Under the pieces are notes generated by a model. It saw nothing but the letters and a program-made list of their open reading frames with translations. It searched no databases and was not told the origin of the DNA. Positions 1 to 64,000 of a stretch of DNA of 64,000 bases are shown one piece after another. A program made the translations under genes and the position numbers. This stretch comes from Gemmatimonadota bacterium (GTDB lineage: Bacteria; Gemmatimonadota; Gemmatimonadetes; Longimicrobiales; Gaopeijiaceae), in assembly GCA_002724575.1 (NCBI GenBank), contig PBPC01000077.1, positions 1 to 64,000 of the forward strand, given 5' to 3'. Numbering within the stretch: position 1 is the stretch's first letter; each line of letters starts with the position of its first letter.

Positions 1-199
1 AGGGCTACCCTCTGCTGTAGGGCTGCACTCCGGACCCTCAAAATCAGCTGACATTGGCCAGGTACTCGTGAAGGGAGTTCATGGACCCGGCAGAGTAGTC
101 ACAGTGATCGTAAAATCCGAATAACTGACGGTTGCTAATCCGCAAATCCCCGTGTCCCGGCTAGCCTGACTTATCCGAACCCCCTAACCTCGTTACCCC

Positions 200-1537
200 A
201 TGAGCGCTAATACCAATACCCATAACCTCCAACGCGTCCTCCGTATCAGGGACGGTATGGCGGTCACGATTGGGATGATCATTGGCGCCGGCATCTTGCG
301 TACGCCAGGGCTTATCGCTGGTTATCTCGGCGACCCATGGCTAATCCTAGGACTCTGGTTCTTCGGTGGCGTAGTCGTTGCGCTTTCCACCCTAGTACTA
401 GCCGAGATGTCTGCAGCCCTCCCCGAGGCTGGTGGGAAATACGTGTATGCTCGCCACGCCTGGGGTGACACGATGGGCTTTGTCACCGGCTGGTCAGAAC
501 TTCTAGTCAGCCGTGGCTTCAGTGGAGCAGCCAAGGCAGTCGCGATCGCTGAGTATGTCCGAATATTGATGGGTAATCGCGGCAACATTCAGATCATAGC
601 GTTAGCTGTGTGTGTCGGGTTCTTCTTTCTGCACACCCGTGGACTAAAGGCCAGCTCACAGTTCCAGAACATTACTACAGTGATCAAGGTTTTCATCGTA
701 GTCGCGATCGCTGCTGCGGGTATCGCTGCAGGTGATTTCATAGGGTTTCAGCCTGCCCTGACGGAAGCGTCAGGACCTACGGCAGGTCTCTTGGGCTTTG
801 CGCTCGCGTATCAATCCATTTCGTTCGCCTACTACGGCTGGGAAGACGCCGCGAAGATGGCGGAAGAAGTTAAGGATCCTGGGACAGCACTACCGAAAAT
901 TTTGGTTGGTGGTGCATTGGCTGTCATGGTCCTGTATCTACTGATGAATGTCGCTTTCCTCGCGGTACTCACACCTGCTGAAATGGCCGCGGACCCTGAG
1001 TTAATCGCTGCACTTACGATTTCCACAGTGTTTGGAGACGCGGCCGGCACAGCGGTAACAGCAGCTGCACTAATCATCCTCGTTAGTAGCCTGAACGTTA
1101 ATTTCCTGGGATTACCAAGAGTGGCCTACGGGCTCGCACAGCACGGACTCTCTCCTCAAATATTCACCGAGGTTGATGATAGGGGTACCCCGAGAAAGGC
1201 ACTCTACTTCATCTCAGCTTGGATTGGCTTTCTCGCACTTTCCGGAGCGTTTGAATTCCTGATCCGCTTTATGATGACAGTGGCAATCGCTGTCGACACG
1301 ATGGTCTTGCTTGGCTACTTCAAACTCAGAGCCCAACGTCCGGATCTAGCGCGTCCGTTCGTAATGCCAGGTCATCCATGGCTTCCTGCCATCACAATCG
1401 CTCTTTACATCGCAATTCTCGCAATCCTGATTGGTACACAACCAGGGCTGGCACTGGGGGCAGGCGCTATGCTTACAGCAATCCTGATCGGTGGCATAGC
1501 CACAACTCGCTCTCGCGTGAGCAAGAGTAGTGACTGA
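200..1537 (+). CDS. APC-superfamily amino acid permease
   Basis: 445-aa ORF with about 12 hydrophobic segments; N-terminal 'GMAVTIGMIIGAGILRTPGLIAGYLG' is typical of APC transporters. Confidence 0.85.
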   Translation: MSANTNTHNLQRVLRIRDGMAVTIGMIIGAGILRTPGLIAGYLGDPWLILGLWFFGGVVVALSTLVLAEMSAALPEAGGKYVYARHAWGDTMGFVTGWSELLVSRGFSGAAKAVAIAEYVRILMGNRGNIQIIALAVCVGFFFLHTRGLKASSQFQNITTVIKVFIVVAIAAAGIAAGDFIGFQPALTEASGPTAGLLGFALAYQSISFAYYGWEDAAKMAEEVKDPGTALPKILVGGALAVMVLYLLMNVAFLAVLTPAEMAADPELIAALTISTVFGDAAGTAVTAAALIILVSSLNVNFLGLPRVAYGLAQHGLSPQIFTEVDDRGTPRKALYFISAWIGFLALSGAFEFLIRFMMTVAIAVDTMVLLGYFKLRAQRPDLARPFVMPGHPWLPAITIALYIAILAILIGTQPGLALGAGAMLTAILIGGIATTRSRVSKSSD

Positions 1538-2060
1538 GATACTTCATACGCTTGTCGCCGCAGGCATAACCCATGTAGTGGGTCTGCCGGACAATACATC
1601 AGCCCCACTTTTCGATGCACTATCCGACCACCTTTGGATCCGGCTTATCACCGTTACGCGAGAAGGGGAAGCATTCGCAATTGCTGCAGGTCTATGGCTC
1701 GGAGGGGCTTCCCCTCTTGTTGTGATCCAGAACACGGGACTCCTCGAGTCTGGTGACAGTTTGCGTGGAACAGCAGCTCGTATGGGGGCACCTATCCCTA
1801 TCCTCGTTACAGGCCGGGGGTATTCAAAGATGAAAGAAGCGGGGCTTACACCTTCTGCCCTGACGGAACGTGATCTACATACTCGACGGGATATCGATTC
1901 TGTAGCTCTGCTTACGGAGCCAACACTCAAGGCATGGGGTGTACCTTTTGAGCGGTGTGAAGGCGAAGATGACCCTTCAGCTGTATTGGCGCGGACTATT
2001 GAATCTGCTCGTTCTACCGAACGCCCTACCGCCGTTGTTATGGCTCGCGGACTCACTTGA
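1530..2060 (+). CDS. TPP-dependent decarboxylase alpha (PYR) subunit, sulfopyruvate/phosphonopyruvate decarboxylase-like
   Basis: ComD-like motifs 'GLPDNTSAPLFDAL', 'TREGEAFAIAAGLWLGG', 'VVIQNTGLLESGDSLRG'; GTG start overlaps the permease stop by 8 nt. Confidence 0.72.
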   Translation: MTEILHTLVAAGITHVVGLPDNTSAPLFDALSDHLWIRLITVTREGEAFAIAAGLWLGGASPLVVIQNTGLLESGDSLRGTAARMGAPIPILVTGRGYSKMKEAGLTPSALTERDLHTRRDIDSVALLTEPTLKAWGVPFERCEGEDDPSAVLARTIESARSTERPTAVVMARGLT

Positions 2061-2668
2061 TGCTCACGCGCGGACAAGTCCTTGATCCACTTGTTCGGCA
2101 TCGAACTGATGAGATTGTCGTGACAACCATGGGTGCTACTCGACCCTGGGGCCGTATCTCGGATAGCGATCTAGATTTCGCGTCGGCTGATAGTGCAATG
2201 GGCCATGCCGCTGATCTTGCGCTTGGTATTGCACTCGCTCGTCCCGAGCGGACTGTGGCATGCCTTAACGGCGACGGAAGCATGCTCATGACGCTTGGAA
2301 CCCTCGCCACGGTAGTCGGATCTGGAGCTACAAACTACCTGCTTTTCGTCATGGATAATGGCATCTTTGAGATCACCGGCCATCAATCTGTAGCCGGCTC
2401 TGGACAAATTGACTATGCAGCAATGGCCCAGGCTGCCGGCTTTCAGACAGTCTTCTTTTTTGAAGACGCCAGAAGCTATGCAGAGTCGGTCGAAGACATC
2501 CTGACCCAACCAGGCCCAACATTCGTACACCTCTTGGTAGAACCCGGATCAGAGGGTCCTATATCTCGAAACGATCGAGAGAAGGGCCGCTACCTGAGAA
2601 CCTCACTTGCTGATTGGTCACGAACATTCAAGGCAGCCCTCGAAACGAAAGACCAAGATCAGACTTAA
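2060..2668 (+). CDS. TPP-dependent decarboxylase beta (PP) subunit, sulfopyruvate/phosphonopyruvate decarboxylase-like
   Basis: TPP-binding motif 'NGDGSMLMTLGTLATVVGSGATNYLLFVMDNGIFEITG'; ATG overlaps the alpha-subunit stop (TGATG). Confidence 0.72.
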   Translation: MLTRGQVLDPLVRHRTDEIVVTTMGATRPWGRISDSDLDFASADSAMGHAADLALGIALARPERTVACLNGDGSMLMTLGTLATVVGSGATNYLLFVMDNGIFEITGHQSVAGSGQIDYAAMAQAAGFQTVFFFEDARSYAESVEDILTQPGPTFVHLLVEPGSEGPISRNDREKGRYLRTSLADWSRTFKAALETKDQDQT

Positions 2669-2759
2669 CGTACCGTAGGTGCTCGCACTCCAATCCTAGT
2701 AGAAGCATTAAGACGCCCCCGTCCTGTAGCGGGACACATTAGATATGAAGGAGCACATC

Positions 2760-3419
2760 ATGAATAAGGGTACACTTGGAATTCTGGCTCTAGCCATGCT
2801 GCTAGGGGGGGAGGCTTTAGAACTAAACGCTCAGCAGAACCGAGGTATGCGCGGAACGCCAAACTTGCGGCATCGCAACGCTCAAGAGTTTCGTGGCCCT
2901 GGGATCTTTGGCAAACCAGGATTCAATCGCGCACCACCAAGTGGGCCAGAGCAGATCATGCGGATGAAAGATCGCCTTCAGCTAACTGATGAACAGATCA
3001 ACCAACTTGACGACATTCGACGAGAGAACGTCCAGCGTCGTACTACTGCAATGGCCGAAATGGCTGAATTAAAATCACAGGCAACAGCTGGCCAGATCAG
3101 CCGGAGTGATGTGATGTCTCAGCTTAACGCTAGACGGGAGGAAGATCGGGCAATGGCTAAACCAGCTGAACTGGTTATGTCGATCCTAACTGATCAGCAG
3201 CGTAACATCCTTAGAGAAGCCAAGATGAGATCGCTAAAGGCACGGTCAGGGAAAGCAAGAGGGCTGAGTGGACGGGGTGCTCCAGCAGGATTCCGTGGCC
3301 CGAAGGGTGGACGAGGAGGTCCCAGCATGTGGGGTGGACGAGGAGGTCCCAGAGGACCTCGTGGGCCCGGAACCGACCAGAGAGGACCACGGCGTAGAGG
3401 CTTCGGGGAGATTGGATGA
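2760..3419 (+). CDS. Spy/CpxP-like (LTxxQ-type) periplasmic protein with Arg/Gly-rich C-terminal tail
   Basis: Signal peptide from M at 2760 (AAGGAG upstream); 'LQLTDEQINQLDDIRRENVQRR' and 'ILTDQQRNILREA' repeats; tail rich in GGRGGP/RGP. Confidence 0.6.
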   Translation: MNKGTLGILALAMLLGGEALELNAQQNRGMRGTPNLRHRNAQEFRGPGIFGKPGFNRAPPSGPEQIMRMKDRLQLTDEQINQLDDIRRENVQRRTTAMAEMAELKSQATAGQISRSDVMSQLNARREEDRAMAKPAELVMSILTDQQRNILREAKMRSLKARSGKARGLSGRGAPAGFRGPKGGRGGPSMWGGRGGPRGPRGPGTDQRGPRRRGFGEIG

Positions 3420-3475
3420 GGCTAGGCGCTCACAGAGCTCCCCAAGACACCTGAGCTACCTCCGCTTTTTAGCTA

Positions 3476-5086
3476 CTACCCGTTATCCCTGAGCCAGGCA
3501 CGGAGATCACCAAGGTCGTACTGGCCATTTCCATTACCAAGTTCATCGAGATAGATCGACTCAGTCTGAGTGAGCGGTTGGCCTTGCGTTTTTAAGAATT
3601 TTCTGAGAATCGGGGCCCAACTGGTTGAGATTACCAACCGAGCACGCCCATCTAGAATCGAGACATCGTGAACCGTAACAGCTTTCACCGCACCACTATT
3701 CAGCCTAAGTACAGCAGGTCCGAGTGAGGCTCGCTGCTTCGCTGCAGAATTGCTCACTCCCCACGCATCCCCCGCTTCACCACGGTTGCCTCCTTCGTAT
3801 GAGTTCCGGAGCAACCCATTGTTATCGTCCTGTTCAAGTACCGTTATGAAGTAAGGATCGTTGGTAGTCGGGTCCGGCCTACGAGAAGCCGTTAGATCTT
3901 GTTTGTACAAGAGGACGCCTTCAGCTGGGATTTGATGATCAAAACCCGTTTGTGTCCGAAACTCAGCTATAAGAAAATCACTCCCTGACTCACCTATAGG
4001 GACGCGGAGCGCGAGACCCGAACTCTGCACGGGATCTAGGAATACTTCGTGATTCCAGACCTCACCGAGTTCAACGTAGTCAATCCATCCCAAAACCTGC
4101 TTTGAGTGAGCCGAAAGATGTGTAGGCCCAAACGGCACAGTCCGGTCATCTACAGGACCGCACCCCCAGGAACCTGCAGCCATGAGTTCCCAACAACCCA
4201 ATACCCAACGCCTCCCCAGCGCGCCTCCTTCTGCCGTAGGATGGTAATAATCCGGCAGCCCCAGGACATGACCAAATTCATGTGAAATCACATTGGCAGT
4301 CTGGACATTATCCCCCGTGCAATCGCTTACTCCTTGAGTGATGTAGCCGTCTATCTTGATCCTTTCGCCTCCAACCCCAACGTCATCAGTCACGTAGGGA
4401 GCTCCTGCCGCTCCAGACATTCTCCAACGGTGTGGCCAGATCGCAGGACCACCGCAAGATGCTGCGGGTTCCAGGTATTCGAACGTGACTACATCCACGA
4501 TCCCGTCGTCGTCTCCGCTATTCGGGATGCCATCCGCACCATCACTGTCATAAAGCGTCCAATCGACTTCACTTTCAATAGAATCGAGAGCTTCAGCAAA
4601 ATACGCCCCAGTCTTGGCATCATTACCTAGCCCGTTGCTGGTGCCAACCACAGAGTCTATCGGAAACGAGGTCCGCACCCATGGGTAAACTTGTCCGCCC
4701 ACGGTGAGCGCCCCTCTCGACATTTCGAGGTAGGCTTCTGTGATCGTGCCATAGTCCGTGGGTCCATCAAAGAGCGACTTTTGGATCATTTCCTGGGTAA
4801 TGTGAGGCTCTTCAGAATCCGAGAAGAGCGCGAGGATCACGGGGATATCCGCTCGTCCCTCAGTTCTACTTGCTGAACGGCCTTCAGGACTAATTCGGAA
4901 AAGACCATTTGGCAGAGTAAAGGCAGTCGGATCTTCTCGAACTCTCTCGTAGTAGCCAGCTGGGAGTTCAAGCCCTCGGAGGCGAGCAAGAGTTTCGATG
5001 TCCTGGGCTTCCAGGGGTAGATAAGTTGCCAGTCCAGCCCCCGCCAAAAGCATCATTGCTGCTCGGTCAAGTAAGCGTCGCCTCAT
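3476..5086 (-). CDS. M6-family metalloprotease domain protein with C-terminal dockerin-like segment
   Basis: Zinc motif 'HEFGHVLGLPDYY'; C-terminus 'TESIYLDELGNGNGQYDLGDLRAWL' resembles a dockerin/EF-hand loop. Confidence 0.82.
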   Translation of the reverse strand: MRRRLLDRAAMMLLAGAGLATYLPLEAQDIETLARLRGLELPAGYYERVREDPTAFTLPNGLFRISPEGRSASRTEGRADIPVILALFSDSEEPHITQEMIQKSLFDGPTDYGTITEAYLEMSRGALTVGGQVYPWVRTSFPIDSVVGTSNGLGNDAKTGAYFAEALDSIESEVDWTLYDSDGADGIPNSGDDDGIVDVVTFEYLEPAASCGGPAIWPHRWRMSGAAGAPYVTDDVGVGGERIKIDGYITQGVSDCTGDNVQTANVISHEFGHVLGLPDYYHPTAEGGALGRRWVLGCWELMAAGSWGCGPVDDRTVPFGPTHLSAHSKQVLGWIDYVELGEVWNHEVFLDPVQSSGLALRVPIGESGSDFLIAEFRTQTGFDHQIPAEGVLLYKQDLTASRRPDPTTNDPYFITVLEQDDNNGLLRNSYEGGNRGEAGDAWGVSNSAAKQRASLGPAVLRLNSGAVKAVTVHDVSILDGRARLVISTSWAPILRKFLKTQGQPLTQTESIYLDELGNGNGQYDLGDLRAWLRDNG

Positions 5087-5484
5087 CGCCGGAACTCCAA
5101 CTGATAACCATCCAGTGTTGATCGGATCTGGTTATGTGGGTTGGCTACTTCTTCCACAATGGCGGCAGGCTCTATCGTGGTATCTGCAACCTCAACCCTA
5201 AATGCGAGGGTGCCATTGTTCTGATTAATCAGAACAATACGAACTTCATCGAGACTTGAATTGCTATACAACTGGTTACTGCCCACTGGCGTCACCTCAC
5301 CGATACCTGGGCCCATGAGTACCACCAAAGCTGCACCTTCTGCTCCATTTGGTGACTTCAATGTCGCCGTCAGAATCCCAGGTCCGGGTGGTGATTGATC
5401 CGCACACGCCACTGAGAGTGATAGGCACGAGAAAGCCACAAGGCGATAAAGTTTCATAGAGATGCGCATCCAATGTGATTGCAT
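5083..5484 (-). CDS. Small lipoprotein, possibly cohesin-like, translationally coupled to the M6 peptidase
   Basis: Lipobox-like 'AFSCLSLSVAC' signal; stop overlaps the M6 start (ATGA). Confidence 0.6.
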   Translation of the reverse strand: MQSHWMRISMKLYRLVAFSCLSLSVACADQSPPGPGILTATLKSPNGAEGAALVVLMGPGIGEVTPVGSNQLYSNSSLDEVRIVLINQNNGTLAFRVEVADTTIEPAAIVEEVANPHNQIRSTLDGYQLEFRR

Positions 5485-5550
5485 ATGTGGTATCAGGGAC
5501 TGGAATCGTCAGTGCGGACGAACTCTACAGATGAAACCAACTACCTAGCC

Positions 5551-7566
5551 CTAGGATATCGGCCTCTCTACCGGCTGAACCTTCACGGCCCACATACCCG
5601 AGTTAATATCGCTAAAAAAGATGTTCCCCTTCCACGGCATCACACTCCAGGCACCGGGAGAATTGGGGATGTATCCAATCGGGTCATGCGCCTTAAAGAC
5701 AGCGATCTCTCGACCTTGTGTGTAGAGATTGCCCATCAGATCACCAGAGATATCAACCATCCGCACGCCCCCCTCATAGTAAGCTTGATAGAGGACGTCA
5801 TCCTCAACCCAAATATTGTGCGTTCCGAACTCGCTAACCTCATAGCGTGCGAGCTGTTCTGGATTCATTGGATCAGTGAAATCGACGATTTGGATATAGC
5901 CGGATGTCGCTCTTGGATACCCACCCTTCCCTGTCAACGGATCGAACTGCTGGCGGTGGTCCGGACCAGTCCCTTCCCACGCGAGCCCCTGACGCTGTAC
6001 GCGTTCGTCCCCAGCAATTAACAGGAAGCGCCCAGTAGACTCTTGGTAATAGGGAAAAACCGCGTGTGTCGAGCCCGTCGTTAATGGGAAGGACGTCACA
6101 AATGCGGGATTTTCAATTGAGCCACCGTACCTTCCGTTTCCGACGTCAACCACGACAACACCCGTCTCCCACTCAGCTGAATACACGAGGCCATCATGAA
6201 CCCATATGTCGTGTACTCGAGAATTCGGGTGATTGTACTCGCTAACGAATTTGGGCTGATAAATATCCCGTACATCGATGATGACGTACTTATCACCACC
6301 TGCAAGGGCGAATAAATACTCATCGGTAGCAAACATGTTGTGGACACCCCCGGTCACCCCATTTCCTTCGAATGTCGATGCTACAACAGGGTGTCCAGGA
6401 TCTGCGAGGTCGAGAATCACGACTCCATTTCTCCGGTTTGACGCCCCTTCTCGGGATACTGCACCATAACGCCCGTCTGGAGAAACCTTTATGTCATTCG
6501 TTGTGCGTGCATCAACGAACACTGAATCGGTCTTAAAAATATTCCCCGGATCAGTCACATCCCACACCATTGAAACACCATCTCCAAACTTCGAGCCAGT
6601 CATGGCATAGTCTCGTCCGTCAACTCCCTGCCAAATCCAAAAATCAGTAGTGAAAATTCGGTCTTCCGTTCCTTGGCCTACAACCTCAAGCCTGCGCACC
6701 GCGTTCCGAGGTGTAACCTGAAATGAGAACTCGGCGAAAGCTCCACCGGTCGAGGCAACCGCTGTGTACACACCGGGGACATCCGCAACCATCCTTCCGT
6801 CTAGCATCTGGGCAGGCCCAGAAGGTGCTACGATCGAATCATCTGGTTGGTATACGTAACTCCAAGAAATCGGGGCATTCTCTACGATGGCACCACTCGC
6901 ATCGCGTGCGATTGCTACAAAGCTTTGAACGTCTCCCGTCCGTATCCGTTCCTGTCCCATTGTCAGGGCTAAAGACCTGACGGGTGATGCCTCAACGGTA
7001 TGAGACAAGACACCGGTTATACCTTCACTCATGGCGCTGATCGTGACTGCACCGGTCCCTATAGCTCGGACATTTCCAAAAGCATCAACTGTTGCGATGG
7101 TCTCATCAGAACTTGACCATGAGATTTCCGGATATGGGCGAGCAGATCCGTCCGCATGAGTCGCTACAACATCATGTACAACCCGGGCACCTTCAAAAAG
7201 CCGGACATCAGCTGTGTGAATCCTTAGGTTCGTGATAGCTGGCCAAGCCACATGCACAGGGACGTTCAGAGTTATAGGCTCCTCACCATCCGCTGGGATA
7301 CTCGACACGAAAACCTCAAAGTCTCCCGCTTGGAGTGCGGTAACCTGACCATCTGCAAACTGTAAGGCCCCGCGCGCTCCAGAGATCCTCAATGGAGTAG
7401 GAATCGCCCGACCATCCTGATCAAATGCGACAACAACCAGATCAGCCGATTCTCCTGCCCGCATTTGCAACTGTTCGGGTTGAGCCTCTATACGAACAAC
7501 AGTCTGAGCGGCACATGGGATGGCCGACGCGGCGATCATCCCAAAGACAAGTAGCGAATGCTTCAT
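5551..7566 (-). CDS. Secreted Ig-like (BIG2) plus LVIVD-repeat beta-propeller protein
   Basis: Signal peptide 'MKHSLLVFGMIAASAIPCAAQ'; BIG2-like 'ISWSSSDETIATVDAFGNVRAIGTGAVTISA'; LVIVD-like repeats such as 'YVIIDVRDIYQPKFVSEYNHP', 'VVVVDVGNG'. Confidence 0.75.
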   Translation of the reverse strand: MKHSLLVFGMIAASAIPCAAQTVVRIEAQPEQLQMRAGESADLVVVAFDQDGRAIPTPLRISGARGALQFADGQVTALQAGDFEVFVSSIPADGEEPITLNVPVHVAWPAITNLRIHTADVRLFEGARVVHDVVATHADGSARPYPEISWSSSDETIATVDAFGNVRAIGTGAVTISAMSEGITGVLSHTVEASPVRSLALTMGQERIRTGDVQSFVAIARDASGAIVENAPISWSYVYQPDDSIVAPSGPAQMLDGRMVADVPGVYTAVASTGGAFAEFSFQVTPRNAVRRLEVVGQGTEDRIFTTDFWIWQGVDGRDYAMTGSKFGDGVSMVWDVTDPGNIFKTDSVFVDARTTNDIKVSPDGRYGAVSREGASNRRNGVVILDLADPGHPVVASTFEGNGVTGGVHNMFATDEYLFALAGGDKYVIIDVRDIYQPKFVSEYNHPNSRVHDIWVHDGLVYSAEWETGVVVVDVGNGRYGGSIENPAFVTSFPLTTGSTHAVFPYYQESTGRFLLIAGDERVQRQGLAWEGTGPDHRQQFDPLTGKGGYPRATSGYIQIVDFTDPMNPEQLARYEVSEFGTHNIWVEDDVLYQAYYEGGVRMVDISGDLMGNLYTQGREIAVFKAHDPIGYIPNSPGAWSVMPWKGNIFFSDINSGMWAVKVQPVERPIS

Positions 7567-7649
7567 GATCCGGCACTCCGATTTTACAGGATTTCTACTA
7601 ACTGACTTGTTAACCAGGACAGCTTCTGCGGGCAAGCAGTTGGCCTTCT

Positions 7650-8519
7650 TCAGCCACCCAATGCCTTCTTCGCAGCGCGATATCCTTCCTCCAGAAAATA
7701 CTCTACACTATCGAAATCAAATGTCCCATAACCCTCTAACTGAGGCCTAATGTAAATCAGTGGAGGACCGTCCCACTCGGTAACGAGTTCCTGCCGCCGT
7801 CGCCAGGTCATAATAGCAAAAATCCTTTGGTGAACGGCAAGCATTCCCTGCTCTAGAATCGATTCGACATCACCTGTCTCACCGGCACCTACATCAACCC
7901 CAATGATGCTGCTTGCGCCAGCCTCATGCGCACGCTGAAGGGCTAGCGGGTGCGAAGTTCCGCCATCAATGAATGCTCTCCCATCGACTTCAAGGGGAGG
8001 ATAGAACACAGGTAAAGCAGAGGAAGCATACACGGCATCAACAAGCGATATATCCATTCTTCCTCCTGTCCCAAACCACTCTGTAGACCCATCCCCTAGG
8101 TCGACAGCATTGATAAGCAAAGGGATGTCCATCGCCTTCCAACCATTCTCTGGGAGTATTTTCGAGAAGTAATCCCTAAGTGTTGCTCCTCGGAATACGC
8201 TCCTCTGGCGGATCCCATTGATCCATGCAACCCTCCGATTTAGCTGGACAACATCATGCTTATCCATAGCCAGAGCGATATCCCACATGCCCTCCCAGTC
8301 CATGCCACTCGCTGCAAAGGCCCCGATTAGTGACCCAATACTGGTTCCTACGATCCCCGCCGGACGGATTCCAGCTTCTGAAAGCGCCCGAAGTACTCCC
8401 ACTTCAGAAATCCCCCTCAGGCCTCCTCCCCCTAGTACAAGCCAAGGATTATCACCAAGGTCCTTAAGATTTCCGAAAATGCCCATATTATGCGGATTTA
8501 CAGTGTGTTCTGACCGCAC
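7650..8519 (-). CDS. Patatin-like phospholipase (RssA/NTE family)
   Basis: 'LGGGGLRGISEVGVLRAL', nucleophile 'GTSIGS', and 'DGGTSHPLAL' (DGG motif). Confidence 0.88.
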   Translation of the reverse strand: MRSEHTVNPHNMGIFGNLKDLGDNPWLVLGGGGLRGISEVGVLRALSEAGIRPAGIVGTSIGSLIGAFAASGMDWEGMWDIALAMDKHDVVQLNRRVAWINGIRQRSVFRGATLRDYFSKILPENGWKAMDIPLLINAVDLGDGSTEWFGTGGRMDISLVDAVYASSALPVFYPPLEVDGRAFIDGGTSHPLALQRAHEAGASSIIGVDVGAGETGDVESILEQGMLAVHQRIFAIMTWRRRQELVTEWDGPPLIYIRPQLEGYGTFDFDSVEYFLEEGYRAAKKALGG

Positions 8520-8579
8520 TTGACCCCCCTCTTAGCGTTTTCTACGTTTCCGTACCTGAAAAGCAGAATCATTCTTAAT

Positions 8580-8603
8580 AATCGGAGCCTCAGGGCTCCG
8601 ATT
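8580..8603. promoter_or_regulatory. Perfect 10-bp inverted repeat upstream of the suf operon
   Basis: AATCGGAGCC-TCAG-GGCTCCGATT, arms perfectly complementary, in the divergent patatin/sufC intergenic region. Confidence 0.55.
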
Positions 8604-8619
8604 CGTGTCTAGAGAACCT

Positions 8620-9429
8620 ATGAGTGATGCTCATATTCTGAAGATTGAGAGCCTTGAAGCCAAGGTGGCTGCAGAGAGTCTAGATATCCTGAATGGAGTC
8701 AACCTTGAAATCGGCAAAGGTGAAGTCCATGCAATCATGGGTCCTAATGGCTCTGGGAAGAGCACTTTAGCAAAGGTACTCGCGGGACACCCCGGCTATG
8801 TAGCAACAGCTGGAAGAGTCCTATTCAAGGGTCAAAACTTACTTGAATTGGATGCAGATGAACGGTCGCGAGCCGGCATCTTTCTAGCATTCCAGTACCC
8901 GGTTGAAATCCCAGGAGTATCTATCGCTAATTTCTTGCGCACAGCACTTCAGGCTCACCTCACTGGGGAAGAGGAACTCGATATCTTTGAGTTCTCCGAT
9001 ATGCTCACTGAGCGTATGTCGATGCTGGAGATGGACATCTCTTTTGCGGAACGTCATGTAAACGATGGATTCAGCGGTGGTGAAAAGAAGCGAAATGAAA
9101 TCCTGCAGATGGCGGTCCTAAAACCGACACTCGCAGTAATGGATGAAACTGATTCTGGTCTCGATATTGACGCCTTAAAGATTGTGGCAAATGGTGTGAA
9201 TAAGCTTACTGAGGAAGATCCGGAAATGTCGATCCTACTCATTACTCACTATCAGCGCCTTTTGAACTACATCAAACCTGATTTCGTCCACGTTATGGTA
9301 GACGGAAGACTTGTGCGATCCGGCGGAGCAGAGATCGCGTTAGAGTTAGAGGAAGATGGTTACAAGAACTGGAAAGACTCCGAGCTAGTATCGTTATCCA
9401 ACGAGTCGGACATCTCTAAGACAGCTTAA
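8620..9429 (+). CDS. sufC: Fe-S cluster assembly ATPase SufC
   Basis: Walker A '[20 protein letters not shown]', '[37 protein letters not shown]' signature; ORF also open from GTG at 8605. Confidence 0.96.
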
Positions 9430-9447
9430 AGGAGAGGATATCCCCTC

Positions 9448-10863
9448 ATGCCTCAAAACGAGACGGTCCGAGACCTCCAGCTTGATGAATACAAGTACGA
9501 CTTTGTAACAGATGCAGAACCGATCTACCGAGCACGTAAGGGCCTGTCAGAGGAAGTTGTCCGGGAAATCTCAGCCCACAAGGAGGAGCCAGAATGGATG
9601 CTCGACTCCCGCCTGAAGGCACTCAAGGTCTACGAATCGAAACCGATGCCGACGTGGGGAGGCAACCTTTCAGAGCTCGATCAAGTACTGGACGAAATCT
9701 ATTTCTATGTCCGCCCTCAGGATCGAATGGAGCACTCATGGGAGGACGTCCCTGAGGAAATCAAGGATACATTCGAGAAGCTTGGTATTCCCGAGGCCGA
9801 ACGGAAGGTTTTAGCTGGTGTCGGTGCACAGTATGAATCAGAGATGGTATACCATTCACTCCGTGAAGAGTGGGCAAAGCAGGGCGTAATATTCGATTCA
9901 ATTGAAGACGGACTGAAGAATCATCCGGACCTCTTCCGTGAGTATTTTGGGACGGTGATCCCCACCCAAGACAACAAGTTCTCTGCCATGAATGCCGCAG
10001 TGTGGTCCGGGGGCTCATTCGTATACATACCACCCGGTGTGCATTTGGAAACACCGCTGCAGGCATATTTCCGGGTTAACCAGGAACGAATGGGCCAGTT
10101 TGAGCGGACACTCATCATCTGCGATGAAGGAGCCAGCGCTCACTACATCGAAGGCTGTACGGCGCCCGTTTACTCGACTGAATCGTTCCATTCTGGTGTT
10201 ATAGAAATTGTTGTGAAGAAAAATGCTCGCTTTCGCTACACAACCATCCAGAATTGGTCCAACAACATGTACAACCTCGTGACCCAACGGGCTTTGGTAC
10301 ACGAAGGCGCAAACATGGAGTGGCTGGACGGAAATTTGGGCTCAAAGCTGACGATGAAATACCCTTCCTGCTATTTGGTCGGAGAGGGTGCTCACGGAGA
10401 AATTCTCTCGATCGCATATTCGGGTGACGGCCAGCATCAGGATACCGGTGGCAAGGTTGTCCATGCGGCTCCACACACGACTTCGTCGATTATCTCTAAA
10501 TCGATATCTAAGGGACATGGCCGATCCACATACCGAGGACTCTGTAAGGTCCACGAAGGGGCTCACCATGCACGTTCGAACGTCGAATGTGACGCACTAT
10601 TGATCAATGATACTTCTCGTACCGATACCTATCCGTATATCGAAATCGAGGAGAACGATGCCAACGTGGGTCATGAAGCCTCGGTATCTAAGATCGGTGA
10701 AGAACAATTATTCTACCTTACCAGCCGTGGCATCTCGGAAGAAGAGGCGATGGCCATGATCGTCCGCGGATTTATCGAACCGATCGCTAAAGAGTTGCCG
10801 CTCGAGTATGCAGTCGAGTTGAACAGGCTGATCGAGCTGGAGATGGAAGGATCGGTCGGGTAA
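9448..10863 (+). CDS. sufB: Fe-S cluster assembly protein SufB
   Basis: SufB family sequence, e.g. '[23 protein letters not shown]', '[16 protein letters not shown]', '[19 protein letters not shown]'; directly after sufC. Confidence 0.96.
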
Positions 10864-10895
10864 CCCGGACTCCAACTCTAAATCCACACCCATAC

Positions 10896-12242
10896 ATGAC
10901 TGACACTATTCTCAGTGAAGGTGTGACCGAAGCGCTTAATTTCAGGGCTGTTGAGCGCCTGTGCACAGGAGAGCCAGAGTGGCTTCGTGAGCGTCGCGAG
11001 CATGCTTGGACTTTGTACGAACAAACTCCTATGCCAACCACCAAACTAGAGGAATGGCGCTACACCGATCTCCGAAAGAAGCTGGAGTTGGATGCACTGT
11101 CACTTTCACAAGCCACACTTGCACCGGATGATCCCACGGCATGGCCCAAACGCCTCCAGAAGGCGATGAAAGAAGATCGACAAGCTTCGGGGCATATCGT
11201 CGTGATCGATGGCCATGTTGTGCATTCGGATCTAGAGGCTGACCTGATAGGCAAAGGTGTGATCCTCTCTTCCCTTCACGATGCGATAGAACAACATCCA
11301 GATCTCGTGGACAACTACCTTGCAACCGAAGTAGTGCCTCCTGAAGAGGGAAAGTTTGCTGCACTAAATGCTGCACTATGGAGCGATGGAATCTTCTTGT
11401 ACGTGCCAGCAGAAGTTCAGCTCGATACCCCTATTAGAGTGACACGTTGGCTGAGTGAGGCTGGCGTTGCTCAATTCGGCAGGGTCCTAATCCTCGCTGA
11501 AGGTGCAAGCCGCGTTTCATATGTTGACGAAATATTATCCGATGATTTCTCTGAGCAGACACTCGCTTCCAACGCGGTGGAGATCATCGCCAAGGAAGGG
11601 GCACAGGTACAGTATGTATCCGTCCAGCGCCTAGGCCGAGGTGCATTCTACCAATCGGTTCAGCGCACTCTCGCTCATCGTGACGCTACACTTGATACGC
11701 TCAACGTAGGCCTCGGAGCCTCGGTTTCCCGTGTTGACCTCAATGCCCGCCTTCTTGGAGAAGGTGCGAATTCAGATATGCTCGGGCTTTACTTCGGAGA
11801 CGACGACCAACACTTCGATTTTAACACAAGCCAGGATCACATTTCACCACATACTGCTAGCGACTTGCTCTATAAGGGTGCCCTCGACTCAGCGAGTCGG
11901 GCAGTGTTCCGTGGCATTATCAGGGTTCAACCAACGGCCCAGCACACAGACGCTTATCAGACAAATCGGAACTTACTACTCTCCGGAAACGCTAGAGCCG
12001 ATTCACTGCCCAACCTTGAGATCGAAGCGGATGACGTAAAATGTTCTCACGGCGCGACAATCGGCGAACTCGATTCCGATGCGAAATTCTATCTTATGAG
12101 TAGGGGCCTTAGCCGGATCCAGGCCGAGAGGCTGGTGGTCCTCGGTTTTCTGGGAGAAGTTCTCTCCAAGCTCCCGCTTGGTGGCGTTGTTGAAAAAGTC
12201 ACTCGGGTAATTGAAGAGAAGCTATCCCACCATGAACAGTGA
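10896..12242 (+). CDS. sufD: Fe-S cluster assembly protein SufD
   Basis: 'PMPTTKLEEWRYTDLRKKLEL', 'FRGIIRVQPTAQHTDAYQTNRNLLLS', 'SHGATIGELD'; third gene of suf operon. Confidence 0.93.
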   Translation: MTDTILSEGVTEALNFRAVERLCTGEPEWLRERREHAWTLYEQTPMPTTKLEEWRYTDLRKKLELDALSLSQATLAPDDPTAWPKRLQKAMKEDRQASGHIVVIDGHVVHSDLEADLIGKGVILSSLHDAIEQHPDLVDNYLATEVVPPEEGKFAALNAALWSDGIFLYVPAEVQLDTPIRVTRWLSEAGVAQFGRVLILAEGASRVSYVDEILSDDFSEQTLASNAVEIIAKEGAQVQYVSVQRLGRGAFYQSVQRTLAHRDATLDTLNVGLGASVSRVDLNARLLGEGANSDMLGLYFGDDDQHFDFNTSQDHISPHTASDLLYKGALDSASRAVFRGIIRVQPTAQHTDAYQTNRNLLLSGNARADSLPNLEIEADDVKCSHGATIGELDSDAKFYLMSRGLSRIQAERLVVLGFLGEVLSKLPLGGVVEKVTRVIEEKLSHHEQ

Positions 12243-12289
12243 CCATCAAAACTCAAGGGCAAAATACGTGAGACTCTTTTCTAGCTGCA

Positions 12290-12607
12290 GTGCTCGTGTC
12301 TAGCTGGGTACGTGTCGCGGCAGTCGCCGATTGTGACATCGGCACCCTGAAGGCCGTTATGGTCGAAGGCACCCCTGTCGTGCTGGCTAATGTCAACGGG
12401 GACATCTTTGCGCTCGAAGATGAATGCTCTCACGAGGAATACCCGCTCTCAGATGGAGAACTGGAAGGTGAGGATCTGGTGTGTATCTATCACGGGGCCC
12501 GGTTTGAATGCGCCACAGGCCGTAACAAGAGCTTACCGGCTATACGGCCCGTTAAGTCCTTTGCAGTCCAGATCCAGAACGATGAGATTTACATTGATCT
12601 AAGCTGA
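12290..12607 (+). CDS. Rieske-type [2Fe-2S] ferredoxin within suf operon
   Basis: 'ALEDECSHEEYPLSDGELEGEDLVCIYHGARF' = CxH...CxxH Rieske ligands. Confidence 0.85.
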   Translation: MLVSSWVRVAAVADCDIGTLKAVMVEGTPVVLANVNGDIFALEDECSHEEYPLSDGELEGEDLVCIYHGARFECATGRNKSLPAIRPVKSFAVQIQNDEIYIDLS

Positions 12608-12614
12608 TTTTCCG

Positions 12615-13850
12615 ATGACCACAGCCACATTCGACCCGGTCATGATCCGCCGGGAATTCCCGACGCTTGAACAGGCCGTCAACGGTCGACCACTTGTTTA
12701 TCTGGATAATGCCGCAACGTCACAAAAGCCCAAGGTCGTGCTAGACGCACTGCGATCCTACTACGAGGACGACAATTCAAATGTCCACCGTGGAATCCAT
12801 GAGTTGTCCAGACGCGCAACAGTAGCATATGAGGAATCGCGGGCTAAGGTCGCTAGTTGGGTTGGGGCAAACGAGCCCTCAGAGATCGTTTGGACACGAG
12901 GAACAACTGAAGCCATCAACCTTGTCTCTAGCGCATGGGGACTCGATAACGTCGGCGAAGGGGACGAAATCCTGATCTCGGTGTTGGAGCACCACTCAAA
13001 TATCATCCCCTGGCAACTTCTCGCTCGACGGACCGGTGCGGTAATCAAATATATCGAGCTCGATGAGCAGGGACGATGGATTTTAGATGAACTTCCTCAC
13101 CTACTGACAGACAGGACAAGAATTGTCGCGATTAGCCATGTGTCGAACGCTCTTGGAACGGTGAACCCCGTGAAGAGAGTAGCAGCAGCAGCGCATGAGG
13201 TCGGAGCGCTCGTCTTAGTTGATGGTGCTCAGGGAGCAGTCCATATGAAGGTAGACGTCAAGGATCTCGGGGTAGATTACTACGCTTTCAGCGGACACAA
13301 AATGTGCGGTCCGACAGGGATTGGGGCGCTTTGGGCGAGACGAGATCTACTTGACTCGATGGAGCCATACCAGGGTGGTGGTGAAATGATCCACTTTGTT
13401 GGGCGAGACGAGAGTAGTTGGGCTACAGTTCCACACAAATTCGAAGCCGGCACACCTAATATCGCTGGAGCAATCGGCATGGGAGCAGCGATTGACTTTC
13501 TTTCTGAAGTTGGTATGGATGCGATAGCAGAGCATGAACATAAACTCCTAGGATATGCCTTGGAACGAATGAACAAGGTGGATGGCATTTGTATTTATGG
13601 CCCTCAGTCGCCTGACGAACACTCAGCCTTAATCTCGTTCACCCTCGGTGATGCTCATCCACACGACATCTCGACCATTCTTGACTCAGAGGGCATTGCT
13701 GTGCGTGCAGGGCACCACTGTGCACAATTAGCGATGCAACATTTCGGAATCTCAGCCACCGCTCGCGCATCGATTTACTTGTACAATACAGAGAGTGATA
13801 TCGACCGGCTCATAGAGGGTCTCGAGCAGGTTCGCAGTATATTTGCCTAA
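12615..13850 (+). CDS. sufS: Cysteine desulfurase SufS
   Basis: 'VYLDNAATSQKPKVVLDAL', 'YAFSGHKMCGPTGIGALW' (PLP lysine), 'RAGHHCAQLAM' (catalytic Cys). Confidence 0.95.
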   Translation: MTTATFDPVMIRREFPTLEQAVNGRPLVYLDNAATSQKPKVVLDALRSYYEDDNSNVHRGIHELSRRATVAYEESRAKVASWVGANEPSEIVWTRGTTEAINLVSSAWGLDNVGEGDEILISVLEHHSNIIPWQLLARRTGAVIKYIELDEQGRWILDELPHLLTDRTRIVAISHVSNALGTVNPVKRVAAAAHEVGALVLVDGAQGAVHMKVDVKDLGVDYYAFSGHKMCGPTGIGALWARRDLLDSMEPYQGGGEMIHFVGRDESSWATVPHKFEAGTPNIAGAIGMGAAIDFLSEVGMDAIAEHEHKLLGYALERMNKVDGICIYGPQSPDEHSALISFTLGDAHPHDISTILDSEGIAVRAGHHCAQLAMQHFGISATARASIYLYNTESDIDRLIEGLEQVRSIFA

Positions 13851-14302
13851 TGGAAACACCACAGCTCAACTCTCTCTATCAACAGCTGATCCTTGAGCAT
13901 TACCGTAACCCGAGGAATAAGGCTGAACTTGAAGAGAAGTCTGTGGAAATCCACATGGCCAACCCGGTTTGTGGTGATGAAGTGCGACTACAGTTGCGCA
14001 TTAAGAACGACCAAATCGAAGAGGCTAAGTTTGTCGGCCAAGGATGCTCAATTTCTCAAGCATCGATAAGCATGATGACCACCCTACTCTATGGCTGCTC
14101 ACTTGCGGATGCGGAAATCTTGGCAGAGTGTTTCACGAAAATGATGCAGGGCGATCCTGATGCAGCTAAGGATAAAAGACTGAAGGACCTTCGAGCCCTA
14201 CAGGGCGTGAGTAAGTTCCCCGTGCGTATAAAATGCGCGCTTATCGGTTTCGATGCCCTGCAAGAAGCTCTTAAGACATACGCAAAAGAAGAAAACATCT
14301 GA
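13850..14302 (+). CDS. sufU: Fe-S scaffold/zinc-dependent sulfurtransferase SufU
   Basis: 'LILEHYRNPRNKAEL', 'NPVCGDEVRLQL', 'GQGCSISQASISMM', 'VRIKCALIGFDAL'; TAATG overlap with sufS. Confidence 0.93.
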   Translation: METPQLNSLYQQLILEHYRNPRNKAELEEKSVEIHMANPVCGDEVRLQLRIKNDQIEEAKFVGQGCSISQASISMMTTLLYGCSLADAEILAECFTKMMQGDPDAAKDKRLKDLRALQGVSKFPVRIKCALIGFDALQEALKTYAKEENI

Positions 14303-14382
14303 TTACTCCCCACGACGTTCATTCAGCCCACCTGGCTAATACAAGAGCAGGACCCCTCACGGTATGGGTTTCAAAAGTTGGT

Positions 14383-14850
14383 GTGCGTCGAATTGAATTC
14401 GGACCGCTTCCTCGTGATCGCCATACGGACCCGCCTGGGTCCTGGCCATCTAATCTTAAGAGTGCTGTGGAACAACTCGAACAATATTTTCAGAAGGACC
14501 GTACTGCATTTGATCTTAAACTCGACTTTGGAGGAATAACCACCAGCTTCCAGAATGAAGTTTATGATCGCTTACTCAAGATCAAATACGGACATATCGT
14601 CTCCTATGGTCTAATAGCTAAGGATATTGGCAAACCGAATATGGCTCGGGCTGTCGGACAGGCTGTGGGCGCAAATCCCATTCCCATTGTCGTACCCTGC
14701 CATCGGGTCGTAGGAGCGGATGGTCGTCTGACGGGGTTTGGTGGTGGCCTGCGTGCAAAGGTTGCCCTTCTAACTCTTGAGGGCATAGGAGTCGATGGCA
14801 GTGAGGCGAACAGCAAAGTGCATCCAGAAGTCATCCCCCTGGATCTGTGA
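14383..14850 (+). CDS. Methylated-DNA-[protein]-cysteine S-methyltransferase
   Basis: Catalytic 'VPCHRVVGADGRLTGFGGGL' and 'GHIVSYGLIAKDIGKPNMARAVGQAVGANP'. Confidence 0.88.
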   Translation: MRRIEFGPLPRDRHTDPPGSWPSNLKSAVEQLEQYFQKDRTAFDLKLDFGGITTSFQNEVYDRLLKIKYGHIVSYGLIAKDIGKPNMARAVGQAVGANPIPIVVPCHRVVGADGRLTGFGGGLRAKVALLTLEGIGVDGSEANSKVHPEVIPLDL

Positions 14851-14885
14851 GACTCTAAAAAAAATCTAGAGGTTCTTTGTATTCA

Positions 14886-16145
14886 CTAGTGCGGATCACG
14901 GAACCGATCAGGGGATAGTTTCCTTAACTTTGGCGCATCTGGATCTAGAATCTCTCGAGCAATCATCTGTCCTGTTATTGGACCAAGAGTAAGCCCCAGC
15001 ATGCCGTGTCCGGTTGCGATACTTAGCCCATTGATATCCCCTATGGACCCTATAATTGGCATTCCATCTGATGCCATCGGCCGCAACCCGCACCACTCTG
15101 ATTTTATGCCATCACCTCCGAACGCAGGAAAGCATCTTCGAGCAGCATTCGACAACTGATCTAGCCTCGGGGTGGGCATCTCCCGATTAAATCCTGAAAA
15201 TTCCATTGTACCGGCAAAACGGACAAAATTTCCCATTGGCGTACAAAACACAGAAGCCTCACTGAGTTCACACGGAAGCTTGATCTGAGGAGCGCCACCA
15301 GGCCCTGTGGCGTAGTCGCGATGGTAGCCCTTGCCGGGCTGCAGTGGTAATTGGATTCCTACCTCACCTAAGATGTCTGCACTAAATGGGCCTGTCGCTA
15401 AAACTACCGCATCAGCACCAACTTCCCCTTCATTCGTGCGCAGACCTACAACACGTCCTGAGATGATAGATAACCCTAGTGCTCTCACTCCTTCTGAAAT
15501 CAGAGCCCCACGCAACTTGGCTCTCTCTGTTAACGCTTTCAGAAACTTCAGCGGATCCAAACTGCGGGACTCGGGATAATGGATGCCACCTTGGAGGTCA
15601 GAACTAAGCTCAGGCTCCCGTCGCCTTAACTCATCTAAGCCAATGTATTCTGGGTGGTAACCGTACGCTTCGATTGCTATTGCTTGATTTCGCGCAGCCT
15701 CTAACCCTGGTGCAGTTTCACACACTTTGTAGTACCCGCTCCGGATATATTCACAGTCAATCCCTTCTTCCTCGATTATGTCGTCAAAGGTTTGGAGTGC
15801 ATTTTTCCCGAGTGGAGCCATCACTTTCATACTCTCTTCTACGTGTTCATCCGTACAATAACGAACGAAGTCTCGGAGCCACCTCCACAGGCTTGGATCC
15901 CAACGGGGTGGGATATAAAGAGGACTTCCTTCATCCAATAACGAGAGCAACACTTGCCTCAGTCGACCTCGCCGATTGAGTGGCGGATGGCCTACCGCTA
16001 CGGTTCCTGCGTTTCCTCCTGAAGCACCAGAGCCGATCGCATCTCTCTCTAGCAGATGAACATGGGCACCTGCCTTAGCAAGCGCATAAGCACAGCTCAC
16101 ACCGATTACTCCGCCCCCGACAACAAGGATGCGCGGCCTACTCAT
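14886..16145 (-). CDS. FAD-dependent oxidoreductase, D-amino acid dehydrogenase (DadA)-like
   Basis: Rossmann 'ILVVGGGVIGVSCAYALAKAGAHVHLLERD'; C-terminal 'WCGLRPMASDGMPIIG...GHGMLGLTLGPITGQMIA'. Confidence 0.82.
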   Translation of the reverse strand: MSRPRILVVGGGVIGVSCAYALAKAGAHVHLLERDAIGSGASGGNAGTVAVGHPPLNRRGRLRQVLLSLLDEGSPLYIPPRWDPSLWRWLRDFVRYCTDEHVEESMKVMAPLGKNALQTFDDIIEEEGIDCEYIRSGYYKVCETAPGLEAARNQAIAIEAYGYHPEYIGLDELRRREPELSSDLQGGIHYPESRSLDPLKFLKALTERAKLRGALISEGVRALGLSIISGRVVGLRTNEGEVGADAVVLATGPFSADILGEVGIQLPLQPGKGYHRDYATGPGGAPQIKLPCELSEASVFCTPMGNFVRFAGTMEFSGFNREMPTPRLDQLSNAARRCFPAFGGDGIKSEWCGLRPMASDGMPIIGSIGDINGLSIATGHGMLGLTLGPITGQMIAREILDPDAPKLRKLSPDRFRDPH

Positions 16146-16146
16146 G

Positions 16147-17403
16147 TCAGCGCGCTGTAGGATCCAGTAAAACCTTTATAGAACCTGTTTTACTTCGTGT
16201 AGCAGCTGTCGAGAGCGCCTGTTGGTACTGTGCTAGCGGGTACACGTGAGTGACCATGTTCTGCACTGGCGCACCGGTCTCTACAAGCATGTCATGAGTG
16301 ATCTGAAATGTATGCTTCCTTTCCCCTCTCCATTCCTCAATCCCATAGCACACATAGCCTCTCACGTCTAACTCTCTAGCCCACATGAATGTCAGGTCGA
16401 TTTTTCGGATTTCAGCAGCACAACCCAACATTACGATTCGGCCTCGGGGCGCTGCAAAGCGCAATGCTTGCTCGATGGTCTGCCTGCTACCCACACAGTC
16501 AAGGATCAGCGGGAATCCTCCACCCGCATACACTTCATTACCGAGAATCGGCATGTAGCCACTTGCACCCGTGTTTACTATCGCTTGGCGCGCTTCGTCT
16601 CCAGGAGATACTACATCACTCGCACCAAGACTGAGTGCAATTTCTGCCTCATGGGCCCTCTTAATCTGAGCTATTATTTCACCCTGGTAGCCTGCGGCAC
16701 GTAAGGACCAAATAGCTCCTAGTGCTATCGGGCCACTACCAATTATGAGTGCAGGCCCAGAACCAAACGGTCTAGATCCCAACGCGGCATGCATCCCAAC
16801 AGCCAGGGGCTCAATAAGAGCGGCCGTCCTATCGTTAAGGCTATCATTCACGGGAAATAATTGGGTTTCGTGCGCAATCATACGCTCGGCCCACCCGCCT
16901 GGGAGCGATCCATGATATCCGACGGTCATACCGCGGAGGAGCGGCTCGTCGCCGACTAGAATTCTTCCCTGCTCACCTGCCTGTTCACAAGTAGCTGGCC
17001 ATCCGGTGCTACAGGAGGGGCATTCTTCTTCTGCCCTAAAACCCCTCATTTTGCAAGAAATAACAGGACTCACTGCAACTCTCTGGCCTGGCTCAACACT
17101 CCTTACAGCTCCGCCGACTTCTATAACTCGAGCCAGAATCTCATGGCCAAGAACTGCCGGGAAAGAGCTAAAGGGCTCCATCGCAGGACTAGTCTTGAAC
17201 GTGAGCGTGCCAACATCTGATCCACAAATACCCGCCTTGAGGATCTCCAGCCGTACCCAATCGTCCGCCGGCAGAGATGGTTCAGTGATGTTGCCGTAAC
17301 GTAGACCACTAAGGCCACCAAACACTGCGGATTCGGTAAGCTTCCCGAGACCCTTGCCCAGGAGATAACCCGGAATCGTGACATTGAAACTGACGGCTTG
17401 CAC
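16147..17403 (-). CDS. Zinc-binding alcohol dehydrogenase (MDR family)
   Basis: 'GICGSDVGTL', 'VLGHEILARV', NAD-binding 'ALIIGSGPIALGAIWSLRAAG'; adjacent to the DadA-like gene. Confidence 0.83.
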   Translation of the reverse strand: MQAVSFNVTIPGYLLGKGLGKLTESAVFGGLSGLRYGNITEPSLPADDWVRLEILKAGICGSDVGTLTFKTSPAMEPFSSFPAVLGHEILARVIEVGGAVRSVEPGQRVAVSPVISCKMRGFRAEEECPSCSTGWPATCEQAGEQGRILVGDEPLLRGMTVGYHGSLPGGWAERMIAHETQLFPVNDSLNDRTAALIEPLAVGMHAALGSRPFGSGPALIIGSGPIALGAIWSLRAAGYQGEIIAQIKRAHEAEIALSLGASDVVSPGDEARQAIVNTGASGYMPILGNEVYAGGGFPLILDCVGSRQTIEQALRFAAPRGRIVMLGCAAEIRKIDLTFMWARELDVRGYVCYGIEEWRGERKHTFQITHDMLVETGAPVQNMVTHVYPLAQYQQALSTAATRSKTGSIKVLLDPTAR

Positions 17404-17406
17404 CAG

Positions 17407-17691
17407 TTAGCCAGACCTTTGCTCGTCTAAATCATCCACTTGAACAATTACAGGAGGAACAGGCGTGATTTCAAGGATTTCTCTGGCTTTCTCAGCATCC
17501 TCGGAACGCACCCAAATCCGTGCAGCAGACGTAAAGGTCATACCACCATACGCGCCACCCGCATCATCGGCTTGTACACGGAACGGAATCCCAGCATCAG
17601 CTAAGAACCCAGCGCTAAACTCAGCTTCATGACGGTACACGTACTCGGCGATAAGAACGTCCTCTTGGCCTGGCTCTTTGCTCATAGTCAC
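17407..17691 (-). CDS. DUF2007-like putative signal-transducing protein
   Basis: 'LIAEYVYRHEAEFSAGFLADAGIPFRVQADDAGG...RIWVRSEDAEKAREIL'. Confidence 0.65.
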   Translation of the reverse strand: MTMSKEPGQEDVLIAEYVYRHEAEFSAGFLADAGIPFRVQADDAGGAYGGMTFTSAARIWVRSEDAEKAREILEITPVPPVIVQVDDLDEQRSG

Positions 17692-17828
17692 TCTCTGAAC
17701 TCAGGCCGTTGTTGGAGTAGGTAGTTCACACCACTACACACCAAAGTATAAAGCTCGATCAACCCATAAAATTGGCTGTGCTAGGTTCAGCCAATAAAGG
17801 CTGGCCGCAGAACTGTACTTAAAAAGTT

Positions 17829-18626
17829 CTACAGAGGTTGGTTCGGATTCGCGATGGTCCGCCACATGTGAGACGACGGCGTACCTCCGTATCCCAAACC
17901 TTCCTTGGGTTGCTTGAAGTGCCGCCCAATGATGTCGATGAATGGTTCTATTGAAACATCCACACCGTCCTGGAATGCATAAGTATCGTTCAGGGTCACC
18001 AAGCGAGCATCCATATACCACTTATGAGCTCGAGCATGCTGGTAATCACGCTCTATATAGGGCTCTGGGATGTAGTCTTCACCGAAGATCCGGTTGTACA
18101 TCTCTGGATACTCATATCCCACTGACTCGTCTGGATAGAACCGGAGCGCCGCATGGTACCGGATAGCCCAGGCCACACGCTCATCAACATAAGGTTCAAC
18201 TAGTTGAGCACCCCACCAACCGTGATCGACTTTAATGAGATTCTGTACAACATCGTGCAGCAGGCAAGCGAGAACAGTTTCTTCAGGTTGTCCGGTCTGA
18301 AGCGCATAATTGGCACTCTGCAAAACATGCCGAGCTGGAGCGAACCTAAGGTTGAAGAAATCCACTAGTGTGGGCTTGTCAGGCATTGGTTCGAACACAC
18401 GACCGTTTGGCTGGAAGAGGTTTCCGGTACCACGAGGTGGCCTCACCTGCTCCTGGTCTTCTTCCGTCTCGTGAGATCCATGGCCATGATCATGATCATG
18501 GCCCTCAAGAAGATCGATCATGTAGTGCTCGAGCTCCTCCGCCTTATCCTCTGGCGTCATCGCCGCTAGAGCTCCTGCTCCCACTGTCGCAAGAAACTTT
18601 TTCCGATCGACTTGGATCTCAGCCAT
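17829..18626 (-). CDS. HD-domain-like protein with His/Asp-rich N-terminal linker
   Basis: 'LACLLHDVVQNLI...DHGWWGAQLVEPYVDERVAWAIRYH' is HD-like; 'GHDHDHGHGSHE' linker; start site uncertain. Confidence 0.55.
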   Translation of the reverse strand: MAEIQVDRKKFLATVGAGALAAMTPEDKAEELEHYMIDLLEGHDHDHGHGSHETEEDQEQVRPPRGTGNLFQPNGRVFEPMPDKPTLVDFFNLRFAPARHVLQSANYALQTGQPEETVLACLLHDVVQNLIKVDHGWWGAQLVEPYVDERVAWAIRYHAALRFYPDESVGYEYPEMYNRIFGEDYIPEPYIERDYQHARAHKWYMDARLVTLNDTYAFQDGVDVSIEPFIDIIGRHFKQPKEGLGYGGTPSSHMWRTIANPNQPL

Positions 18627-18839
18627 CATAAGCCTCCTAAATGCCCTTAGTCCTACCATTCAATATAAGATCTCGTACTCAGGTTACCGTCCAAACTGGC
18701 TACCCGCAAACCTTTTTAGCATAAGCCATACGACCCCATGGCGTTGACGACCAAGCCTAGTGAGGCTTAGATCAGCAATAGCCGCCCCTAATAAACGATC
18801 CGGGGACTACTCGTTTTTGCATTTTGAGGAAACTGACCG

Positions 18840-20003
18840 ATGGCCCGAACTCCGACTGTCTTAATCGCCTTAAGCCTTCTCATAGCTGCTGCCGGTCCTG
18901 ACGACTCCTGGGCACAGATCCACCGGTCAACATTGCATGACTACCGAGTGGTACCAGTAACCACAGGCCTCCAAAACCCGTGGGGGATCGCCTTCCTACC
19001 GGGCGGTGATATCCTGGTTACAGAAAAAGCCGGGAGACTAAGGATCGTCCGTGAAGGAAGATTGCTGCCGGATGCGGTGCCAGGTGTACCTGAAGTATTG
19101 GCGCAAGGACAAGGCGGCCTAATGGATGTCCAACCACATCCCGATTTTGCGACGAACCGCTTGATCTATATCACCTACTCAAAGCCCTACACTGACCTTG
19201 AGGGTGCGAGAACTGTGCTTATCAGGGGCACATTCCAGAACGATGCCCTAACAAACATCGACGAACTCTTTTCTGCGCAAGCAGTTGGCCGCGGACACTA
19301 CGGTTCCCGGATAGCATTCGACGGCAACGGTTACGTTTTCATTACAGCCGGTGATCGCCAGGTGCCGTCGCGAGGAGATTTATACGCACATCCATCTCAA
19401 GACCTATCAAACCACCATGGGGTCGTTGTCCGTTTACACGAGGACGGCCGCATCCCGGCAGACAACCCATTCGTAGGCACAGCTGGGGCACTCGGAGAAA
19501 TCTGGAGCTACGGGCACCGTAATCCTCAGGGCCTCGCGTTCCACCCCGTGACCGGAGACTTGTGGGCAAACGAACATGGACCGCAGGGTGGAGATGAATT
19601 GAATGTGATCCTTCCTGGAAGGAATTATGGTTGGCCCGTAATCGGTTATGGGGTCAATTACGGAAGTGGCACGACAATCCATGAAGGTACCCGAAAGGAA
19701 GGGATGGAATCTCCAAAACACTTTTGGGTTCCTTCAATCGCGACTTCAGGACTGATGATCTACACTGGTGACCAGTTTCCAGAGTGGCGTGGTAATATGT
19801 TTGTAAGTGGCCTGGGAGGGGAGCAACTCGCACGCCTCACCATCGATGGGCAAACTGTTCTCAATGAGGAAACACTCTTCCAGCGGATGGGACGGGTTCG
19901 TGATGTCCGCCAGGGACCTGATGGATACATCTACTTGGCTATTGACGACCGCAGGGGTGGGGCAACCGGAATTGTTCGTCTTGAGCCAGCTGAGGCACGT
20001 TAG
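18840..20003 (+). CDS. Secreted PQQ-dependent sugar (aldose) dehydrogenase-like protein
   Basis: 'LQNPWGIAFLPGGDILVTEKAGRLRIV', 'SYGHRNPQGLAFHPVTGDLWANEHGPQGGDELN'; signal peptide. Confidence 0.9.
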   Translation: MARTPTVLIALSLLIAAAGPDDSWAQIHRSTLHDYRVVPVTTGLQNPWGIAFLPGGDILVTEKAGRLRIVREGRLLPDAVPGVPEVLAQGQGGLMDVQPHPDFATNRLIYITYSKPYTDLEGARTVLIRGTFQNDALTNIDELFSAQAVGRGHYGSRIAFDGNGYVFITAGDRQVPSRGDLYAHPSQDLSNHHGVVVRLHEDGRIPADNPFVGTAGALGEIWSYGHRNPQGLAFHPVTGDLWANEHGPQGGDELNVILPGRNYGWPVIGYGVNYGSGTTIHEGTRKEGMESPKHFWVPSIATSGLMIYTGDQFPEWRGNMFVSGLGGEQLARLTIDGQTVLNEETLFQRMGRVRDVRQGPDGYIYLAIDDRRGGATGIVRLEPAEAR

Positions 20004-20255
20004 CTAGAAGAGCTGGCGACCCATCTCCGCGCGCTCTTCAGTCAGCTTTGTCTCACCGTTTTCCCTTCATTCATCCTACCGACAATAACTCGGGAAAAGG
20101 GGGCTTGATTGGACCCCTTCTTCCCTAGACGTCACTCGCTTTTCCCGCGAGCTTGCTCCCGTCTTCGTCCTAGCTATAAGACAGTTCGTAGCTGCCTCTA
20201 GGAAACACAAGCGGGCATCACACGATCACGTACAAAAGTCGTCTTAAGGAAGCTC

Positions 20256-21806
20256 ATGGCGATTCAAAGCCAACAAAATGACAGGGCAAGAACGATAGGG
20301 CTCTGGTTGGGACTCATGTCCTTCATTTTTCTGATATTATTCCCAATCGATGGCACGAATGAAGCTGCAAGCAAGATGGCAGCAGTAGCAGTATTGATGG
20401 CAATCTGGTGGGTGACTGATTCGATTCCACTGTTCGCTACTGCCCTCTTACCTCTAGTCCTCTTCCCAATGCTTGGGATTATGGGTGGGGATGCTATAGC
20501 ACCCATTTATTTCAACGACATCATCGTACTCTTCATTGGTGGCTTCATGATTGCCCTAACAATGGAGAAATGGAATCTGCACCGAAGAATTGCCTTAAAT
20601 ATCATACACGTGGTCGGCTCAGGCCCATCGCGAATCATCTTGGGCTTTATGATCGCCTCAGCATTTCTATCGATGTGGATTTCGAATACAGCCACTGCAG
20701 TAATGATGGTTCCGATCGGCCTAGCAATTGTTCTTCAAATCGAAAACGATTTCGGGGCAGAAAAAACTCATTCGTTCTCAGTTGGCCTCATGCTCGGGAT
20801 CGCGTACGCGTGCTCCGTCGGAGGCCTAATGACACTCCTGGGTACCCCTCCCAATCTCTCGCTGGTACGAATATTTGAGATCTTGTTTCCGGATGCCCCT
20901 TCGATTGCATTCGGACAATGGATCGTTTTAGGTGTGCCGATCGGCGTGATCATGATCGGGATCATTTGGGTGCTAATCACACAGGTCTTCTACCGCACAC
21001 CCCGGGACCTTACCGTTGACCGAGTCGTCGTTGACAGGGAACGCAGCCAACTCGGGGAGATGTCTTTCGAGGAAAAAGTTGTTCTGGCGGTCTTCACAAT
21101 GTTTGCCATCCTGTTGGTACTTCGTGTAGACCTAAATCTTGGCTTTGCAAGCATCCCCGGCTGGTCTCGACTGCTGCCCTTCCCCGAGATGGTAGATGAT
21201 GGAACAGTCGCCATAGCCATGGCAGCTATTCTATTCCTGGTCCCAACTCGGGACCGCACGAAGGGCCATAAGCGAATCATGGGCCCCGACGTGATACCTA
21301 GGCTACCCTGGAATATCGTACTCTTGTTTGGTGGTGGGTTTGCTCTAGCTGCAGGCCTGCAACAAACTGGACTTGCAACCATGATTGGAGAGCAATTGCA
21401 GGCTCTTGGTAACCTGCCGACATTTGCTATGATCATGCTGACTTGCGTGATGATCACGTTTCTGACAGAGCTGACAAGTAACACTGCTACAACCGAGATG
21501 ATTCTCCCTGTGCTTGCTGCAGTCGCTGTAGTAACGGGGACTCACCCGCTCTTGCTCATGATCCCAGCCACTATTTCCGCTTCTTGCGCCTTCATGATGC
21601 CGGTTGCGACTCCCCCGAATGCGATCGTGTTTGGGAGCGAGCGGATTTCGATCGAAGAGATGGTCCGTATCGGGATCTTCCTGAATTTGATCGGGGTTCT
21701 CGTGATTACCGCGATAGTACTACTCGTGGGCACTACAGTGTTCGGAATTGACCCGTCGATGGTGCCTGACTGGGCCAACTCTATGGCGGCTGGGCCAGAC
21801 GGATAG
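20256..21806 (+). CDS. SLC13/DASS-family sodium:anion symporter
   Basis: 'FLSMWISNTATAVMMVPIGLAIV', 'FLTELTSNTATTEMILPVLAAVAV' (duplicated SNT signature), 'MMPVATPPNAIVFGSERI'. Confidence 0.9.
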   Translation: MAIQSQQNDRARTIGLWLGLMSFIFLILFPIDGTNEAASKMAAVAVLMAIWWVTDSIPLFATALLPLVLFPMLGIMGGDAIAPIYFNDIIVLFIGGFMIALTMEKWNLHRRIALNIIHVVGSGPSRIILGFMIASAFLSMWISNTATAVMMVPIGLAIVLQIENDFGAEKTHSFSVGLMLGIAYACSVGGLMTLLGTPPNLSLVRIFEILFPDAPSIAFGQWIVLGVPIGVIMIGIIWVLITQVFYRTPRDLTVDRVVVDRERSQLGEMSFEEKVVLAVFTMFAILLVLRVDLNLGFASIPGWSRLLPFPEMVDDGTVAIAMAAILFLVPTRDRTKGHKRIMGPDVIPRLPWNIVLLFGGGFALAAGLQQTGLATMIGEQLQALGNLPTFAMIMLTCVMITFLTELTSNTATTEMILPVLAAVAVVTGTHPLLLMIPATISASCAFMMPVATPPNAIVFGSERISIEEMVRIGIFLNLIGVLVITAIVLLVGTTVFGIDPSMVPDWANSMAAGPDG

Positions 21807-21813
21807 GTTGAGG

Positions 21814-23088
21814 ATGAAGACGGCGATCGTCGCAGGAGCACGCACTCCGTTCGTCCGATCAGGAACTGACTTTAGGAGTCTTACGGCGATTGATCTCGGA
21901 AAGTACGCAGTCCGCGACGCCCTAGCACGCAGTGGTCTTCAGGGAACAGAAGTGGACCAGCTCATCTATGGTACCGTGGTACACGATCCGAAAGCACCAA
22001 ACATCGCTCGTGAGGTTGGCCTAGCTGTACTCCCGAAAGGAGTACCTGCAGTCACAGTCTCTAGAGCCTGCACATCAGCAAACCAGGCAATCACTGATGG
22101 CACACATCTTATTGAGATCGGCGAAACTGATGTGGTCATTGCAGGAGGGTCAGAGTCCCTTTCACGAATCCCTATCACAGTCAGTGACAAGTTCTCGAAT
22201 GCTCTGGTAACTGCGGCGAAAGGGAAGAGCTTCCGTGATCGCGTTAGTCCGTTCTCCAAGTTGCGCCCAAGAGACTTCGTGCCGGTAGCCCCTGCCATCG
22301 CTGAGCCTACCACAGGTGAAACTATGGGTGCAGCTGCTGAGCGCATGGCGAAAGAGAACCACATTTCCCGAAAGAAACAGGATGCATGGGCCCTTCGTTC
22401 ACATCAATTAGCGGCGGTAGGGGCAGAAGGCGGGAGGATGTCTGAGGAAATTAGCACAGTATACGTGCCACCAGATTTCGAGAACGTGGTTTCAAAGGAC
22501 AACGGAATACGCACGGACTCTTCCTTAGAGAAGCTAGGCGTCCTCCGTCCGGTGTTTGATCGGGTGCATGGCTCAGTAACAGCTGGAAATTCTTCCCCCC
22601 TGACTGATGGGGCTTCTGCAGTCGTCCTTATGAATGAAGAGAAGATGCACAGCGAAGGTATTGAGCCTATGGGGTATGTGCGGAGTTGGGCTTGGGCTGC
22701 TCTCGATCCCTCCGGCCAACTCCTGCAAGGCCCCGCATACGCTGTGCCACTCGCACTCGATCGGGCTGGGCTTGAAATGAAAGATATTGGCCTAATGGAG
22801 ATGCACGAAGCATTCGCAGCCCAAGTCCTATCGAACCTACAGGCCCTAGCTTCGAAACAGTTCGCTGAAAACGAACTAGGTCGAAGTGCCGCCGTTGGTC
22901 ATCCGGACCCAGACCTTATCAATGTGATGGGCGGCTCTCTTTCAATTGGTCACCCATTTGGAGCAACGGGAGGGCGCCTAACCATTACCCTTCTAAACGA
23001 AATGGGCCGCCGAGACATCGAGTTTGGATTGATCACTGCTTGCGCTGCAGGCGGCATGGGCTTCGCTATGGTAGTGGAACGGCGCTAG
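21814..23088 (+). CDS. Thiolase family acetyl-CoA acyltransferase (FadI-like)
   Basis: 'VSRACTSANQAI' (catalytic Cys), 'MEMHEAFAAQVL', 'GGSLSIGHPFGATGGR', 'CAAGGMGFAMV'. Confidence 0.9.
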   Translation: MKTAIVAGARTPFVRSGTDFRSLTAIDLGKYAVRDALARSGLQGTEVDQLIYGTVVHDPKAPNIAREVGLAVLPKGVPAVTVSRACTSANQAITDGTHLIEIGETDVVIAGGSESLSRIPITVSDKFSNALVTAAKGKSFRDRVSPFSKLRPRDFVPVAPAIAEPTTGETMGAAAERMAKENHISRKKQDAWALRSHQLAAVGAEGGRMSEEISTVYVPPDFENVVSKDNGIRTDSSLEKLGVLRPVFDRVHGSVTAGNSSPLTDGASAVVLMNEEKMHSEGIEPMGYVRSWAWAALDPSGQLLQGPAYAVPLALDRAGLEMKDIGLMEMHEAFAAQVLSNLQALASKQFAENELGRSAAVGHPDPDLINVMGGSLSIGHPFGATGGRLTITLLNEMGRRDIEFGLITACAAGGMGFAMVVERR

Positions 23089-23167
23089 CTCTTCATGTGG
23101 GGGCCCTAAACAAGCAAGCGGAAGCCACCGCCTTATCGTGAAGTGGTATGCCCACGGGCCCACGATA

Positions 23168-23698
23168 TCATTCTGCTGCCTCAAGTTCCTTGTCGAGTTC
23201 CTCTCGCACTTCCCGGCGCCTCTTACCTTCACGGAACCTTCTCTCGTCATCGGGATCGGAAAGGTCGAGCGGAGCTACCCGACGTGGCCGATGTTTTTCA
23301 TCGATAGCCACAAAAGTGAGTAGGCAGCTGTTCGTGAGTCGCTCTACACCGGTTTGCAGGTTTTCAGCAACAACTTCGACGCCGACTTCCATAGAAGTGC
23401 GCCCTACGAACCGTACCCTTGCCGTACAGGTAACTAGTTCTCCCGTATAGATTGGCTCTTTGAAGTCGACGCGATCTATAGAAACAGTCACACAGGGCCC
23501 ACCTGCATGCCGCATCGCTGCTACCGCGGCTGCTCGATCGACCATTGAAAGTAGTTCGCCACCAAAAACATGCCCCAGATTATTCACTTGATTAGGCATC
23601 ATTAACTCAGAGACCACCGTGATGGTATTGTCTGGTTTACGAGGTGCTAGTTCCGAGTCTGTCATGCGAGTCTTCCCGTCCAAATTTGAAGCAACCAT
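23168..23698 (-). CDS. Acyl-CoA thioesterase, hotdog fold
   Basis: 'MPNQVNNLGHVFGGELLSMVDRAAAVAAMRHAG...CVTVSIDRVDFKEPIYTGELV'. Confidence 0.85.
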   Translation of the reverse strand: MVASNLDGKTRMTDSELAPRKPDNTITVVSELMMPNQVNNLGHVFGGELLSMVDRAAAVAAMRHAGGPCVTVSIDRVDFKEPIYTGELVTCTARVRFVGRTSMEVGVEVVAENLQTGVERLTNSCLLTFVAIDEKHRPRRVAPLDLSDPDDERRFREGKRRREVREELDKELEAAE

Positions 23699-23792
23699 GA
23701 AAATTATGATGTTGCGAGCAGTTTTGCTTCACCAACTTCCCGCCTAGACTGAATAAAGCAGACTCACCTGTGGATAAAAAGGGAGCACCAGG

Positions 23793-24275
23793 ATGCGCAG
23801 AGTCACTATGGTGATAGCCATTTACACCATGCTCGTAGCGGAGACAAAAACTGCTGCTGCACAAAGCCAAGAAACTCAAGTCATGGAGGCAGTCCAGCAG
23901 GTCTTTGATGGGATGCGTGCCGCGGATCCTGCTATGGTCGCTGCCGTATTTGCAGAGAACGCACGTTTTGCCGTCGTGAGATCAAGAGATGGCCTTTCGG
24001 AAATCAGCACCCCGTCGGTGGCTGAGTGGATCGGTGCTATCGGGGAATCTGGAGGAAGCTGGGATGAGCAAGTTTATGAGGTGGATATCCAAATCGATGA
24101 AAACATTTCGTCAGCTTGGGTACCGTACACCTTCTACCTCGAGGGTGTGATCTCACACTGCGGCGTAAACTCTATTGAGTTACTTCTAAACGGTGATAAC
24201 TGGGAGATCACCCAGCTGTCTGACACACGCAGAAGCGAGGATTGTCCGGATCCCTTAGGCATTGGACCCAACTAA
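23793..24275 (+). CDS. Secreted SnoaL/NTF2-like protein
   Basis: Signal peptide; 'VQQVFDGMRAADPAMVAAVFAENARFAVV...' NTF2-like pattern. Confidence 0.6.
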   Translation: MRRVTMVIAIYTMLVAETKTAAAQSQETQVMEAVQQVFDGMRAADPAMVAAVFAENARFAVVRSRDGLSEISTPSVAEWIGAIGESGGSWDEQVYEVDIQIDENISSAWVPYTFYLEGVISHCGVNSIELLLNGDNWEITQLSDTRRSEDCPDPLGIGPN

Positions 24276-24321
24276 AGACGTGTGGGTGGTTTGGCCAAAG
24301 AGTTCGACACGCGATGTACTC

Positions 24322-25335
24322 TCAGTTGATACGCAACTTCTCTAAGACACGTTTCACGTATACAGGCACCATCGCACGTCTCCAGTCTGCATCAACAATT
24401 AGATTCTCTAATGGATGGCACTGCTGATGGGCACGTTCAGCAAGTCCATAAATCATGTCAGCATCTAAGGTGCCTCCCACAGCAAGATCATCCCATCCCG
24501 AGAGAGTACGAGGGCGCGCGCCGAGGGCTGTAATCACTCCGTTGATTGACTGAATGGTTCCATCCCCTTCGATATCTGCAGACACAGCTACAGTCAGTAG
24601 AGGGAAGTCTATCGACTTACGTTGCCGAAGCTTCGCATATCCTTGTCTTAGTTTGGCTGCACTGAGTGGAATGCGGATTTCAGTGACTATTTCAACCGGA
24701 GTCCTCCGCGTATTGCATATACCATCTGCTATGAAAAACTCTTCTATAGGGACTCGACGTTTTCGCTGTGGCCCAGCAAGAGTGATCGTCGCCCCAAGGG
24801 TCATAAGCACTGGTGGTGTATCAGCTGAGTGAGCTGCAACACATTTCTTACCAACACTGGTAACGTGGCAAACCGTGCCGTCTTTCTTTAGGCAATAACC
24901 CAATGCACCACGCCAAAATGATGTCTGATTGTAGTAAGTACACCGAGTATCAAGGCAGAGGTTTCCACCGATTGTTCCCGAGTTCCTAAGTTGCGGACCC
25001 GCTACATGACCCGCCGCATCTGAAAGGGCAGGAAATAGCTTCTTTACCTCTTGATGACGGGCCACTTCTGCAAGTGTTTCGGCTGCACCAATCCGGAGAT
25101 AGCCGTTCTCCTCACGGATTCCACTCAGCTCACTCACACTCTTCAACGCGATAAGATGGGTCGGTTCAAAGAGCCTATGTTTCATATTCGGGATCAAGTC
25201 TGTCCCGCCAGCCACATACATGGCTTCTTCCGCATACTGGTCCATGAGTCCTGTGGCCTCAGCCACTGACACGGGCCTGTGGTAGACAAAGGGGGGCAAT
25301 CTTAGCACATCACCCTTCCCTTCCTGATGGAGCAC
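24322..25335 (-). CDS. Xanthine dehydrogenase-family FAD-binding subunit, 4-hydroxybenzoyl-CoA reductase beta-like with extra 4-Cys insert
   Basis: 'YVAGGTDLIPNMKHRL' and 'TIGGNLCLDTRC' FAD motifs; insert 'RCTYYNQTSFWRGALGYCLKKDGTVCHVTSVGKKC'. Confidence 0.85.
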   Translation of the reverse strand: MLHQEGKGDVLRLPPFVYHRPVSVAEATGLMDQYAEEAMYVAGGTDLIPNMKHRLFEPTHLIALKSVSELSGIREENGYLRIGAAETLAEVARHQEVKKLFPALSDAAGHVAGPQLRNSGTIGGNLCLDTRCTYYNQTSFWRGALGYCLKKDGTVCHVTSVGKKCVAAHSADTPPVLMTLGATITLAGPQRKRRVPIEEFFIADGICNTRRTPVEIVTEIRIPLSAAKLRQGYAKLRQRKSIDFPLLTVAVSADIEGDGTIQSINGVITALGARPRTLSGWDDLAVGGTLDADMIYGLAERAHQQCHPLENLIVDADWRRAMVPVYVKRVLEKLRIN

Positions 25336-26302
25336 CTCGGCGCGGTTCGTCTTGAGGGCGAGCGATAATGATGCCGTCCTGTCCCTCTATCGTATTTATA
25401 CGCTCTGAAAGTGAAGTCTCACTGATCTGCACTGCCTCCCCCACGAGTGGTGCATGAAGAAGATGCAAGGTCTCATCAATCCAAAGCGCTAGGCCAGTAT
25501 GGGCGACGTCAAGCCCGGCCAGTGTACTGGTTGCCGCGATAATATCACCGTCACGAATGTCCCGAGCTATCTGATCGATTCTGTTTTCTGGAATATAAAC
25601 TCGGCCCGCAAGGCTTAAGCGTTCTTCCGTTTCTTTGATCAACGAAACATTCGACTCGTCTACTAACTGAGCGTACGCGTCAGGATGGGTAGACATGAAG
25701 TCAATTGCCTCGGAATCGATGATTCCCTGAAGCTCTGTACTAATATCGTGTACGAGACCTCTTCGGTGGTTGTCACCAACCCAATCACTGAAGTAATGCA
25801 GCCGACTGGGATAACCCCTGACTTGACCATTTCTATAGCGGTGTTCGCTCAAAATAGACTCGTAGAAATCCTCGGCGGACTTGCGGTCTCTAAGAAGTGT
25901 TCGTGCTCCTGCCGCACGCACGAATCGCGACATCGCGAAGACATTTTCAACAAAGGTCACACAATCAAGGCCCCTAAAATTAATCACGAGGCTCTCTGGC
26001 CCCTCTACCTCAAGTGTTCCGGGCACATAGGCTGTGCCGACAAAGGAACGTCCTATGTTGGCCATTGCTGTGCCAACTGAAAGGGTATCTAGACCTTGTC
26101 CTAGCGCCCATGAGACCTTCGTCTCAAAAATCGACCAATCCGCTTCATCCCAGGAGCTACGGTCTCGTGAGTCCCTTTCTAGATCCGTTTCTCTATCTAC
26201 TAGATCGCTATGGCTGCTTGGCGGGGAACGAAACAGGAGCAGTGTTGTCAATATCACAACCACGATCGCTAGCAATCCCGGTACAAGAGGATGCAGCTTC
26301 AT
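25310..26302 (-). CDS. DUF1460 (N-acetylmuramoyl-L-alanine amidase-like) protein
   Basis: 'IGRSFVGTAYVPGTLEVEGPESLVINFRGLDCVTFVENVFAMSR' typical of DUF1460; N-terminal membrane anchor/signal. Confidence 0.78.
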   Translation of the reverse strand: MKLHPLVPGLLAIVVVILTTLLLFRSPPSSHSDLVDRETDLERDSRDRSSWDEADWSIFETKVSWALGQGLDTLSVGTAMANIGRSFVGTAYVPGTLEVEGPESLVINFRGLDCVTFVENVFAMSRFVRAAGARTLLRDRKSAEDFYESILSEHRYRNGQVRGYPSRLHYFSDWVGDNHRRGLVHDISTELQGIIDSEAIDFMSTHPDAYAQLVDESNVSLIKETEERLSLAGRVYIPENRIDQIARDIRDGDIIAATSTLAGLDVAHTGLALWIDETLHLLHAPLVGEAVQISETSLSERINTIEGQDGIIIARPQDEPRRGAPSGREG

Positions 26303-28725
26303 GATCTTGAGGAGGCTGTTTTGGTTTGTGGCTTCCCAGTAGTTACCTGAGGACCATCAGGAACTGGAGGGGTACCCAGGGTGCCGGCTTCTCTGGCTTC
26401 TTCAATTGCCCGCCACATGTTTGGCGGGGAAAAAGGCAGTCTATCCACCCGGACCCCGATTGCGTCATAAATCGCATTTGCTATGGCAGGAATCGAAGGG
26501 GGAAGGGGACCCTCACCCGCCTCTTTGGCTCCATACGGACCCTCTGGATCGATTGATTCCACAATCAATGATTCTAACTCTGGGGTGTCGAGGCTAGTCG
26601 GGATGCGGTAGTCGAGAAGCGATGGAGCGTTGTGTAGCCCAGCTCGCCCCTGTTCAGCACTCTTAAAGATCTGCTCCTCCATGAGAGCCTCACCAAAGCC
26701 CATGTAGGCAGACCCCTCCATTTGACCTTCTACCAAAACCGGGTTGAGTGCCCGACCACAGTCATGTGCAATCCAAATCTTTTCGACTTCAACCACACCT
26801 GTCTCGACATCAACCTCAACTTCGGCCACATGCGCCGTAAACGAATACGCAGGCGAGGCACCAATCGTACCTCCTCTATATTCGCCATGAATATCTTTTG
26901 GCGTGTTGTACCATCCCGTAGCACCTAATGTCCCAAATGCCGACTCTGCGAGGTTGAAGGCTTCCCGGATCGGCATCTGCCGTTCAGTGTCGGGTGCCCA
27001 CATCGCCATCCCTCCAGCCAGCAGGACCTCGCTAACCTCTACCTCCCACTCCCCCGCAACCGCTTTCTGGACCATCTCCCGCAACTTGGTTGCGGCATCA
27101 ATCGCCGCGTTGCCTAGCATAAACGTTACCCGACTAGAATACGCTCCTAGATCTACTGGCGTGAAATCGGTATCCCCGCGAAGCACCCTCACGTATTCGA
27201 GAGGTACACCGAGCTCTTCCGCAGCGATGTAGGCAACCATCGAATCACATCCCTGTCCAATCTCACTGGCACCACTAAAAACAGATACTCGTCCTGAGCG
27301 ATCGACTTGCATCTGCACACCAGACTGTGGCATTTCGTTAGGATAGATCGGGTAGTTCGTTCCAGAGATATAAGTGGACCCGGCCACGCCTACACCTCGA
27401 CCAAACGGGAGTCGCCGAAACTTGCGACGCCAACGACTCGCACGCTCAACTGACTGGAGGCACTCTAGGAACCCGTTCGACGTGACCCGCATTTCATTCA
27501 CCGTGCGTGTGTTTGAGCCAATAAAGTTCCGGCGTCTGAATTCAAACGGGTCTAAACCTACTTTCTCGGAGAGTTTGTCAATCTGGATCTCGAACGCAAA
27601 GCGTGGCTGTACTGATCCATGTCCACGCTTCGGGCCACATGCCGGCTTATTTGTATACAATCGCGTTGAATCAAAACGATATGCTGGCATCGAGTATGGA
27701 GCGCACAGTAACTGTCCAGCATAGTACGTCGTCACAAGACCGAATGAGGCGTAGGCTCCACCATCAAGTAGAATTTCTGCGTTAACTGAAGTGAGCTTCC
27801 CTTCCTTTGTGCTACCCATTTGATACTTCATATGGAAGGGATGCCGACCACGGTGAGCGTAGAACACTTCCTCACGCGTGTAGAGGATCTTCACTGGGCG
27901 AGCTGCCAACATTGAGAGCTTGGCCACGCAGAACTCCAAGTCGAATGGCTCACTCTTTCCACCGAAAGCTCCACCCACTAGTGGCTGGAGCACCCTCACG
28001 CGTGCTGGATCTAGTTCTAACACTCGGGCCAATTCTCTGTGCAAATAGTGTGGCACCTGAGTAGCTGACCAAACCGTCAGCTTACCCACTCCGTCCCATA
28101 GTCCGATGGCGCAGTGAGGCTCAATCGGTGTATGCGTACTTCCTTCAAAAAAGTATTGGCCTTCTACAATCACATCCGACCCAGCCATGAGTTCATCAAC
28201 TTCACCGAACTCCAGCTGCACCTGCTTCGTCACATTGCCGTTCCCACCTTCTTTCCTGGGTTCATGTACGTATGGCGTTGATCCATCAGCTGCCAGTGCT
28301 TCGTAGGGGTCAAGAAATGCTGGGAGCTCCCCATACTCAACCTGAATCAACTCTAGAGCACGAATTGCTCGATCCTCGTCCACGGCAGCTACCGCAGCGA
28401 CTCCGTCACCTATATATCGCACACGGTTGGTGCATAAAGGATACTCGTCGGCGGTCCAAGGGATAATGCCGTATTTCGTCGGAATGTCTTCGCCAGTAAT
28501 GACCGCGTGCACACCCTCTAGTTTTTTCGCCTCTGACACGTCAATCGACACTATCCGAGCGTGAGGATAGGGCGATCTAAGGATTTTTCCGTGAAGCATC
28601 CCCGGAAGCACTATATCATCTGTATAAACTGCCCGACCAGTAGACTTATCAAGCCCCTCTATCTTCCGCATCGGGGTTCCGATTAACGTTAAGTCCGACT
28701 TGGACTTACGCTTATCCGTGATCAT
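26299..28725 (-). CDS. Xanthine dehydrogenase-family molybdopterin-binding subunit
   Basis: 'GGAFGGKSEPFDLEFCVAKL', 'CGPKRGHGSVQPRFAFEIQIDKL', 'YGAKEAGEGPLPPSIPAIANAIYDAIGVRVDRLP'. Confidence 0.92.
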   Translation of the reverse strand: MITDKRKSKSDLTLIGTPMRKIEGLDKSTGRAVYTDDIVLPGMLHGKILRSPYPHARIVSIDVSEAKKLEGVHAVITGEDIPTKYGIIPWTADEYPLCTNRVRYIGDGVAAVAAVDEDRAIRALELIQVEYGELPAFLDPYEALAADGSTPYVHEPRKEGGNGNVTKQVQLEFGEVDELMAGSDVIVEGQYFFEGSTHTPIEPHCAIGLWDGVGKLTVWSATQVPHYLHRELARVLELDPARVRVLQPLVGGAFGGKSEPFDLEFCVAKLSMLAARPVKILYTREEVFYAHRGRHPFHMKYQMGSTKEGKLTSVNAEILLDGGAYASFGLVTTYYAGQLLCAPYSMPAYRFDSTRLYTNKPACGPKRGHGSVQPRFAFEIQIDKLSEKVGLDPFEFRRRNFIGSNTRTVNEMRVTSNGFLECLQSVERASRWRRKFRRLPFGRGVGVAGSTYISGTNYPIYPNEMPQSGVQMQVDRSGRVSVFSGASEIGQGCDSMVAYIAAEELGVPLEYVRVLRGDTDFTPVDLGAYSSRVTFMLGNAAIDAATKLREMVQKAVAGEWEVEVSEVLLAGGMAMWAPDTERQMPIREAFNLAESAFGTLGATGWYNTPKDIHGEYRGGTIGASPAYSFTAHVAEVEVDVETGVVEVEKIWIAHDCGRALNPVLVEGQMEGSAYMGFGEALMEEQIFKSAEQGRAGLHNAPSLLDYRIPTSLDTPELESLIVESIDPEGPYGAKEAGEGPLPPSIPAIANAIYDAIGVRVDRLPFSPPNMWRAIEEAREAGTLGTPPVPDGPQVTTGKPQTKTASSRS

Positions 28726-29282
28726 TCGGATGACCCATCTAGATGAGCTTCGACTTGCAGCCTTTGGGCTGCGCTCATCACAGCGTCATAGATCTTAGAG
28801 TAGCCTGTGCATCGGCAAAGATTCCCGGCTAAAGCCTCCTTGATCTCTTTCCTAGAAGGAGAAATTGTATGTTCTAGGAGGGCTGCAGCAGAACATAGGA
28901 TCCCAGGGGTACAGAACCCACACTGGGCAGCGCCATGTAAGTCGAATGCATCCTGTAACGGGTGAGGGCCATCTGTATCAGCCAAGCCCTCAACCGTCAT
29001 GACGCTATGTCCCTCGGCCTCACAGACCGGAGTGATACAGGATAATGTGGGTCGTCCGTCTAGGATGACCGTGCAGGCACCACAGTCACCTTTATCACAT
29101 CCCTGCTTGGAACCGGTGAGGCCAAGTTCATACCTCAAGGCTTCCAAAAGAGTAAAGTGCATCGGCACTCCAATCTCTTTCAGGTCACCGTTGACGTTGA
29201 GTCGCACGATCTGGGTCGCGGCTGGCATAACAAAAAGGTGGCCGCCCAACCGTGCTGCTGCAACGGTGTCGCTCAAGCTCAC
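28722..29282 (-). CDS. Xanthine dehydrogenase-family 2Fe-2S subunit
   Basis: 'GSKQGCDKGDCGACTVILDGRPTLSC' and 'QCGFCTPGI...NLCRCTGYSKI'. Confidence 0.93.
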   Translation of the reverse strand: MSLSDTVAAARLGGHLFVMPAATQIVRLNVNGDLKEIGVPMHFTLLEALRYELGLTGSKQGCDKGDCGACTVILDGRPTLSCITPVCEAEGHSVMTVEGLADTDGPHPLQDAFDLHGAAQCGFCTPGILCSAAALLEHTISPSRKEIKEALAGNLCRCTGYSKIYDAVMSAAQRLQVEAHLDGSSE

Positions 29283-29345
29283 TGGTGGAACTCAAGCCCC
29301 GTCATGGGTAAGTTTGGCCCCAGATACACCACCAGGAGCTAAACC

Positions 29346-29762
29346 ATGCCGTACCCGGAGATGATGATAGCACCCATGCGCCAGGACCTCGTACGAGTCG
29401 GCTTCAGTGAGATGAAGACGCCTGAAGAGGTCGACACCGTGCTCAGCGCAGACAAGGGAACCACTCTCGTAGCGGTGAATTCGGTTTGTGGATGTGCTGC
29501 AGCGATGATGCGGCCTGCGGTATATATGTCGCTACAGGGGGAGAAAAAGCCTGAAGTACTTACTACAGTATTCGCCGGCCAGGACATGGAAGCTACGGAG
29601 CGCACGCGTGAGTACATCGTCGGCTTCCCGCCATCATCTCCCTCAGTCGCGCTCTTCAAGGATGGGGACCTCGTTTACTTTATGGAGCGTCACCTAATCG
29701 AGGGCCGGAATCCAGAAGACATAGCGAATGATTTACGCGCTGCATACGAAGAGCACTGCTGA
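29346..29762 (+). CDS. BrxA/BrxB (YphP/YqiW) family bacilliredoxin
   Basis: 'LVAVNSVCGCAAAMMRPAV' (CGC active site), 'VFAGQDMEATERTREYIVGFPPSSPSVALFKDGDLVYFMERHLIEGR'. Confidence 0.88.
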   Translation: MPYPEMMIAPMRQDLVRVGFSEMKTPEEVDTVLSADKGTTLVAVNSVCGCAAAMMRPAVYMSLQGEKKPEVLTTVFAGQDMEATERTREYIVGFPPSSPSVALFKDGDLVYFMERHLIEGRNPEDIANDLRAAYEEHC

Positions 29763-29834
29763 GCTAAGCAGTTTCCTTCTAGCAGGTCTCACGGATCACG
29801 AGCTCTCATAGATGCACACATGTAGCTCCTAGCT

Positions 29835-29869
29835 CCAGGGCGTTAGCTCAAAGAGCTAGCGACCCCTGG
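29835..29869. terminator. Strong near-perfect stem-loop, candidate bidirectional terminator
   Basis: CCAGGGCGTTAGCTC-AAA-GAGCTAGCGACCCCTGG at the 3' ends of two convergent genes; no clear T-tract. Confidence 0.5.
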
Positions 29870-30641
29870 TCCGGTCCCTCTGGCGGGCAGCCAGTTCAAC
29901 AAGCCGCCGAAGCTCAGCAATCGGATTATCAGAATCATCAACCTGGAGTCTCAGCACGACATCATTGTTGAGCCAAACCCCACCGTCTTCCTTTACGATG
30001 ATCATCGCTGCCGACTGCATACCCCGACTATCACCACCAGCAGCCTGTCCCGCTTCAAGAGCGGCCTGAAGGCGAAATGACAGATGTCCATCCGTCATTT
30101 CAAAGGCCTCTACCATCATATCAACCACGTCTGGTCCAGCTAATATATTTCCTTGTGCTGATACATGAGTACCGACCCGATGCCCCGCCCAGTCGGAGGC
30201 GCGTGGCCCAGTGTGGGTTGCCACATTACCTCGGGAGTCCATCACCGAGAATTGCCGCCCGAGCTTTGTCCAATCTTCAGGACGCGGATCTGGGTCATCG
30301 GATAGGAGCCGCTCAACAATTTCCTGTGGACTCAACCCCTGCCGCAACAACTCTAAGCCTCGGGGTCCGTAGCTAACATCCACAATTGCCTGAGTCGTGA
30401 TGACACCTACATTCGCCTCAGCCCACAGGACCCCATTTCCCACAGCAAAGACCCGCGACTGAACAGCCCCACCCACTTCCCCAGTAACTGGGTCATACCC
30501 AAGGATTGAAAAGGTCGCTACAGGTGGCCAGGGAGTTATCGCATCGTCAGTGGATTGAGTGTCAATCTGGCCTACCAAAGCAGTAGCACTTGTAAGTAGT
30601 GCCACTGCTATCAGGCTAATGAATGTACTGAACACTTTCAT
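29856..30641 (-). CDS. Secreted DUF1028 protein (Ntn-hydrolase-like)
   Basis: 'TFSILGYDPVTGEVGGAVQSRVFAVGNGVLWAEANVGVITTQAIVDVSYGPRGLELLRQGLSPQEIVERLL' typical of DUF1028. Confidence 0.85.
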   Translation of the reverse strand: MKVFSTFISLIAVALLTSATALVGQIDTQSTDDAITPWPPVATFSILGYDPVTGEVGGAVQSRVFAVGNGVLWAEANVGVITTQAIVDVSYGPRGLELLRQGLSPQEIVERLLSDDPDPRPEDWTKLGRQFSVMDSRGNVATHTGPRASDWAGHRVGTHVSAQGNILAGPDVVDMMVEAFEMTDGHLSFRLQAALEAGQAAGGDSRGMQSAAMIIVKEDGGVWLNNDVVLRLQVDDSDNPIAELRRLVELAARQRDRTRGR

Positions 30642-30964
30642 AGGTAATCCTCCCGGACCGGGGCAAAAACATCGAGAATCCTGCAAGGAGTATGGGCTAC
30701 ACCAGTGTGTGGCACATCCGGAGGAACCACGAAAACGTCTCCCGCTTCAAGTAGATGGGATGCCCCGTCCACTATTAATTCGAAAGTGCCCATGAGCATA
30801 TTCACGACCTGTTCATGGGGGTGATCATGCTCCGGTAGCGGCTTTCCTGGATCGATTTCCCAGTAAACGTGGGTGGTGCGTTCGCTATGAACGAAGCGCC
30901 CATGATACCCCTCCATGATTTCACGAGATTTTGTTGACCAAACATCAATTTTCCCCATCATCAC
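30638..30964 (-). CDS. Cupin-domain protein
   Basis: 'PLPEHDHPHEQVVNMLMGTFELIVDG...EAGDVFVVPPDVPHTG'. Confidence 0.85.
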   Translation of the reverse strand: MMMGKIDVWSTKSREIMEGYHGRFVHSERTTHVYWEIDPGKPLPEHDHPHEQVVNMLMGTFELIVDGASHLLEAGDVFVVPPDVPHTGVAHTPCRILDVFAPVREDYL

Positions 30965-32367
30965 TCTTCCTCTGAAATTGGTCGCGTAGCAGCGAATCGC
31001 TCTAGAATCTTGACCGTCATAGTCACGCCACGACGTACATTCTCTTCTGTTACACGTTCATTGTTCCCATGAACGCCTCCAGCATCCTCTGCGGGTGTTG
31101 CTGTTGCACTGTAGCCATAGCTAACGATGCCAAGGTCCCGGAAAAAATGGCTATCCGTAAATCCCCCTTGAACCTGTGGCACAAAGCTAGCTCCCGGCAG
31201 TTCCTCTAAAGTCACGTCCCGGATCATCTCGTAAAGCTGAGTATCCGTAGTTGAGACTGCCGGCGTAAAGCCCATTAACACCTCGATCTCGACCTCAGGG
31301 CCAACCACGTCCTGAACCTCTCTGAGCCAGAGTTGAGGATCCTGATCAGGTAGCAGTCGACAATCAATCTCTGCCCACACTTCTGGTGATACTACGTTAA
31401 TCTTGTTGCTCCCTTCAAAGCGTGTGATCGAACAGGTATTCCGGGTCAGTGTATGAAGTGATGGGTTATAGATTTGAAGTTCCTCCAACACTTCAGGTTC
31501 TTGGATCGCAGAGCCAAGGTCCTCAAATCGGGATTGCCAGGGCTCGGGATGCCGAGCTGCCATACCCCTGAAGTGGGAGTCAACCGCGGGAATAATACGT
31601 GCTTCGAATTCATGAAGACGCAGACGTTCCAGGGCTTCTATGAGTTTGAGTGAAGCATACGAGACAAGCGGTCGGGAACCATGCCCCGGCTCGCCCGTTG
31701 TTGTTAGGCGCAGCCAATAGGGCACCTTTTGAGTTACCTCTACGCCAAACTGTACTCTCCCTTCAACAACCGATCCACCGCCACCTTCATTGAGCAAGAA
31801 ACCAATGTCATTAAAGAGCTCAGAACGATTTTCGACAAGCCAACCTGCTCCGAAAAACCCCCCGGCCTCTTCGTCAGCAGTTGCCATAAACACCACATCT
31901 CGATTGAGGGGAATGTCTGATCTGTGAAGTGCAATGAAAGTCGCTAAATGCAGGATACCACTCGTCTTGGTGTCGAGAGCACCACGGCCGTAGATATAGC
32001 CATCTCTAAGCTCCCCTGAGAGTGGATCATTATCCCAGTAACGCTCGTCCGCCGGTACCACATCAATATGGTGTAGCAGCACAATGCCCGGCCTATCACC
32101 GCCCTCGAGTCTGGCCCAAATATTCCCTCGGCCAGGCGCTGATTCAGCGATCTCGTATTCAATGCCTTCTGCTTCGAACAACCGTGCAAAGAATTCGGCC
32201 CCCCGGATCTCGTTGCCTGGGGGATTTATTGTATTGATACGAATGTATTCTTGGAGCCAACCGACTGCCTCATCCTGCAAAGCTTCAAGATCAACCTGAG
32301 CGCTAACATGTTGAGGGGCCACTAAGAGGACCAAGATCATAAGCGAACATCTTATTGTCTTTAGCAT
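30961..32367 (-). CDS. Secreted M20-family peptidase
   Basis: 'IVLLHHIDVVPADERYWDNDPLSGELRDGYIYGRGALDTKTSG' and 'ATADEEAGGFFGAGWLVE'; signal peptide. Confidence 0.9.
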   Translation of the reverse strand: MLKTIRCSLMILVLLVAPQHVSAQVDLEALQDEAVGWLQEYIRINTINPPGNEIRGAEFFARLFEAEGIEYEIAESAPGRGNIWARLEGGDRPGIVLLHHIDVVPADERYWDNDPLSGELRDGYIYGRGALDTKTSGILHLATFIALHRSDIPLNRDVVFMATADEEAGGFFGAGWLVENRSELFNDIGFLLNEGGGGSVVEGRVQFGVEVTQKVPYWLRLTTTGEPGHGSRPLVSYASLKLIEALERLRLHEFEARIIPAVDSHFRGMAARHPEPWQSRFEDLGSAIQEPEVLEELQIYNPSLHTLTRNTCSITRFEGSNKINVVSPEVWAEIDCRLLPDQDPQLWLREVQDVVGPEVEIEVLMGFTPAVSTTDTQLYEMIRDVTLEELPGASFVPQVQGGFTDSHFFRDLGIVSYGYSATATPAEDAGGVHGNNERVTEENVRRGVTMTVKILERFAATRPISEEE

Positions 32368-32558
32368 TTTTCTTCCTTCGGTGATGGTCCGGGTCCATTC
32401 TGAGTTGGAGGCAAGGTAAGATGCTACCGTGGCTGATTTGCTGGCAATTCAGGTACTCACCGCGCATTGTAATAAACGGTTTCTAAGCTTTGTGTTTATT
32501 GCCTAGTAATCGCGGACAATACGAGTGTTAAATCAAACCCCGCCCGTGAGAGCTAAAA

Positions 32559-33923
32559 ATGATTGACCGAACAGCCCCCCAGTCCCGCCGCAAGTTTCTG
32601 AACAGCCTTGCTGCTGGTGCCTTAGCTGGTGGCGCAACGCCTAAGTTCTTATCCACCAGGGAACGCAATCACATCCACACTCTCGCAAGGCAAAAGTACC
32701 AGTCTGCTAATGACCAAATCCAACTAGCAGTAATCGGAGCTGGAGGGATGGGTATGGCCGATGTCGAAACAGCATTGAGTATTCCAGGGGTGAGGCTTGT
32801 TGCAGTAGCAGATTGCTTCGATGGCCGCCTGGCAGCAGCGCGTGAAAACTATGGGCAAGACTTGTTCGCCACCCGCGACTACCGTGAAGTCTTAGCCCGA
32901 GATGATGTTGATGCTGTGATATGTGCTACTCCGGATCATTGGCACAAACGGATTTCTGTAGAAGCACTTACGGCCGGAAAATCTGTGTACTGTGAGAAAC
33001 CCATGGTGCACAGCATCGCCCAGGGTGCCGATGTTGTTAGGGCACAAAATGAATCCGGGAAAACCTTCCAGGTTGGTAGCCAGGGGATGAGTTCTCTTGG
33101 TAATGAGAAGGCAAAAGAACTGCTTGCCGCAGGCGAGATTGGAGAACTGAACTACGCTGAAGGATTTTGGGCACGCAATGATCCAATCGGTGCGTGGCAA
33201 TACGCTATTCCGGAAAACGCCACTGAAGAAACAATCGATTGGGAAATGTTTCTCGGTGATGCTCCTCGAAAACCCTACGATCCGTTACGTATCTTCCGAT
33301 GGCGGAATTATCGCGACTACGGTACTGGGGTCTCGGGTGACCTCTTCGTCCATTTATTCTCGAGCCTTCATTTCATCACTTCATCTGTGGGCCCACGTAA
33401 GATCATGGCACAGGGTGGACTGCGTTATTGGAAAGATGGGCGTGAAGTACCCGATATCTTGTTGGGAATGTTTGACTACCCGGAGACTGAGGCGCATCCG
33501 CCATTCAACCTCTCACTCCGTGTGAATTTTGTTGATGGTACCTCAGGGACAACATTCTTACGCCTGGTAGGAAGCGAAGGCGCTATGGATGTGACTTGGA
33601 CTGAGGTCGTCTTGCGCCGAAATAAAGCTGTCAGCCCAACCGATGTCTTTAATCAGAGGAAGGCGGATGAAATGGATCAAGGGGTTGAAGCACGAAAGCA
33701 GATGCTACCGCCGGCAGAAAGCATTTTTATGGTAGAAGATGGATATATGGGTGCTCACTTCGATCACTTCATGAATTTCTTCCGCGGTGTTCGTGATGGT
33801 CGCCCGGTAAACGAAGATGCAGAATTTGGACTGCGCGCTGCGGCACCAGCACTGGCCTGTAACGATAGTTACTTCGGTGATCAGATTGTGGCCTGGGACC
33901 CCGAAATGATGGAGGTTATCTAA
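32559..33923 (+). CDS. Gfo/Idh/MocA-family oxidoreductase with Tat-like signal
   Basis: 'SRRKFLNSLAAGALAGG' Tat-like; 'QLAVIGAGGMGMADVE', 'ATPDHWHKRISVEALTAGKSVYCEKPM'. Confidence 0.92.
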   Translation: MIDRTAPQSRRKFLNSLAAGALAGGATPKFLSTRERNHIHTLARQKYQSANDQIQLAVIGAGGMGMADVETALSIPGVRLVAVADCFDGRLAAARENYGQDLFATRDYREVLARDDVDAVICATPDHWHKRISVEALTAGKSVYCEKPMVHSIAQGADVVRAQNESGKTFQVGSQGMSSLGNEKAKELLAAGEIGELNYAEGFWARNDPIGAWQYAIPENATEETIDWEMFLGDAPRKPYDPLRIFRWRNYRDYGTGVSGDLFVHLFSSLHFITSSVGPRKIMAQGGLRYWKDGREVPDILLGMFDYPETEAHPPFNLSLRVNFVDGTSGTTFLRLVGSEGAMDVTWTEVVLRRNKAVSPTDVFNQRKADEMDQGVEARKQMLPPAESIFMVEDGYMGAHFDHFMNFFRGVRDGRPVNEDAEFGLRAAAPALACNDSYFGDQIVAWDPEMMEVI

Positions 33924-33925
33924 CA

Positions 33926-34699
33926 GTGACCATCGTGTGGAGAACCGGGGCACGCTTAAGCCTTCTGGGTCTAATATCAGCCCTCGCGGTCTGCTCTCAG
34001 GCTAATCCAGGAAGGGACAGCGCCTCAACTGAGATAGAGCACAATAAACTCACGCCCGACGAAGTGGCCGCAGGTTGGCTTCTTTTATTTGATGGTGTTT
34101 CTACGGACGGTTGGCGTGGATACCTGAATGAATCCTTTCCTCAGGAAGGGTGGGCTATAGCTGATGGCAACCTGGTTGTCTTTGCTTCGGATGGCAGTGA
34201 AGAAGGGCTTGGTGGAGATATCGTTACCAGGGCAGAATTTTCTGACTTCGAACTGCTTTTCGATTTTAAGGTTTCCCCCGTCGGCAACAGCGGTGTGTTT
34301 TACAGAGTAAAGGAAGTCGACGGAACTGTGATGTGGGAGGTAGCCCCAGAATTTCAAGTGCTCGACGATACTGCGTACATCGATATGGGCACCATGGATA
34401 TGAACAAGCACCTAACAGGAGACAATTACGACCTCCATTCATCCATGGTCACTGCGTCCAGCCCGGTAGGAGACTGGAATACTGGTCGTATAGTCGTCTC
34501 AGGCAACCAGGTTGAGCATTGGCTTAACGGACAACTGACTGTCAGGTACGAATACTATACTGACGAATGGAACGACCTGGTGCAGTCAAGCAAATTTGAT
34601 CCCGCTCTCTATGCTCGATCTCCCAATGGCTCCATAGGCATTCAGGACCATGGGCATGATGTGCGCTATCGAAACATCAAAATCAGGCCATCTCTCTGA
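33926..34699 (+). CDS. DUF1080 (3-keto-disaccharide hydrolase-type) lipoprotein
   Basis: 'GWLLLFDGVSTDGWRGY', 'FELLFDFKVSPVGNSGVFYRVKEV', 'VEHWLNGQLTVRYE', 'GSIGIQDHGHDVRYRNIKIRPL'-type ending. Confidence 0.88.
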   Translation: MTIVWRTGARLSLLGLISALAVCSQANPGRDSASTEIEHNKLTPDEVAAGWLLLFDGVSTDGWRGYLNESFPQEGWAIADGNLVVFASDGSEEGLGGDIVTRAEFSDFELLFDFKVSPVGNSGVFYRVKEVDGTVMWEVAPEFQVLDDTAYIDMGTMDMNKHLTGDNYDLHSSMVTASSPVGDWNTGRIVVSGNQVEHWLNGQLTVRYEYYTDEWNDLVQSSKFDPALYARSPNGSIGIQDHGHDVRYRNIKIRPSL

Positions 34700-35337
34700 T
34701 GAGAGCTGTGGGAGTTTTCCCATTGCGGCCTAGAGGAAGGGCAAGCGGTGCATTTGTCGTGCTTGCTGTATTGTCGACCACTTCATCCCTCTGTGCCCAA
34801 GAGCCGATACGAATCTTCAATGGACGCGATCTTGATGGCTGGACAGTGCACGGGACTGAACTCTGGTACGTCGATGCCGGAGACCTTATCTGCGAGAGTG
34901 GGCCCGATGCTCAATACGGGTACCTTCGTACAAACGAGACGTACACAGATTTTGACCTGACACTCGAATTCAAGCAGGAAGCCAACGGTAATAGTGGTGT
35001 TTTTTTTCGTTCTACGATCGACGGCACCATTATCAGTGGTTGGCAAGCTGAGGTCGCACCACCAGGTCTGTTCTCTGGTGGGATTTATGAATCATACGGT
35101 CGAGGATGGCTGATCCAGCCAGATCCCTCAAAAGACTCGGCACTACACATGGGTGAATGGAATACTATGAGGATTCGTGTAGTGGGTACGCGCGTCACCA
35201 CCTGGATCAATAGTACGGAGATGGTCGACTTCACGGATGACAACATCGGTGCAGCAACAGGCCATATTGCCTTACAAATCCACGATGGAGGCGGAATTAA
35301 GGTTCGATGGCGTAATATCGAGGTGACAAGACTTTAA
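34699..35337 (+). CDS. DUF1080 (3-keto-disaccharide hydrolase-type) protein
   Basis: 'IRIFNGRDLDGWTVHG', 'FDLTLEFKQEANGNSGVFFRS', 'GHIALQIHDGGGIKVRWRNIEVTRL'. Confidence 0.88.
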   Translation: MRAVGVFPLRPRGRASGAFVVLAVLSTTSSLCAQEPIRIFNGRDLDGWTVHGTELWYVDAGDLICESGPDAQYGYLRTNETYTDFDLTLEFKQEANGNSGVFFRSTIDGTIISGWQAEVAPPGLFSGGIYESYGRGWLIQPDPSKDSALHMGEWNTMRIRVVGTRVTTWINSTEMVDFTDDNIGAATGHIALQIHDGGGIKVRWRNIEVTRL

Positions 35338-35370
35338 AATCAGCCTTGTGCCAGCTAGCCACTGCTAACC

Positions 35371-36786
35371 TTATCGAATTGGAGCTCTCACTGGCCCACC
35401 AGGTCGTGCCGTGGTGATCTCCCCCCCGTCGACCACCAGCTCTCCTCCCACAACTACATAAGGGATTCCTTCGGGTGGGATCGAAGCGTCCATGTACGTT
35501 GCCCGGTCAATTACAGTCTCAGCGCTAAAGATCGTGATGTCTGCATCCGCACCGATCCGAATTCTTCCTTTATCTAACATATCGGGAATTCGACCTTCCA
35601 AGCGCTGAGCCGGCATTAGCGTCATCTTGTTGATGGCCTCGGGCAATGTCATCACACCTTCCTCACGCGTGTACTGGCCAAGAACCTTGGAGTAAGAACC
35701 CGAAGTACGAGGATGGCCCCGCCCGTCTTCAATAAAGCCATCACTCGCAATCATAGTGATAGGACTCGCAACAGCAGTACGAGTCATTTCTTCCGTTCGA
35801 CTGTGAATGATCACAGTGCCACCGGCAGCCCGCGCTTGAGCGAAAGTTTCCCTGGTTAGCCGCTCCCCTGTCGATACCAGTTGGTGTATACCGAACTGCT
35901 GTTCATCCCAGTTTTCCCAATCGTCGAAAAGAGCGGATTCAATCCGAGTCATGCCAGCACTGTAAGGGTAAGCTTCGGTCGTGACATCTTGCCCAGATGC
36001 TTGTGCATCCTCAATCGCGGATAGGAACTCATCGATTTGACCACCAGCACTCGAATTAGCATGCACAATGTGCAGAGGCGCTCCAGCCCTACTTGCTGCG
36101 CTAATAGTCGAATCGAGGCCAGCTAAGCCATTACGCATATGAATGTGAGCACTTACCCCATTCTCTCCTGCCACCCCGAACATACGCTCGACTTCTCCCA
36201 TCGTGGCGCCCGGTGTATAAGCGCTTCCGAAACCGACAGCCACTGCACCCTGCATGATTCCTTCACGGATATCTCGTTCAATTTCATCAAGCTGTTGTTC
36301 TGTAGCTGTAGCACTTCCTCCAATACCAGCAGGAAGAAAGTCCCCTGGATCACCCAAAACATCCATCCGCACACGAATGTGACCGATGCTCACGCCATGG
36401 TTTACTAGCTGACCGCCTTCACGCTCGGCATACCACCCCTCCACATCAGCCGTTCCAACTTCTAGCTCGAGGGCCGTAGTTACACCATCTCTCACCATCA
36501 TCCGGTAAGAATCTTCTTCCTGACCATGCTCATGCAGATCGATGAAGCCAGGAACCACAACAAGCCCCGTGGCTTGTATCACCCGGTCACCCTCAAGAGA
36601 AGTCTCAGTGATCGCAGCTATCTCACCTCCAATCACTCCAATCGTACGCACAGCGTCGAGGCCAGATTCTGGATCGATGACCCGCCCCCCCTCAATGACC
36701 AAATCGTATTGAGTACTCCCGATAGTACAACTGGATAGAAGGAGGCTCGTTAATGCGAGGGCTGTCGTTTTCAGAATCATTGTCAT
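35371..36786 (-). CDS. Secreted amidohydrolase, D-aminoacylase/dihydroorotase-like
   Basis: 'YDLVIEGGRVIDPESGLDAVRTIGVIGGEIAAI', 'VVVPGFIDLHEHGQ', 'GRIRIGADADITIFSAETVIDRATY'; lipobox 'LLLSSC'. Confidence 0.85.
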   Translation of the reverse strand: MTMILKTTALALTSLLLSSCTIGSTQYDLVIEGGRVIDPESGLDAVRTIGVIGGEIAAITETSLEGDRVIQATGLVVVPGFIDLHEHGQEEDSYRMMVRDGVTTALELEVGTADVEGWYAEREGGQLVNHGVSIGHIRVRMDVLGDPGDFLPAGIGGSATATEQQLDEIERDIREGIMQGAVAVGFGSAYTPGATMGEVERMFGVAGENGVSAHIHMRNGLAGLDSTISAASRAGAPLHIVHANSSAGGQIDEFLSAIEDAQASGQDVTTEAYPYSAGMTRIESALFDDWENWDEQQFGIHQLVSTGERLTRETFAQARAAGGTVIIHSRTEEMTRTAVASPITMIASDGFIEDGRGHPRTSGSYSKVLGQYTREEGVMTLPEAINKMTLMPAQRLEGRIPDMLDKGRIRIGADADITIFSAETVIDRATYMDASIPPEGIPYVVVGGELVVDGGEITTARPGGPVRAPIR

Positions 36787-36799
36787 GTCCTCTTCCGAA

Positions 36800-38545
36800 T
36801 CAATTTCCCAGTTGCTGCCTAAGCTCCCGCCGACCAAAGTCGGCTTGAAATAATGCCCACGTATCAGGATCTAGCCGCACGTCTACCGGCTCGTCGTTGA
36901 CTGGAACTACGAAGCGATGGAAGAGGTTGGTGACCGAAACTGTCTCAATGAACCGCGGTCGTCGTTCACCTTCGAAGTAGATACCAACTTCCAGTGGAAA
37001 GTCGAACAAGCCGCCAACCTGCTGGACCTGATTGATCTCTAGATTCACGGTCCGCGATGTTGCATCATATTCCCACCATCCTGATAGGTGGGGGTTGCCA
37101 CCGTCATATAACCACTGTTCTGCGAACATCTCCAAGTCCAGCCCTGAGGCCAATTCCATTGCCCTCATAAAATCATCTGTGGTAGCGGTCTGGTTAAAAT
37201 ATGTCGCGTAATACTCGCGGATGCCGGCCCAAAACGCCTCGTCTCCCATGCGCTTCCTGAGCATGTGTAGTATCCACGCACCCTTCTGGTACGTCGCTCC
37301 ACTTGTGACGCGTCTCATGTCGTCGAGGTTGTCATGCACAATGCGATATGCCGGATCGTCCTCATACTGGGAAAAGACCCGGTCGGCTGCGCTTTTCATT
37401 CCATCTACGAATTCATCACGCCCGTAAGCGTGTTCTATAAAAAGCTGTGTGAAATACGTCGCGAAACCCTCACTTAGCCACACATCATCCCAATCAGCTT
37501 CGGTTACAGCGTTACCAAACCATTGGTGGGCTACTTCGTGAATGATGACGTTCCGCCAGCGCACAGAACGTTCACCGGTCACTGAATTCTCTCCATACAT
37601 AATCGCGGTCGCAGCTTCCATTCCACCCCCAGTTGCTGGCGACGTCACATTCGCAAGCTTTTCATAGGAGAAGGGGCCAACGTACTCCGAATAGAACTCC
37701 ATAACTTGTTTCGTTGGCACCGCGAAGTCGTAGAAACCTGCTGAACGATCCTGAGTATAAACCCAGGTCTGGATTGGCTTCCCACCAAAGTCATCGACCT
37801 GTTGCACTGCAAAGCGGGCGACACCTAAGACATAAAGCCAAGGTGAGATTGGAACAGACTGCTTCCAATGCGTAAGCCGCGTCCCGTCATCGTAATCAGT
37901 TTCCTCACGCAGCAGCCCGTTCGATACGACCTGGTAATGATCTGGAGCCCTGATCACAAATTCACATGTGGCCTTTTCATAAACGTGATCGATCGTTGGG
38001 AGCCAGCTCCGTGCACGGTTCGGCCAATTATCACTGAAAAATGTTCGATCTCCGTACTTATTTGGGCCGATTCTTAGCCCTGCATCTGGCACACCTTGGT
38101 ACTCTATGGTGATTTCAATGCGGGAGCCAACCTGGCCGACTTCGGGAAGATCAATGGTTAGCAAATTATCCTCATGAGCGAATGAGAGTGAAGATTCGCT
38201 CGTGTAAACAGCCAAGACGCGCATTCCCTGACCTTCATCGTTCAAGCTTGTCAGGTCGAGAGGTAAAACAGTGACCCCATTACTTGTAAAGCTTACAGAT
38301 ACCGTGGCACGACCTAGAATTTCATCGACCTGATCACTGAGGGTGATTTCAAATCTGTAATTCTCGATATCTATCCCGATCCGCCGAGGATACGTATCGG
38401 GCTCTATCGCTGATACGGAGACCGCCGCTAAAAGTGAAAAGGCTACAAGGCAAGTGAGTTTGAGGTTGGTCACGCTACCTCCATAATGAAAATCGGACCG
38501 CCAAGATGCTTCGCTGCCTAACATTCGCGCTACCCGATAAGACAA
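36800..38545 (-). CDS. M1-family aminopeptidase
   Basis: 'GGGMEAATAIMYGE' (GxMEN-like) and 'VIIHEVAHQWFGNAVTEADWDDVWLSEGFATYF' (HEXXH-X18-E); start uncertain. Confidence 0.92.
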   Translation of the reverse strand: MSYRVARMLGSEASWRSDFHYGGSVTNLKLTCLVAFSLLAAVSVSAIEPDTYPRRIGIDIENYRFEITLSDQVDEILGRATVSVSFTSNGVTVLPLDLTSLNDEGQGMRVLAVYTSESSLSFAHEDNLLTIDLPEVGQVGSRIEITIEYQGVPDAGLRIGPNKYGDRTFFSDNWPNRARSWLPTIDHVYEKATCEFVIRAPDHYQVVSNGLLREETDYDDGTRLTHWKQSVPISPWLYVLGVARFAVQQVDDFGGKPIQTWVYTQDRSAGFYDFAVPTKQVMEFYSEYVGPFSYEKLANVTSPATGGGMEAATAIMYGENSVTGERSVRWRNVIIHEVAHQWFGNAVTEADWDDVWLSEGFATYFTQLFIEHAYGRDEFVDGMKSAADRVFSQYEDDPAYRIVHDNLDDMRRVTSGATYQKGAWILHMLRKRMGDEAFWAGIREYYATYFNQTATTDDFMRAMELASGLDLEMFAEQWLYDGGNPHLSGWWEYDATSRTVNLEINQVQQVGGLFDFPLEVGIYFEGERRPRFIETVSVTNLFHRFVVPVNDEPVDVRLDPDTWALFQADFGRRELRQQLGN

Positions 38546-38559
38546 ATGAGTGCAGCGTG

Positions 38560-39732
38560 TTAGGCACCCTGAGTAACTAGGTCTCGCGCAAAACTCTCCA
38601 GAACGTCAGCGCACTTCTCTATCTGAGCTAGTTCCACCCATTCATCCGCACTATGCGCCTGTGCAATATCTCCTGGGCCGTAGCAGACTGCTGGGATTCC
38701 GATTTCGTTCAGCAATGCTGCATCAACCCAGGCCGTCATACCTTCTACAGGAGGAGGAATTCCATGTTCTTGACCTGCCTTGAGCAGCCCTTGTACAAGC
38801 ATAGAGTCTTCTGGAACCTCGGTACCAGGTCGTTCGAGCATCTGCTCAAGTGAAGCTCTTAGGTCTCCTTCTCTCTCGCTCAGTTCATCGAGTATTCGTT
38901 GGAATTCCTGAACTACTTTCTCTGGCCTCTCACCTGGCATCGTGCGACGCTCGAGAACGACCTCACACGCATCAGGGTAAACGGATGCGGCAGAACCACC
39001 CTGGATTGTGCCCGCATGGACTGACCCATGCTTGAGGAGCGGATGAGCAGGACGAGAAGTGAGCTGTTCCCCGTAATCATCAAGCGCACTTACATAAAGC
39101 GCAGCGTGTCGGATTGCGTCGATGCCGAGATCCGGACGAGATCCATGAGCCGCACGCCCCATGAAAACCGCTCGAACCCACAGGAACCCTTTATGAGCAG
39201 GCATGACTGCTAGGCGAGTGGGCTCAGTAACAATCGCGAGATCAGCCGAAGGAGATGAATCTGCCAAAGCATACATCCCGAGACTCGCATGCTCCTCATC
39301 TGCGGTCATCGCAACAATAAGGTTTGGCCTAGGTCCTTCTTCGGTCAGACGCTTGGTCGCGGCAAGGATTGCAGCTAGTCCCGCTTTCATGTCGCAAGAA
39401 CCTCGGCCCCAGATGCGGCCACCTTCTATTTTCGCATCGAAGGGTGGAATGGTCATGCCACTCACTCCCACCGTATCGAGGTGTCCATTCAATAGAAGTG
39501 TCGGACCTTCACCCTCAAGCTTTCCGACCACATTGAAACGATTGGGGCTAATCTCAGTAATCCGAGTGTCCAGCCCCCATGAATCAAGCCATTCCGCGAC
39601 AAGAGCTGCAGTTTCTTGCTCACCACTTCCACCCTCTTCCAGTTGTGGATTTACAGAGGGAGTCGAGACTAGGGCACGAGTGAGCGCAATTGGATCACCA
39701 ACTCTTGCCAATTCAAGTGTATCTGCGTTCAA
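38560..39732 (-). CDS. M20-family deacylase, acetylornithine deacetylase/succinyl-diaminopimelate desuccinylase-like
   Basis: 'TLLLNGHLDTVGVSGMTIPPFDAKIEGGRIWGRGSCDMKAGLAAIL', 'MTADEEHASLG'. Confidence 0.88.
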   Translation of the reverse strand: MNADTLELARVGDPIALTRALVSTPSVNPQLEEGGSGEQETAALVAEWLDSWGLDTRITEISPNRFNVVGKLEGEGPTLLLNGHLDTVGVSGMTIPPFDAKIEGGRIWGRGSCDMKAGLAAILAATKRLTEEGPRPNLIVAMTADEEHASLGMYALADSSPSADLAIVTEPTRLAVMPAHKGFLWVRAVFMGRAAHGSRPDLGIDAIRHAALYVSALDDYGEQLTSRPAHPLLKHGSVHAGTIQGGSAASVYPDACEVVLERRTMPGERPEKVVQEFQRILDELSEREGDLRASLEQMLERPGTEVPEDSMLVQGLLKAGQEHGIPPPVEGMTAWVDAALLNEIGIPAVCYGPGDIAQAHSADEWVELAQIEKCADVLESFARDLVTQGA

Positions 39733-39925
39733 GCTGCATCAGGGTTTTGCCCGGAGCTGCACCAAGCCTGACACCCGTTCTGATTACTCAGATAGAAGAG
39801 GGCAAACACCGGTAGTGGGTCTTATTTAGGAATGAACCAGGATACACAGCTAAAGATACTTCGGCGAATCAGGTCACCGGGTCGAATCCCTAGCCAGCTT
39901 TTCTACCAATAGTGAAGCCGGCGTT

Positions 39926-40159
39926 TTACTCGAAGTGAACCTTGTTTTTCTCTATATAATTTTCCCACTCCACGGGCACATCTGTGTCAGGGAAAATCGC
40001 CTGAACGGGACACTCCGGCTCACATGCACCACAATCGATACACTCATCGGGATGAATGTAGAACTGGTCCTTGCCCTCATAGATACAGTCGACTGGACAA
40101 ACTTCAATACAACTCGCGTCGTTCGTATCAATACAGGGCTCTGCGATAATATAGGTCAT
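39926..40159 (-). CDS. Ferredoxin of the 7Fe/8Fe type
   Basis: '[47 protein letters not shown]'. Confidence 0.93.
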
Positions 40160-40242
40160 GGCTTCACACGTTTTTCGCGTTTTATTCCAGTCACAACGGC
40201 GGCAAAGGTTTAATGGAAGTTAGGGCTTCAAGCAACCTATCA

Positions 40243-40812
40243 TCAGCCGTCTGGGCTACTCCATTCCCGGTCGCTGATACCAGCTCGATGGTTCTCTAGT
40301 CTTGCGAGGGTAAAAAGCAAGTCCGAAAGACGGTTTAGGTAAGGTATAACGTCATCAATCACATCCTCTTGAGTACCCAAACGAACGACTGCCCGCTCTG
40401 CACGCCGACAGATGGTGCGCGCCATATGTAGGGCTGCTGCTCCTTCTGACCCACCCGGAAGGACGAACGCAGTTAATCCAGGTAGCTCATCATCGGCCGC
40501 ATCAATCCATGACTCCATCTCTCCAATGCGAGACTTGTCGAGAATCGGAACTTTAGGCTGAGGGCGCAGTTCAGTTGGAGGAGACGTAGCGAGATCGGCA
40601 CCTATCACAAACAGATCGTCCTGAACGGTCTCGATATGACCCTTAATCTCCTGTTCATTCACCTTTGATGCCGCCCATCCCAGTGCTGCATTTAACTCAT
40701 CAACTGTTCCGTAAGCTTCAACGCGTAAATCGCCCTTCGAGACACGTCCACCTCCAAAAAGTCCTGTGTCCCCGGTATCGCCTGTGCGAGTGTAGATCTT
40801 AGGAGCCATCAA
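40243..40812 (-). CDS. PduO-type cob(I)alamin adenosyltransferase
   Basis: 'IYTRTGDTGDTGLFGGGRVSKGDLRVEAYGTVDELNAALG', 'CRRAERAVV...YLNRLSDLLFTLAR'. Confidence 0.93.
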   Translation of the reverse strand: MMAPKIYTRTGDTGDTGLFGGGRVSKGDLRVEAYGTVDELNAALGWAASKVNEQEIKGHIETVQDDLFVIGADLATSPPTELRPQPKVPILDKSRIGEMESWIDAADDELPGLTAFVLPGGSEGAAALHMARTICRRAERAVVRLGTQEDVIDDVIPYLNRLSDLLFTLARLENHRAGISDREWSSPDG

Positions 40813-41051
40813 CGCAGCTTGGTCAATTTACGAATGTTCTGAGCCTTCTCTAAAAGCGAAGTCGTCGCATCAGGCTTCTCCGGTATCAATAAATCTCGGA
40901 TATCTAGAAGGATTTCGAGCTGCAGTTGATCCCGCTGATACTCTAAATCGAGCCGCTCCATAGCCTTCCCGTCATCGGCATCCTCTGCCGCGGTGAACGC
41001 GCCTCGATAAACGTTTTCAAGACTCTTTAAAACCCGATCTCGGTTACGCAT
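40809..41051 (-). CDS. Small conserved-looking hypothetical protein, coupled to the adenosyltransferase gene
   Basis: 80-aa ORF overlapping the next start by 4 nt. Confidence 0.5.
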   Translation of the reverse strand: MRNRDRVLKSLENVYRGAFTAAEDADDGKAMERLDLEYQRDQLQLEILLDIRDLLIPEKPDATTSLLEKAQNIRKLTKLR

Positions 41052-41070
41052 AGCTTCTCCTCAGGCAACC

Positions 41071-41784
41071 CTATACGGGGAGCATGAGCGGGAATCCCGG
41101 TCCTGACTCATAGTACCCCCTAAGCGCCCCCTTCAACTCATCCCAGCAACCCGTGAAGTAATGGTCTGAATCCGGAATTCGCACCAGTCTAATGTGCTCC
41201 CCGAGACCTGTGATCAATGCTGCCGCCTCTTCACCGGTACCGAACTCATCACGTTCACCCTGAACGACCAGCACTGGTTTTTCCATGCCGGAAAGAAACG
41301 AGTAATCGTATCGTTCCAAATTGATTGGTAATCCCATTCCAAAAAGCCCTGAGACACGGCTATCCGCTGCTCCCACTCTCATACCGACCAGTGAACCAAA
41401 TGAGAACCCCCCGACGATCAATGGTAATCCGGGATATTCAGCTTGTAGCCAATTGAGTGCATCAAGAACGTCGTCTTCCTCACCGATGCCTCCATCGTAG
41501 CTCCCCGTGCTGGCCCCCACACCCCTAAAGTTGAATCGCAGAGCTACGAACCCCACATCACTCAACGCTTCAGCTCCTCGGTAGACGGCCTTGGTATGCA
41601 TAGTCCCACCGTAGTTTGGGTGAGGGTGACATATGACGACAGCTCCCCGAGGAAGCACTATCGGCTCTCTCAGGAGAGCCTCAAGATGGCCGTGAGATGC
41701 GGGGATCAACACTGGTGACGTATCTGGGATAAGGTAGCTATGTTCACCGGAATCATTAGAAAGGTCGATAAGGGCACCCAGCAT
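41071..41784 (-). CDS. Alpha/beta hydrolase (dienelactone hydrolase-like)
   Basis: 'VVICHPHPNYGGTMHTKAVYRGAEALSDVGFVALRFNFRGVGASTGSYDGG', 'VGGFSFGS' nucleophile elbow. Confidence 0.88.
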   Translation of the reverse strand: MLGALIDLSNDSGEHSYLIPDTSPVLIPASHGHLEALLREPIVLPRGAVVICHPHPNYGGTMHTKAVYRGAEALSDVGFVALRFNFRGVGASTGSYDGGIGEEDDVLDALNWLQAEYPGLPLIVGGFSFGSLVGMRVGAADSRVSGLFGMGLPINLERYDYSFLSGMEKPVLVVQGERDEFGTGEEAAALITGLGEHIRLVRIPDSDHYFTGCWDELKGALRGYYESGPGFPLMLPV

Positions 41785-41811
41785 ACAACTTCGAACGACA
41801 GGCTTCCGTAA

Positions 41812-42279
41812 ATGGGCGCACCAAAAGAGTCACAAACAGAAGTCACCGCAGCTAACGAGTTGTATTGGGGCTCTAAGCAAAGTGTGAATAAGATCGCGGA
41901 AAAACTCGAACTATCGAAGAGCGCCCTCTACGATATGATCAGCCCAAAACCTCTTGACCTAAGCTGTCCGCTTTGTGGGGGAGGAGTCGTCTACGCTAAT
42001 CGAACTGCATCTGAGAAGGGTCTTGCAACTTGCCCTGAGTGCCAATGGGAGGGACCAGAAAACGATACCAACGCCTTGATTGCCGAACGACCCATCGCTC
42101 TCCCAACCTACAATGATCAAAGTGATCAAGAGGTCGTTGGCCTAGATGAACACCCCGAACAAACAAGTGCCTCGTTCCCCCTACAGCTCGATGCATCAAC
42201 AACCCGCACTCTGGCGGCTGGAGCTCTCCTAGGGGCGGCGGCAGGTCTTGTGTTAGTCATTTGGACTTGGCGAAAGTAG
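41812..42279 (+). CDS. Predicted HTH + CxxC zinc-ribbon protein with C-terminal transmembrane helix
   Basis: HTH-like 'SVNKIAEKLELSKSALYDMIS'; 'CPLCGGGVVYANRTASEKGLATCPECQW'; C-terminal 'TLAAGALLGAAAGLVLVIWTWRK'. Confidence 0.6.
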   Translation: MGAPKESQTEVTAANELYWGSKQSVNKIAEKLELSKSALYDMISPKPLDLSCPLCGGGVVYANRTASEKGLATCPECQWEGPENDTNALIAERPIALPTYNDQSDQEVVGLDEHPEQTSASFPLQLDASTTRTLAAGALLGAAAGLVLVIWTWRK

Positions 42280-42362
42280 AATTAACAATGGTTAAAGACT
42301 CGCTGCTAATTATGACGGCGTTCTCGGCCGAACTAGAGCAGCTAATAAAATGTGGAGATGCT

Positions 42363-43112
42363 ATGAGCCGCCGGGTTCGAGGACCTTTAGGTCTACTCGT
42401 AATCATCATTATGGCTGGTTGCGGAGAGGACACCTCTGACCAACAGGGTACCGCTGCCACCACCCAGGCGCTGCTTAGTCAACCAATTGGAGAGCTTACG
42501 CAGGTTAAGCCCAGTCCGGCTTTAGGGCCCAGCTCCGGAGACGACGAGCTTCCCATAGCACTGCTAGGCTATGATCAAGGGAACCAAGATGCACTCGTGA
42601 GAATTGTAGAAATGTCAGACTACGGGTGTGGATATTGTCGTAAGTTCCACCTTGAAACATTTCCCATATTGCGTGAAGAGTTCATAGAGACCGGAAAAGT
42701 GCTGTGGAAATTCGTGCCCTTCGTAAACGGCATGTTTGAAAACTCGCTTTTCGCAACTGAAGCCGCAGAATGCGCCCTTGAGCAGGGATCACTACCATTT
42801 GAAGCTCTGAATGAAAGGATTTGGTCCGACCAAACCTCCTGGAAACGTAGTAACGACCCTGAGCCTGTATTGCGCAGTATGGCTCAAGATGCAGGCGTGG
42901 ACCTCACAGAGTTTGATGCCTGTCTAAATAACGACATCAGCATCGATCGCATTGCCAGTGCAAGAAGCACTGCCACCCGGCTTGGTGTACGTGGTACACC
43001 AACCTTCTACCCAATCGGCTTCCCGCCAATTGAAGGCGCCCTACCCACTGAAGCATTCCAACAAGTCCTCGAACTCATGCACCAACAGATTAGCGGGGCG
43101 GCGGGAAACTAA
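42363..43112 (+). CDS. DsbA-like thioredoxin-fold lipoprotein
   Basis: Lipobox 'LLVIIIMAGCGED'; active site 'SDYGCGYCRKFHLETFPILREEFIETGKV'; 'GVRGTPTFYP' cis-Pro. Confidence 0.85.
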   Translation: MSRRVRGPLGLLVIIIMAGCGEDTSDQQGTAATTQALLSQPIGELTQVKPSPALGPSSGDDELPIALLGYDQGNQDALVRIVEMSDYGCGYCRKFHLETFPILREEFIETGKVLWKFVPFVNGMFENSLFATEAAECALEQGSLPFEALNERIWSDQTSWKRSNDPEPVLRSMAQDAGVDLTEFDACLNNDISIDRIASARSTATRLGVRGTPTFYPIGFPPIEGALPTEAFQQVLELMHQQISGAAGN

Positions 43113-43122
43113 GCCAGATGCT

Positions 43123-44064
43123 TTGATCGCGAGATTCGCTAGTAGAAGCTGCCGGCTGCGGTGGATCCCATGTATTCTGGGAGCGCTGGCTCTGCTCTCC
43201 ATCGGGGCTTGTGGGTCTATCACAACTGCTAGTCTTAACTGTGAATTAACGACCACAGCCATTTCACTGCCTGAAGAACTTGAAGAAACGAGTGGTGTCG
43301 TAGTAAGCCTTGGCCAACCCGACGTATTTTGGACCCATAACGATGATGGATCGGTGCTCACTGCGATTGATTCGGATGGCGAAATCGTTTCCCGTATTCG
43401 TATAAGGCCAGCGCTCAGAGATTGGGAGGATATCGCGACAGCCAGCTGCGCTGGAGGTAAGTACTGCCTCTACCTCGCAGATACAGGAGACAACCTCGAA
43501 AGACGCTCAGGCGGCGACATAAGCATAAGGCGCCTAGAGGAGCCCGATCTCGCTTCCTCAGATTTCAGGGCAACCCCCAACCAACAGATACCGGAACTCG
43601 ATGCTGATATTTTCCCTGTAAGATTACCCGATGGGCCACGTGATATTGAAGCACTTCTCGTCCTGCCTGGAGAAGACATTTATGTCACTACGAAAGGCCG
43701 CAACGGACCAGTAGCCGTATATCGATACCCACCTCCTCTTCGTCCCGACACGGTCAACCTTGAACTAGTTCAGGAGCTCTCACCAGGAGCCCGAGTAATC
43801 CCGCGCCAAGTCACAGGAGGCAGTGTCTCTCCAGGAGGTGATGTCTTAGCATTGCGCACTTATGAGTCGCTTCAGTTCTTCGAGTTCATAGCCAATAAGC
43901 TCGTTCCCATAACGGAGGGCCATATAGACCTACGTCCCCTGCTAGAGGCCCAGGGTGAGGGAATTGCAATCGGCCCAGATGGTCTTCTAGTACTTACTTC
44001 TGAGGCAGTAGGAGAAACCCCACCGCAGATGAATATCATGCAGTGCAACTTAGGTACTTCCTAG
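43123..44064 (+). CDS. Secreted beta-propeller-like lipoprotein of unknown function
   Basis: 'LALLSIGACGS' lipobox; 'DVFWTHNDDGSVLTAIDSDGEIVSRIRI', 'DWEDIATASC...LYLADTGDN'; start assumed (TTG), uncertain. Confidence 0.55.
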   Translation: MIARFASRSCRLRWIPCILGALALLSIGACGSITTASLNCELTTTAISLPEELEETSGVVVSLGQPDVFWTHNDDGSVLTAIDSDGEIVSRIRIRPALRDWEDIATASCAGGKYCLYLADTGDNLERRSGGDISIRRLEEPDLASSDFRATPNQQIPELDADIFPVRLPDGPRDIEALLVLPGEDIYVTTKGRNGPVAVYRYPPPLRPDTVNLELVQELSPGARVIPRQVTGGSVSPGGDVLALRTYESLQFFEFIANKLVPITEGHIDLRPLLEAQGEGIAIGPDGLLVLTSEAVGETPPQMNIMQCNLGTS

Positions 44065-44178
44065 GGAACCATAGCAGCCTCTTCAAACAAGAGCCCCGGG
44101 AGCAACTCAACAGAACCGGCCGAATTAGATGTTCATATCAAGGGTGTTCTGAGAATCCACTTCTAGTGACAGTTCTGC

Positions 44179-44184
44179 TATAAT
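44179..44184 (+). promoter_or_regulatory. Consensus -10 element TATAAT very close to a start codon
   Basis: TATAAT at 44179-44184, ATG at 44192 (7-nt gap). Confidence 0.45.
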
Positions 44185-44191
44185 CGCCACC

Positions 44192-46450
44192 ATGATACTT
44201 CTCCCAAAGAGTCCCTCTTTGCGCAACTCGGGCTTCCTGGCCAGCCTCCGCCTGCCCTACCTGCTTCTCGGCACAATAACAGCCCTCACTGCAATCCTGA
44301 GTTCGCAAATTGCTGGCCAGGAAGTCGGCGAAGCCTATGAGATCCAAGCAGTGCTGGTTGATGAGGCACCGACCCTTGATGGCTCACTTGAGGACGCTGT
44401 GTGGCAACTCGCAGCACTCGTTGACATGTTCGTCCAGCAGGAACCCGACGAAGGGTCGCCCGCTACCGAGCGCACCGAGATCCGCATCATGCACGATGGT
44501 GAGACACTGTACCTCGGAGTGCTCGCGTTTGATTCCGATCCCCAAGCACTTACAGCTACTGAGATGCGTCGCGACTCGGAGCGGATTCTGTCAGAGGACA
44601 ATTTTCAAGTGATCCTGGACACCTTCAGAGATTCCCGCTCTGCGTACATGTTCGTGACCAATCCCCTGGGAGCGATGCTTGATCAACAGGTAGCCAACGA
44701 GGGCGAAGGGAGCCGCTCCGGTAGAACATCCTCTAATATCAACCGTGACTGGGACGGAGCTTGGGAAGTAGCTACAAAACAAACTCCTAACGGCTGGGTG
44801 GCCGAGATTGCGATCCCGATGATTACTCTGCGTTTCCCCGAATCAGAACCACAGAGTTGGGGGATCAACCTCATGCGGAACATCGGACGTAAGAACGAGC
44901 AAGCGTTCTGGTCCCCGATTCCAAAACCGTACGGCATCACTCGCGTTAGCCTGGCTGGAACGCTCAACAACCTTAGTTCACTGAACCGAGGCCGGGATCT
45001 TAGGTTCACGCCCTTTGTGACCGGTGGAGTAAGCCGTATTCAGAGTGCAGGAGTGACGGATGATGCAGTGCAGCGAGATATCGGCATGGACCTCAAGTAC
45101 GGTGTCAGTGCAGGCTTGAATCTTGATGTCACGATCAATACTGACTTTGCCCAAGCAGAAGTCGACGACGAGCAGATAAACCTCACACGTTTTCCGCTAT
45201 TCTACCCAGAGAAACGAGATTTTTTCCTTGAGAATGCCGGTCAATTCGATGTTGGATCTGTAGATACCTTTAATCGTCTGGCCAATCTTTTCTTCACAAG
45301 ACGTATCGGTCTCTCAGATACCGGAGAGACAGTGCCGATCATTGGCGGGGCCAGGCTAACTGGTAAGGTCGGTCGAAATAATATTGCCCTCATGGACGTC
45401 CAAACCGGCGGTGCTTTCCAGGAATCCGGCGAGAATTTCTTGGTTGCTCGCTATAGCAGGAATATTCTGGCCCGGTCCAAGGTCGGCGGCTTATTCATCA
45501 ATAAGGCCGAAACCGAGGGCACTCATTACAACCGTACGTATGCCGTTGACATGACGCTTGCCCCTCTCGCGAGTTTCACTGTAGCTGGCTTTCTGGCCAA
45601 AACAGAGACCCCCTCCATCAGCACCGGTGACATGGCCAGGTACCTGAATGCAACCTGGGTCAGCCAAAGCTGGCAGATTTTTGGAGAGTTCGCTGATTTT
45701 CAAGACAACTTCAATCCTGAAGTGGGCTTTCTGCCACGCAGAGGAATACGCACAACCAAGCTCCACCTAGAATGGAATCCCCGCCCCGACAGATGGGGTC
45801 TTCGAGTGCTTTCCCCGATGTATAACATCCTCTATACGACAGACCAACAGAATCGGCTTGTGTCCCGCCGCCACCATTTCATGAGCGGAACTCAGTTCGA
45901 CAATGGGGCATACCTGAACATCATATACAACCGACACTACGAACGGCTTGATAGACCATTCACAGTGAGAAGGGGAGTCGCCATCGCTCCGGGTGCGTAC
46001 CGCTACGGGTCATTACGCCTTTCATTCAATAGTACCCAGGCACGGCGAATCTACTACCATCTGATGTTCTCTCCCCAGACCTTCTTCAACGGGACTCGTC
46101 TCGACATGCTTGGCACTGTAGGGGCGCGGATAACAAGCCAATTTTCTACTCAAGCTTCCTACTCTAGAAACGACATTGACCTTCCTGTAGGTGAATTCAA
46201 GGTTCACTTAGCAGCGTTTCGCATAGACTACGCCCTGTCACCAAACATCACCCTCCGCGCGATCTCTCAGTACAACTCCTCAACTGAGCAGTGGGGATCA
46301 AGCGCTCGCCTTCGGTACACATACAGACCCGGCAGTGATGTCTACCTCGTATATGATGAGGTCCGGCGTGATCCGACAGACCCTACTGGCCTGCTCGAGT
46401 TCAAAGATCGGCGGCTAACGCTCAAGGCTACGTACCTGTTGTCACGATAG
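44192..46450 (+). CDS. DUF5916/CBM9-type outer-membrane-associated protein
   Basis: N-terminal CBM9-like 'PTLDGSLEDAVWQLAALVDMFVQQEPDEGSPATERTEIRIMHDGETLYLGV'; 'NTDFAQAEVDDEQINLTRFPLFYPEKRDFFLENAGQF'; C-terminal beta-strand-rich ending. Confidence 0.88.
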   Translation: MILLPKSPSLRNSGFLASLRLPYLLLGTITALTAILSSQIAGQEVGEAYEIQAVLVDEAPTLDGSLEDAVWQLAALVDMFVQQEPDEGSPATERTEIRIMHDGETLYLGVLAFDSDPQALTATEMRRDSERILSEDNFQVILDTFRDSRSAYMFVTNPLGAMLDQQVANEGEGSRSGRTSSNINRDWDGAWEVATKQTPNGWVAEIAIPMITLRFPESEPQSWGINLMRNIGRKNEQAFWSPIPKPYGITRVSLAGTLNNLSSLNRGRDLRFTPFVTGGVSRIQSAGVTDDAVQRDIGMDLKYGVSAGLNLDVTINTDFAQAEVDDEQINLTRFPLFYPEKRDFFLENAGQFDVGSVDTFNRLANLFFTRRIGLSDTGETVPIIGGARLTGKVGRNNIALMDVQTGGAFQESGENFLVARYSRNILARSKVGGLFINKAETEGTHYNRTYAVDMTLAPLASFTVAGFLAKTETPSISTGDMARYLNATWVSQSWQIFGEFADFQDNFNPEVGFLPRRGIRTTKLHLEWNPRPDRWGLRVLSPMYNILYTTDQQNRLVSRRHHFMSGTQFDNGAYLNIIYNRHYERLDRPFTVRRGVAIAPGAYRYGSLRLSFNSTQARRIYYHLMFSPQTFFNGTRLDMLGTVGARITSQFSTQASYSRNDIDLPVGEFKVHLAAFRIDYALSPNITLRAISQYNSSTEQWGSSARLRYTYRPGSDVYLVYDEVRRDPTDPTGLLEFKDRRLTLKATYLLSR

Positions 46451-46459
46451 GAACTCTCA

Positions 46460-47329
46460 CTATCTGCGCAGGTGCTGGTCAAACCATTCAACCATGGCTT
46501 GCTGTGCACGCTCCCTATCTGCTGTCAGGCGGAATCCGTGATCCCCTCCAGGTATGATAATAAGCTCTGATTCCACCCCCTTTTCCTGCAGTGCTTCAAA
46601 CATCACTTCACTGTTTTGCACATTCACGAGCATGTCCGCGTCACCGTGGATCAGCAGCGTCGGAGGGTCGTCAGAAGAAGCAAAAAGTATAGGGGATATT
46701 GAAGCGGCTTGACCCTCGGCAAAGTCTAGGGCCGGGAAGCGTTCGCTTGGGCCCACTATCGGCCTAAGATCCACAGGCGGGTAGTAAGCGACAACCGCTG
46801 CTACGCGAGCGGGTGTGCGCATAATCTCATCACTAGAGTCCATTACTCCATCATCTGACGCCAAGCCCAGCATAAGAGAGAGATGCCCGCCGGCACTTCC
46901 ACCGTAAACTCCAAGGCGATCTTCATCAACGCCCAGTTGTTCTGAGTGCAACCGTATATATCGAAGCGCGCGTCTAACGTCAGCTTCGGCCTCCGGCACC
47001 TTATACCTAGGTGCACTTCCGTGCCGCACGGCCATAACCGTAAGCCCCTTCTCCAGTAGACCTCCGAAGCTCCGAGCGATGAGCCACTCGGGAGGGCTCC
47101 AGCGTGATACCCAACCACCACTCACCATATACAGGACAGCTCCACCGTGAGCGTTACGGGGACGAAACACATCGAATGTGAGTGCCATCCCGTCCTTATG
47201 CCCATAAACAACATCAGGGGTGACCTCGACATCGGTTTCTGATTCAGCTGACGGCCCTTGGGCCGTCAGCGAACCCGGAAACGCCAACGCTACCAGAAGA
47301 AGAAAGAAGCATGGAATCTGTTTCATCAT
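46460..47329 (-). CDS. Secreted alpha/beta hydrolase (esterase/BD-FAE-like)
   Basis: 'DRLGVYGGSAGGHLSLMLGLAS' (GxSxG), 'PTLLIHGDADMLVNVQNSEVMFEAL', 'GGDHGF'; signal peptide. Confidence 0.87.
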   Translation of the reverse strand: MMKQIPCFFLLLVALAFPGSLTAQGPSAESETDVEVTPDVVYGHKDGMALTFDVFRPRNAHGGAVLYMVSGGWVSRWSPPEWLIARSFGGLLEKGLTVMAVRHGSAPRYKVPEAEADVRRALRYIRLHSEQLGVDEDRLGVYGGSAGGHLSLMLGLASDDGVMDSSDEIMRTPARVAAVVAYYPPVDLRPIVGPSERFPALDFAEGQAASISPILFASSDDPPTLLIHGDADMLVNVQNSEVMFEALQEKGVESELIIIPGGDHGFRLTADRERAQQAMVEWFDQHLRR

Positions 47330-47473
47330 AGAGCCAATATGCCCCCCAAAGTGCTGTTCTGCCATCGCTCCTCCCACCGCAAGCTCTGTAGGTCAGATTT
47401 CTTAGCGATTGCCTTGAAACCGAGAGAGCCCGTAATCTTTGCATTTCAGAATACGCAGTCAGGAGGAGTAACC

Positions 47474-48091
47474 ATGAGCGCAAGGCGGCCAATCTATCTA
47501 TGTGCTGCCCTGCTTACGGTCGGTGCAGTCATGGAGCTCAGCGCCCAAACTCCCTCCACATTCATCGTTGAGAGCCCGACGATGCGAACAGGGGAGATGA
47601 TGCCCCGTAAGTATTCCCCTGACGGGCCGAATCTTTCACCTCCCATAACCTGGAGGGGGTTACCGGCTGAAACCCGCCAGATAGCCGTAATATGCCAGGA
47701 TCACGGAGCTGGAAACCCACCCCCGTGGGTGCACTGGATCATCTACAATATCCCCGGGAATGCTACGGGATTGCCGGAGGGGATCCCCTTTGATTCCACT
47801 GACCCAATGCCACGGGAAATCACCGGTGCCACACACGGCAACAATGGCTGGGGTCTATCGATGTACCGAGGTCCGGCACCACCCAGAAACAGTGTTCATC
47901 ATTACCACTTCGCCGTCTTCGCCCTGAATACTGAGCTGGACCTGCCCCCGGGACTCACCCGAAACGAACTCCTAGAAGCGATCGACGGACACGTCATTGG
48001 GGAAGGACACATGATGCCGATTTATGAGCGACAGCCAGCGGACCAGGATACGATACCAAACAACCCGATCCATGGGTCATGGAATGACTAA
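47474..48091 (+). CDS. YbhB/YbcL family (PEBP/Raf kinase inhibitor-like) secreted protein
   Basis: 'MPRKYSPDGPNLSPPITWRGLPAETRQIAVICQDHGAGNPPPWVHWIIYNIPGN', 'HHYHFAVFAL'; AGGAGG upstream of ATG 47474. Confidence 0.88.
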   Translation: MSARRPIYLCAALLTVGAVMELSAQTPSTFIVESPTMRTGEMMPRKYSPDGPNLSPPITWRGLPAETRQIAVICQDHGAGNPPPWVHWIIYNIPGNATGLPEGIPFDSTDPMPREITGATHGNNGWGLSMYRGPAPPRNSVHHYHFAVFALNTELDLPPGLTRNELLEAIDGHVIGEGHMMPIYERQPADQDTIPNNPIHGSWND

Positions 48092-48830
48092 GAATCCTCA
48101 AAAGAAGAACCGTCCCCCTGATGGTTCAGAGCAGAAAACCGCTTCCAAAATCACACGTCGAGATCTTCTTAAGGCCGCGGGGGCTGCAGGCGCTGCCGCG
48201 CTAATTCCTACTTCGCTCAAGGGTGCCTCCAGCGTAGCTAGTCCTATCCTAGATGGAGCTATGAGAGGCACTGCGGCCATGCCCCCTGGGGCACCGCTCA
48301 TGAATCTTACAGCCAGGGAGACTGAAATACTCGCGGCAATGGTCGACCGCTTGATTCCGTCGGATGAGCTTGGCATTGGAGCACTTGAAGCGGACGCCCT
48401 TGGATATATCGACCGCACCCTCAGTGAGCTCGGACCTGATTCTGTTGAGTCTTATCGCACAGGGCTCGCAGCACTCGATAGATATAGCGAATACACTCGT
48501 GGTGCCCGGTTCATCGAGCTCTCAGAGCGAGATCAGGATTCCGCCCTCATCGACGTACAAACCGGGGGAGCTTCCGGTGCCGGAGTGGGCTTTGTTGGCA
48601 GTTCGGGTTCGTTTTTCAACATGGTGAAGAGTCACACATGGCAAGGCACATTCGGGGACCCACACTATGGTGGGAACCGCGAATTCGCGGGCTGGGACCT
48701 TATCGATTATCCGGGTGTTCGCATGCGCGTCACAGAGGAAGATCAGGAGCAACTCGAAGCAGAAGAGCTAGAACCGGAACGACGTTCAGCATACGAGTTG
48801 GCCATGTTCCGGACCGGGAGGCCCCGATGA
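48084..48830 (+). CDS. Gluconate 2-dehydrogenase subunit 3-like protein, Tat signal
   Basis: 'ITRRDLLKAAGAAGAAALIP' Tat signal; 'EILAAMVDRLIPSDELGIGALEADALGYIDRTL'; 'YGGNREFAGWDLIDYPG'. Confidence 0.88.
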   Translation: MTKNPQKKNRPPDGSEQKTASKITRRDLLKAAGAAGAAALIPTSLKGASSVASPILDGAMRGTAAMPPGAPLMNLTARETEILAAMVDRLIPSDELGIGALEADALGYIDRTLSELGPDSVESYRTGLAALDRYSEYTRGARFIELSERDQDSALIDVQTGGASGAGVGFVGSSGSFFNMVKSHTWQGTFGDPHYGGNREFAGWDLIDYPGVRMRVTEEDQEQLEAEELEPERRSAYELAMFRTGRPR

Positions 48831-48862
48831 TCTACACCTCCTGCCCAAAGGGGCGGTGACCG

Positions 48863-50569
48863 ATGCCAAGGCAACTCAGGTCAACCGATGTCGTTATTGT
48901 TGGAATGGGCGCAGCCGGAGGCGTAGCTGCGCTACCCTTGGCTGAAGCAGGACTGGATGTGGTGGGTCTCGAGGCGGGTACCTGGCTAGACCAGCGTGAC
49001 TTTGCACCTGACGAGATCCGTAACAACTACCGTGACTGGCCGATGCTCGTAAAGAAGTGTGAGAACGAACGACCCACATCCCGAGCAACATCCGCAACGA
49101 ACGCCAACCGTGTAGGCGGACACCCGATGATGAATGCGGTTGGTGGAACCGCAGTCCACTATTGGGCACAAAGTTGGCGCCTCAATCCTTGGGATTTCCA
49201 GGTTGTAAGCGAGACTACACGTCGCTACGGGCGGTCCAAGATCCCATCGAATTCAACTGTTGAAGATTGGCCGTTTGGGTATGATGAACTCGAACCCTAC
49301 TACGACCGGGTCGAACGCGAGATCGGAGTGTCAGGACAAGCAGGCAACGTTGGCGGCCAGATCGATTTGAAGGGGAATAGGTTTGAGGGACCCCGGAAGC
49401 GACCCTATCCCATGCCCCCCCTACGTTGGACGGGTTTTCTTGAAACGATGGCTGACGCTGCTCACTCACTCGGGTGGCATCCCTTTCCAGGTCCCGCAGC
49501 AATCAACTCCGAGCGTTACGATGGCCGCGCCGGCTGTGCCTACCATGGCTTTTGTGCCAAGGGCGGCTGCCCCGTCAACGCAAAGAATTCACCGCACCTG
49601 ACTACAATTCCGAAAGCTCTCGACACTGGCAATCTGCGGATCGTGACCCAGGCCCACGTAACAACCCTCGAGATGGACGGTGAGGGCCGGGTAACAGGCG
49701 TGAACTATGTGGTCGGGAACGAGGAGTACTTCCAACCGGCTAAGGTCGTACTGCTAGCCTGCTACACGTACGAAAACGTGCGGCTGCTTCTGCTCTCCAA
49801 GTCGAGTGCCTATCCGGACGGTCTATCAAATAATCACGGACAGGTCGGACGTCACTATTTCAGCCACCATCAAGGTGCGGCCGTTAGTGCGCTCTTCCCG
49901 TTTGACCTCAAGTCTTGGTATGGACTGCCAGCTCAAGGCGTCGCGATTGATGACTGGGCTGATGACAACTTTGACCACGCAGGGCACGACTTTATCGGAG
50001 GTGGTAACCTGTGGGTGATGTCTGACCGACGACCGATCTCAGCGGCGAGCATGAGCACCTACGGTAACGGACGGAACTGGGGCTCCGGATGGAAGCGGTT
50101 CATTCGGGAAAATGCTGACCGTTCACACTCGTCTTACATCCAAAAAACGACACTCCCTTACGAAGACAATTACCTCGATCTTGATCCTACCGTCACCGAC
50201 GAACTTGGCCTCCCGGTGATTCGGATCACCGCTCAATTCAAGCAGAACGAGCGTGCGATAGCCGAATTCACCCAGAATCGTATGGAGGAATGGTACCGGG
50301 AAGCGGGCGCTATTGAAGTTACCCGGGGCGGGCTTGGTAACTCGATGGGCATCTCCACACACGCCTACGGAGGCACCCGCATGGGACACGACCCGGAGAC
50401 GAATGTTGTTAATCCGTGGGGCTTTTCACACGAGTCGCCGAACCTAGGAATCCTTGGTGCCTCGGTGATGGGAACGAGCGGTGCACGGAATCCGACGCTT
50501 ACGTCACAGGCACTCGCTTGGCGCAGCGCAGCCCACCTCGTCGAGAACTGGGAAGACGTTTCCAGCTAG
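48863..50569 (+). CDS. GMC-family oxidoreductase
   Basis: 'VVIVGMGAAGGVAALPLAEAGLDVVGLEAG'; 'THAYGGTRMGHDPETNVVNPWGFSHESPNLGILGASVMGTSGARNPTLTSQALAWRSAAHL'. Confidence 0.92.
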   Translation: MPRQLRSTDVVIVGMGAAGGVAALPLAEAGLDVVGLEAGTWLDQRDFAPDEIRNNYRDWPMLVKKCENERPTSRATSATNANRVGGHPMMNAVGGTAVHYWAQSWRLNPWDFQVVSETTRRYGRSKIPSNSTVEDWPFGYDELEPYYDRVEREIGVSGQAGNVGGQIDLKGNRFEGPRKRPYPMPPLRWTGFLETMADAAHSLGWHPFPGPAAINSERYDGRAGCAYHGFCAKGGCPVNAKNSPHLTTIPKALDTGNLRIVTQAHVTTLEMDGEGRVTGVNYVVGNEEYFQPAKVVLLACYTYENVRLLLLSKSSAYPDGLSNNHGQVGRHYFSHHQGAAVSALFPFDLKSWYGLPAQGVAIDDWADDNFDHAGHDFIGGGNLWVMSDRRPISAASMSTYGNGRNWGSGWKRFIRENADRSHSSYIQKTTLPYEDNYLDLDPTVTDELGLPVIRITAQFKQNERAIAEFTQNRMEEWYREAGAIEVTRGGLGNSMGISTHAYGGTRMGHDPETNVVNPWGFSHESPNLGILGASVMGTSGARNPTLTSQALAWRSAAHLVENWEDVSS

Positions 50570-50612
50570 ACTGACTGCCGAATAGAGAACAAAGCAAGGC
50601 TTAGAAAAGCAA

Positions 50613-51062
50613 ATGGGTACGGGAACCTTCGCAGCGGTAGTGATCGTTGGAGTGATGCTCTTATTGCTTATCTCGACTTTTATTCGTCAAAAGAAATCGG
50701 ACGAGGCAGCAATCCGACGAAAAGTAAGATCGACCCTTATAGAAGAGACGACTGGCGTCTCTATTAATGAGCGGCTAAAAGCGAAGAGGAAATCAATCTC
50801 GCGTCCTGAAAATGTTGATTTCTGTGAACTACGTTCTGCCAAGAGACTTGATCTGCCCGAGCGTGTGGATGGGTGGCTCGACCTTGAGGGCCTGACTACG
50901 TCGCGGGGACTGAAGCTACCTGAGCGGGTGGGCGGAGACATTTACTTCTGGTCCCTGTCCAAATCTGAGTACGACCGACTATCCCACGGCCCCGTTCGGA
51001 TGGGCGGCAAAGTCCGCTTCGAGCCGTTAGTCGACTACACTCAGCTTAGGTTCAGCAACTAG
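50613..51062 (+). CDS. Membrane-anchored hypothetical protein
   Basis: Single N-terminal TM 'FAAVVIVGVMLLLLISTFI' followed by charged region with repeated 'LDLPERVDGWLDLEGL/LKLPERVGGDIYFWSL' units. Confidence 0.55.
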   Translation: MGTGTFAAVVIVGVMLLLLISTFIRQKKSDEAAIRRKVRSTLIEETTGVSINERLKAKRKSISRPENVDFCELRSAKRLDLPERVDGWLDLEGLTTSRGLKLPERVGGDIYFWSLSKSEYDRLSHGPVRMGGKVRFEPLVDYTQLRFSN

Positions 51063-52732
51063 TTCCCCCCGAATAGTTCTCCGAAGAAATCCCCTGGGTT
51101 CCAGGTGGGCCGTGCCGTTTCCTGAGCTATGATGTAACCAGTCAAGAAGTTCACGCGAGTATGTGCAGCACCTGCTTCAAAATCGAAGCCTTGGTCAACC
51201 TCATCAAAGGGTGTGTGATACAGGTTTTGGCGGAACGCCGTATTGATCGCTCCACCATCTAAATTTGGATCCCCTGTCTCAAAACCGCTCTTGATGAACA
51301 GCGATGGAATGCCGCGTCTCACAAAACTGAAATGGTCACTCCGGATGAACAGGACCTGTTCGGGTATTGGATCCGGCCCGATCGCGAGTCCGAGATGTTC
51401 TGATGCAGCACGGACCGGTGAAGCCAGGGTCGAGTGTTCCGCCCCATATGGAACAATGTCCCGTAGCGGATGAAAGAGGAACGGCATATCTAAAGAGAAG
51501 CTCGCAACCAAGCTCGACCCGGGCATCGTCGGATTCTCAACGAAATAGTCAGAGCCGAGCAACCCCCACTCTTCTGCCGTCGGGATCAAAAACAGAACTG
51601 ACCGCCGAGGTTTCGTTTCCAGGCTCGCAAACGCCCGAGCGATCTCAAGGACAATCGCTGTCCCCGAAGCATTGTCATGGGCACCATTGTAGATGGCATC
51701 CCCTTCTACCTCGACCCCGATCCCAAAGTGATCAACATGGGCTATGTACACGACGTGTTCGTCGCGAAGCACGGGGTCACTTCCCTCAAGGCGTGCTATA
51801 ACGTTCCAGCTATCAACCCTGCGGTGACTACTCGTTGTACCGATCGACACCTGCGTCGCTAGATCAAATGCCTGTGGTGTGCTTTCCGCTGCTGCGCTGA
51901 AAGCTTCTTCAATGGGCTGTGGTGCTCCCGCAAAAAGCGCGCGAGCTGCAGGGTGGTTGAGGGAGGCCGAGCCCAGGATCGCCAGATCACCTCGGTTGGG
52001 ATTGCCGTCATCGTCGAGCCATGCAAAGCTCCCGCGTTTTGAGCGCGCTAGATTGACCTCCCATCGGAACCTCGGATCCCCCGGGTAGGTGAAGCTGAGA
52101 ATACCCACAGCGCCACGAGCTATCGCCTCACTCTGCTTCGTTGCCCCTGAGGAATAGTATGCTCTCTCATTACTGGGGAATGCTGGTGGTGCCCCAGTAA
52201 GATACGCCACGATTTTCCCTTCAACATCAATGTCGGCGTAGTCATCATAGCCAAGTCCGGGAGCACTGACTCCATACCCTACAAAAGCAACAGCGGCCTC
52301 GGAGACGCTCACGGTCTCCCGAAGAGGATCAGGGCTCAAGTAGAAATCCGCGCCGTATTCGAGTTCCTCAACACCGGAAGGCGAAAAGATCCGCATGCTG
52401 CTCCCTCTTTCGATCACAAGACTCTCACGAAGAGGGACAGGCTGTTGATACGTCCCATCAATACCCGCTGGATCCAACCCAAAGGCACTAAGAGATTCCT
52501 CCACATACTGGGCAGCTCCGCTGAAACCTCGGGTTCCTGGGGCTCTCCCCTCAAGAGAATCATCCGCGAGCACCCGGATATGATGGTCGATCGCCTCAGG
52601 CCGAATCTCGCCCAGAGCCGCCTCGACGCTAGGTGTATCGAGCGCTACGGCTTTTGACTGTTCTTGGCTTCCGCAACCAGTGAGGAGGAGAAAAACCGGG
52701 ATCTGCCACGCTATGGGAATGAATCGGTTCAT
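51059..52732 (-). CDS. M28-family peptidase lipoprotein
   Basis: Lipobox 'LLLTGCGS'; 'EHVVYIAHVDHFGIG...IYNGAHDNASGTAIVLEIARAFA', 'FLIPTAEEWGLLGSDYFVENP'. Confidence 0.9.
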   Translation of the reverse strand: MNRFIPIAWQIPVFLLLTGCGSQEQSKAVALDTPSVEAALGEIRPEAIDHHIRVLADDSLEGRAPGTRGFSGAAQYVEESLSAFGLDPAGIDGTYQQPVPLRESLVIERGSSMRIFSPSGVEELEYGADFYLSPDPLRETVSVSEAAVAFVGYGVSAPGLGYDDYADIDVEGKIVAYLTGAPPAFPSNERAYYSSGATKQSEAIARGAVGILSFTYPGDPRFRWEVNLARSKRGSFAWLDDDGNPNRGDLAILGSASLNHPAARALFAGAPQPIEEAFSAAAESTPQAFDLATQVSIGTTSSHRRVDSWNVIARLEGSDPVLRDEHVVYIAHVDHFGIGVEVEGDAIYNGAHDNASGTAIVLEIARAFASLETKPRRSVLFLIPTAEEWGLLGSDYFVENPTMPGSSLVASFSLDMPFLFHPLRDIVPYGAEHSTLASPVRAASEHLGLAIGPDPIPEQVLFIRSDHFSFVRRGIPSLFIKSGFETGDPNLDGGAINTAFRQNLYHTPFDEVDQGFDFEAGAAHTRVNFLTGYIIAQETARPTWNPGDFFGELFGGN

Positions 52733-52778
52733 GAAGACTGCCCCTCCTCTAAGAAAAATGCCGCCTGATTTCTTGAAA

Positions 52779-53000
52779 TCATTCGTTCTTTGTTCTCTGG
52801 CTGGACCGGGAACGTTGGTAAATCAGGGTGAAACAACCCCTCAAGATCATTAGGAATCCCACCCAGCCCCATACCTGCCCTGAGACTCCCTTGGGATCAG
52901 TAGCAAAACCCCAAGCTGTGGTCTCAGCAACCAGAAGACTTCCTAGACATATCAGGATGTAACCCGATCTGGTGGTCCCCTCATACCAAATCCTCTTCAC
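52779..53000 (-). CDS. Small two-TM hypothetical protein
   Basis: 73-aa ORF with two hydrophobic segments, same strand as and downstream of the MORN cassette. Confidence 0.4.
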   Translation of the reverse strand: MKRIWYEGTTRSGYILICLGSLLVAETTAWGFATDPKGVSGQVWGWVGFLMILRGCFTLIYQRSRSSQRTKNE

Positions 53001-53003
53001 TGC

Positions 53004-53330
53004 TTAGCAGGGGTCGTAAGTAACCGTCTCACCCCATTCCAACCACTCACCACACTTCTCGTTGTCTTTGTACATCCCCTTGTCCCGCAACTGGCCATTC
53101 TCGTGGTAACTCTCAAATAGTCCTTCCTGAACCCCATCCTTATAGGTCGTCTTCTCCCACAGCTGACCGTTGTCGAGATATATCTCTAGAGGTCCGTCTA
53201 TCTCACCATCCTTGTAGGTACCCTTAACTACTAACTGGCCCCCTTCGTAGTAAGTCTCAAAAGGTCCGTCAGGTGGCCCACCGCAGCTCACTACTAGCAC
53301 CAGACCGGCCAGCGATAGAATCCGGTTCAT
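53004..53330 (-). CDS. MORN-variant (YwqK-like) repeat lipoprotein, paralog A (3 repeats)
   Basis: Lipobox 'LVLVVSCGG'; 24-aa units such as 'YLDNGQLWEKTTYKDGVQEGLFES'; C-terminal cap 'KCGEWLEWGETVTYDPC'. Confidence 0.8.
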   Translation of the reverse strand: MNRILSLAGLVLVVSCGGPPDGPFETYYEGGQLVVKGTYKDGEIDGPLEIYLDNGQLWEKTTYKDGVQEGLFESYHENGQLRDKGMYKDNEKCGEWLEWGETVTYDPC

Positions 53331-53363
53331 CTCACTACTCCTTCAGGCTCCTCAACAGGGGTC
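53317..53363. repeat. 47-bp direct repeat copy 1 spanning a MORN gene junction
   Basis: agaatccggttcatctcactactccttcaggctcctcaacaggggtc, identical to 53950-53996. Confidence 0.9.
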
Positions 53364-53963
53364 GTAAGTAACTGTCTCACCATACTCCAACCACTCACCA
53401 CACTTCTCGTTGTCTTTGTACATCCCCTTGTCCCGCAACTGGCCATTATCGCGGTAGATCTCCCACAGTCCGTCTCTCTCTCCGTCCTTGTAGGTCGTCT
53501 TCTCCCACAGCTGACCGTTGTCATGGTACATCTCCCTTACTCCATCTAGCTCTCCGTCCTTCCAGGTCCCCTTCACCATCAACTGACCATTGTCGTGGTA
53601 CATCTCTCTCGGTCCATCGGGGTTGCCATCCTTGTACGTCTCCCTCGTCTTCAACTCCCCGTTTTCGTGGTAGGTCTCCCATGCTCCATCCAACTCCCCG
53701 CCCCTGTACCTCCCCCTTGTCCTCAACTCCCCGTTTTCGTGGTAGGTCTCAGATGCTCCGTCCAACTCCCCGTCCTTGTACCTCAACTTCAACAACAACT
53801 GACCATTCTCTTGGTACAACTCATATGGTCCGTTGAACTCGCCGTTCTTTAGGGCCCCCTGCGACTCCAACTGACCATTGTCGTAGTAACTCTCGAACGG
53901 TTCGCCTGTCGGGCTACACCCGACCATTAGAACAACACCGATCAGCGAGAGAATCCGGTTCAT
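53352..53963 (-). CDS. MORN-variant (YwqK-like) repeat lipoprotein, paralog B (7 repeats)
   Basis: Lipobox 'VVLMVGCS'; seven 24-aa units starting at 'YYDNGQLESQG'; same cap 'KCGEWLEYGETVTYDPC'. Confidence 0.82.
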   Translation of the reverse strand: MNRILSLIGVVLMVGCSPTGEPFESYYDNGQLESQGALKNGEFNGPYELYQENGQLLLKLRYKDGELDGASETYHENGELRTRGRYRGGELDGAWETYHENGELKTRETYKDGNPDGPREMYHDNGQLMVKGTWKDGELDGVREMYHDNGQLWEKTTYKDGERDGLWEIYRDNGQLRDKGMYKDNEKCGEWLEYGETVTYDPC

Positions 53964-53996
53964 CTCACTACTCCTTCAGGCTCCTCAACAGGGGTC
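53950..53996. repeat. 47-bp direct repeat copy 2 spanning a MORN gene junction
   Basis: Identical to 53317-53363. Confidence 0.9.
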
Positions 53997-54404
53997 ATAG
54001 GTGACCGTCTTGCCCTCAAACCACTCACCACACTTCCCTCCGTCATTGTAGGCACCCTTCTCATATAACTGACCGCTGTCGTAGTACTCCTCAACTGGTC
54101 CGTCCTCCACACCATCCTTGTAGGTCCCCTTCCTCCTCAACTGACCGTTGTCGTGGTAACTCTCAAACGGACCGTCCCACTTTCCGTCCCTTAGGGAACC
54201 GGTCATTCTTTTCCCCATGTTCTCCCCGAACACAGGACCAGAATAGGGTTGGCCGTCCTCTGGGTTTAGATACAACCCATCGACTCCTCGAAGAGTCCCC
54301 ATATCCCTCGGTTCCAGTTCTTGAAGAGTCTCCATATCCCGTGGTTCCGGTCCACCACACCCCACCACCAGAACCACACCAATCAACGAGAGAATCCGGT
54401 TCAT
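53985..54404 (-). CDS. MORN-variant (YwqK-like) repeat lipoprotein, paralog C (2-3 repeats)
   Basis: Lipobox 'VVLVVGCGG'; 'YHDNGQLRRKGTYKDGVEDGPVEE', 'YYDSGQLYEKGAYNDGGKCGEWFE'; cap 'KTVTYDPC'; AGGAGG upstream. Confidence 0.8.
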   Translation of the reverse strand: MNRILSLIGVVLVVGCGGPEPRDMETLQELEPRDMGTLRGVDGLYLNPEDGQPYSGPVFGENMGKRMTGSLRDGKWDGPFESYHDNGQLRRKGTYKDGVEDGPVEEYYDSGQLYEKGAYNDGGKCGEWFEGKTVTYDPC

Positions 54405-54427
54405 ACTTTACCTCCTAAGACCATCCA

Positions 54428-54459
54428 CCTTCTCAGATTACGTTGACCTCCTGAGAAGG
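54428..54459. repeat. 9-bp perfect inverted repeat upstream of MORN cassette
   Basis: CCTTCTCAG (54428-54436) / CTGAGAAGG (54451-54459). Confidence 0.7.
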
Positions 54460-54489
54460 ACCAGTTTCACCCTCCGGATGACCCTCAAA

Positions 54490-54532
54490 TATCCACCTTA
54501 TCCAGTTGGATAAGGTTTGGATAAGGTGGATA
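54490..54532. repeat. 14-bp perfect inverted repeat with an internal alternative 9-bp hairpin
   Basis: TATCCACCTTATCC (54490-54503) / GGATAAGGTGGATA (54519-54532); alternative ACCTTATCC (54495-54503)-AGTT-GGATAAGGT (54508-54516). Confidence 0.85.
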
Positions 54533-54564
54533 AGATCCAATGATACCAACGGTTTTCGGGCTAT

Positions 54565-57381
54565 CTACGGGTTGATCCAGTAGTTCACTTTAATCATCAA
54601 AACATTGTCTGCAGCAATGTTGAACATGTCATCTAGGTCCCTACCCAAATCGAAGGTTCCAACCCACCGCTCAGCTCCATCCTGTCCGTGACCCGTGATC
54701 GAGTTGATCCGACGCTGTTGCCACACAAGGAACAGTGTAGCTCCTGGCCTCCATTCCCACCGAAGCACTGCATTCCCCAGCAAGCTTCGGTAGCTAAAGT
54801 CCCGGTCAGAGACCCGGAAGTTGGCAGCGGGTCCGGCTCCGTCAGGGTCGATATTGTAACGCCCATCTTGGTCCTGAATTACCGTTCCCGCGTCTGTACC
54901 ATAATTCTGGAAGTCAAATGTTCCAGGGGACCGAAATTCTTTCAGTCCACCGTAGTCACCGACTGAGATGAAAGGTTCTACATACAATTGGAGGGAAAGC
55001 CTGGGCGAGAATGTGGCGTTCACTCTGGTCACCATTGAGAACCGTGTCCGGTCCAATTCACCAAACACATACCTGGAGCCAAAGGTCCCAACAGCAAAGG
55101 GGTCCTCAATCCGCTGCATGTATTGAGCTGTCGAATACGACCTGGTATAAGATGGCCCGAAGCTGAACTGCAAGGTCTCTCTGACACGCGCGTTCACATT
55201 CAGCTGTACACTCCTGTTCCAATCCCCGGCTTCGTTCGATCTCCATGAGTATGTGAGCCGGGGGACGACAGCTTTTCTTCCGTCTGAATTGAGATTCACA
55301 TTCCCGGCAAAGCTACCCGGCGAACGCGCCATGGGCCCACCTCTGGTCAAACGATCATCATCGGTCCAGGGATCGATCTGAACCCTCATCGAAGTGCGCC
55401 AGTAGTTAAGGAACTCAAATGAAAGACTACTGTTTACGTTTGCGAAGACCCGCTCACCTGCAAAATTCCAGACAGCGTCTGGACTAATGCTGACATTCCA
55501 GGACCGCAGAATCCTTCCGGGGTCTATCTCATTAAACTGGTAGTGCGTATCGAAGAGAATGCGGTCAGCATGCGACTGGAACCCGATATCATTGACCTCG
55601 AACCCTGGGCCCACGAATGCGATACCGTTCCGCATCGTGAACGTGCCCGCCTGTTTTCCGATATATCCCATCGCGTAATACCCAGTCAGAGATGTGGCGA
55701 ACGGATCCACCTCCAAGTGTCCAGCATCTGGTCTTTGATAGTAGCGGGCTGACGCACGTTGGGTGCGCAAAATTTGCTCTGCATCACCACGCACATAGCT
55801 ACCGGCCAGGGCTCCGCTAAAAAGCCACATCCGATCTGTCGATTCGTGGGCAAAATCGATTCCTCCGGAGTAGGCAGAGGAATGCAATCTGTTGACTAGT
55901 GTTGTTCCTGAGAGGTCACGGTTTACGGCTGTGCCTATCACACCAAACCGAGTGGCTCCTCCCTCTACCTGGCGGCGCAATCTCATAATGAAATTATTGG
56001 CTGCAGGCTCTACTAGAATTTCTTGAGATCTGCCATCAGCAGTCGTATAGGAACCCACCTCTGTTCCTGTAACCGCTTCCATAATTCCTAAGGACCAGCC
56101 ATTGCCAACTTGTCCCGTGACTTTGGCTGCCCCGAGGATCGTTGTGGCATTCGGCACCTGGGAAAAGATGGCATCCGAGGGAGTACGCCCTCTGGGCGAA
56201 CGACCAATTCTTCGTGAGTAGGCTAGCTGCGGTGGCCGGCCAACGCTTCCCATCGGCCCACCTTCACTAAAGCTGAAGATACCCGCTCCTTCCACGAAAA
56301 AAGCGCGTCTTTCAGAGAAGCGTGTCTCAAACGCTGTGAGGTTAATCACCGCTGGATCTAGCTCCACCTGCCCGAAGTCTGGATTAACTGTTGCATCCAA
56401 AGTCAGGTTGGATGCGAGTCGATATTTGAGATCCAGGCCTGCTCCTCCAAAATGATCTGCCCCGCTCCGGTATGGGTTATCAGGACCCAGGCCACCACGC
56501 TTTTCACTTGGCCCGTACTCTCCACGAGCAACAATATACGGGAGCATTTCTAAGCGCTGACCGGGCTGTATCCCTTCGATCCCATGCAGATGACCGAATC
56601 TAGATACCCCTGAGCGTTCTAGGTTCGGAGTAAACGGGAAGGTGGCATTCTCTTGATTCCGATGAATGTTCCGTTCGATCTGGACTCCCCAAACCTGTTG
56701 TTCTTCTGGGCTAAACCGGAGCTGACTGAAAGGGATGCGCATTTCTACAACCCACCCCGAATCAGAAACAGAAGTCGCTAGCTCCCACACCGGATCCCAC
56801 GACGTATCGCCTCTGCCGGTTCCATTCCTGCTTACTGTCGCATCACCTTTCACCCCGGAAGGGTTGGTCCAAAAACGGTAACCGGTTTCGTGATCGTGAT
56901 AACTGTCGATCAGAAATACAAATAAATCTGAATCACCCAATTGAGCATCACGACGTGCTAATCTCGTTGTCACTGGATTCCGATCAGTGAGCTGAGCACC
57001 GATGTAAATCGCATCTTCGTCATAGACGATGCGCACCTCAGTCCTCTCACTTACGGGCTCACCCTCGAATGGCAAAGTCTGGAGAAAGTCTGAAATCGGC
57101 GATACTTGGGACCAAACCCCCTCTTCGAGAAATCCATCAACCGTTAACGGTTCGTCCGCTTGAACTGCTTGGGCGATCGGCGCTGACTCATGATCATAGC
57201 CACCATCCACATCACTACCCTGCCGGTCTTGCTCAACCTGTGATGCCGAGGCTGGCAAAGAAGTCAGAGCCAGGATACCGAGCAAGGTAGAGGTCACCAG
57301 CGAGTGAGACCAAGGGCGCATGATCTTATCGATGAGGATGAAGGTGGGCGTCAGAATGTTCTTGCAGGATGTGAAGTACAA
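54565..57381 (-). CDS. DUF5916/CBM9-type outer-membrane-associated protein, second paralog
   Basis: 'LTVDGFLEEGVWSQVSPISDFLQTLPFEGEPVSERTEVRIVYDEDAIYIGAQL', 'NPDFGQVELDPAVINLTAFETRFSERRAFFVEGAGIF'; likely true start at 57321 (MRPWSHSL, signal peptide). Confidence 0.88.
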   Translation of the reverse strand: MYFTSCKNILTPTFILIDKIMRPWSHSLVTSTLLGILALTSLPASASQVEQDRQGSDVDGGYDHESAPIAQAVQADEPLTVDGFLEEGVWSQVSPISDFLQTLPFEGEPVSERTEVRIVYDEDAIYIGAQLTDRNPVTTRLARRDAQLGDSDLFVFLIDSYHDHETGYRFWTNPSGVKGDATVSRNGTGRGDTSWDPVWELATSVSDSGWVVEMRIPFSQLRFSPEEQQVWGVQIERNIHRNQENATFPFTPNLERSGVSRFGHLHGIEGIQPGQRLEMLPYIVARGEYGPSEKRGGLGPDNPYRSGADHFGGAGLDLKYRLASNLTLDATVNPDFGQVELDPAVINLTAFETRFSERRAFFVEGAGIFSFSEGGPMGSVGRPPQLAYSRRIGRSPRGRTPSDAIFSQVPNATTILGAAKVTGQVGNGWSLGIMEAVTGTEVGSYTTADGRSQEILVEPAANNFIMRLRRQVEGGATRFGVIGTAVNRDLSGTTLVNRLHSSAYSGGIDFAHESTDRMWLFSGALAGSYVRGDAEQILRTQRASARYYQRPDAGHLEVDPFATSLTGYYAMGYIGKQAGTFTMRNGIAFVGPGFEVNDIGFQSHADRILFDTHYQFNEIDPGRILRSWNVSISPDAVWNFAGERVFANVNSSLSFEFLNYWRTSMRVQIDPWTDDDRLTRGGPMARSPGSFAGNVNLNSDGRKAVVPRLTYSWRSNEAGDWNRSVQLNVNARVRETLQFSFGPSYTRSYSTAQYMQRIEDPFAVGTFGSRYVFGELDRTRFSMVTRVNATFSPRLSLQLYVEPFISVGDYGGLKEFRSPGTFDFQNYGTDAGTVIQDQDGRYNIDPDGAGPAANFRVSDRDFSYRSLLGNAVLRWEWRPGATLFLVWQQRRINSITGHGQDGAERWVGTFDLGRDLDDMFNIAADNVLMIKVNYWINP

Positions 57382-57542
57382 TATGAGCGTTTACCTAGCA
57401 GGTAACGGTACTTGAGCGGCGGAGAACCTCCAACGGGTAGGCCTATCCGCGCAACCTAGTTAGGGCAACTAGGAACTCCTGACAGCTCACTTGTCCTAAG
57501 CAGGTTGTGCACACTTCATCTTAACTGGGCTAGGTTTTTGGA

Positions 57543-58322
57543 ATGAACACAGATGTCGCACTCATTGCAGTCTCAGGCCTGTTCGTCGTGTTGGGCTCAA
57601 TGACCCTGCTTTGGCTCATCAGCTTACGGCTCAAAGACGCTAGCATAGTGGATCCGTTTTGGGGCCCGGGCTTTGCAATAGTAGCGGCTACTTACTACCT
57701 CGTAGACGGCAGATATCTGAGCCGCGGTACTCTGATTTTAGTCCTTGTCACTCTCTGGGCGGCCCGCCTTGGCTACCACCTATATGTTCGAAATAGGCGG
57801 GAGGGTGAAGATCCGCGCTACACAGCCATGCGAAAGGCCCGTGGAAAGCAATTTCCGTTGATTAGCCTGTTCACCATTTTCTGGTTTCAAGCCTTTCTAC
57901 TGTGGGTGATATCCTCACCCATCCTCGGCTCTATAGCCTCACAGGCACCGCTCGGATTCTTTGATATTCTTGGGTCGCTTGTGTTCTTAATCGGGCTAAC
58001 CATCGAATCGATTGCCGACAACCAGCTCACTTTGTTCCGGTCTGTGCCCGCCAACAAAGGTCACGTACTCGACACAGGATTGTGGCGTTATAGCAGGCAT
58101 CCAAACTATTTCGGTGAAGCTATGCTCTGGTGGGGGCTTTATTTGATGGCTGTTGCTGCTGAAGCCTATTGGACTATCGTGGGACCTGCCCTAATTACCT
58201 TCCTACTCCTGCGCTTCTCGGGGGTCCCGATGCTTGAAGAGGGGTTGCGCGCCTCGCGGCCTGGCTACGCCGAATACATCAAACGAACATCTTCGTTTTT
58301 TCTCTGGCCCCCGAAGAACTAG
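57543..58322 (+). CDS. DUF1295 membrane protein (steroid 5-alpha-reductase-like)
   Basis: 'WAARLGYHLYVRNRREGEDPRYTAMRKA', 'GLWRYSRHPNYFGEAMLWWGLYL', 'RPGYAEYIKRTSSFFLWPPK'. Confidence 0.9.
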   Translation: MNTDVALIAVSGLFVVLGSMTLLWLISLRLKDASIVDPFWGPGFAIVAATYYLVDGRYLSRGTLILVLVTLWAARLGYHLYVRNRREGEDPRYTAMRKARGKQFPLISLFTIFWFQAFLLWVISSPILGSIASQAPLGFFDILGSLVFLIGLTIESIADNQLTLFRSVPANKGHVLDTGLWRYSRHPNYFGEAMLWWGLYLMAVAAEAYWTIVGPALITFLLLRFSGVPMLEEGLRASRPGYAEYIKRTSSFFLWPPKN

Positions 58323-58372
58323 ACTCCTGGGGTCTTCTTAGTTGGCCAGACTTCCCACTGAGTATCGCTTGA

Positions 58373-59737
58373 TTACCTGGTGTAGATCACGATCGCTCCG
58401 TTACCGGCAATTGTACCAAAACGGAAGGAAGCATCAACGGGATTCAGTACTTCAATTCGGTCAATAAAGTTTGGGTCCATATCGATAATTGCTTGCTCCG
58501 GATAAGGCACCGGAACATCATTGATAAACACTGCAGCTGGAGCGCATCCTTGGCCTCCAGATCGCCGACTGACCTCGATGCAGAGACCCGGCCTCGGTAC
58601 ACCAGTAACTGGATCTACCGTAGAAATCTCCCGAATCCGGAGGCCCGGTGCCTGGACGTTCCTGAGTAAGTCTACGGTTGCTGTGGTCCTCGGGAGTAGT
58701 GCATCAATCTCTTCGCGACTTATAAAGTCTGCCCTCTTGGCATCGTTTAGGAGGCTTGTGCGCCCGAAACGGGTTCTGGCCGTAACAACAAGACCATCTA
58801 TTTCAAGGGCTTCGACAGCCAGTCGCACTTCAATATCAACAACTTCTTCACTGAAGATCGTGACAGAGTCTGTTCGCTGCTCGAAGGCAATGTGGTCGGT
58901 CGTCACTAGATGCCGACCAGGAGGAAGGTCGTCTATTATAAAACGGCCCTCTTGGTCGGTGAGCACTAGACCTTGGGTTCCGGCCACTGTGATGGAAGCA
59001 CCCAGTATGGGTTCCCCCGAAGCAAAGTCTTCCACATATCCGCTGAGGGTCCCCTCCGCAGACACCAACATCTCAAGATCTTGGATCTGACCCAAACCTG
59101 CCCCGACTGAGATTACCACGGTCCTTCCCGAGCTTCGGCCGAAGTGAGGCTGGAGATTCATTTCTCTTTCAGCTGGCACGTTGCATATCCGATAATACCC
59201 GCTGTCATCCGTGTTCACCTCGGTTGGCCTACCGATCCCTACACCAAACCTTGAAGTGGCCACTGGCTCCAGGGTGACCAGTGCTCCAGGCATGGGCACA
59301 CCCGTGAGTGAGTCCGTTACAATCCCAGAAACCGCGCCATACCCTGGTCCGGATTGCTCAATTACACACCATCCCGCAAGCAGCGTCGTCTCCGAAGGTA
59401 CTGCGAGCTCAACAGTAATTGTCTCACCACCCTGGAATGTTACCTGCCGTGACGGAGGACTGACTCCTAACTCTTGAAGCCTCGGATGGAAGAATGAGAC
59501 CCAGTGTGTCCCTGCTATAATGCTGTCTAGGGTAAATCTGCCGTCCTGTCCTGACTCAGTTGCTGAGTTGGTGCCGATGACTCCCACTCGGGCCCCAGCC
59601 AACGGGCCCATGGATGTACTGTCGTAGACGATCCCGGTGAGCCCTGCTGTGTTCTGTGCTCTTCCTGGCAGTGTATCCGCTGCAGCCAGAATCAAAAGAG
59701 CAGCCAATACTGCAGTTGAGCGTTCCCAAAGGTTCAT
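58373..59737 (-). CDS. Carboxypeptidase-regulatory-like repeat protein with TonB-plug-like C-terminus
   Basis: 'GIVYDSTSMGPLAGARVGVIGTNSATESGQDGRFTLDSI', 'GYVEDFASGEPILGASITVAGTQGLVLTDQEGRFIIDDLPPG'; 'IDRIEVLNPVDASFRFGTIAGNGAIVIYTR' plug-like. Confidence 0.8.
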   Translation of the reverse strand: MNLWERSTAVLAALLILAAADTLPGRAQNTAGLTGIVYDSTSMGPLAGARVGVIGTNSATESGQDGRFTLDSIIAGTHWVSFFHPRLQELGVSPPSRQVTFQGGETITVELAVPSETTLLAGWCVIEQSGPGYGAVSGIVTDSLTGVPMPGALVTLEPVATSRFGVGIGRPTEVNTDDSGYYRICNVPAEREMNLQPHFGRSSGRTVVISVGAGLGQIQDLEMLVSAEGTLSGYVEDFASGEPILGASITVAGTQGLVLTDQEGRFIIDDLPPGRHLVTTDHIAFEQRTDSVTIFSEEVVDIEVRLAVEALEIDGLVVTARTRFGRTSLLNDAKRADFISREEIDALLPRTTATVDLLRNVQAPGLRIREISTVDPVTGVPRPGLCIEVSRRSGGQGCAPAAVFINDVPVPYPEQAIIDMDPNFIDRIEVLNPVDASFRFGTIAGNGAIVIYTR

Positions 59738-60015
59738 CTGATTCTTGATCTCGTCACAAACACGTTAAGCAAGCTATCTCCTGACTATAACCTAGCCCTC
59801 ACTAGAGCCATCTCAGCCCATGACCATTCGACCAATTCTCGTTGAATATTGCTCAAAAGTCACTCACCAACGATCACCTGATTAATTACACACTCCGTTG
59901 TGGAACAGGCACCGGACCTGGGAATTAGTACCAGCGGTTAAGCGCCAGGGTTCATCGTCGACCTCCAGGTATCCGGGCGGAAGGCACCTTCCTTGCTCTA
60001 ACTTATACGAACCAG

Positions 60016-60705
60016 TTAGCTCCAGATATCGAAGAAATCAACTTTTTCCGACGTCTCAACAGGAGCCCGTGGCGGACTCCCAGCAGTCAAGTAGTGAAGA
60101 AGAATGTTGGCGGCCTCGCCAGCTACGACCTCTATCGGCGCAGGGCCACCAAGAGCCGCCTGGTCTCCCTGAATCATCCCTTCCGCGGCGAGAAGACCCA
60201 GCCTTACCGCAAGATCCGGCTCAGGGTGTGATATTTCACCCTGACACGTAAGCAAGATCTCGGCTACATCCCCTAAGACCCGATCCCGAAATCTATTGTA
60301 GGCCACCCCATTCATCCCTTGTGCCTGATCCAGTGCCTGCAGGTAAACCGCCCTAGATACCCCAATTTCCACCAGCAGGCTTACTGAACTCTCTGCGATA
60401 TCTTGTAAATCGATTTCTGACCAGTTACGAGACCTGATAGCGCTATCCCAACGTTCTAGAGCTTCGTCCCATAACCTCTCGCCAAGGTAATCCAACAGGT
60501 CTTCCTTACCACTGAAGCGAGCATAAAAGGAACCGACGGATGAATGAGCTCGATCAACTACGGTTTGCACTGTGAGGGCTTTATGGCCCTGTTCCCCAAG
60601 AATCTCCAAGGCGGCCTGAACAATACGCTCAAGAGTCTTCCTAGAGCGTGACTGTTTGGGAGGATTAAGATGGTTATCGCCGGACACCGCGCCTACTCGT
60701 GACAA
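60016..60705 (-). CDS. TetR/AcrR-family transcriptional regulator
   Basis: 'SRKTLERIVQAALEILGEQGHKALTVQTVVDRAHSSVGSFYARFSGKEDLLDYLGERLW'. Confidence 0.88.
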   Translation of the reverse strand: MSRVGAVSGDNHLNPPKQSRSRKTLERIVQAALEILGEQGHKALTVQTVVDRAHSSVGSFYARFSGKEDLLDYLGERLWDEALERWDSAIRSRNWSEIDLQDIAESSVSLLVEIGVSRAVYLQALDQAQGMNGVAYNRFRDRVLGDVAEILLTCQGEISHPEPDLAVRLGLLAAEGMIQGDQAALGGPAPIEVVAGEAANILLHYLTAGSPPRAPVETSEKVDFFDIWS

Positions 60706-60799
60706 AAACTAGAATAAGGATTCTATATAATCTGTCGGCTCCGGCTTCGCAAACCCCAGACCACCTGATTTATGTTGTATTCAGGTTCTCAGCCGCTAT

Positions 60800-62395
60800 C
60801 TATCTGGCGGGATATATCACTCTACCATCTAGATCATCCGGCATTGTTGCTATACCTGCCAAACGTGCCAACGTCGGGGCTATATCGATGGTATAGGCCG
60901 GCGCATCAGTTACTCCCGCATCAATACCCTTACCGAAGAAAATCACTGGGACATGCCGATCGTACCAATAAGGTGTTCCGTGACTGGTCCCATTGGCACC
61001 GGAAAGGAGCTCGCCTTCTGCATAGCGGGTCTCTACACCATAACGAGAGAGAGAGCCAAGCCCCCTCCCTGGGTAGTAGGAGTTTCGAAAAAGAATAGCG
61101 AACGAATCAACTGGCTCGCCGGACGTTAATTGCTCGTGCGTATAGGCCTTTGCCACGGTTCCATCGGCTTCAAGCTGTCTAGCTAGCCTTTCGGCAATGT
61201 CCTCTGGTGCTCCTCCCTCGGCTAGGGCAGCCTGCAGAGCGCTAGAACGGCTCCGGAACCTTTCTCTGGCATTTATCCGACGAGCTGATGTATTCCCCTG
61301 TTCTTGTGCGTATTCCGGCATAGTGGCGACCCCGTGGTCCGCAGAAAGAGCCGCCACCCATTGGCCTTCTCCTACATTCGCATCGAGATAGCTAAAGAAC
61401 TCACCTAGAATGCGGTCTAAGTGTATAAGATTCGAGAGTTGCTCCTGACTGAGTGGCCCAAACAGGTGCCCTACGTAGTCCGTGGATGACAATCCGAGAG
61501 CAAGGAAGTCAACACTCCCTCGTTGCCCTAGTTCAAGCTCTCTCATGGCTGCCTTAGCCAATTCTAGTACGGCTTCATCAGACTTGGGGGAGTCAAAAAC
61601 CCACTCATAATGGTCACGCTCCTCGAGGGAGCTTATGTGAGGAAATGTTGAGCTTCCTCGCCGTTCATACTCTGCAAAGTCTGGACGGGCTAGGGATTGC
61701 ATTTCTACTGGAACCTCCGTATCCCACACACTGTCCGCCACAAGCATTGTCATGACTTCTTCATTAAAACTCTGCACCCAGCCAGGATAGGTTTGAGCGT
61801 AATAGTGTGAAGTGACGAAGCGGGCCTCGTCGTGCAGCAACCAATAAACATCGGAATTTGTCTGCCCAGCGAGGGTAATCGCGGAGCGATCCTTCGCAGA
61901 TACTGACACTGACAGAGCATTTTCGTCCGCCTCGCGTATCCAATCTGCCAATCCACTACGCAGCAAATTCTTAGGAGATCTGCCGGGGATCCCGTCTGAG
62001 TCTTCAAATCCGAGGATTGGGCTTTCATCGTCTGCTACGGAATAAGTTGTTCGCCACTCCTCACCCACCTGCTGCGACCAGCTGTTGGCTACAACCCCGG
62101 AACGAGAAGGTGGGACGCCCGTCGAAATCGATGAATGTCCTGCAGCGGTTTGAGTTGCTGCGAAAGGATGTGATGCGTTGGTGTACCGGTACCCCTCATC
62201 GATCAAGCGCCGCAAGCCACCAGAAAAAGCTTCATCAAACTGGCTGAGCATGTCGCCGCGCAACTGGTCCACCACAAGTAAGACGACCAGGTTGGGGTCG
62301 TCCGATTCCTGGGTACAACCCTGGCCGACAACTAACACCGCACCGAGCATAATACTGCCCGCAACATTCTGAATCCTGCTGTTCGGCTTGTTCAC
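60800..62395 (-). CDS. Alkaline phosphatase-family / nucleotide pyrophosphatase-like lipoprotein
   Basis: 'VVLLVVDQLRGDMLSQFDEAFSGGLRRLIDEGYRYTNASHPFAATQTAAGHSSISTGVPPSRSGVVAN', 'ALSADHGVATMPE', 'GTSHGTPYWYDRHVPVIFFGKGI'. Confidence 0.9.
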   Translation of the reverse strand: MNKPNSRIQNVAGSIMLGAVLVVGQGCTQESDDPNLVVLLVVDQLRGDMLSQFDEAFSGGLRRLIDEGYRYTNASHPFAATQTAAGHSSISTGVPPSRSGVVANSWSQQVGEEWRTTYSVADDESPILGFEDSDGIPGRSPKNLLRSGLADWIREADENALSVSVSAKDRSAITLAGQTNSDVYWLLHDEARFVTSHYYAQTYPGWVQSFNEEVMTMLVADSVWDTEVPVEMQSLARPDFAEYERRGSSTFPHISSLEERDHYEWVFDSPKSDEAVLELAKAAMRELELGQRGSVDFLALGLSSTDYVGHLFGPLSQEQLSNLIHLDRILGEFFSYLDANVGEGQWVAALSADHGVATMPEYAQEQGNTSARRINARERFRSRSSALQAALAEGGAPEDIAERLARQLEADGTVAKAYTHEQLTSGEPVDSFAILFRNSYYPGRGLGSLSRYGVETRYAEGELLSGANGTSHGTPYWYDRHVPVIFFGKGIDAGVTDAPAYTIDIAPTLARLAGIATMPDDLDGRVIYPAR

Positions 62396-62526
62396 TTTTT
62401 CGTGCTAGGCTAAAGGGGGAAACTGGGGTAAGTGTACACCTCTAGATTTGAACCGCCATCCCCTACATGCTGACCTTGCGCTGCTTAACATTTGTTCCAA
62501 CTGACATTCATGGGCACGCTATGCTG

Positions 62527-62555
62527 TTGACACTCCACGTCCTGAAATCTCTATT
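62527..62555 (+). promoter_or_regulatory. Putative sigma70-type promoter for tRNA-Asn
   Basis: TTGACA (62527-62532), 17-bp spacer, TCTATT (62550-62555), 34 nt upstream of the tRNA. Confidence 0.5.
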
Positions 62556-62589
62556 TCTTGCCCGTGCGTGCTCGCATGCTCAGTACTAA

Positions 62590-62662
62590 TCCGGCGTAGC
62601 TCAGTTGGTAGAGCAGATGACTGTTAATCATCGGGTCACAGGTTCGAGTCCTGTCGCCGGAG
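62590..62662 (+). tRNA. tRNA-Asn (anticodon GTT), CCA not encoded
   Basis: Acceptor TCCGGCG/CGCCGGA, D arm 'TAGCTCAGTTGGTAGAGCA', anticodon arm GATGA-CTGTTAA-TCATC, T arm 'GGTTCGAGTCC'. Confidence 0.97.
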
Positions 62663-62697
62663 CTTGTGTATACTATAAAGCTAGGTCCGACTAGGAC

Positions 62698-63420
62698 TTA
62701 CGCTATTCGCTTAGAAATCCACATCGTTCGGTACACGGCAGTACCTATCGCGCCCGTAGCGAGAATTATTAAGCCAGCGGCGAGAAGCATGCCTGGTTCA
62801 TATCCGAGGATTGGATCAAGGATGCCGCCCAAGCCAACCAGAAGGATCCGTTCGGCCCTCTGCATAATACCCGCCTTGCATACGACCCCTAGGCTCTCAC
62901 CTCTAGCGCGTGTGTAACTCACGAGCAGAGACCCTCCGATCGCTAGAGCAACCACGATCGTCAGAGTTACTGACTCACGGTAGAAAACCGCGAGTCCGAC
63001 GAATGCACTAACTTCAGCGAATCGGTCGAGGGTAGAATCAAGGAACGCACCCCTCGGTGACGCTAGTCCTTGACCTCGGGCGACTCTGCCATCTAAAACA
63101 TCAAGTGCTCCACTGAGGAGTAGGAGCCATCCACCAGGGTTGAGATTGCCATTTCCGAAACAGAAACCAGCCCCGACTCCGAGAGCCACCCCAGTCAGAT
63201 TGAATGCGAGGGGGGCGATTCTTAGCCCAATAGCTAGGCGCTCTACCGGACCTAAGAACCAATAGAGCCAGCTCCGCACGAATGAGCCAAGAAGAAAGTC
63301 TCCTCGATCACCAATCTCATTTTGGTCTTCCCGTCGATAAGCCCCAGTAACAACGAAGATAACTGACGAAAGGAAGGTTATACCAACGACAATCACTAAT
63401 CCCAAAAGTTCAGAACTCAA
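62698..63420 (-). CDS. CDP-alcohol phosphatidyltransferase family membrane protein
   Basis: 'DVLDGRVARGQGLASPRGAFLDSTLDRFAEVSAFVG' matches DGxxAR-x8-G-x3-D-x3-D. Confidence 0.93.
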   Translation of the reverse strand: MSSELLGLVIVVGITFLSSVIFVVTGAYRREDQNEIGDRGDFLLGSFVRSWLYWFLGPVERLAIGLRIAPLAFNLTGVALGVGAGFCFGNGNLNPGGWLLLLSGALDVLDGRVARGQGLASPRGAFLDSTLDRFAEVSAFVGLAVFYRESVTLTIVVALAIGGSLLVSYTRARGESLGVVCKAGIMQRAERILLVGLGGILDPILGYEPGMLLAAGLIILATGAIGTAVYRTMWISKRIA

Positions 63421-63466
63421 AGCTCGGCCTCATAATCCGGCAAGTAACTCGACTGTGCTCTGTTAG

Positions 63467-63985
63467 TCACTGGCGAAGATCCTTCTTCGGTCTCGAGAGG
63501 AAAAATGTGATTGCCCTGGGCCAAAGGAACAGCAGTGGAAATCGGCGTTCTAGCCATGTCAGCTTGATTTCCTGCCCGCTGTGTCGCTCCGCTTTTCTCA
63601 CTATATACGGTAACCATTCCTCAAAAGTCACAGTGTGCTTTAGGGTTCGTATCCCCATTCTCACTTTCGACCGCATGAAGTGCAATTGCCATCTCAGCGT
63701 TTCCCAAGTGCTGGAGGGTGCGGTTAATCGATACCGACCTTCCTCAGCTATCATGATCCCTTCTTGCTCTGCGTTAGAAAGCACAGGGCCAAGCACCTCG
63801 AGAAAGTGATCCGTCTGCGCTTCATAGGTGTGTTTGTGTCGGTCAGTCGCTTCTGGTCGAAATTCTCCTCGATAGCATACCTCAAGTATACGACGACCCA
63901 AACCGTCAGCATTGACTGGCTCAGTGAGGTAGGGGGCCATCCACATGAGTACGCGAGCTCTCGCACCCGCCATAACAGCTTCCAC
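63467..63985 (-). CDS. Hypothetical protein
   Basis: 172-aa ORF immediately upstream of the CDP-alcohol phosphatidyltransferase gene on the same strand. Confidence 0.5.
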   Translation of the reverse strand: MEAVMAGARARVLMWMAPYLTEPVNADGLGRRILEVCYRGEFRPEATDRHKHTYEAQTDHFLEVLGPVLSNAEQEGIMIAEEGRYRLTAPSSTWETLRWQLHFMRSKVRMGIRTLKHTVTFEEWLPYIVRKAERHSGQEIKLTWLERRFPLLFLWPRAITFFLSRPKKDLRQ

Positions 63986-64000
63986 CCATTCCCTATCTTC

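What the first reader, a model, noticed from the sequence alone, without database searches (positions are those of the whole stretch)
53004..54404. Tandem cassette of three MORN/YwqK-like lipoproteins with variable repeat number and a fixed two-Cys cap
Seen: three consecutive lipoprotein genes share signal peptide 'MNRILSL(I/A)G(V/L)VL', 24-aa (72-bp) repeats present 3, 7 and 2-3 times, and the same C-terminal cap 'KCGEW.E..(E/K)TVTYDPC'. Known: the YwqK group of MORN-variant repeats includes a putative antitoxin in Bacillus, but no partner toxin gene is seen here. Inference: an expanding surface-protein array, with repeat-number changes through recombination, possibly recognising other cells, phage or polymers, or giving immunity to a secreted effector encoded elsewhere.
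Basis: partly seen in the sequence, partly recalled or inferred. Interest (0 to 1): 0.66.

Follow-up and report, generated by a model that had tools for sequence, protein, structure and literature searches.

The report
Tandem MORN-repeat lipoproteins with two-cysteine cap
A marine Gemmatimonadota bacterium carries three neighbouring copies of a repeat-built, membrane-anchored protein that belong to a family of at least twelve related genes spread over its genome; this is a clade-specific version of a known but poorly understood protein family, probably an envelope scaffold or binding protein rather than an antitoxin.

Summary
Three minus-strand lipoprotein genes (139, 203 and 108 aa) carry 2-3, 7 and 3 MORN_2 repeats, identical 21-bp spacers and a C-terminal CGEW…TYDPC cap. 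They belong to a family of at least 12 MORN_2 genes on eight contigs of this MAG, a marine Gemmatimonadota genus; 11 have the cap. At the same site, with the flanking genes conserved, a congener has one gene, and its 139-aa ortholog lies about 69 kb away. So gene copy number and position do vary. Repeat number mostly does not: six orthologous groups keep their length across the genus (one group gained or lost one repeat), and the 72-bp units in the window are mostly 55-79% identical. Pairwise dN/dS (about 0.07-0.24) indicates purifying selection. No YwqJ deaminase was found in 39 genomes, no VgrG in the genus and only one marginal RHS hit, so the antitoxin reading lacks support. AlphaFold gives a confident single-layer β-sheet (pLDDT 93) matching MORN1. 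Most likely these are lipid-anchored MORN_2 scaffold or binding proteins with a fixed capped end, amplified by tandem duplication and ectopic copying. Function is inferred. Known kind, clade-specific variant, modest interest.

The parts
53985..54404 (-). MORN_2 lipoprotein gene 'A139' (139 aa): lipobox signal peptide, non-repeat N-terminal part, 2 canonical + 1 degenerate repeat, cap
   Evidence: closest relative is G004:C19:56681-57100 at a different site (93.5% DNA identity)
53352..53963 (-). MORN_2 lipoprotein gene 'B203' (203 aa): lipobox signal peptide, 7 repeats, cap
   Evidence: AlphaFold model pLDDT 93.4
53004..53330 (-). MORN_2 lipoprotein gene 'C108' (108 aa): lipobox signal peptide, 3 repeats, cap; ortholog of the single gene at this site in G004
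53964..53984 (-). 21-bp spacer A139-B203, with GGAG ribosome-binding-like sequence
   Evidence: identical to the next spacer
53331..53351 (-). 21-bp spacer B203-C108
   Evidence: identical to the previous spacer
53988..54032 (-). two-Cys cap of A139 (CGEWFEGKTVTYDPC)
53355..53402 (-). two-Cys cap of B203 (CGEWLEYGETVTYDPC)
53007..53054 (-). two-Cys cap of C108 (CGEWLEWGETVTYDPC)
54405..54564 (-). leader upstream of the array; with the signal-peptide start it recurs only at the two array sites in the genus genomes; two predicted hairpins
54565..57381 (-). conserved upstream neighbour: DUF5916 protein with CBM9-like domain (a paralog flanks the second array site)
52779..53000 (-). conserved downstream neighbour: 73-aa membrane protein, present in G002 and G004 at the same place
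51059..52732 (-). conserved downstream neighbour: M28 peptidase lipoprotein

Best explanation
The three genes are a tandem cluster of a lineage-expanded MORN_2 family in a marine Gemmatimonadota genus. Shown: each protein is a predicted lipoprotein with 24-aa MORN_2 units, the longest modelled with high confidence as a single-layer beta-sheet, ending in a fixed hairpin-like cap with two conserved cysteines; the family is dispersed, copy number at this site varies between species, and the proteins are under purifying selection. Inferred: after lipid anchoring in the cell envelope the beta-sheet is a rigid protein-interaction rod of repeat-set length, and the constant cap is its closing or pairing end (MORN1 proteins dimerise through their C-termini). 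The likely role is envelope scaffolding or binding of a partner or polymer. The array grew by unequal recombination between near-identical ends and spacers and by ectopic copying between two sites, not by fast repeat slippage.
For: MORN_2 matches. AlphaFold pLDDT 93.4, all-beta, Foldseek best hits Toxoplasma, Plasmodium and Trypanosoma MORN1, E 1e-7 to 1e-6. C-terminal dimerisation and protein-interaction role of MORN1 (PMC7725318). Cap complete in 74 of 89 Gemmatimonadota proteins hit by the cap model. Copy number 1 versus 3 at a syntenic site. Identical spacers and near-identical 3' ends. Leader and first codons at both sites only. A139 at site 1 here but site 2 in G004. dN/dS about 0.07-0.24. 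Precedent: tandem and multicopy MORN2 proteins in Fusobacterium, mostly with signal sequences, found in outer membrane vesicles (PMC12940168; PMC10434195).
Against: No partner, localisation or expression is shown. Some family members have no lipobox: signal-peptidase-I type, membrane-anchored, and one group with a zinc-ribbon-like N-terminus and no signal peptide that still keeps both cap cysteines. So the envelope role cannot hold for all members and a disulfide is not required in all. Copy number comes from MAGs with contig breaks at these genes.
Confidence: 0.55

Rival explanations
1. YwqK-like antitoxin or immunity proteins: each copy neutralises a secreted or delivered toxin encoded elsewhere.
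For: MORN_2/YwqK name; ywqJ-ywqK is listed as a putative polymorphic toxin-antitoxin pair in B. subtilis (PMC8321402); YwqK-family genes next to VgrG in T6SS of some endosymbionts (PMC8163844); tandem copies with shared ends are usual in immunity arrays (own knowledge).
Against: No YwqJ deaminase in 39 genomes although the control found B. subtilis; no VgrG in five genus genomes; RHS absent in four, one marginal hit in G003; neighbours at the sites read are not toxins and differ from site to site; low dN/dS.
Confidence: 0.1
2. A rapidly varying surface-recognition array: repeat and gene number change by recombination to vary binding to phage, other cells or polymers.
For: Gene number and content differ between species at one site; degenerate and truncated copies at site 2; contigs repeatedly break inside these genes, as expected if near-identical or variable copies exist.
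Against: Orthologs at other loci keep their length (361, 142, 147, 123 aa); unit divergence is old; purifying selection and no sign of diversification; no recombinase belongs to the array (the one in G004 has no close relative in any other genome searched).
Confidence: 0.2
3. Cell-wall or division-associated envelope proteins, helping peptidoglycan hydrolase complexes.
For: MORN-variant and YwqK proteins copurify with FtsX and EnvC in Fusobacterium nucleatum (PMC5915739).
Against: No linkage to division or cell-wall genes at any site seen.
Confidence: 0.1
4. Assembly artefact: collapsed or mis-joined copies from different sites or strains.
For: Short-read MAGs; contigs in relatives end in or next to these genes; G002 has an N gap in the array.
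Against: The window contig is 147 kb and runs through the array; the copies are divergent enough to assemble; frames intact; C108 and its flanks are collinear with G004 and G002.
Confidence: 0.05

Closest known systems
MORN_2 (Pfam PF07661) / YwqK-type proteins
   Same: Same repeat; all three proteins above the family cut-off
   Different: The two-Cys cap lies outside the 22-position repeat model; no YwqJ partner
MORN2 proteins of Fusobacterium nucleatum
   Same: Multicopy, tandem, 1-27 repeats, mostly exported, found in outer membrane vesicles
   Different: Other phylum; presence of the cap there was not tested; there near type V autotransporters, here near DUF5916 and M28 genes
LIC20035 family adhesin (NCBIfam NF033566, Leptospira by name)
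   Same: Best NCBIfam match, MORN-like repeats (46.5 bits)
   Different: Far below the curated cut-off of 250; not a member
MORN1 of Toxoplasma, Plasmodium and Trypanosoma
   Same: Best structural matches, TM about 0.45-0.6; sheet built of two strands per repeat
   Different: Eukaryotic, intracellular, 17-19% identity
Engineered OspA single-layer beta-sheet
   Same: Weak sequence and structure similarity; a surface lipoprotein with a single-layer sheet
   Different: No homology claim; designed repeats

Membership tests
MORN_2 (PF07661) | score over Pfam gathering cut-off 29.6 bits | tested here: met
   57.2, 111.6 and 40.4 bits
YwqK antitoxin of the YwqJ-YwqK system | YwqJ deaminase toxin in the genome | tested here: not met
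   0 of 39 genomes with PF14431, control positive; LXG itself not searched
YwqK antitoxin of the YwqJ-YwqK system | neutralises a toxin | not testable with these tools
   needs co-expression assay
T6SS-linked YwqK proteins | VgrG gene in the genome or next to the gene | tested here: not met
   no TIGR03361 match in five genus genomes
LIC20035 adhesin (NF033566) | NCBIfam cut-off 250 bits | tested here: not met
   31.6, 46.5, 19.7 bits
known anti-phage defence | match to a PADLOC model | tested here: not met
   no match at E 0.01
capped MORN_2 subfamily defined here | CxxW...C cap in the last half repeat | tested here: met
   all three; 74 of 89 Gemmatimonadota proteins hit by the cap model
bacterial lipoproteins | signal peptide with lipobox and Cys+1 | tested here: met
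   by eye from sequence: LVVGC, LMVGC, LVVSC; no predictor was run
surface-exposed lipoproteins | location on the outer leaflet | not testable with these tools
   needs protease shaving or microscopy

The most novel reading that the evidence does not exclude
The two-Cys cap is a common docking or pairing head shared by about ten proteins per cell in different compartments (lipoproteins, periplasmic, membrane-anchored and zinc-ribbon cytosolic forms), while repeat number sets reach: a molecular-ruler family expanded in small-genome marine Gemmatimonadota.
Probability: 0.12. Interest if true: 0.55.

Novelty: new variant of a known kind. Interest (0 to 1): 0.3.

Why it matters
MORN_2 proteins are widespread, are often labelled antitoxins by name, and have no proven function in most bacteria. 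This family gives a counter-example to that label: many copies, no YwqJ toxin, purifying selection. It also gives a clear structural handle, the two-Cys cap, that can be tested. If the lipoproteins turn out to be envelope scaffolds, the same may hold for the expanded MORN2 sets of Fusobacterium.

Tried and rejected
Genome-wide scan with the broad cap alignment failed for lack of a conserved stretch; a narrower one worked. A first narrow alignment (A2) had a few residues typed in where one relative reads X; it was discarded unused and replaced by A3. A tyrosine recombinase between two copies in G004 (57403-58314) looked like a shuffling enzyme, but other genomes have only distant Xer-like matches, so it was dropped as a one-off insertion. 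Rfam found nothing in the leader; leader folding is not exceptional (z -1.88). Low dS of A139 (0.17) suggested recent transfer, but M28 and DUF5916 paralog 2 are also low (0.27, 0.26), so it is not special to the array. AlphaFold model of the DUF5916 neighbour failed (pLDDT 29). Viral contigs hold MORN_2 proteins, none capped among 13 read. An early 361-aa dN/dS run was off frame and was replaced.

Full report
Observation. Three consecutive minus-strand genes at 53004-54404 encode proteins of 139, 203 and 108 aa in order of transcription. All match Pfam MORN_2 above its cut-off. Tandem Repeats Finder reports the 72-base period inside the middle gene. In protein coordinates the units are spaced exactly 24 aa: 2 canonical plus one degenerate, 7, and 3. 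All three begin with MNRILSL and a lipobox and end with the same cap. The spacers between genes are 21 bp and identical, and the last 90 bases of the 203-aa and 108-aa genes agree at 84 positions, while the 139-aa gene is more distant there.

Family. The genome (a 2.4 Mb MAG in 100 contigs, 88.7% complete) holds at least 12 MORN_2 genes on eight contigs: three here, C67 (361-aa class, about 13 repeats, uncapped), C14, C78, C22 twice, C25, C71 twice and C8. Named records found with the family place relatives in marine Gemmatimonadota MAGs (UBA7889, UBA1120, UWMA-0308; 'marine' rests partly on my own knowledge of these MAG series). The four other genomes of the genus held carry similar sets. The cap model matches 39 of 298 genomes of the phylum, nearly all in the same family; some of these are partial matches. 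Full-length caps are most numerous in this genus (about 8-12 per genome, my count from the listed rows) and in a related genus with 2.0 Mb genomes.

Variation. Between the upstream DUF5916 gene and the downstream 73-aa membrane protein plus M28 peptidase, G004 has only the 108-aa gene. G002 has an array start, an N gap and a 108-aa-like gene. G003 has a short, apparently frameshifted first copy and its contig then ends at the spacer. G001's contig ends inside the DUF5916 gene. The 139-aa gene of the window has its closest relative in G004 about 69 kb away, downstream of a DUF5916 paralog, where a second leader and a degenerate copy also lie; in that degenerate copy the signal-peptide start is joined to the cap region at a TGTGGT microhomology. 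G002 also has a 139-like end at the start of contig C44, which by gene content continues that second site. The leader with the first codons is found only at these two sites in the genus genomes searched. So gene number and position change by recombination and ectopic copying. Repeat number is stable elsewhere: the 361-aa class (360-361 aa in five genomes), and the 142-, 147-, 123-, 114- and 160-aa groups keep length; the 130-aa group has one extra repeat in G003. Units within the 203-aa gene are mostly 55-79% identical in DNA; only its last unit is 90% identical to that of the 108-aa gene.

Selection. NG86 between G000 and G004 gives dN/dS of about 0.07-0.24 for seven MORN_2 genes, similar to neighbours (hemH 0.08, M28 0.10, DUF5916 0.08). 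These are pairwise averages and would miss selection on few sites.

Structure. AlphaFold2 on the 203-aa protein, with an alignment of 17 sequences, gives pLDDT 93.4 and an all-beta chain of paired strands. Foldseek best matches are MORN1 proteins of three parasites, which dimerise through their C-termini and act as protein-protein interaction modules (PMC7725318). The cap is predicted as the last hairpin (strands 186-193 and 196-199), with the cysteines at 188 and 203. A group with a zinc-ribbon-like N-terminus and no signal peptide keeps both cysteines, which argues against a purely oxidative role.

Function. No YwqJ deaminase was found in 39 genomes, and no VgrG and essentially no RHS in the genus; neighbours are unrelated from site to site. 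The nearest functional precedents are the expanded MORN2 proteins of Fusobacterium, exported and found in vesicles, with adhesion roles proposed but, according to PMC10434195, not experimentally proven, copurification of two MORN proteins with FtsX/EnvC (PMC5915739), and a weak match to a Leptospira-type adhesin family. The best-supported reading is an envelope scaffold or binding protein family; the partner is unknown.

Limits. Nearly all genomes used are draft MAGs. Several contigs in the genus and in G143 start or end within these genes, so counts are minima and array structure in relatives is partly unresolved. Only five genomes of the genus are held, and no strain-level or read data could be used. 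Lipoboxes and signal types were judged by eye. The search for the cap outside the phylum used narrow peptide patterns, so absence elsewhere is not proven.

Noticed in passing
L016:6705-7097 (G000:C78), also G001, G003, G004, G018, G147: A MORN_2 group with an N-terminal CxxC...CPxCG zinc-ribbon-like motif and no signal peptide keeps both cap cysteines.
   Followed up: partly
L014:6740-7822 (G000:C67): Uncapped MORN_2 protein of about 13 repeats with nearly the same length (360-361 aa) in all five genus genomes.
   Followed up: partly
L103:9404-10315 (G004:C19:57403-58314): A tyrosine-recombinase-like ORF sits between two array leaders in G004 only; distant Xer-like matches elsewhere.
   Followed up: yes
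window 54428-54532 (minus strand): Two predicted hairpins in the leader (TTATCCACCTTATCC...GGATAAGGTGGATA and CCTTCTCAG...CTGAGAAGG), largely kept at the other array sites.
   Followed up: partly
G002:C43 and G004:C45 (L062, L063): MORN_2 genes also lie next to or near a third DUF5916 paralog, a possible functional association.
   Followed up: no
L135:3812-6370: A SAR116-labelled single-cell genome has tandem MORN_2 genes with a shared signal peptide; the first ends in a different C-terminal Cys pair (ISCKGQNC).
   Followed up: no
contig ends in G000:C25, G001:C19, G002:C44, G003:C29, G003:C9, G004:C43, G143:C84, G143:C15: Contigs often start or end within or right after MORN_2 genes, suggesting these genes break short-read assembly.
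   Followed up: partly
M28 and 73-aa genes versus DUF5916, window 51059-57381: dS to G004 changes along the locus (about 0.25 downstream of the array, 0.71 upstream, 0.84 in the 108-aa gene), which suggests recombination between species here.
   Followed up: no
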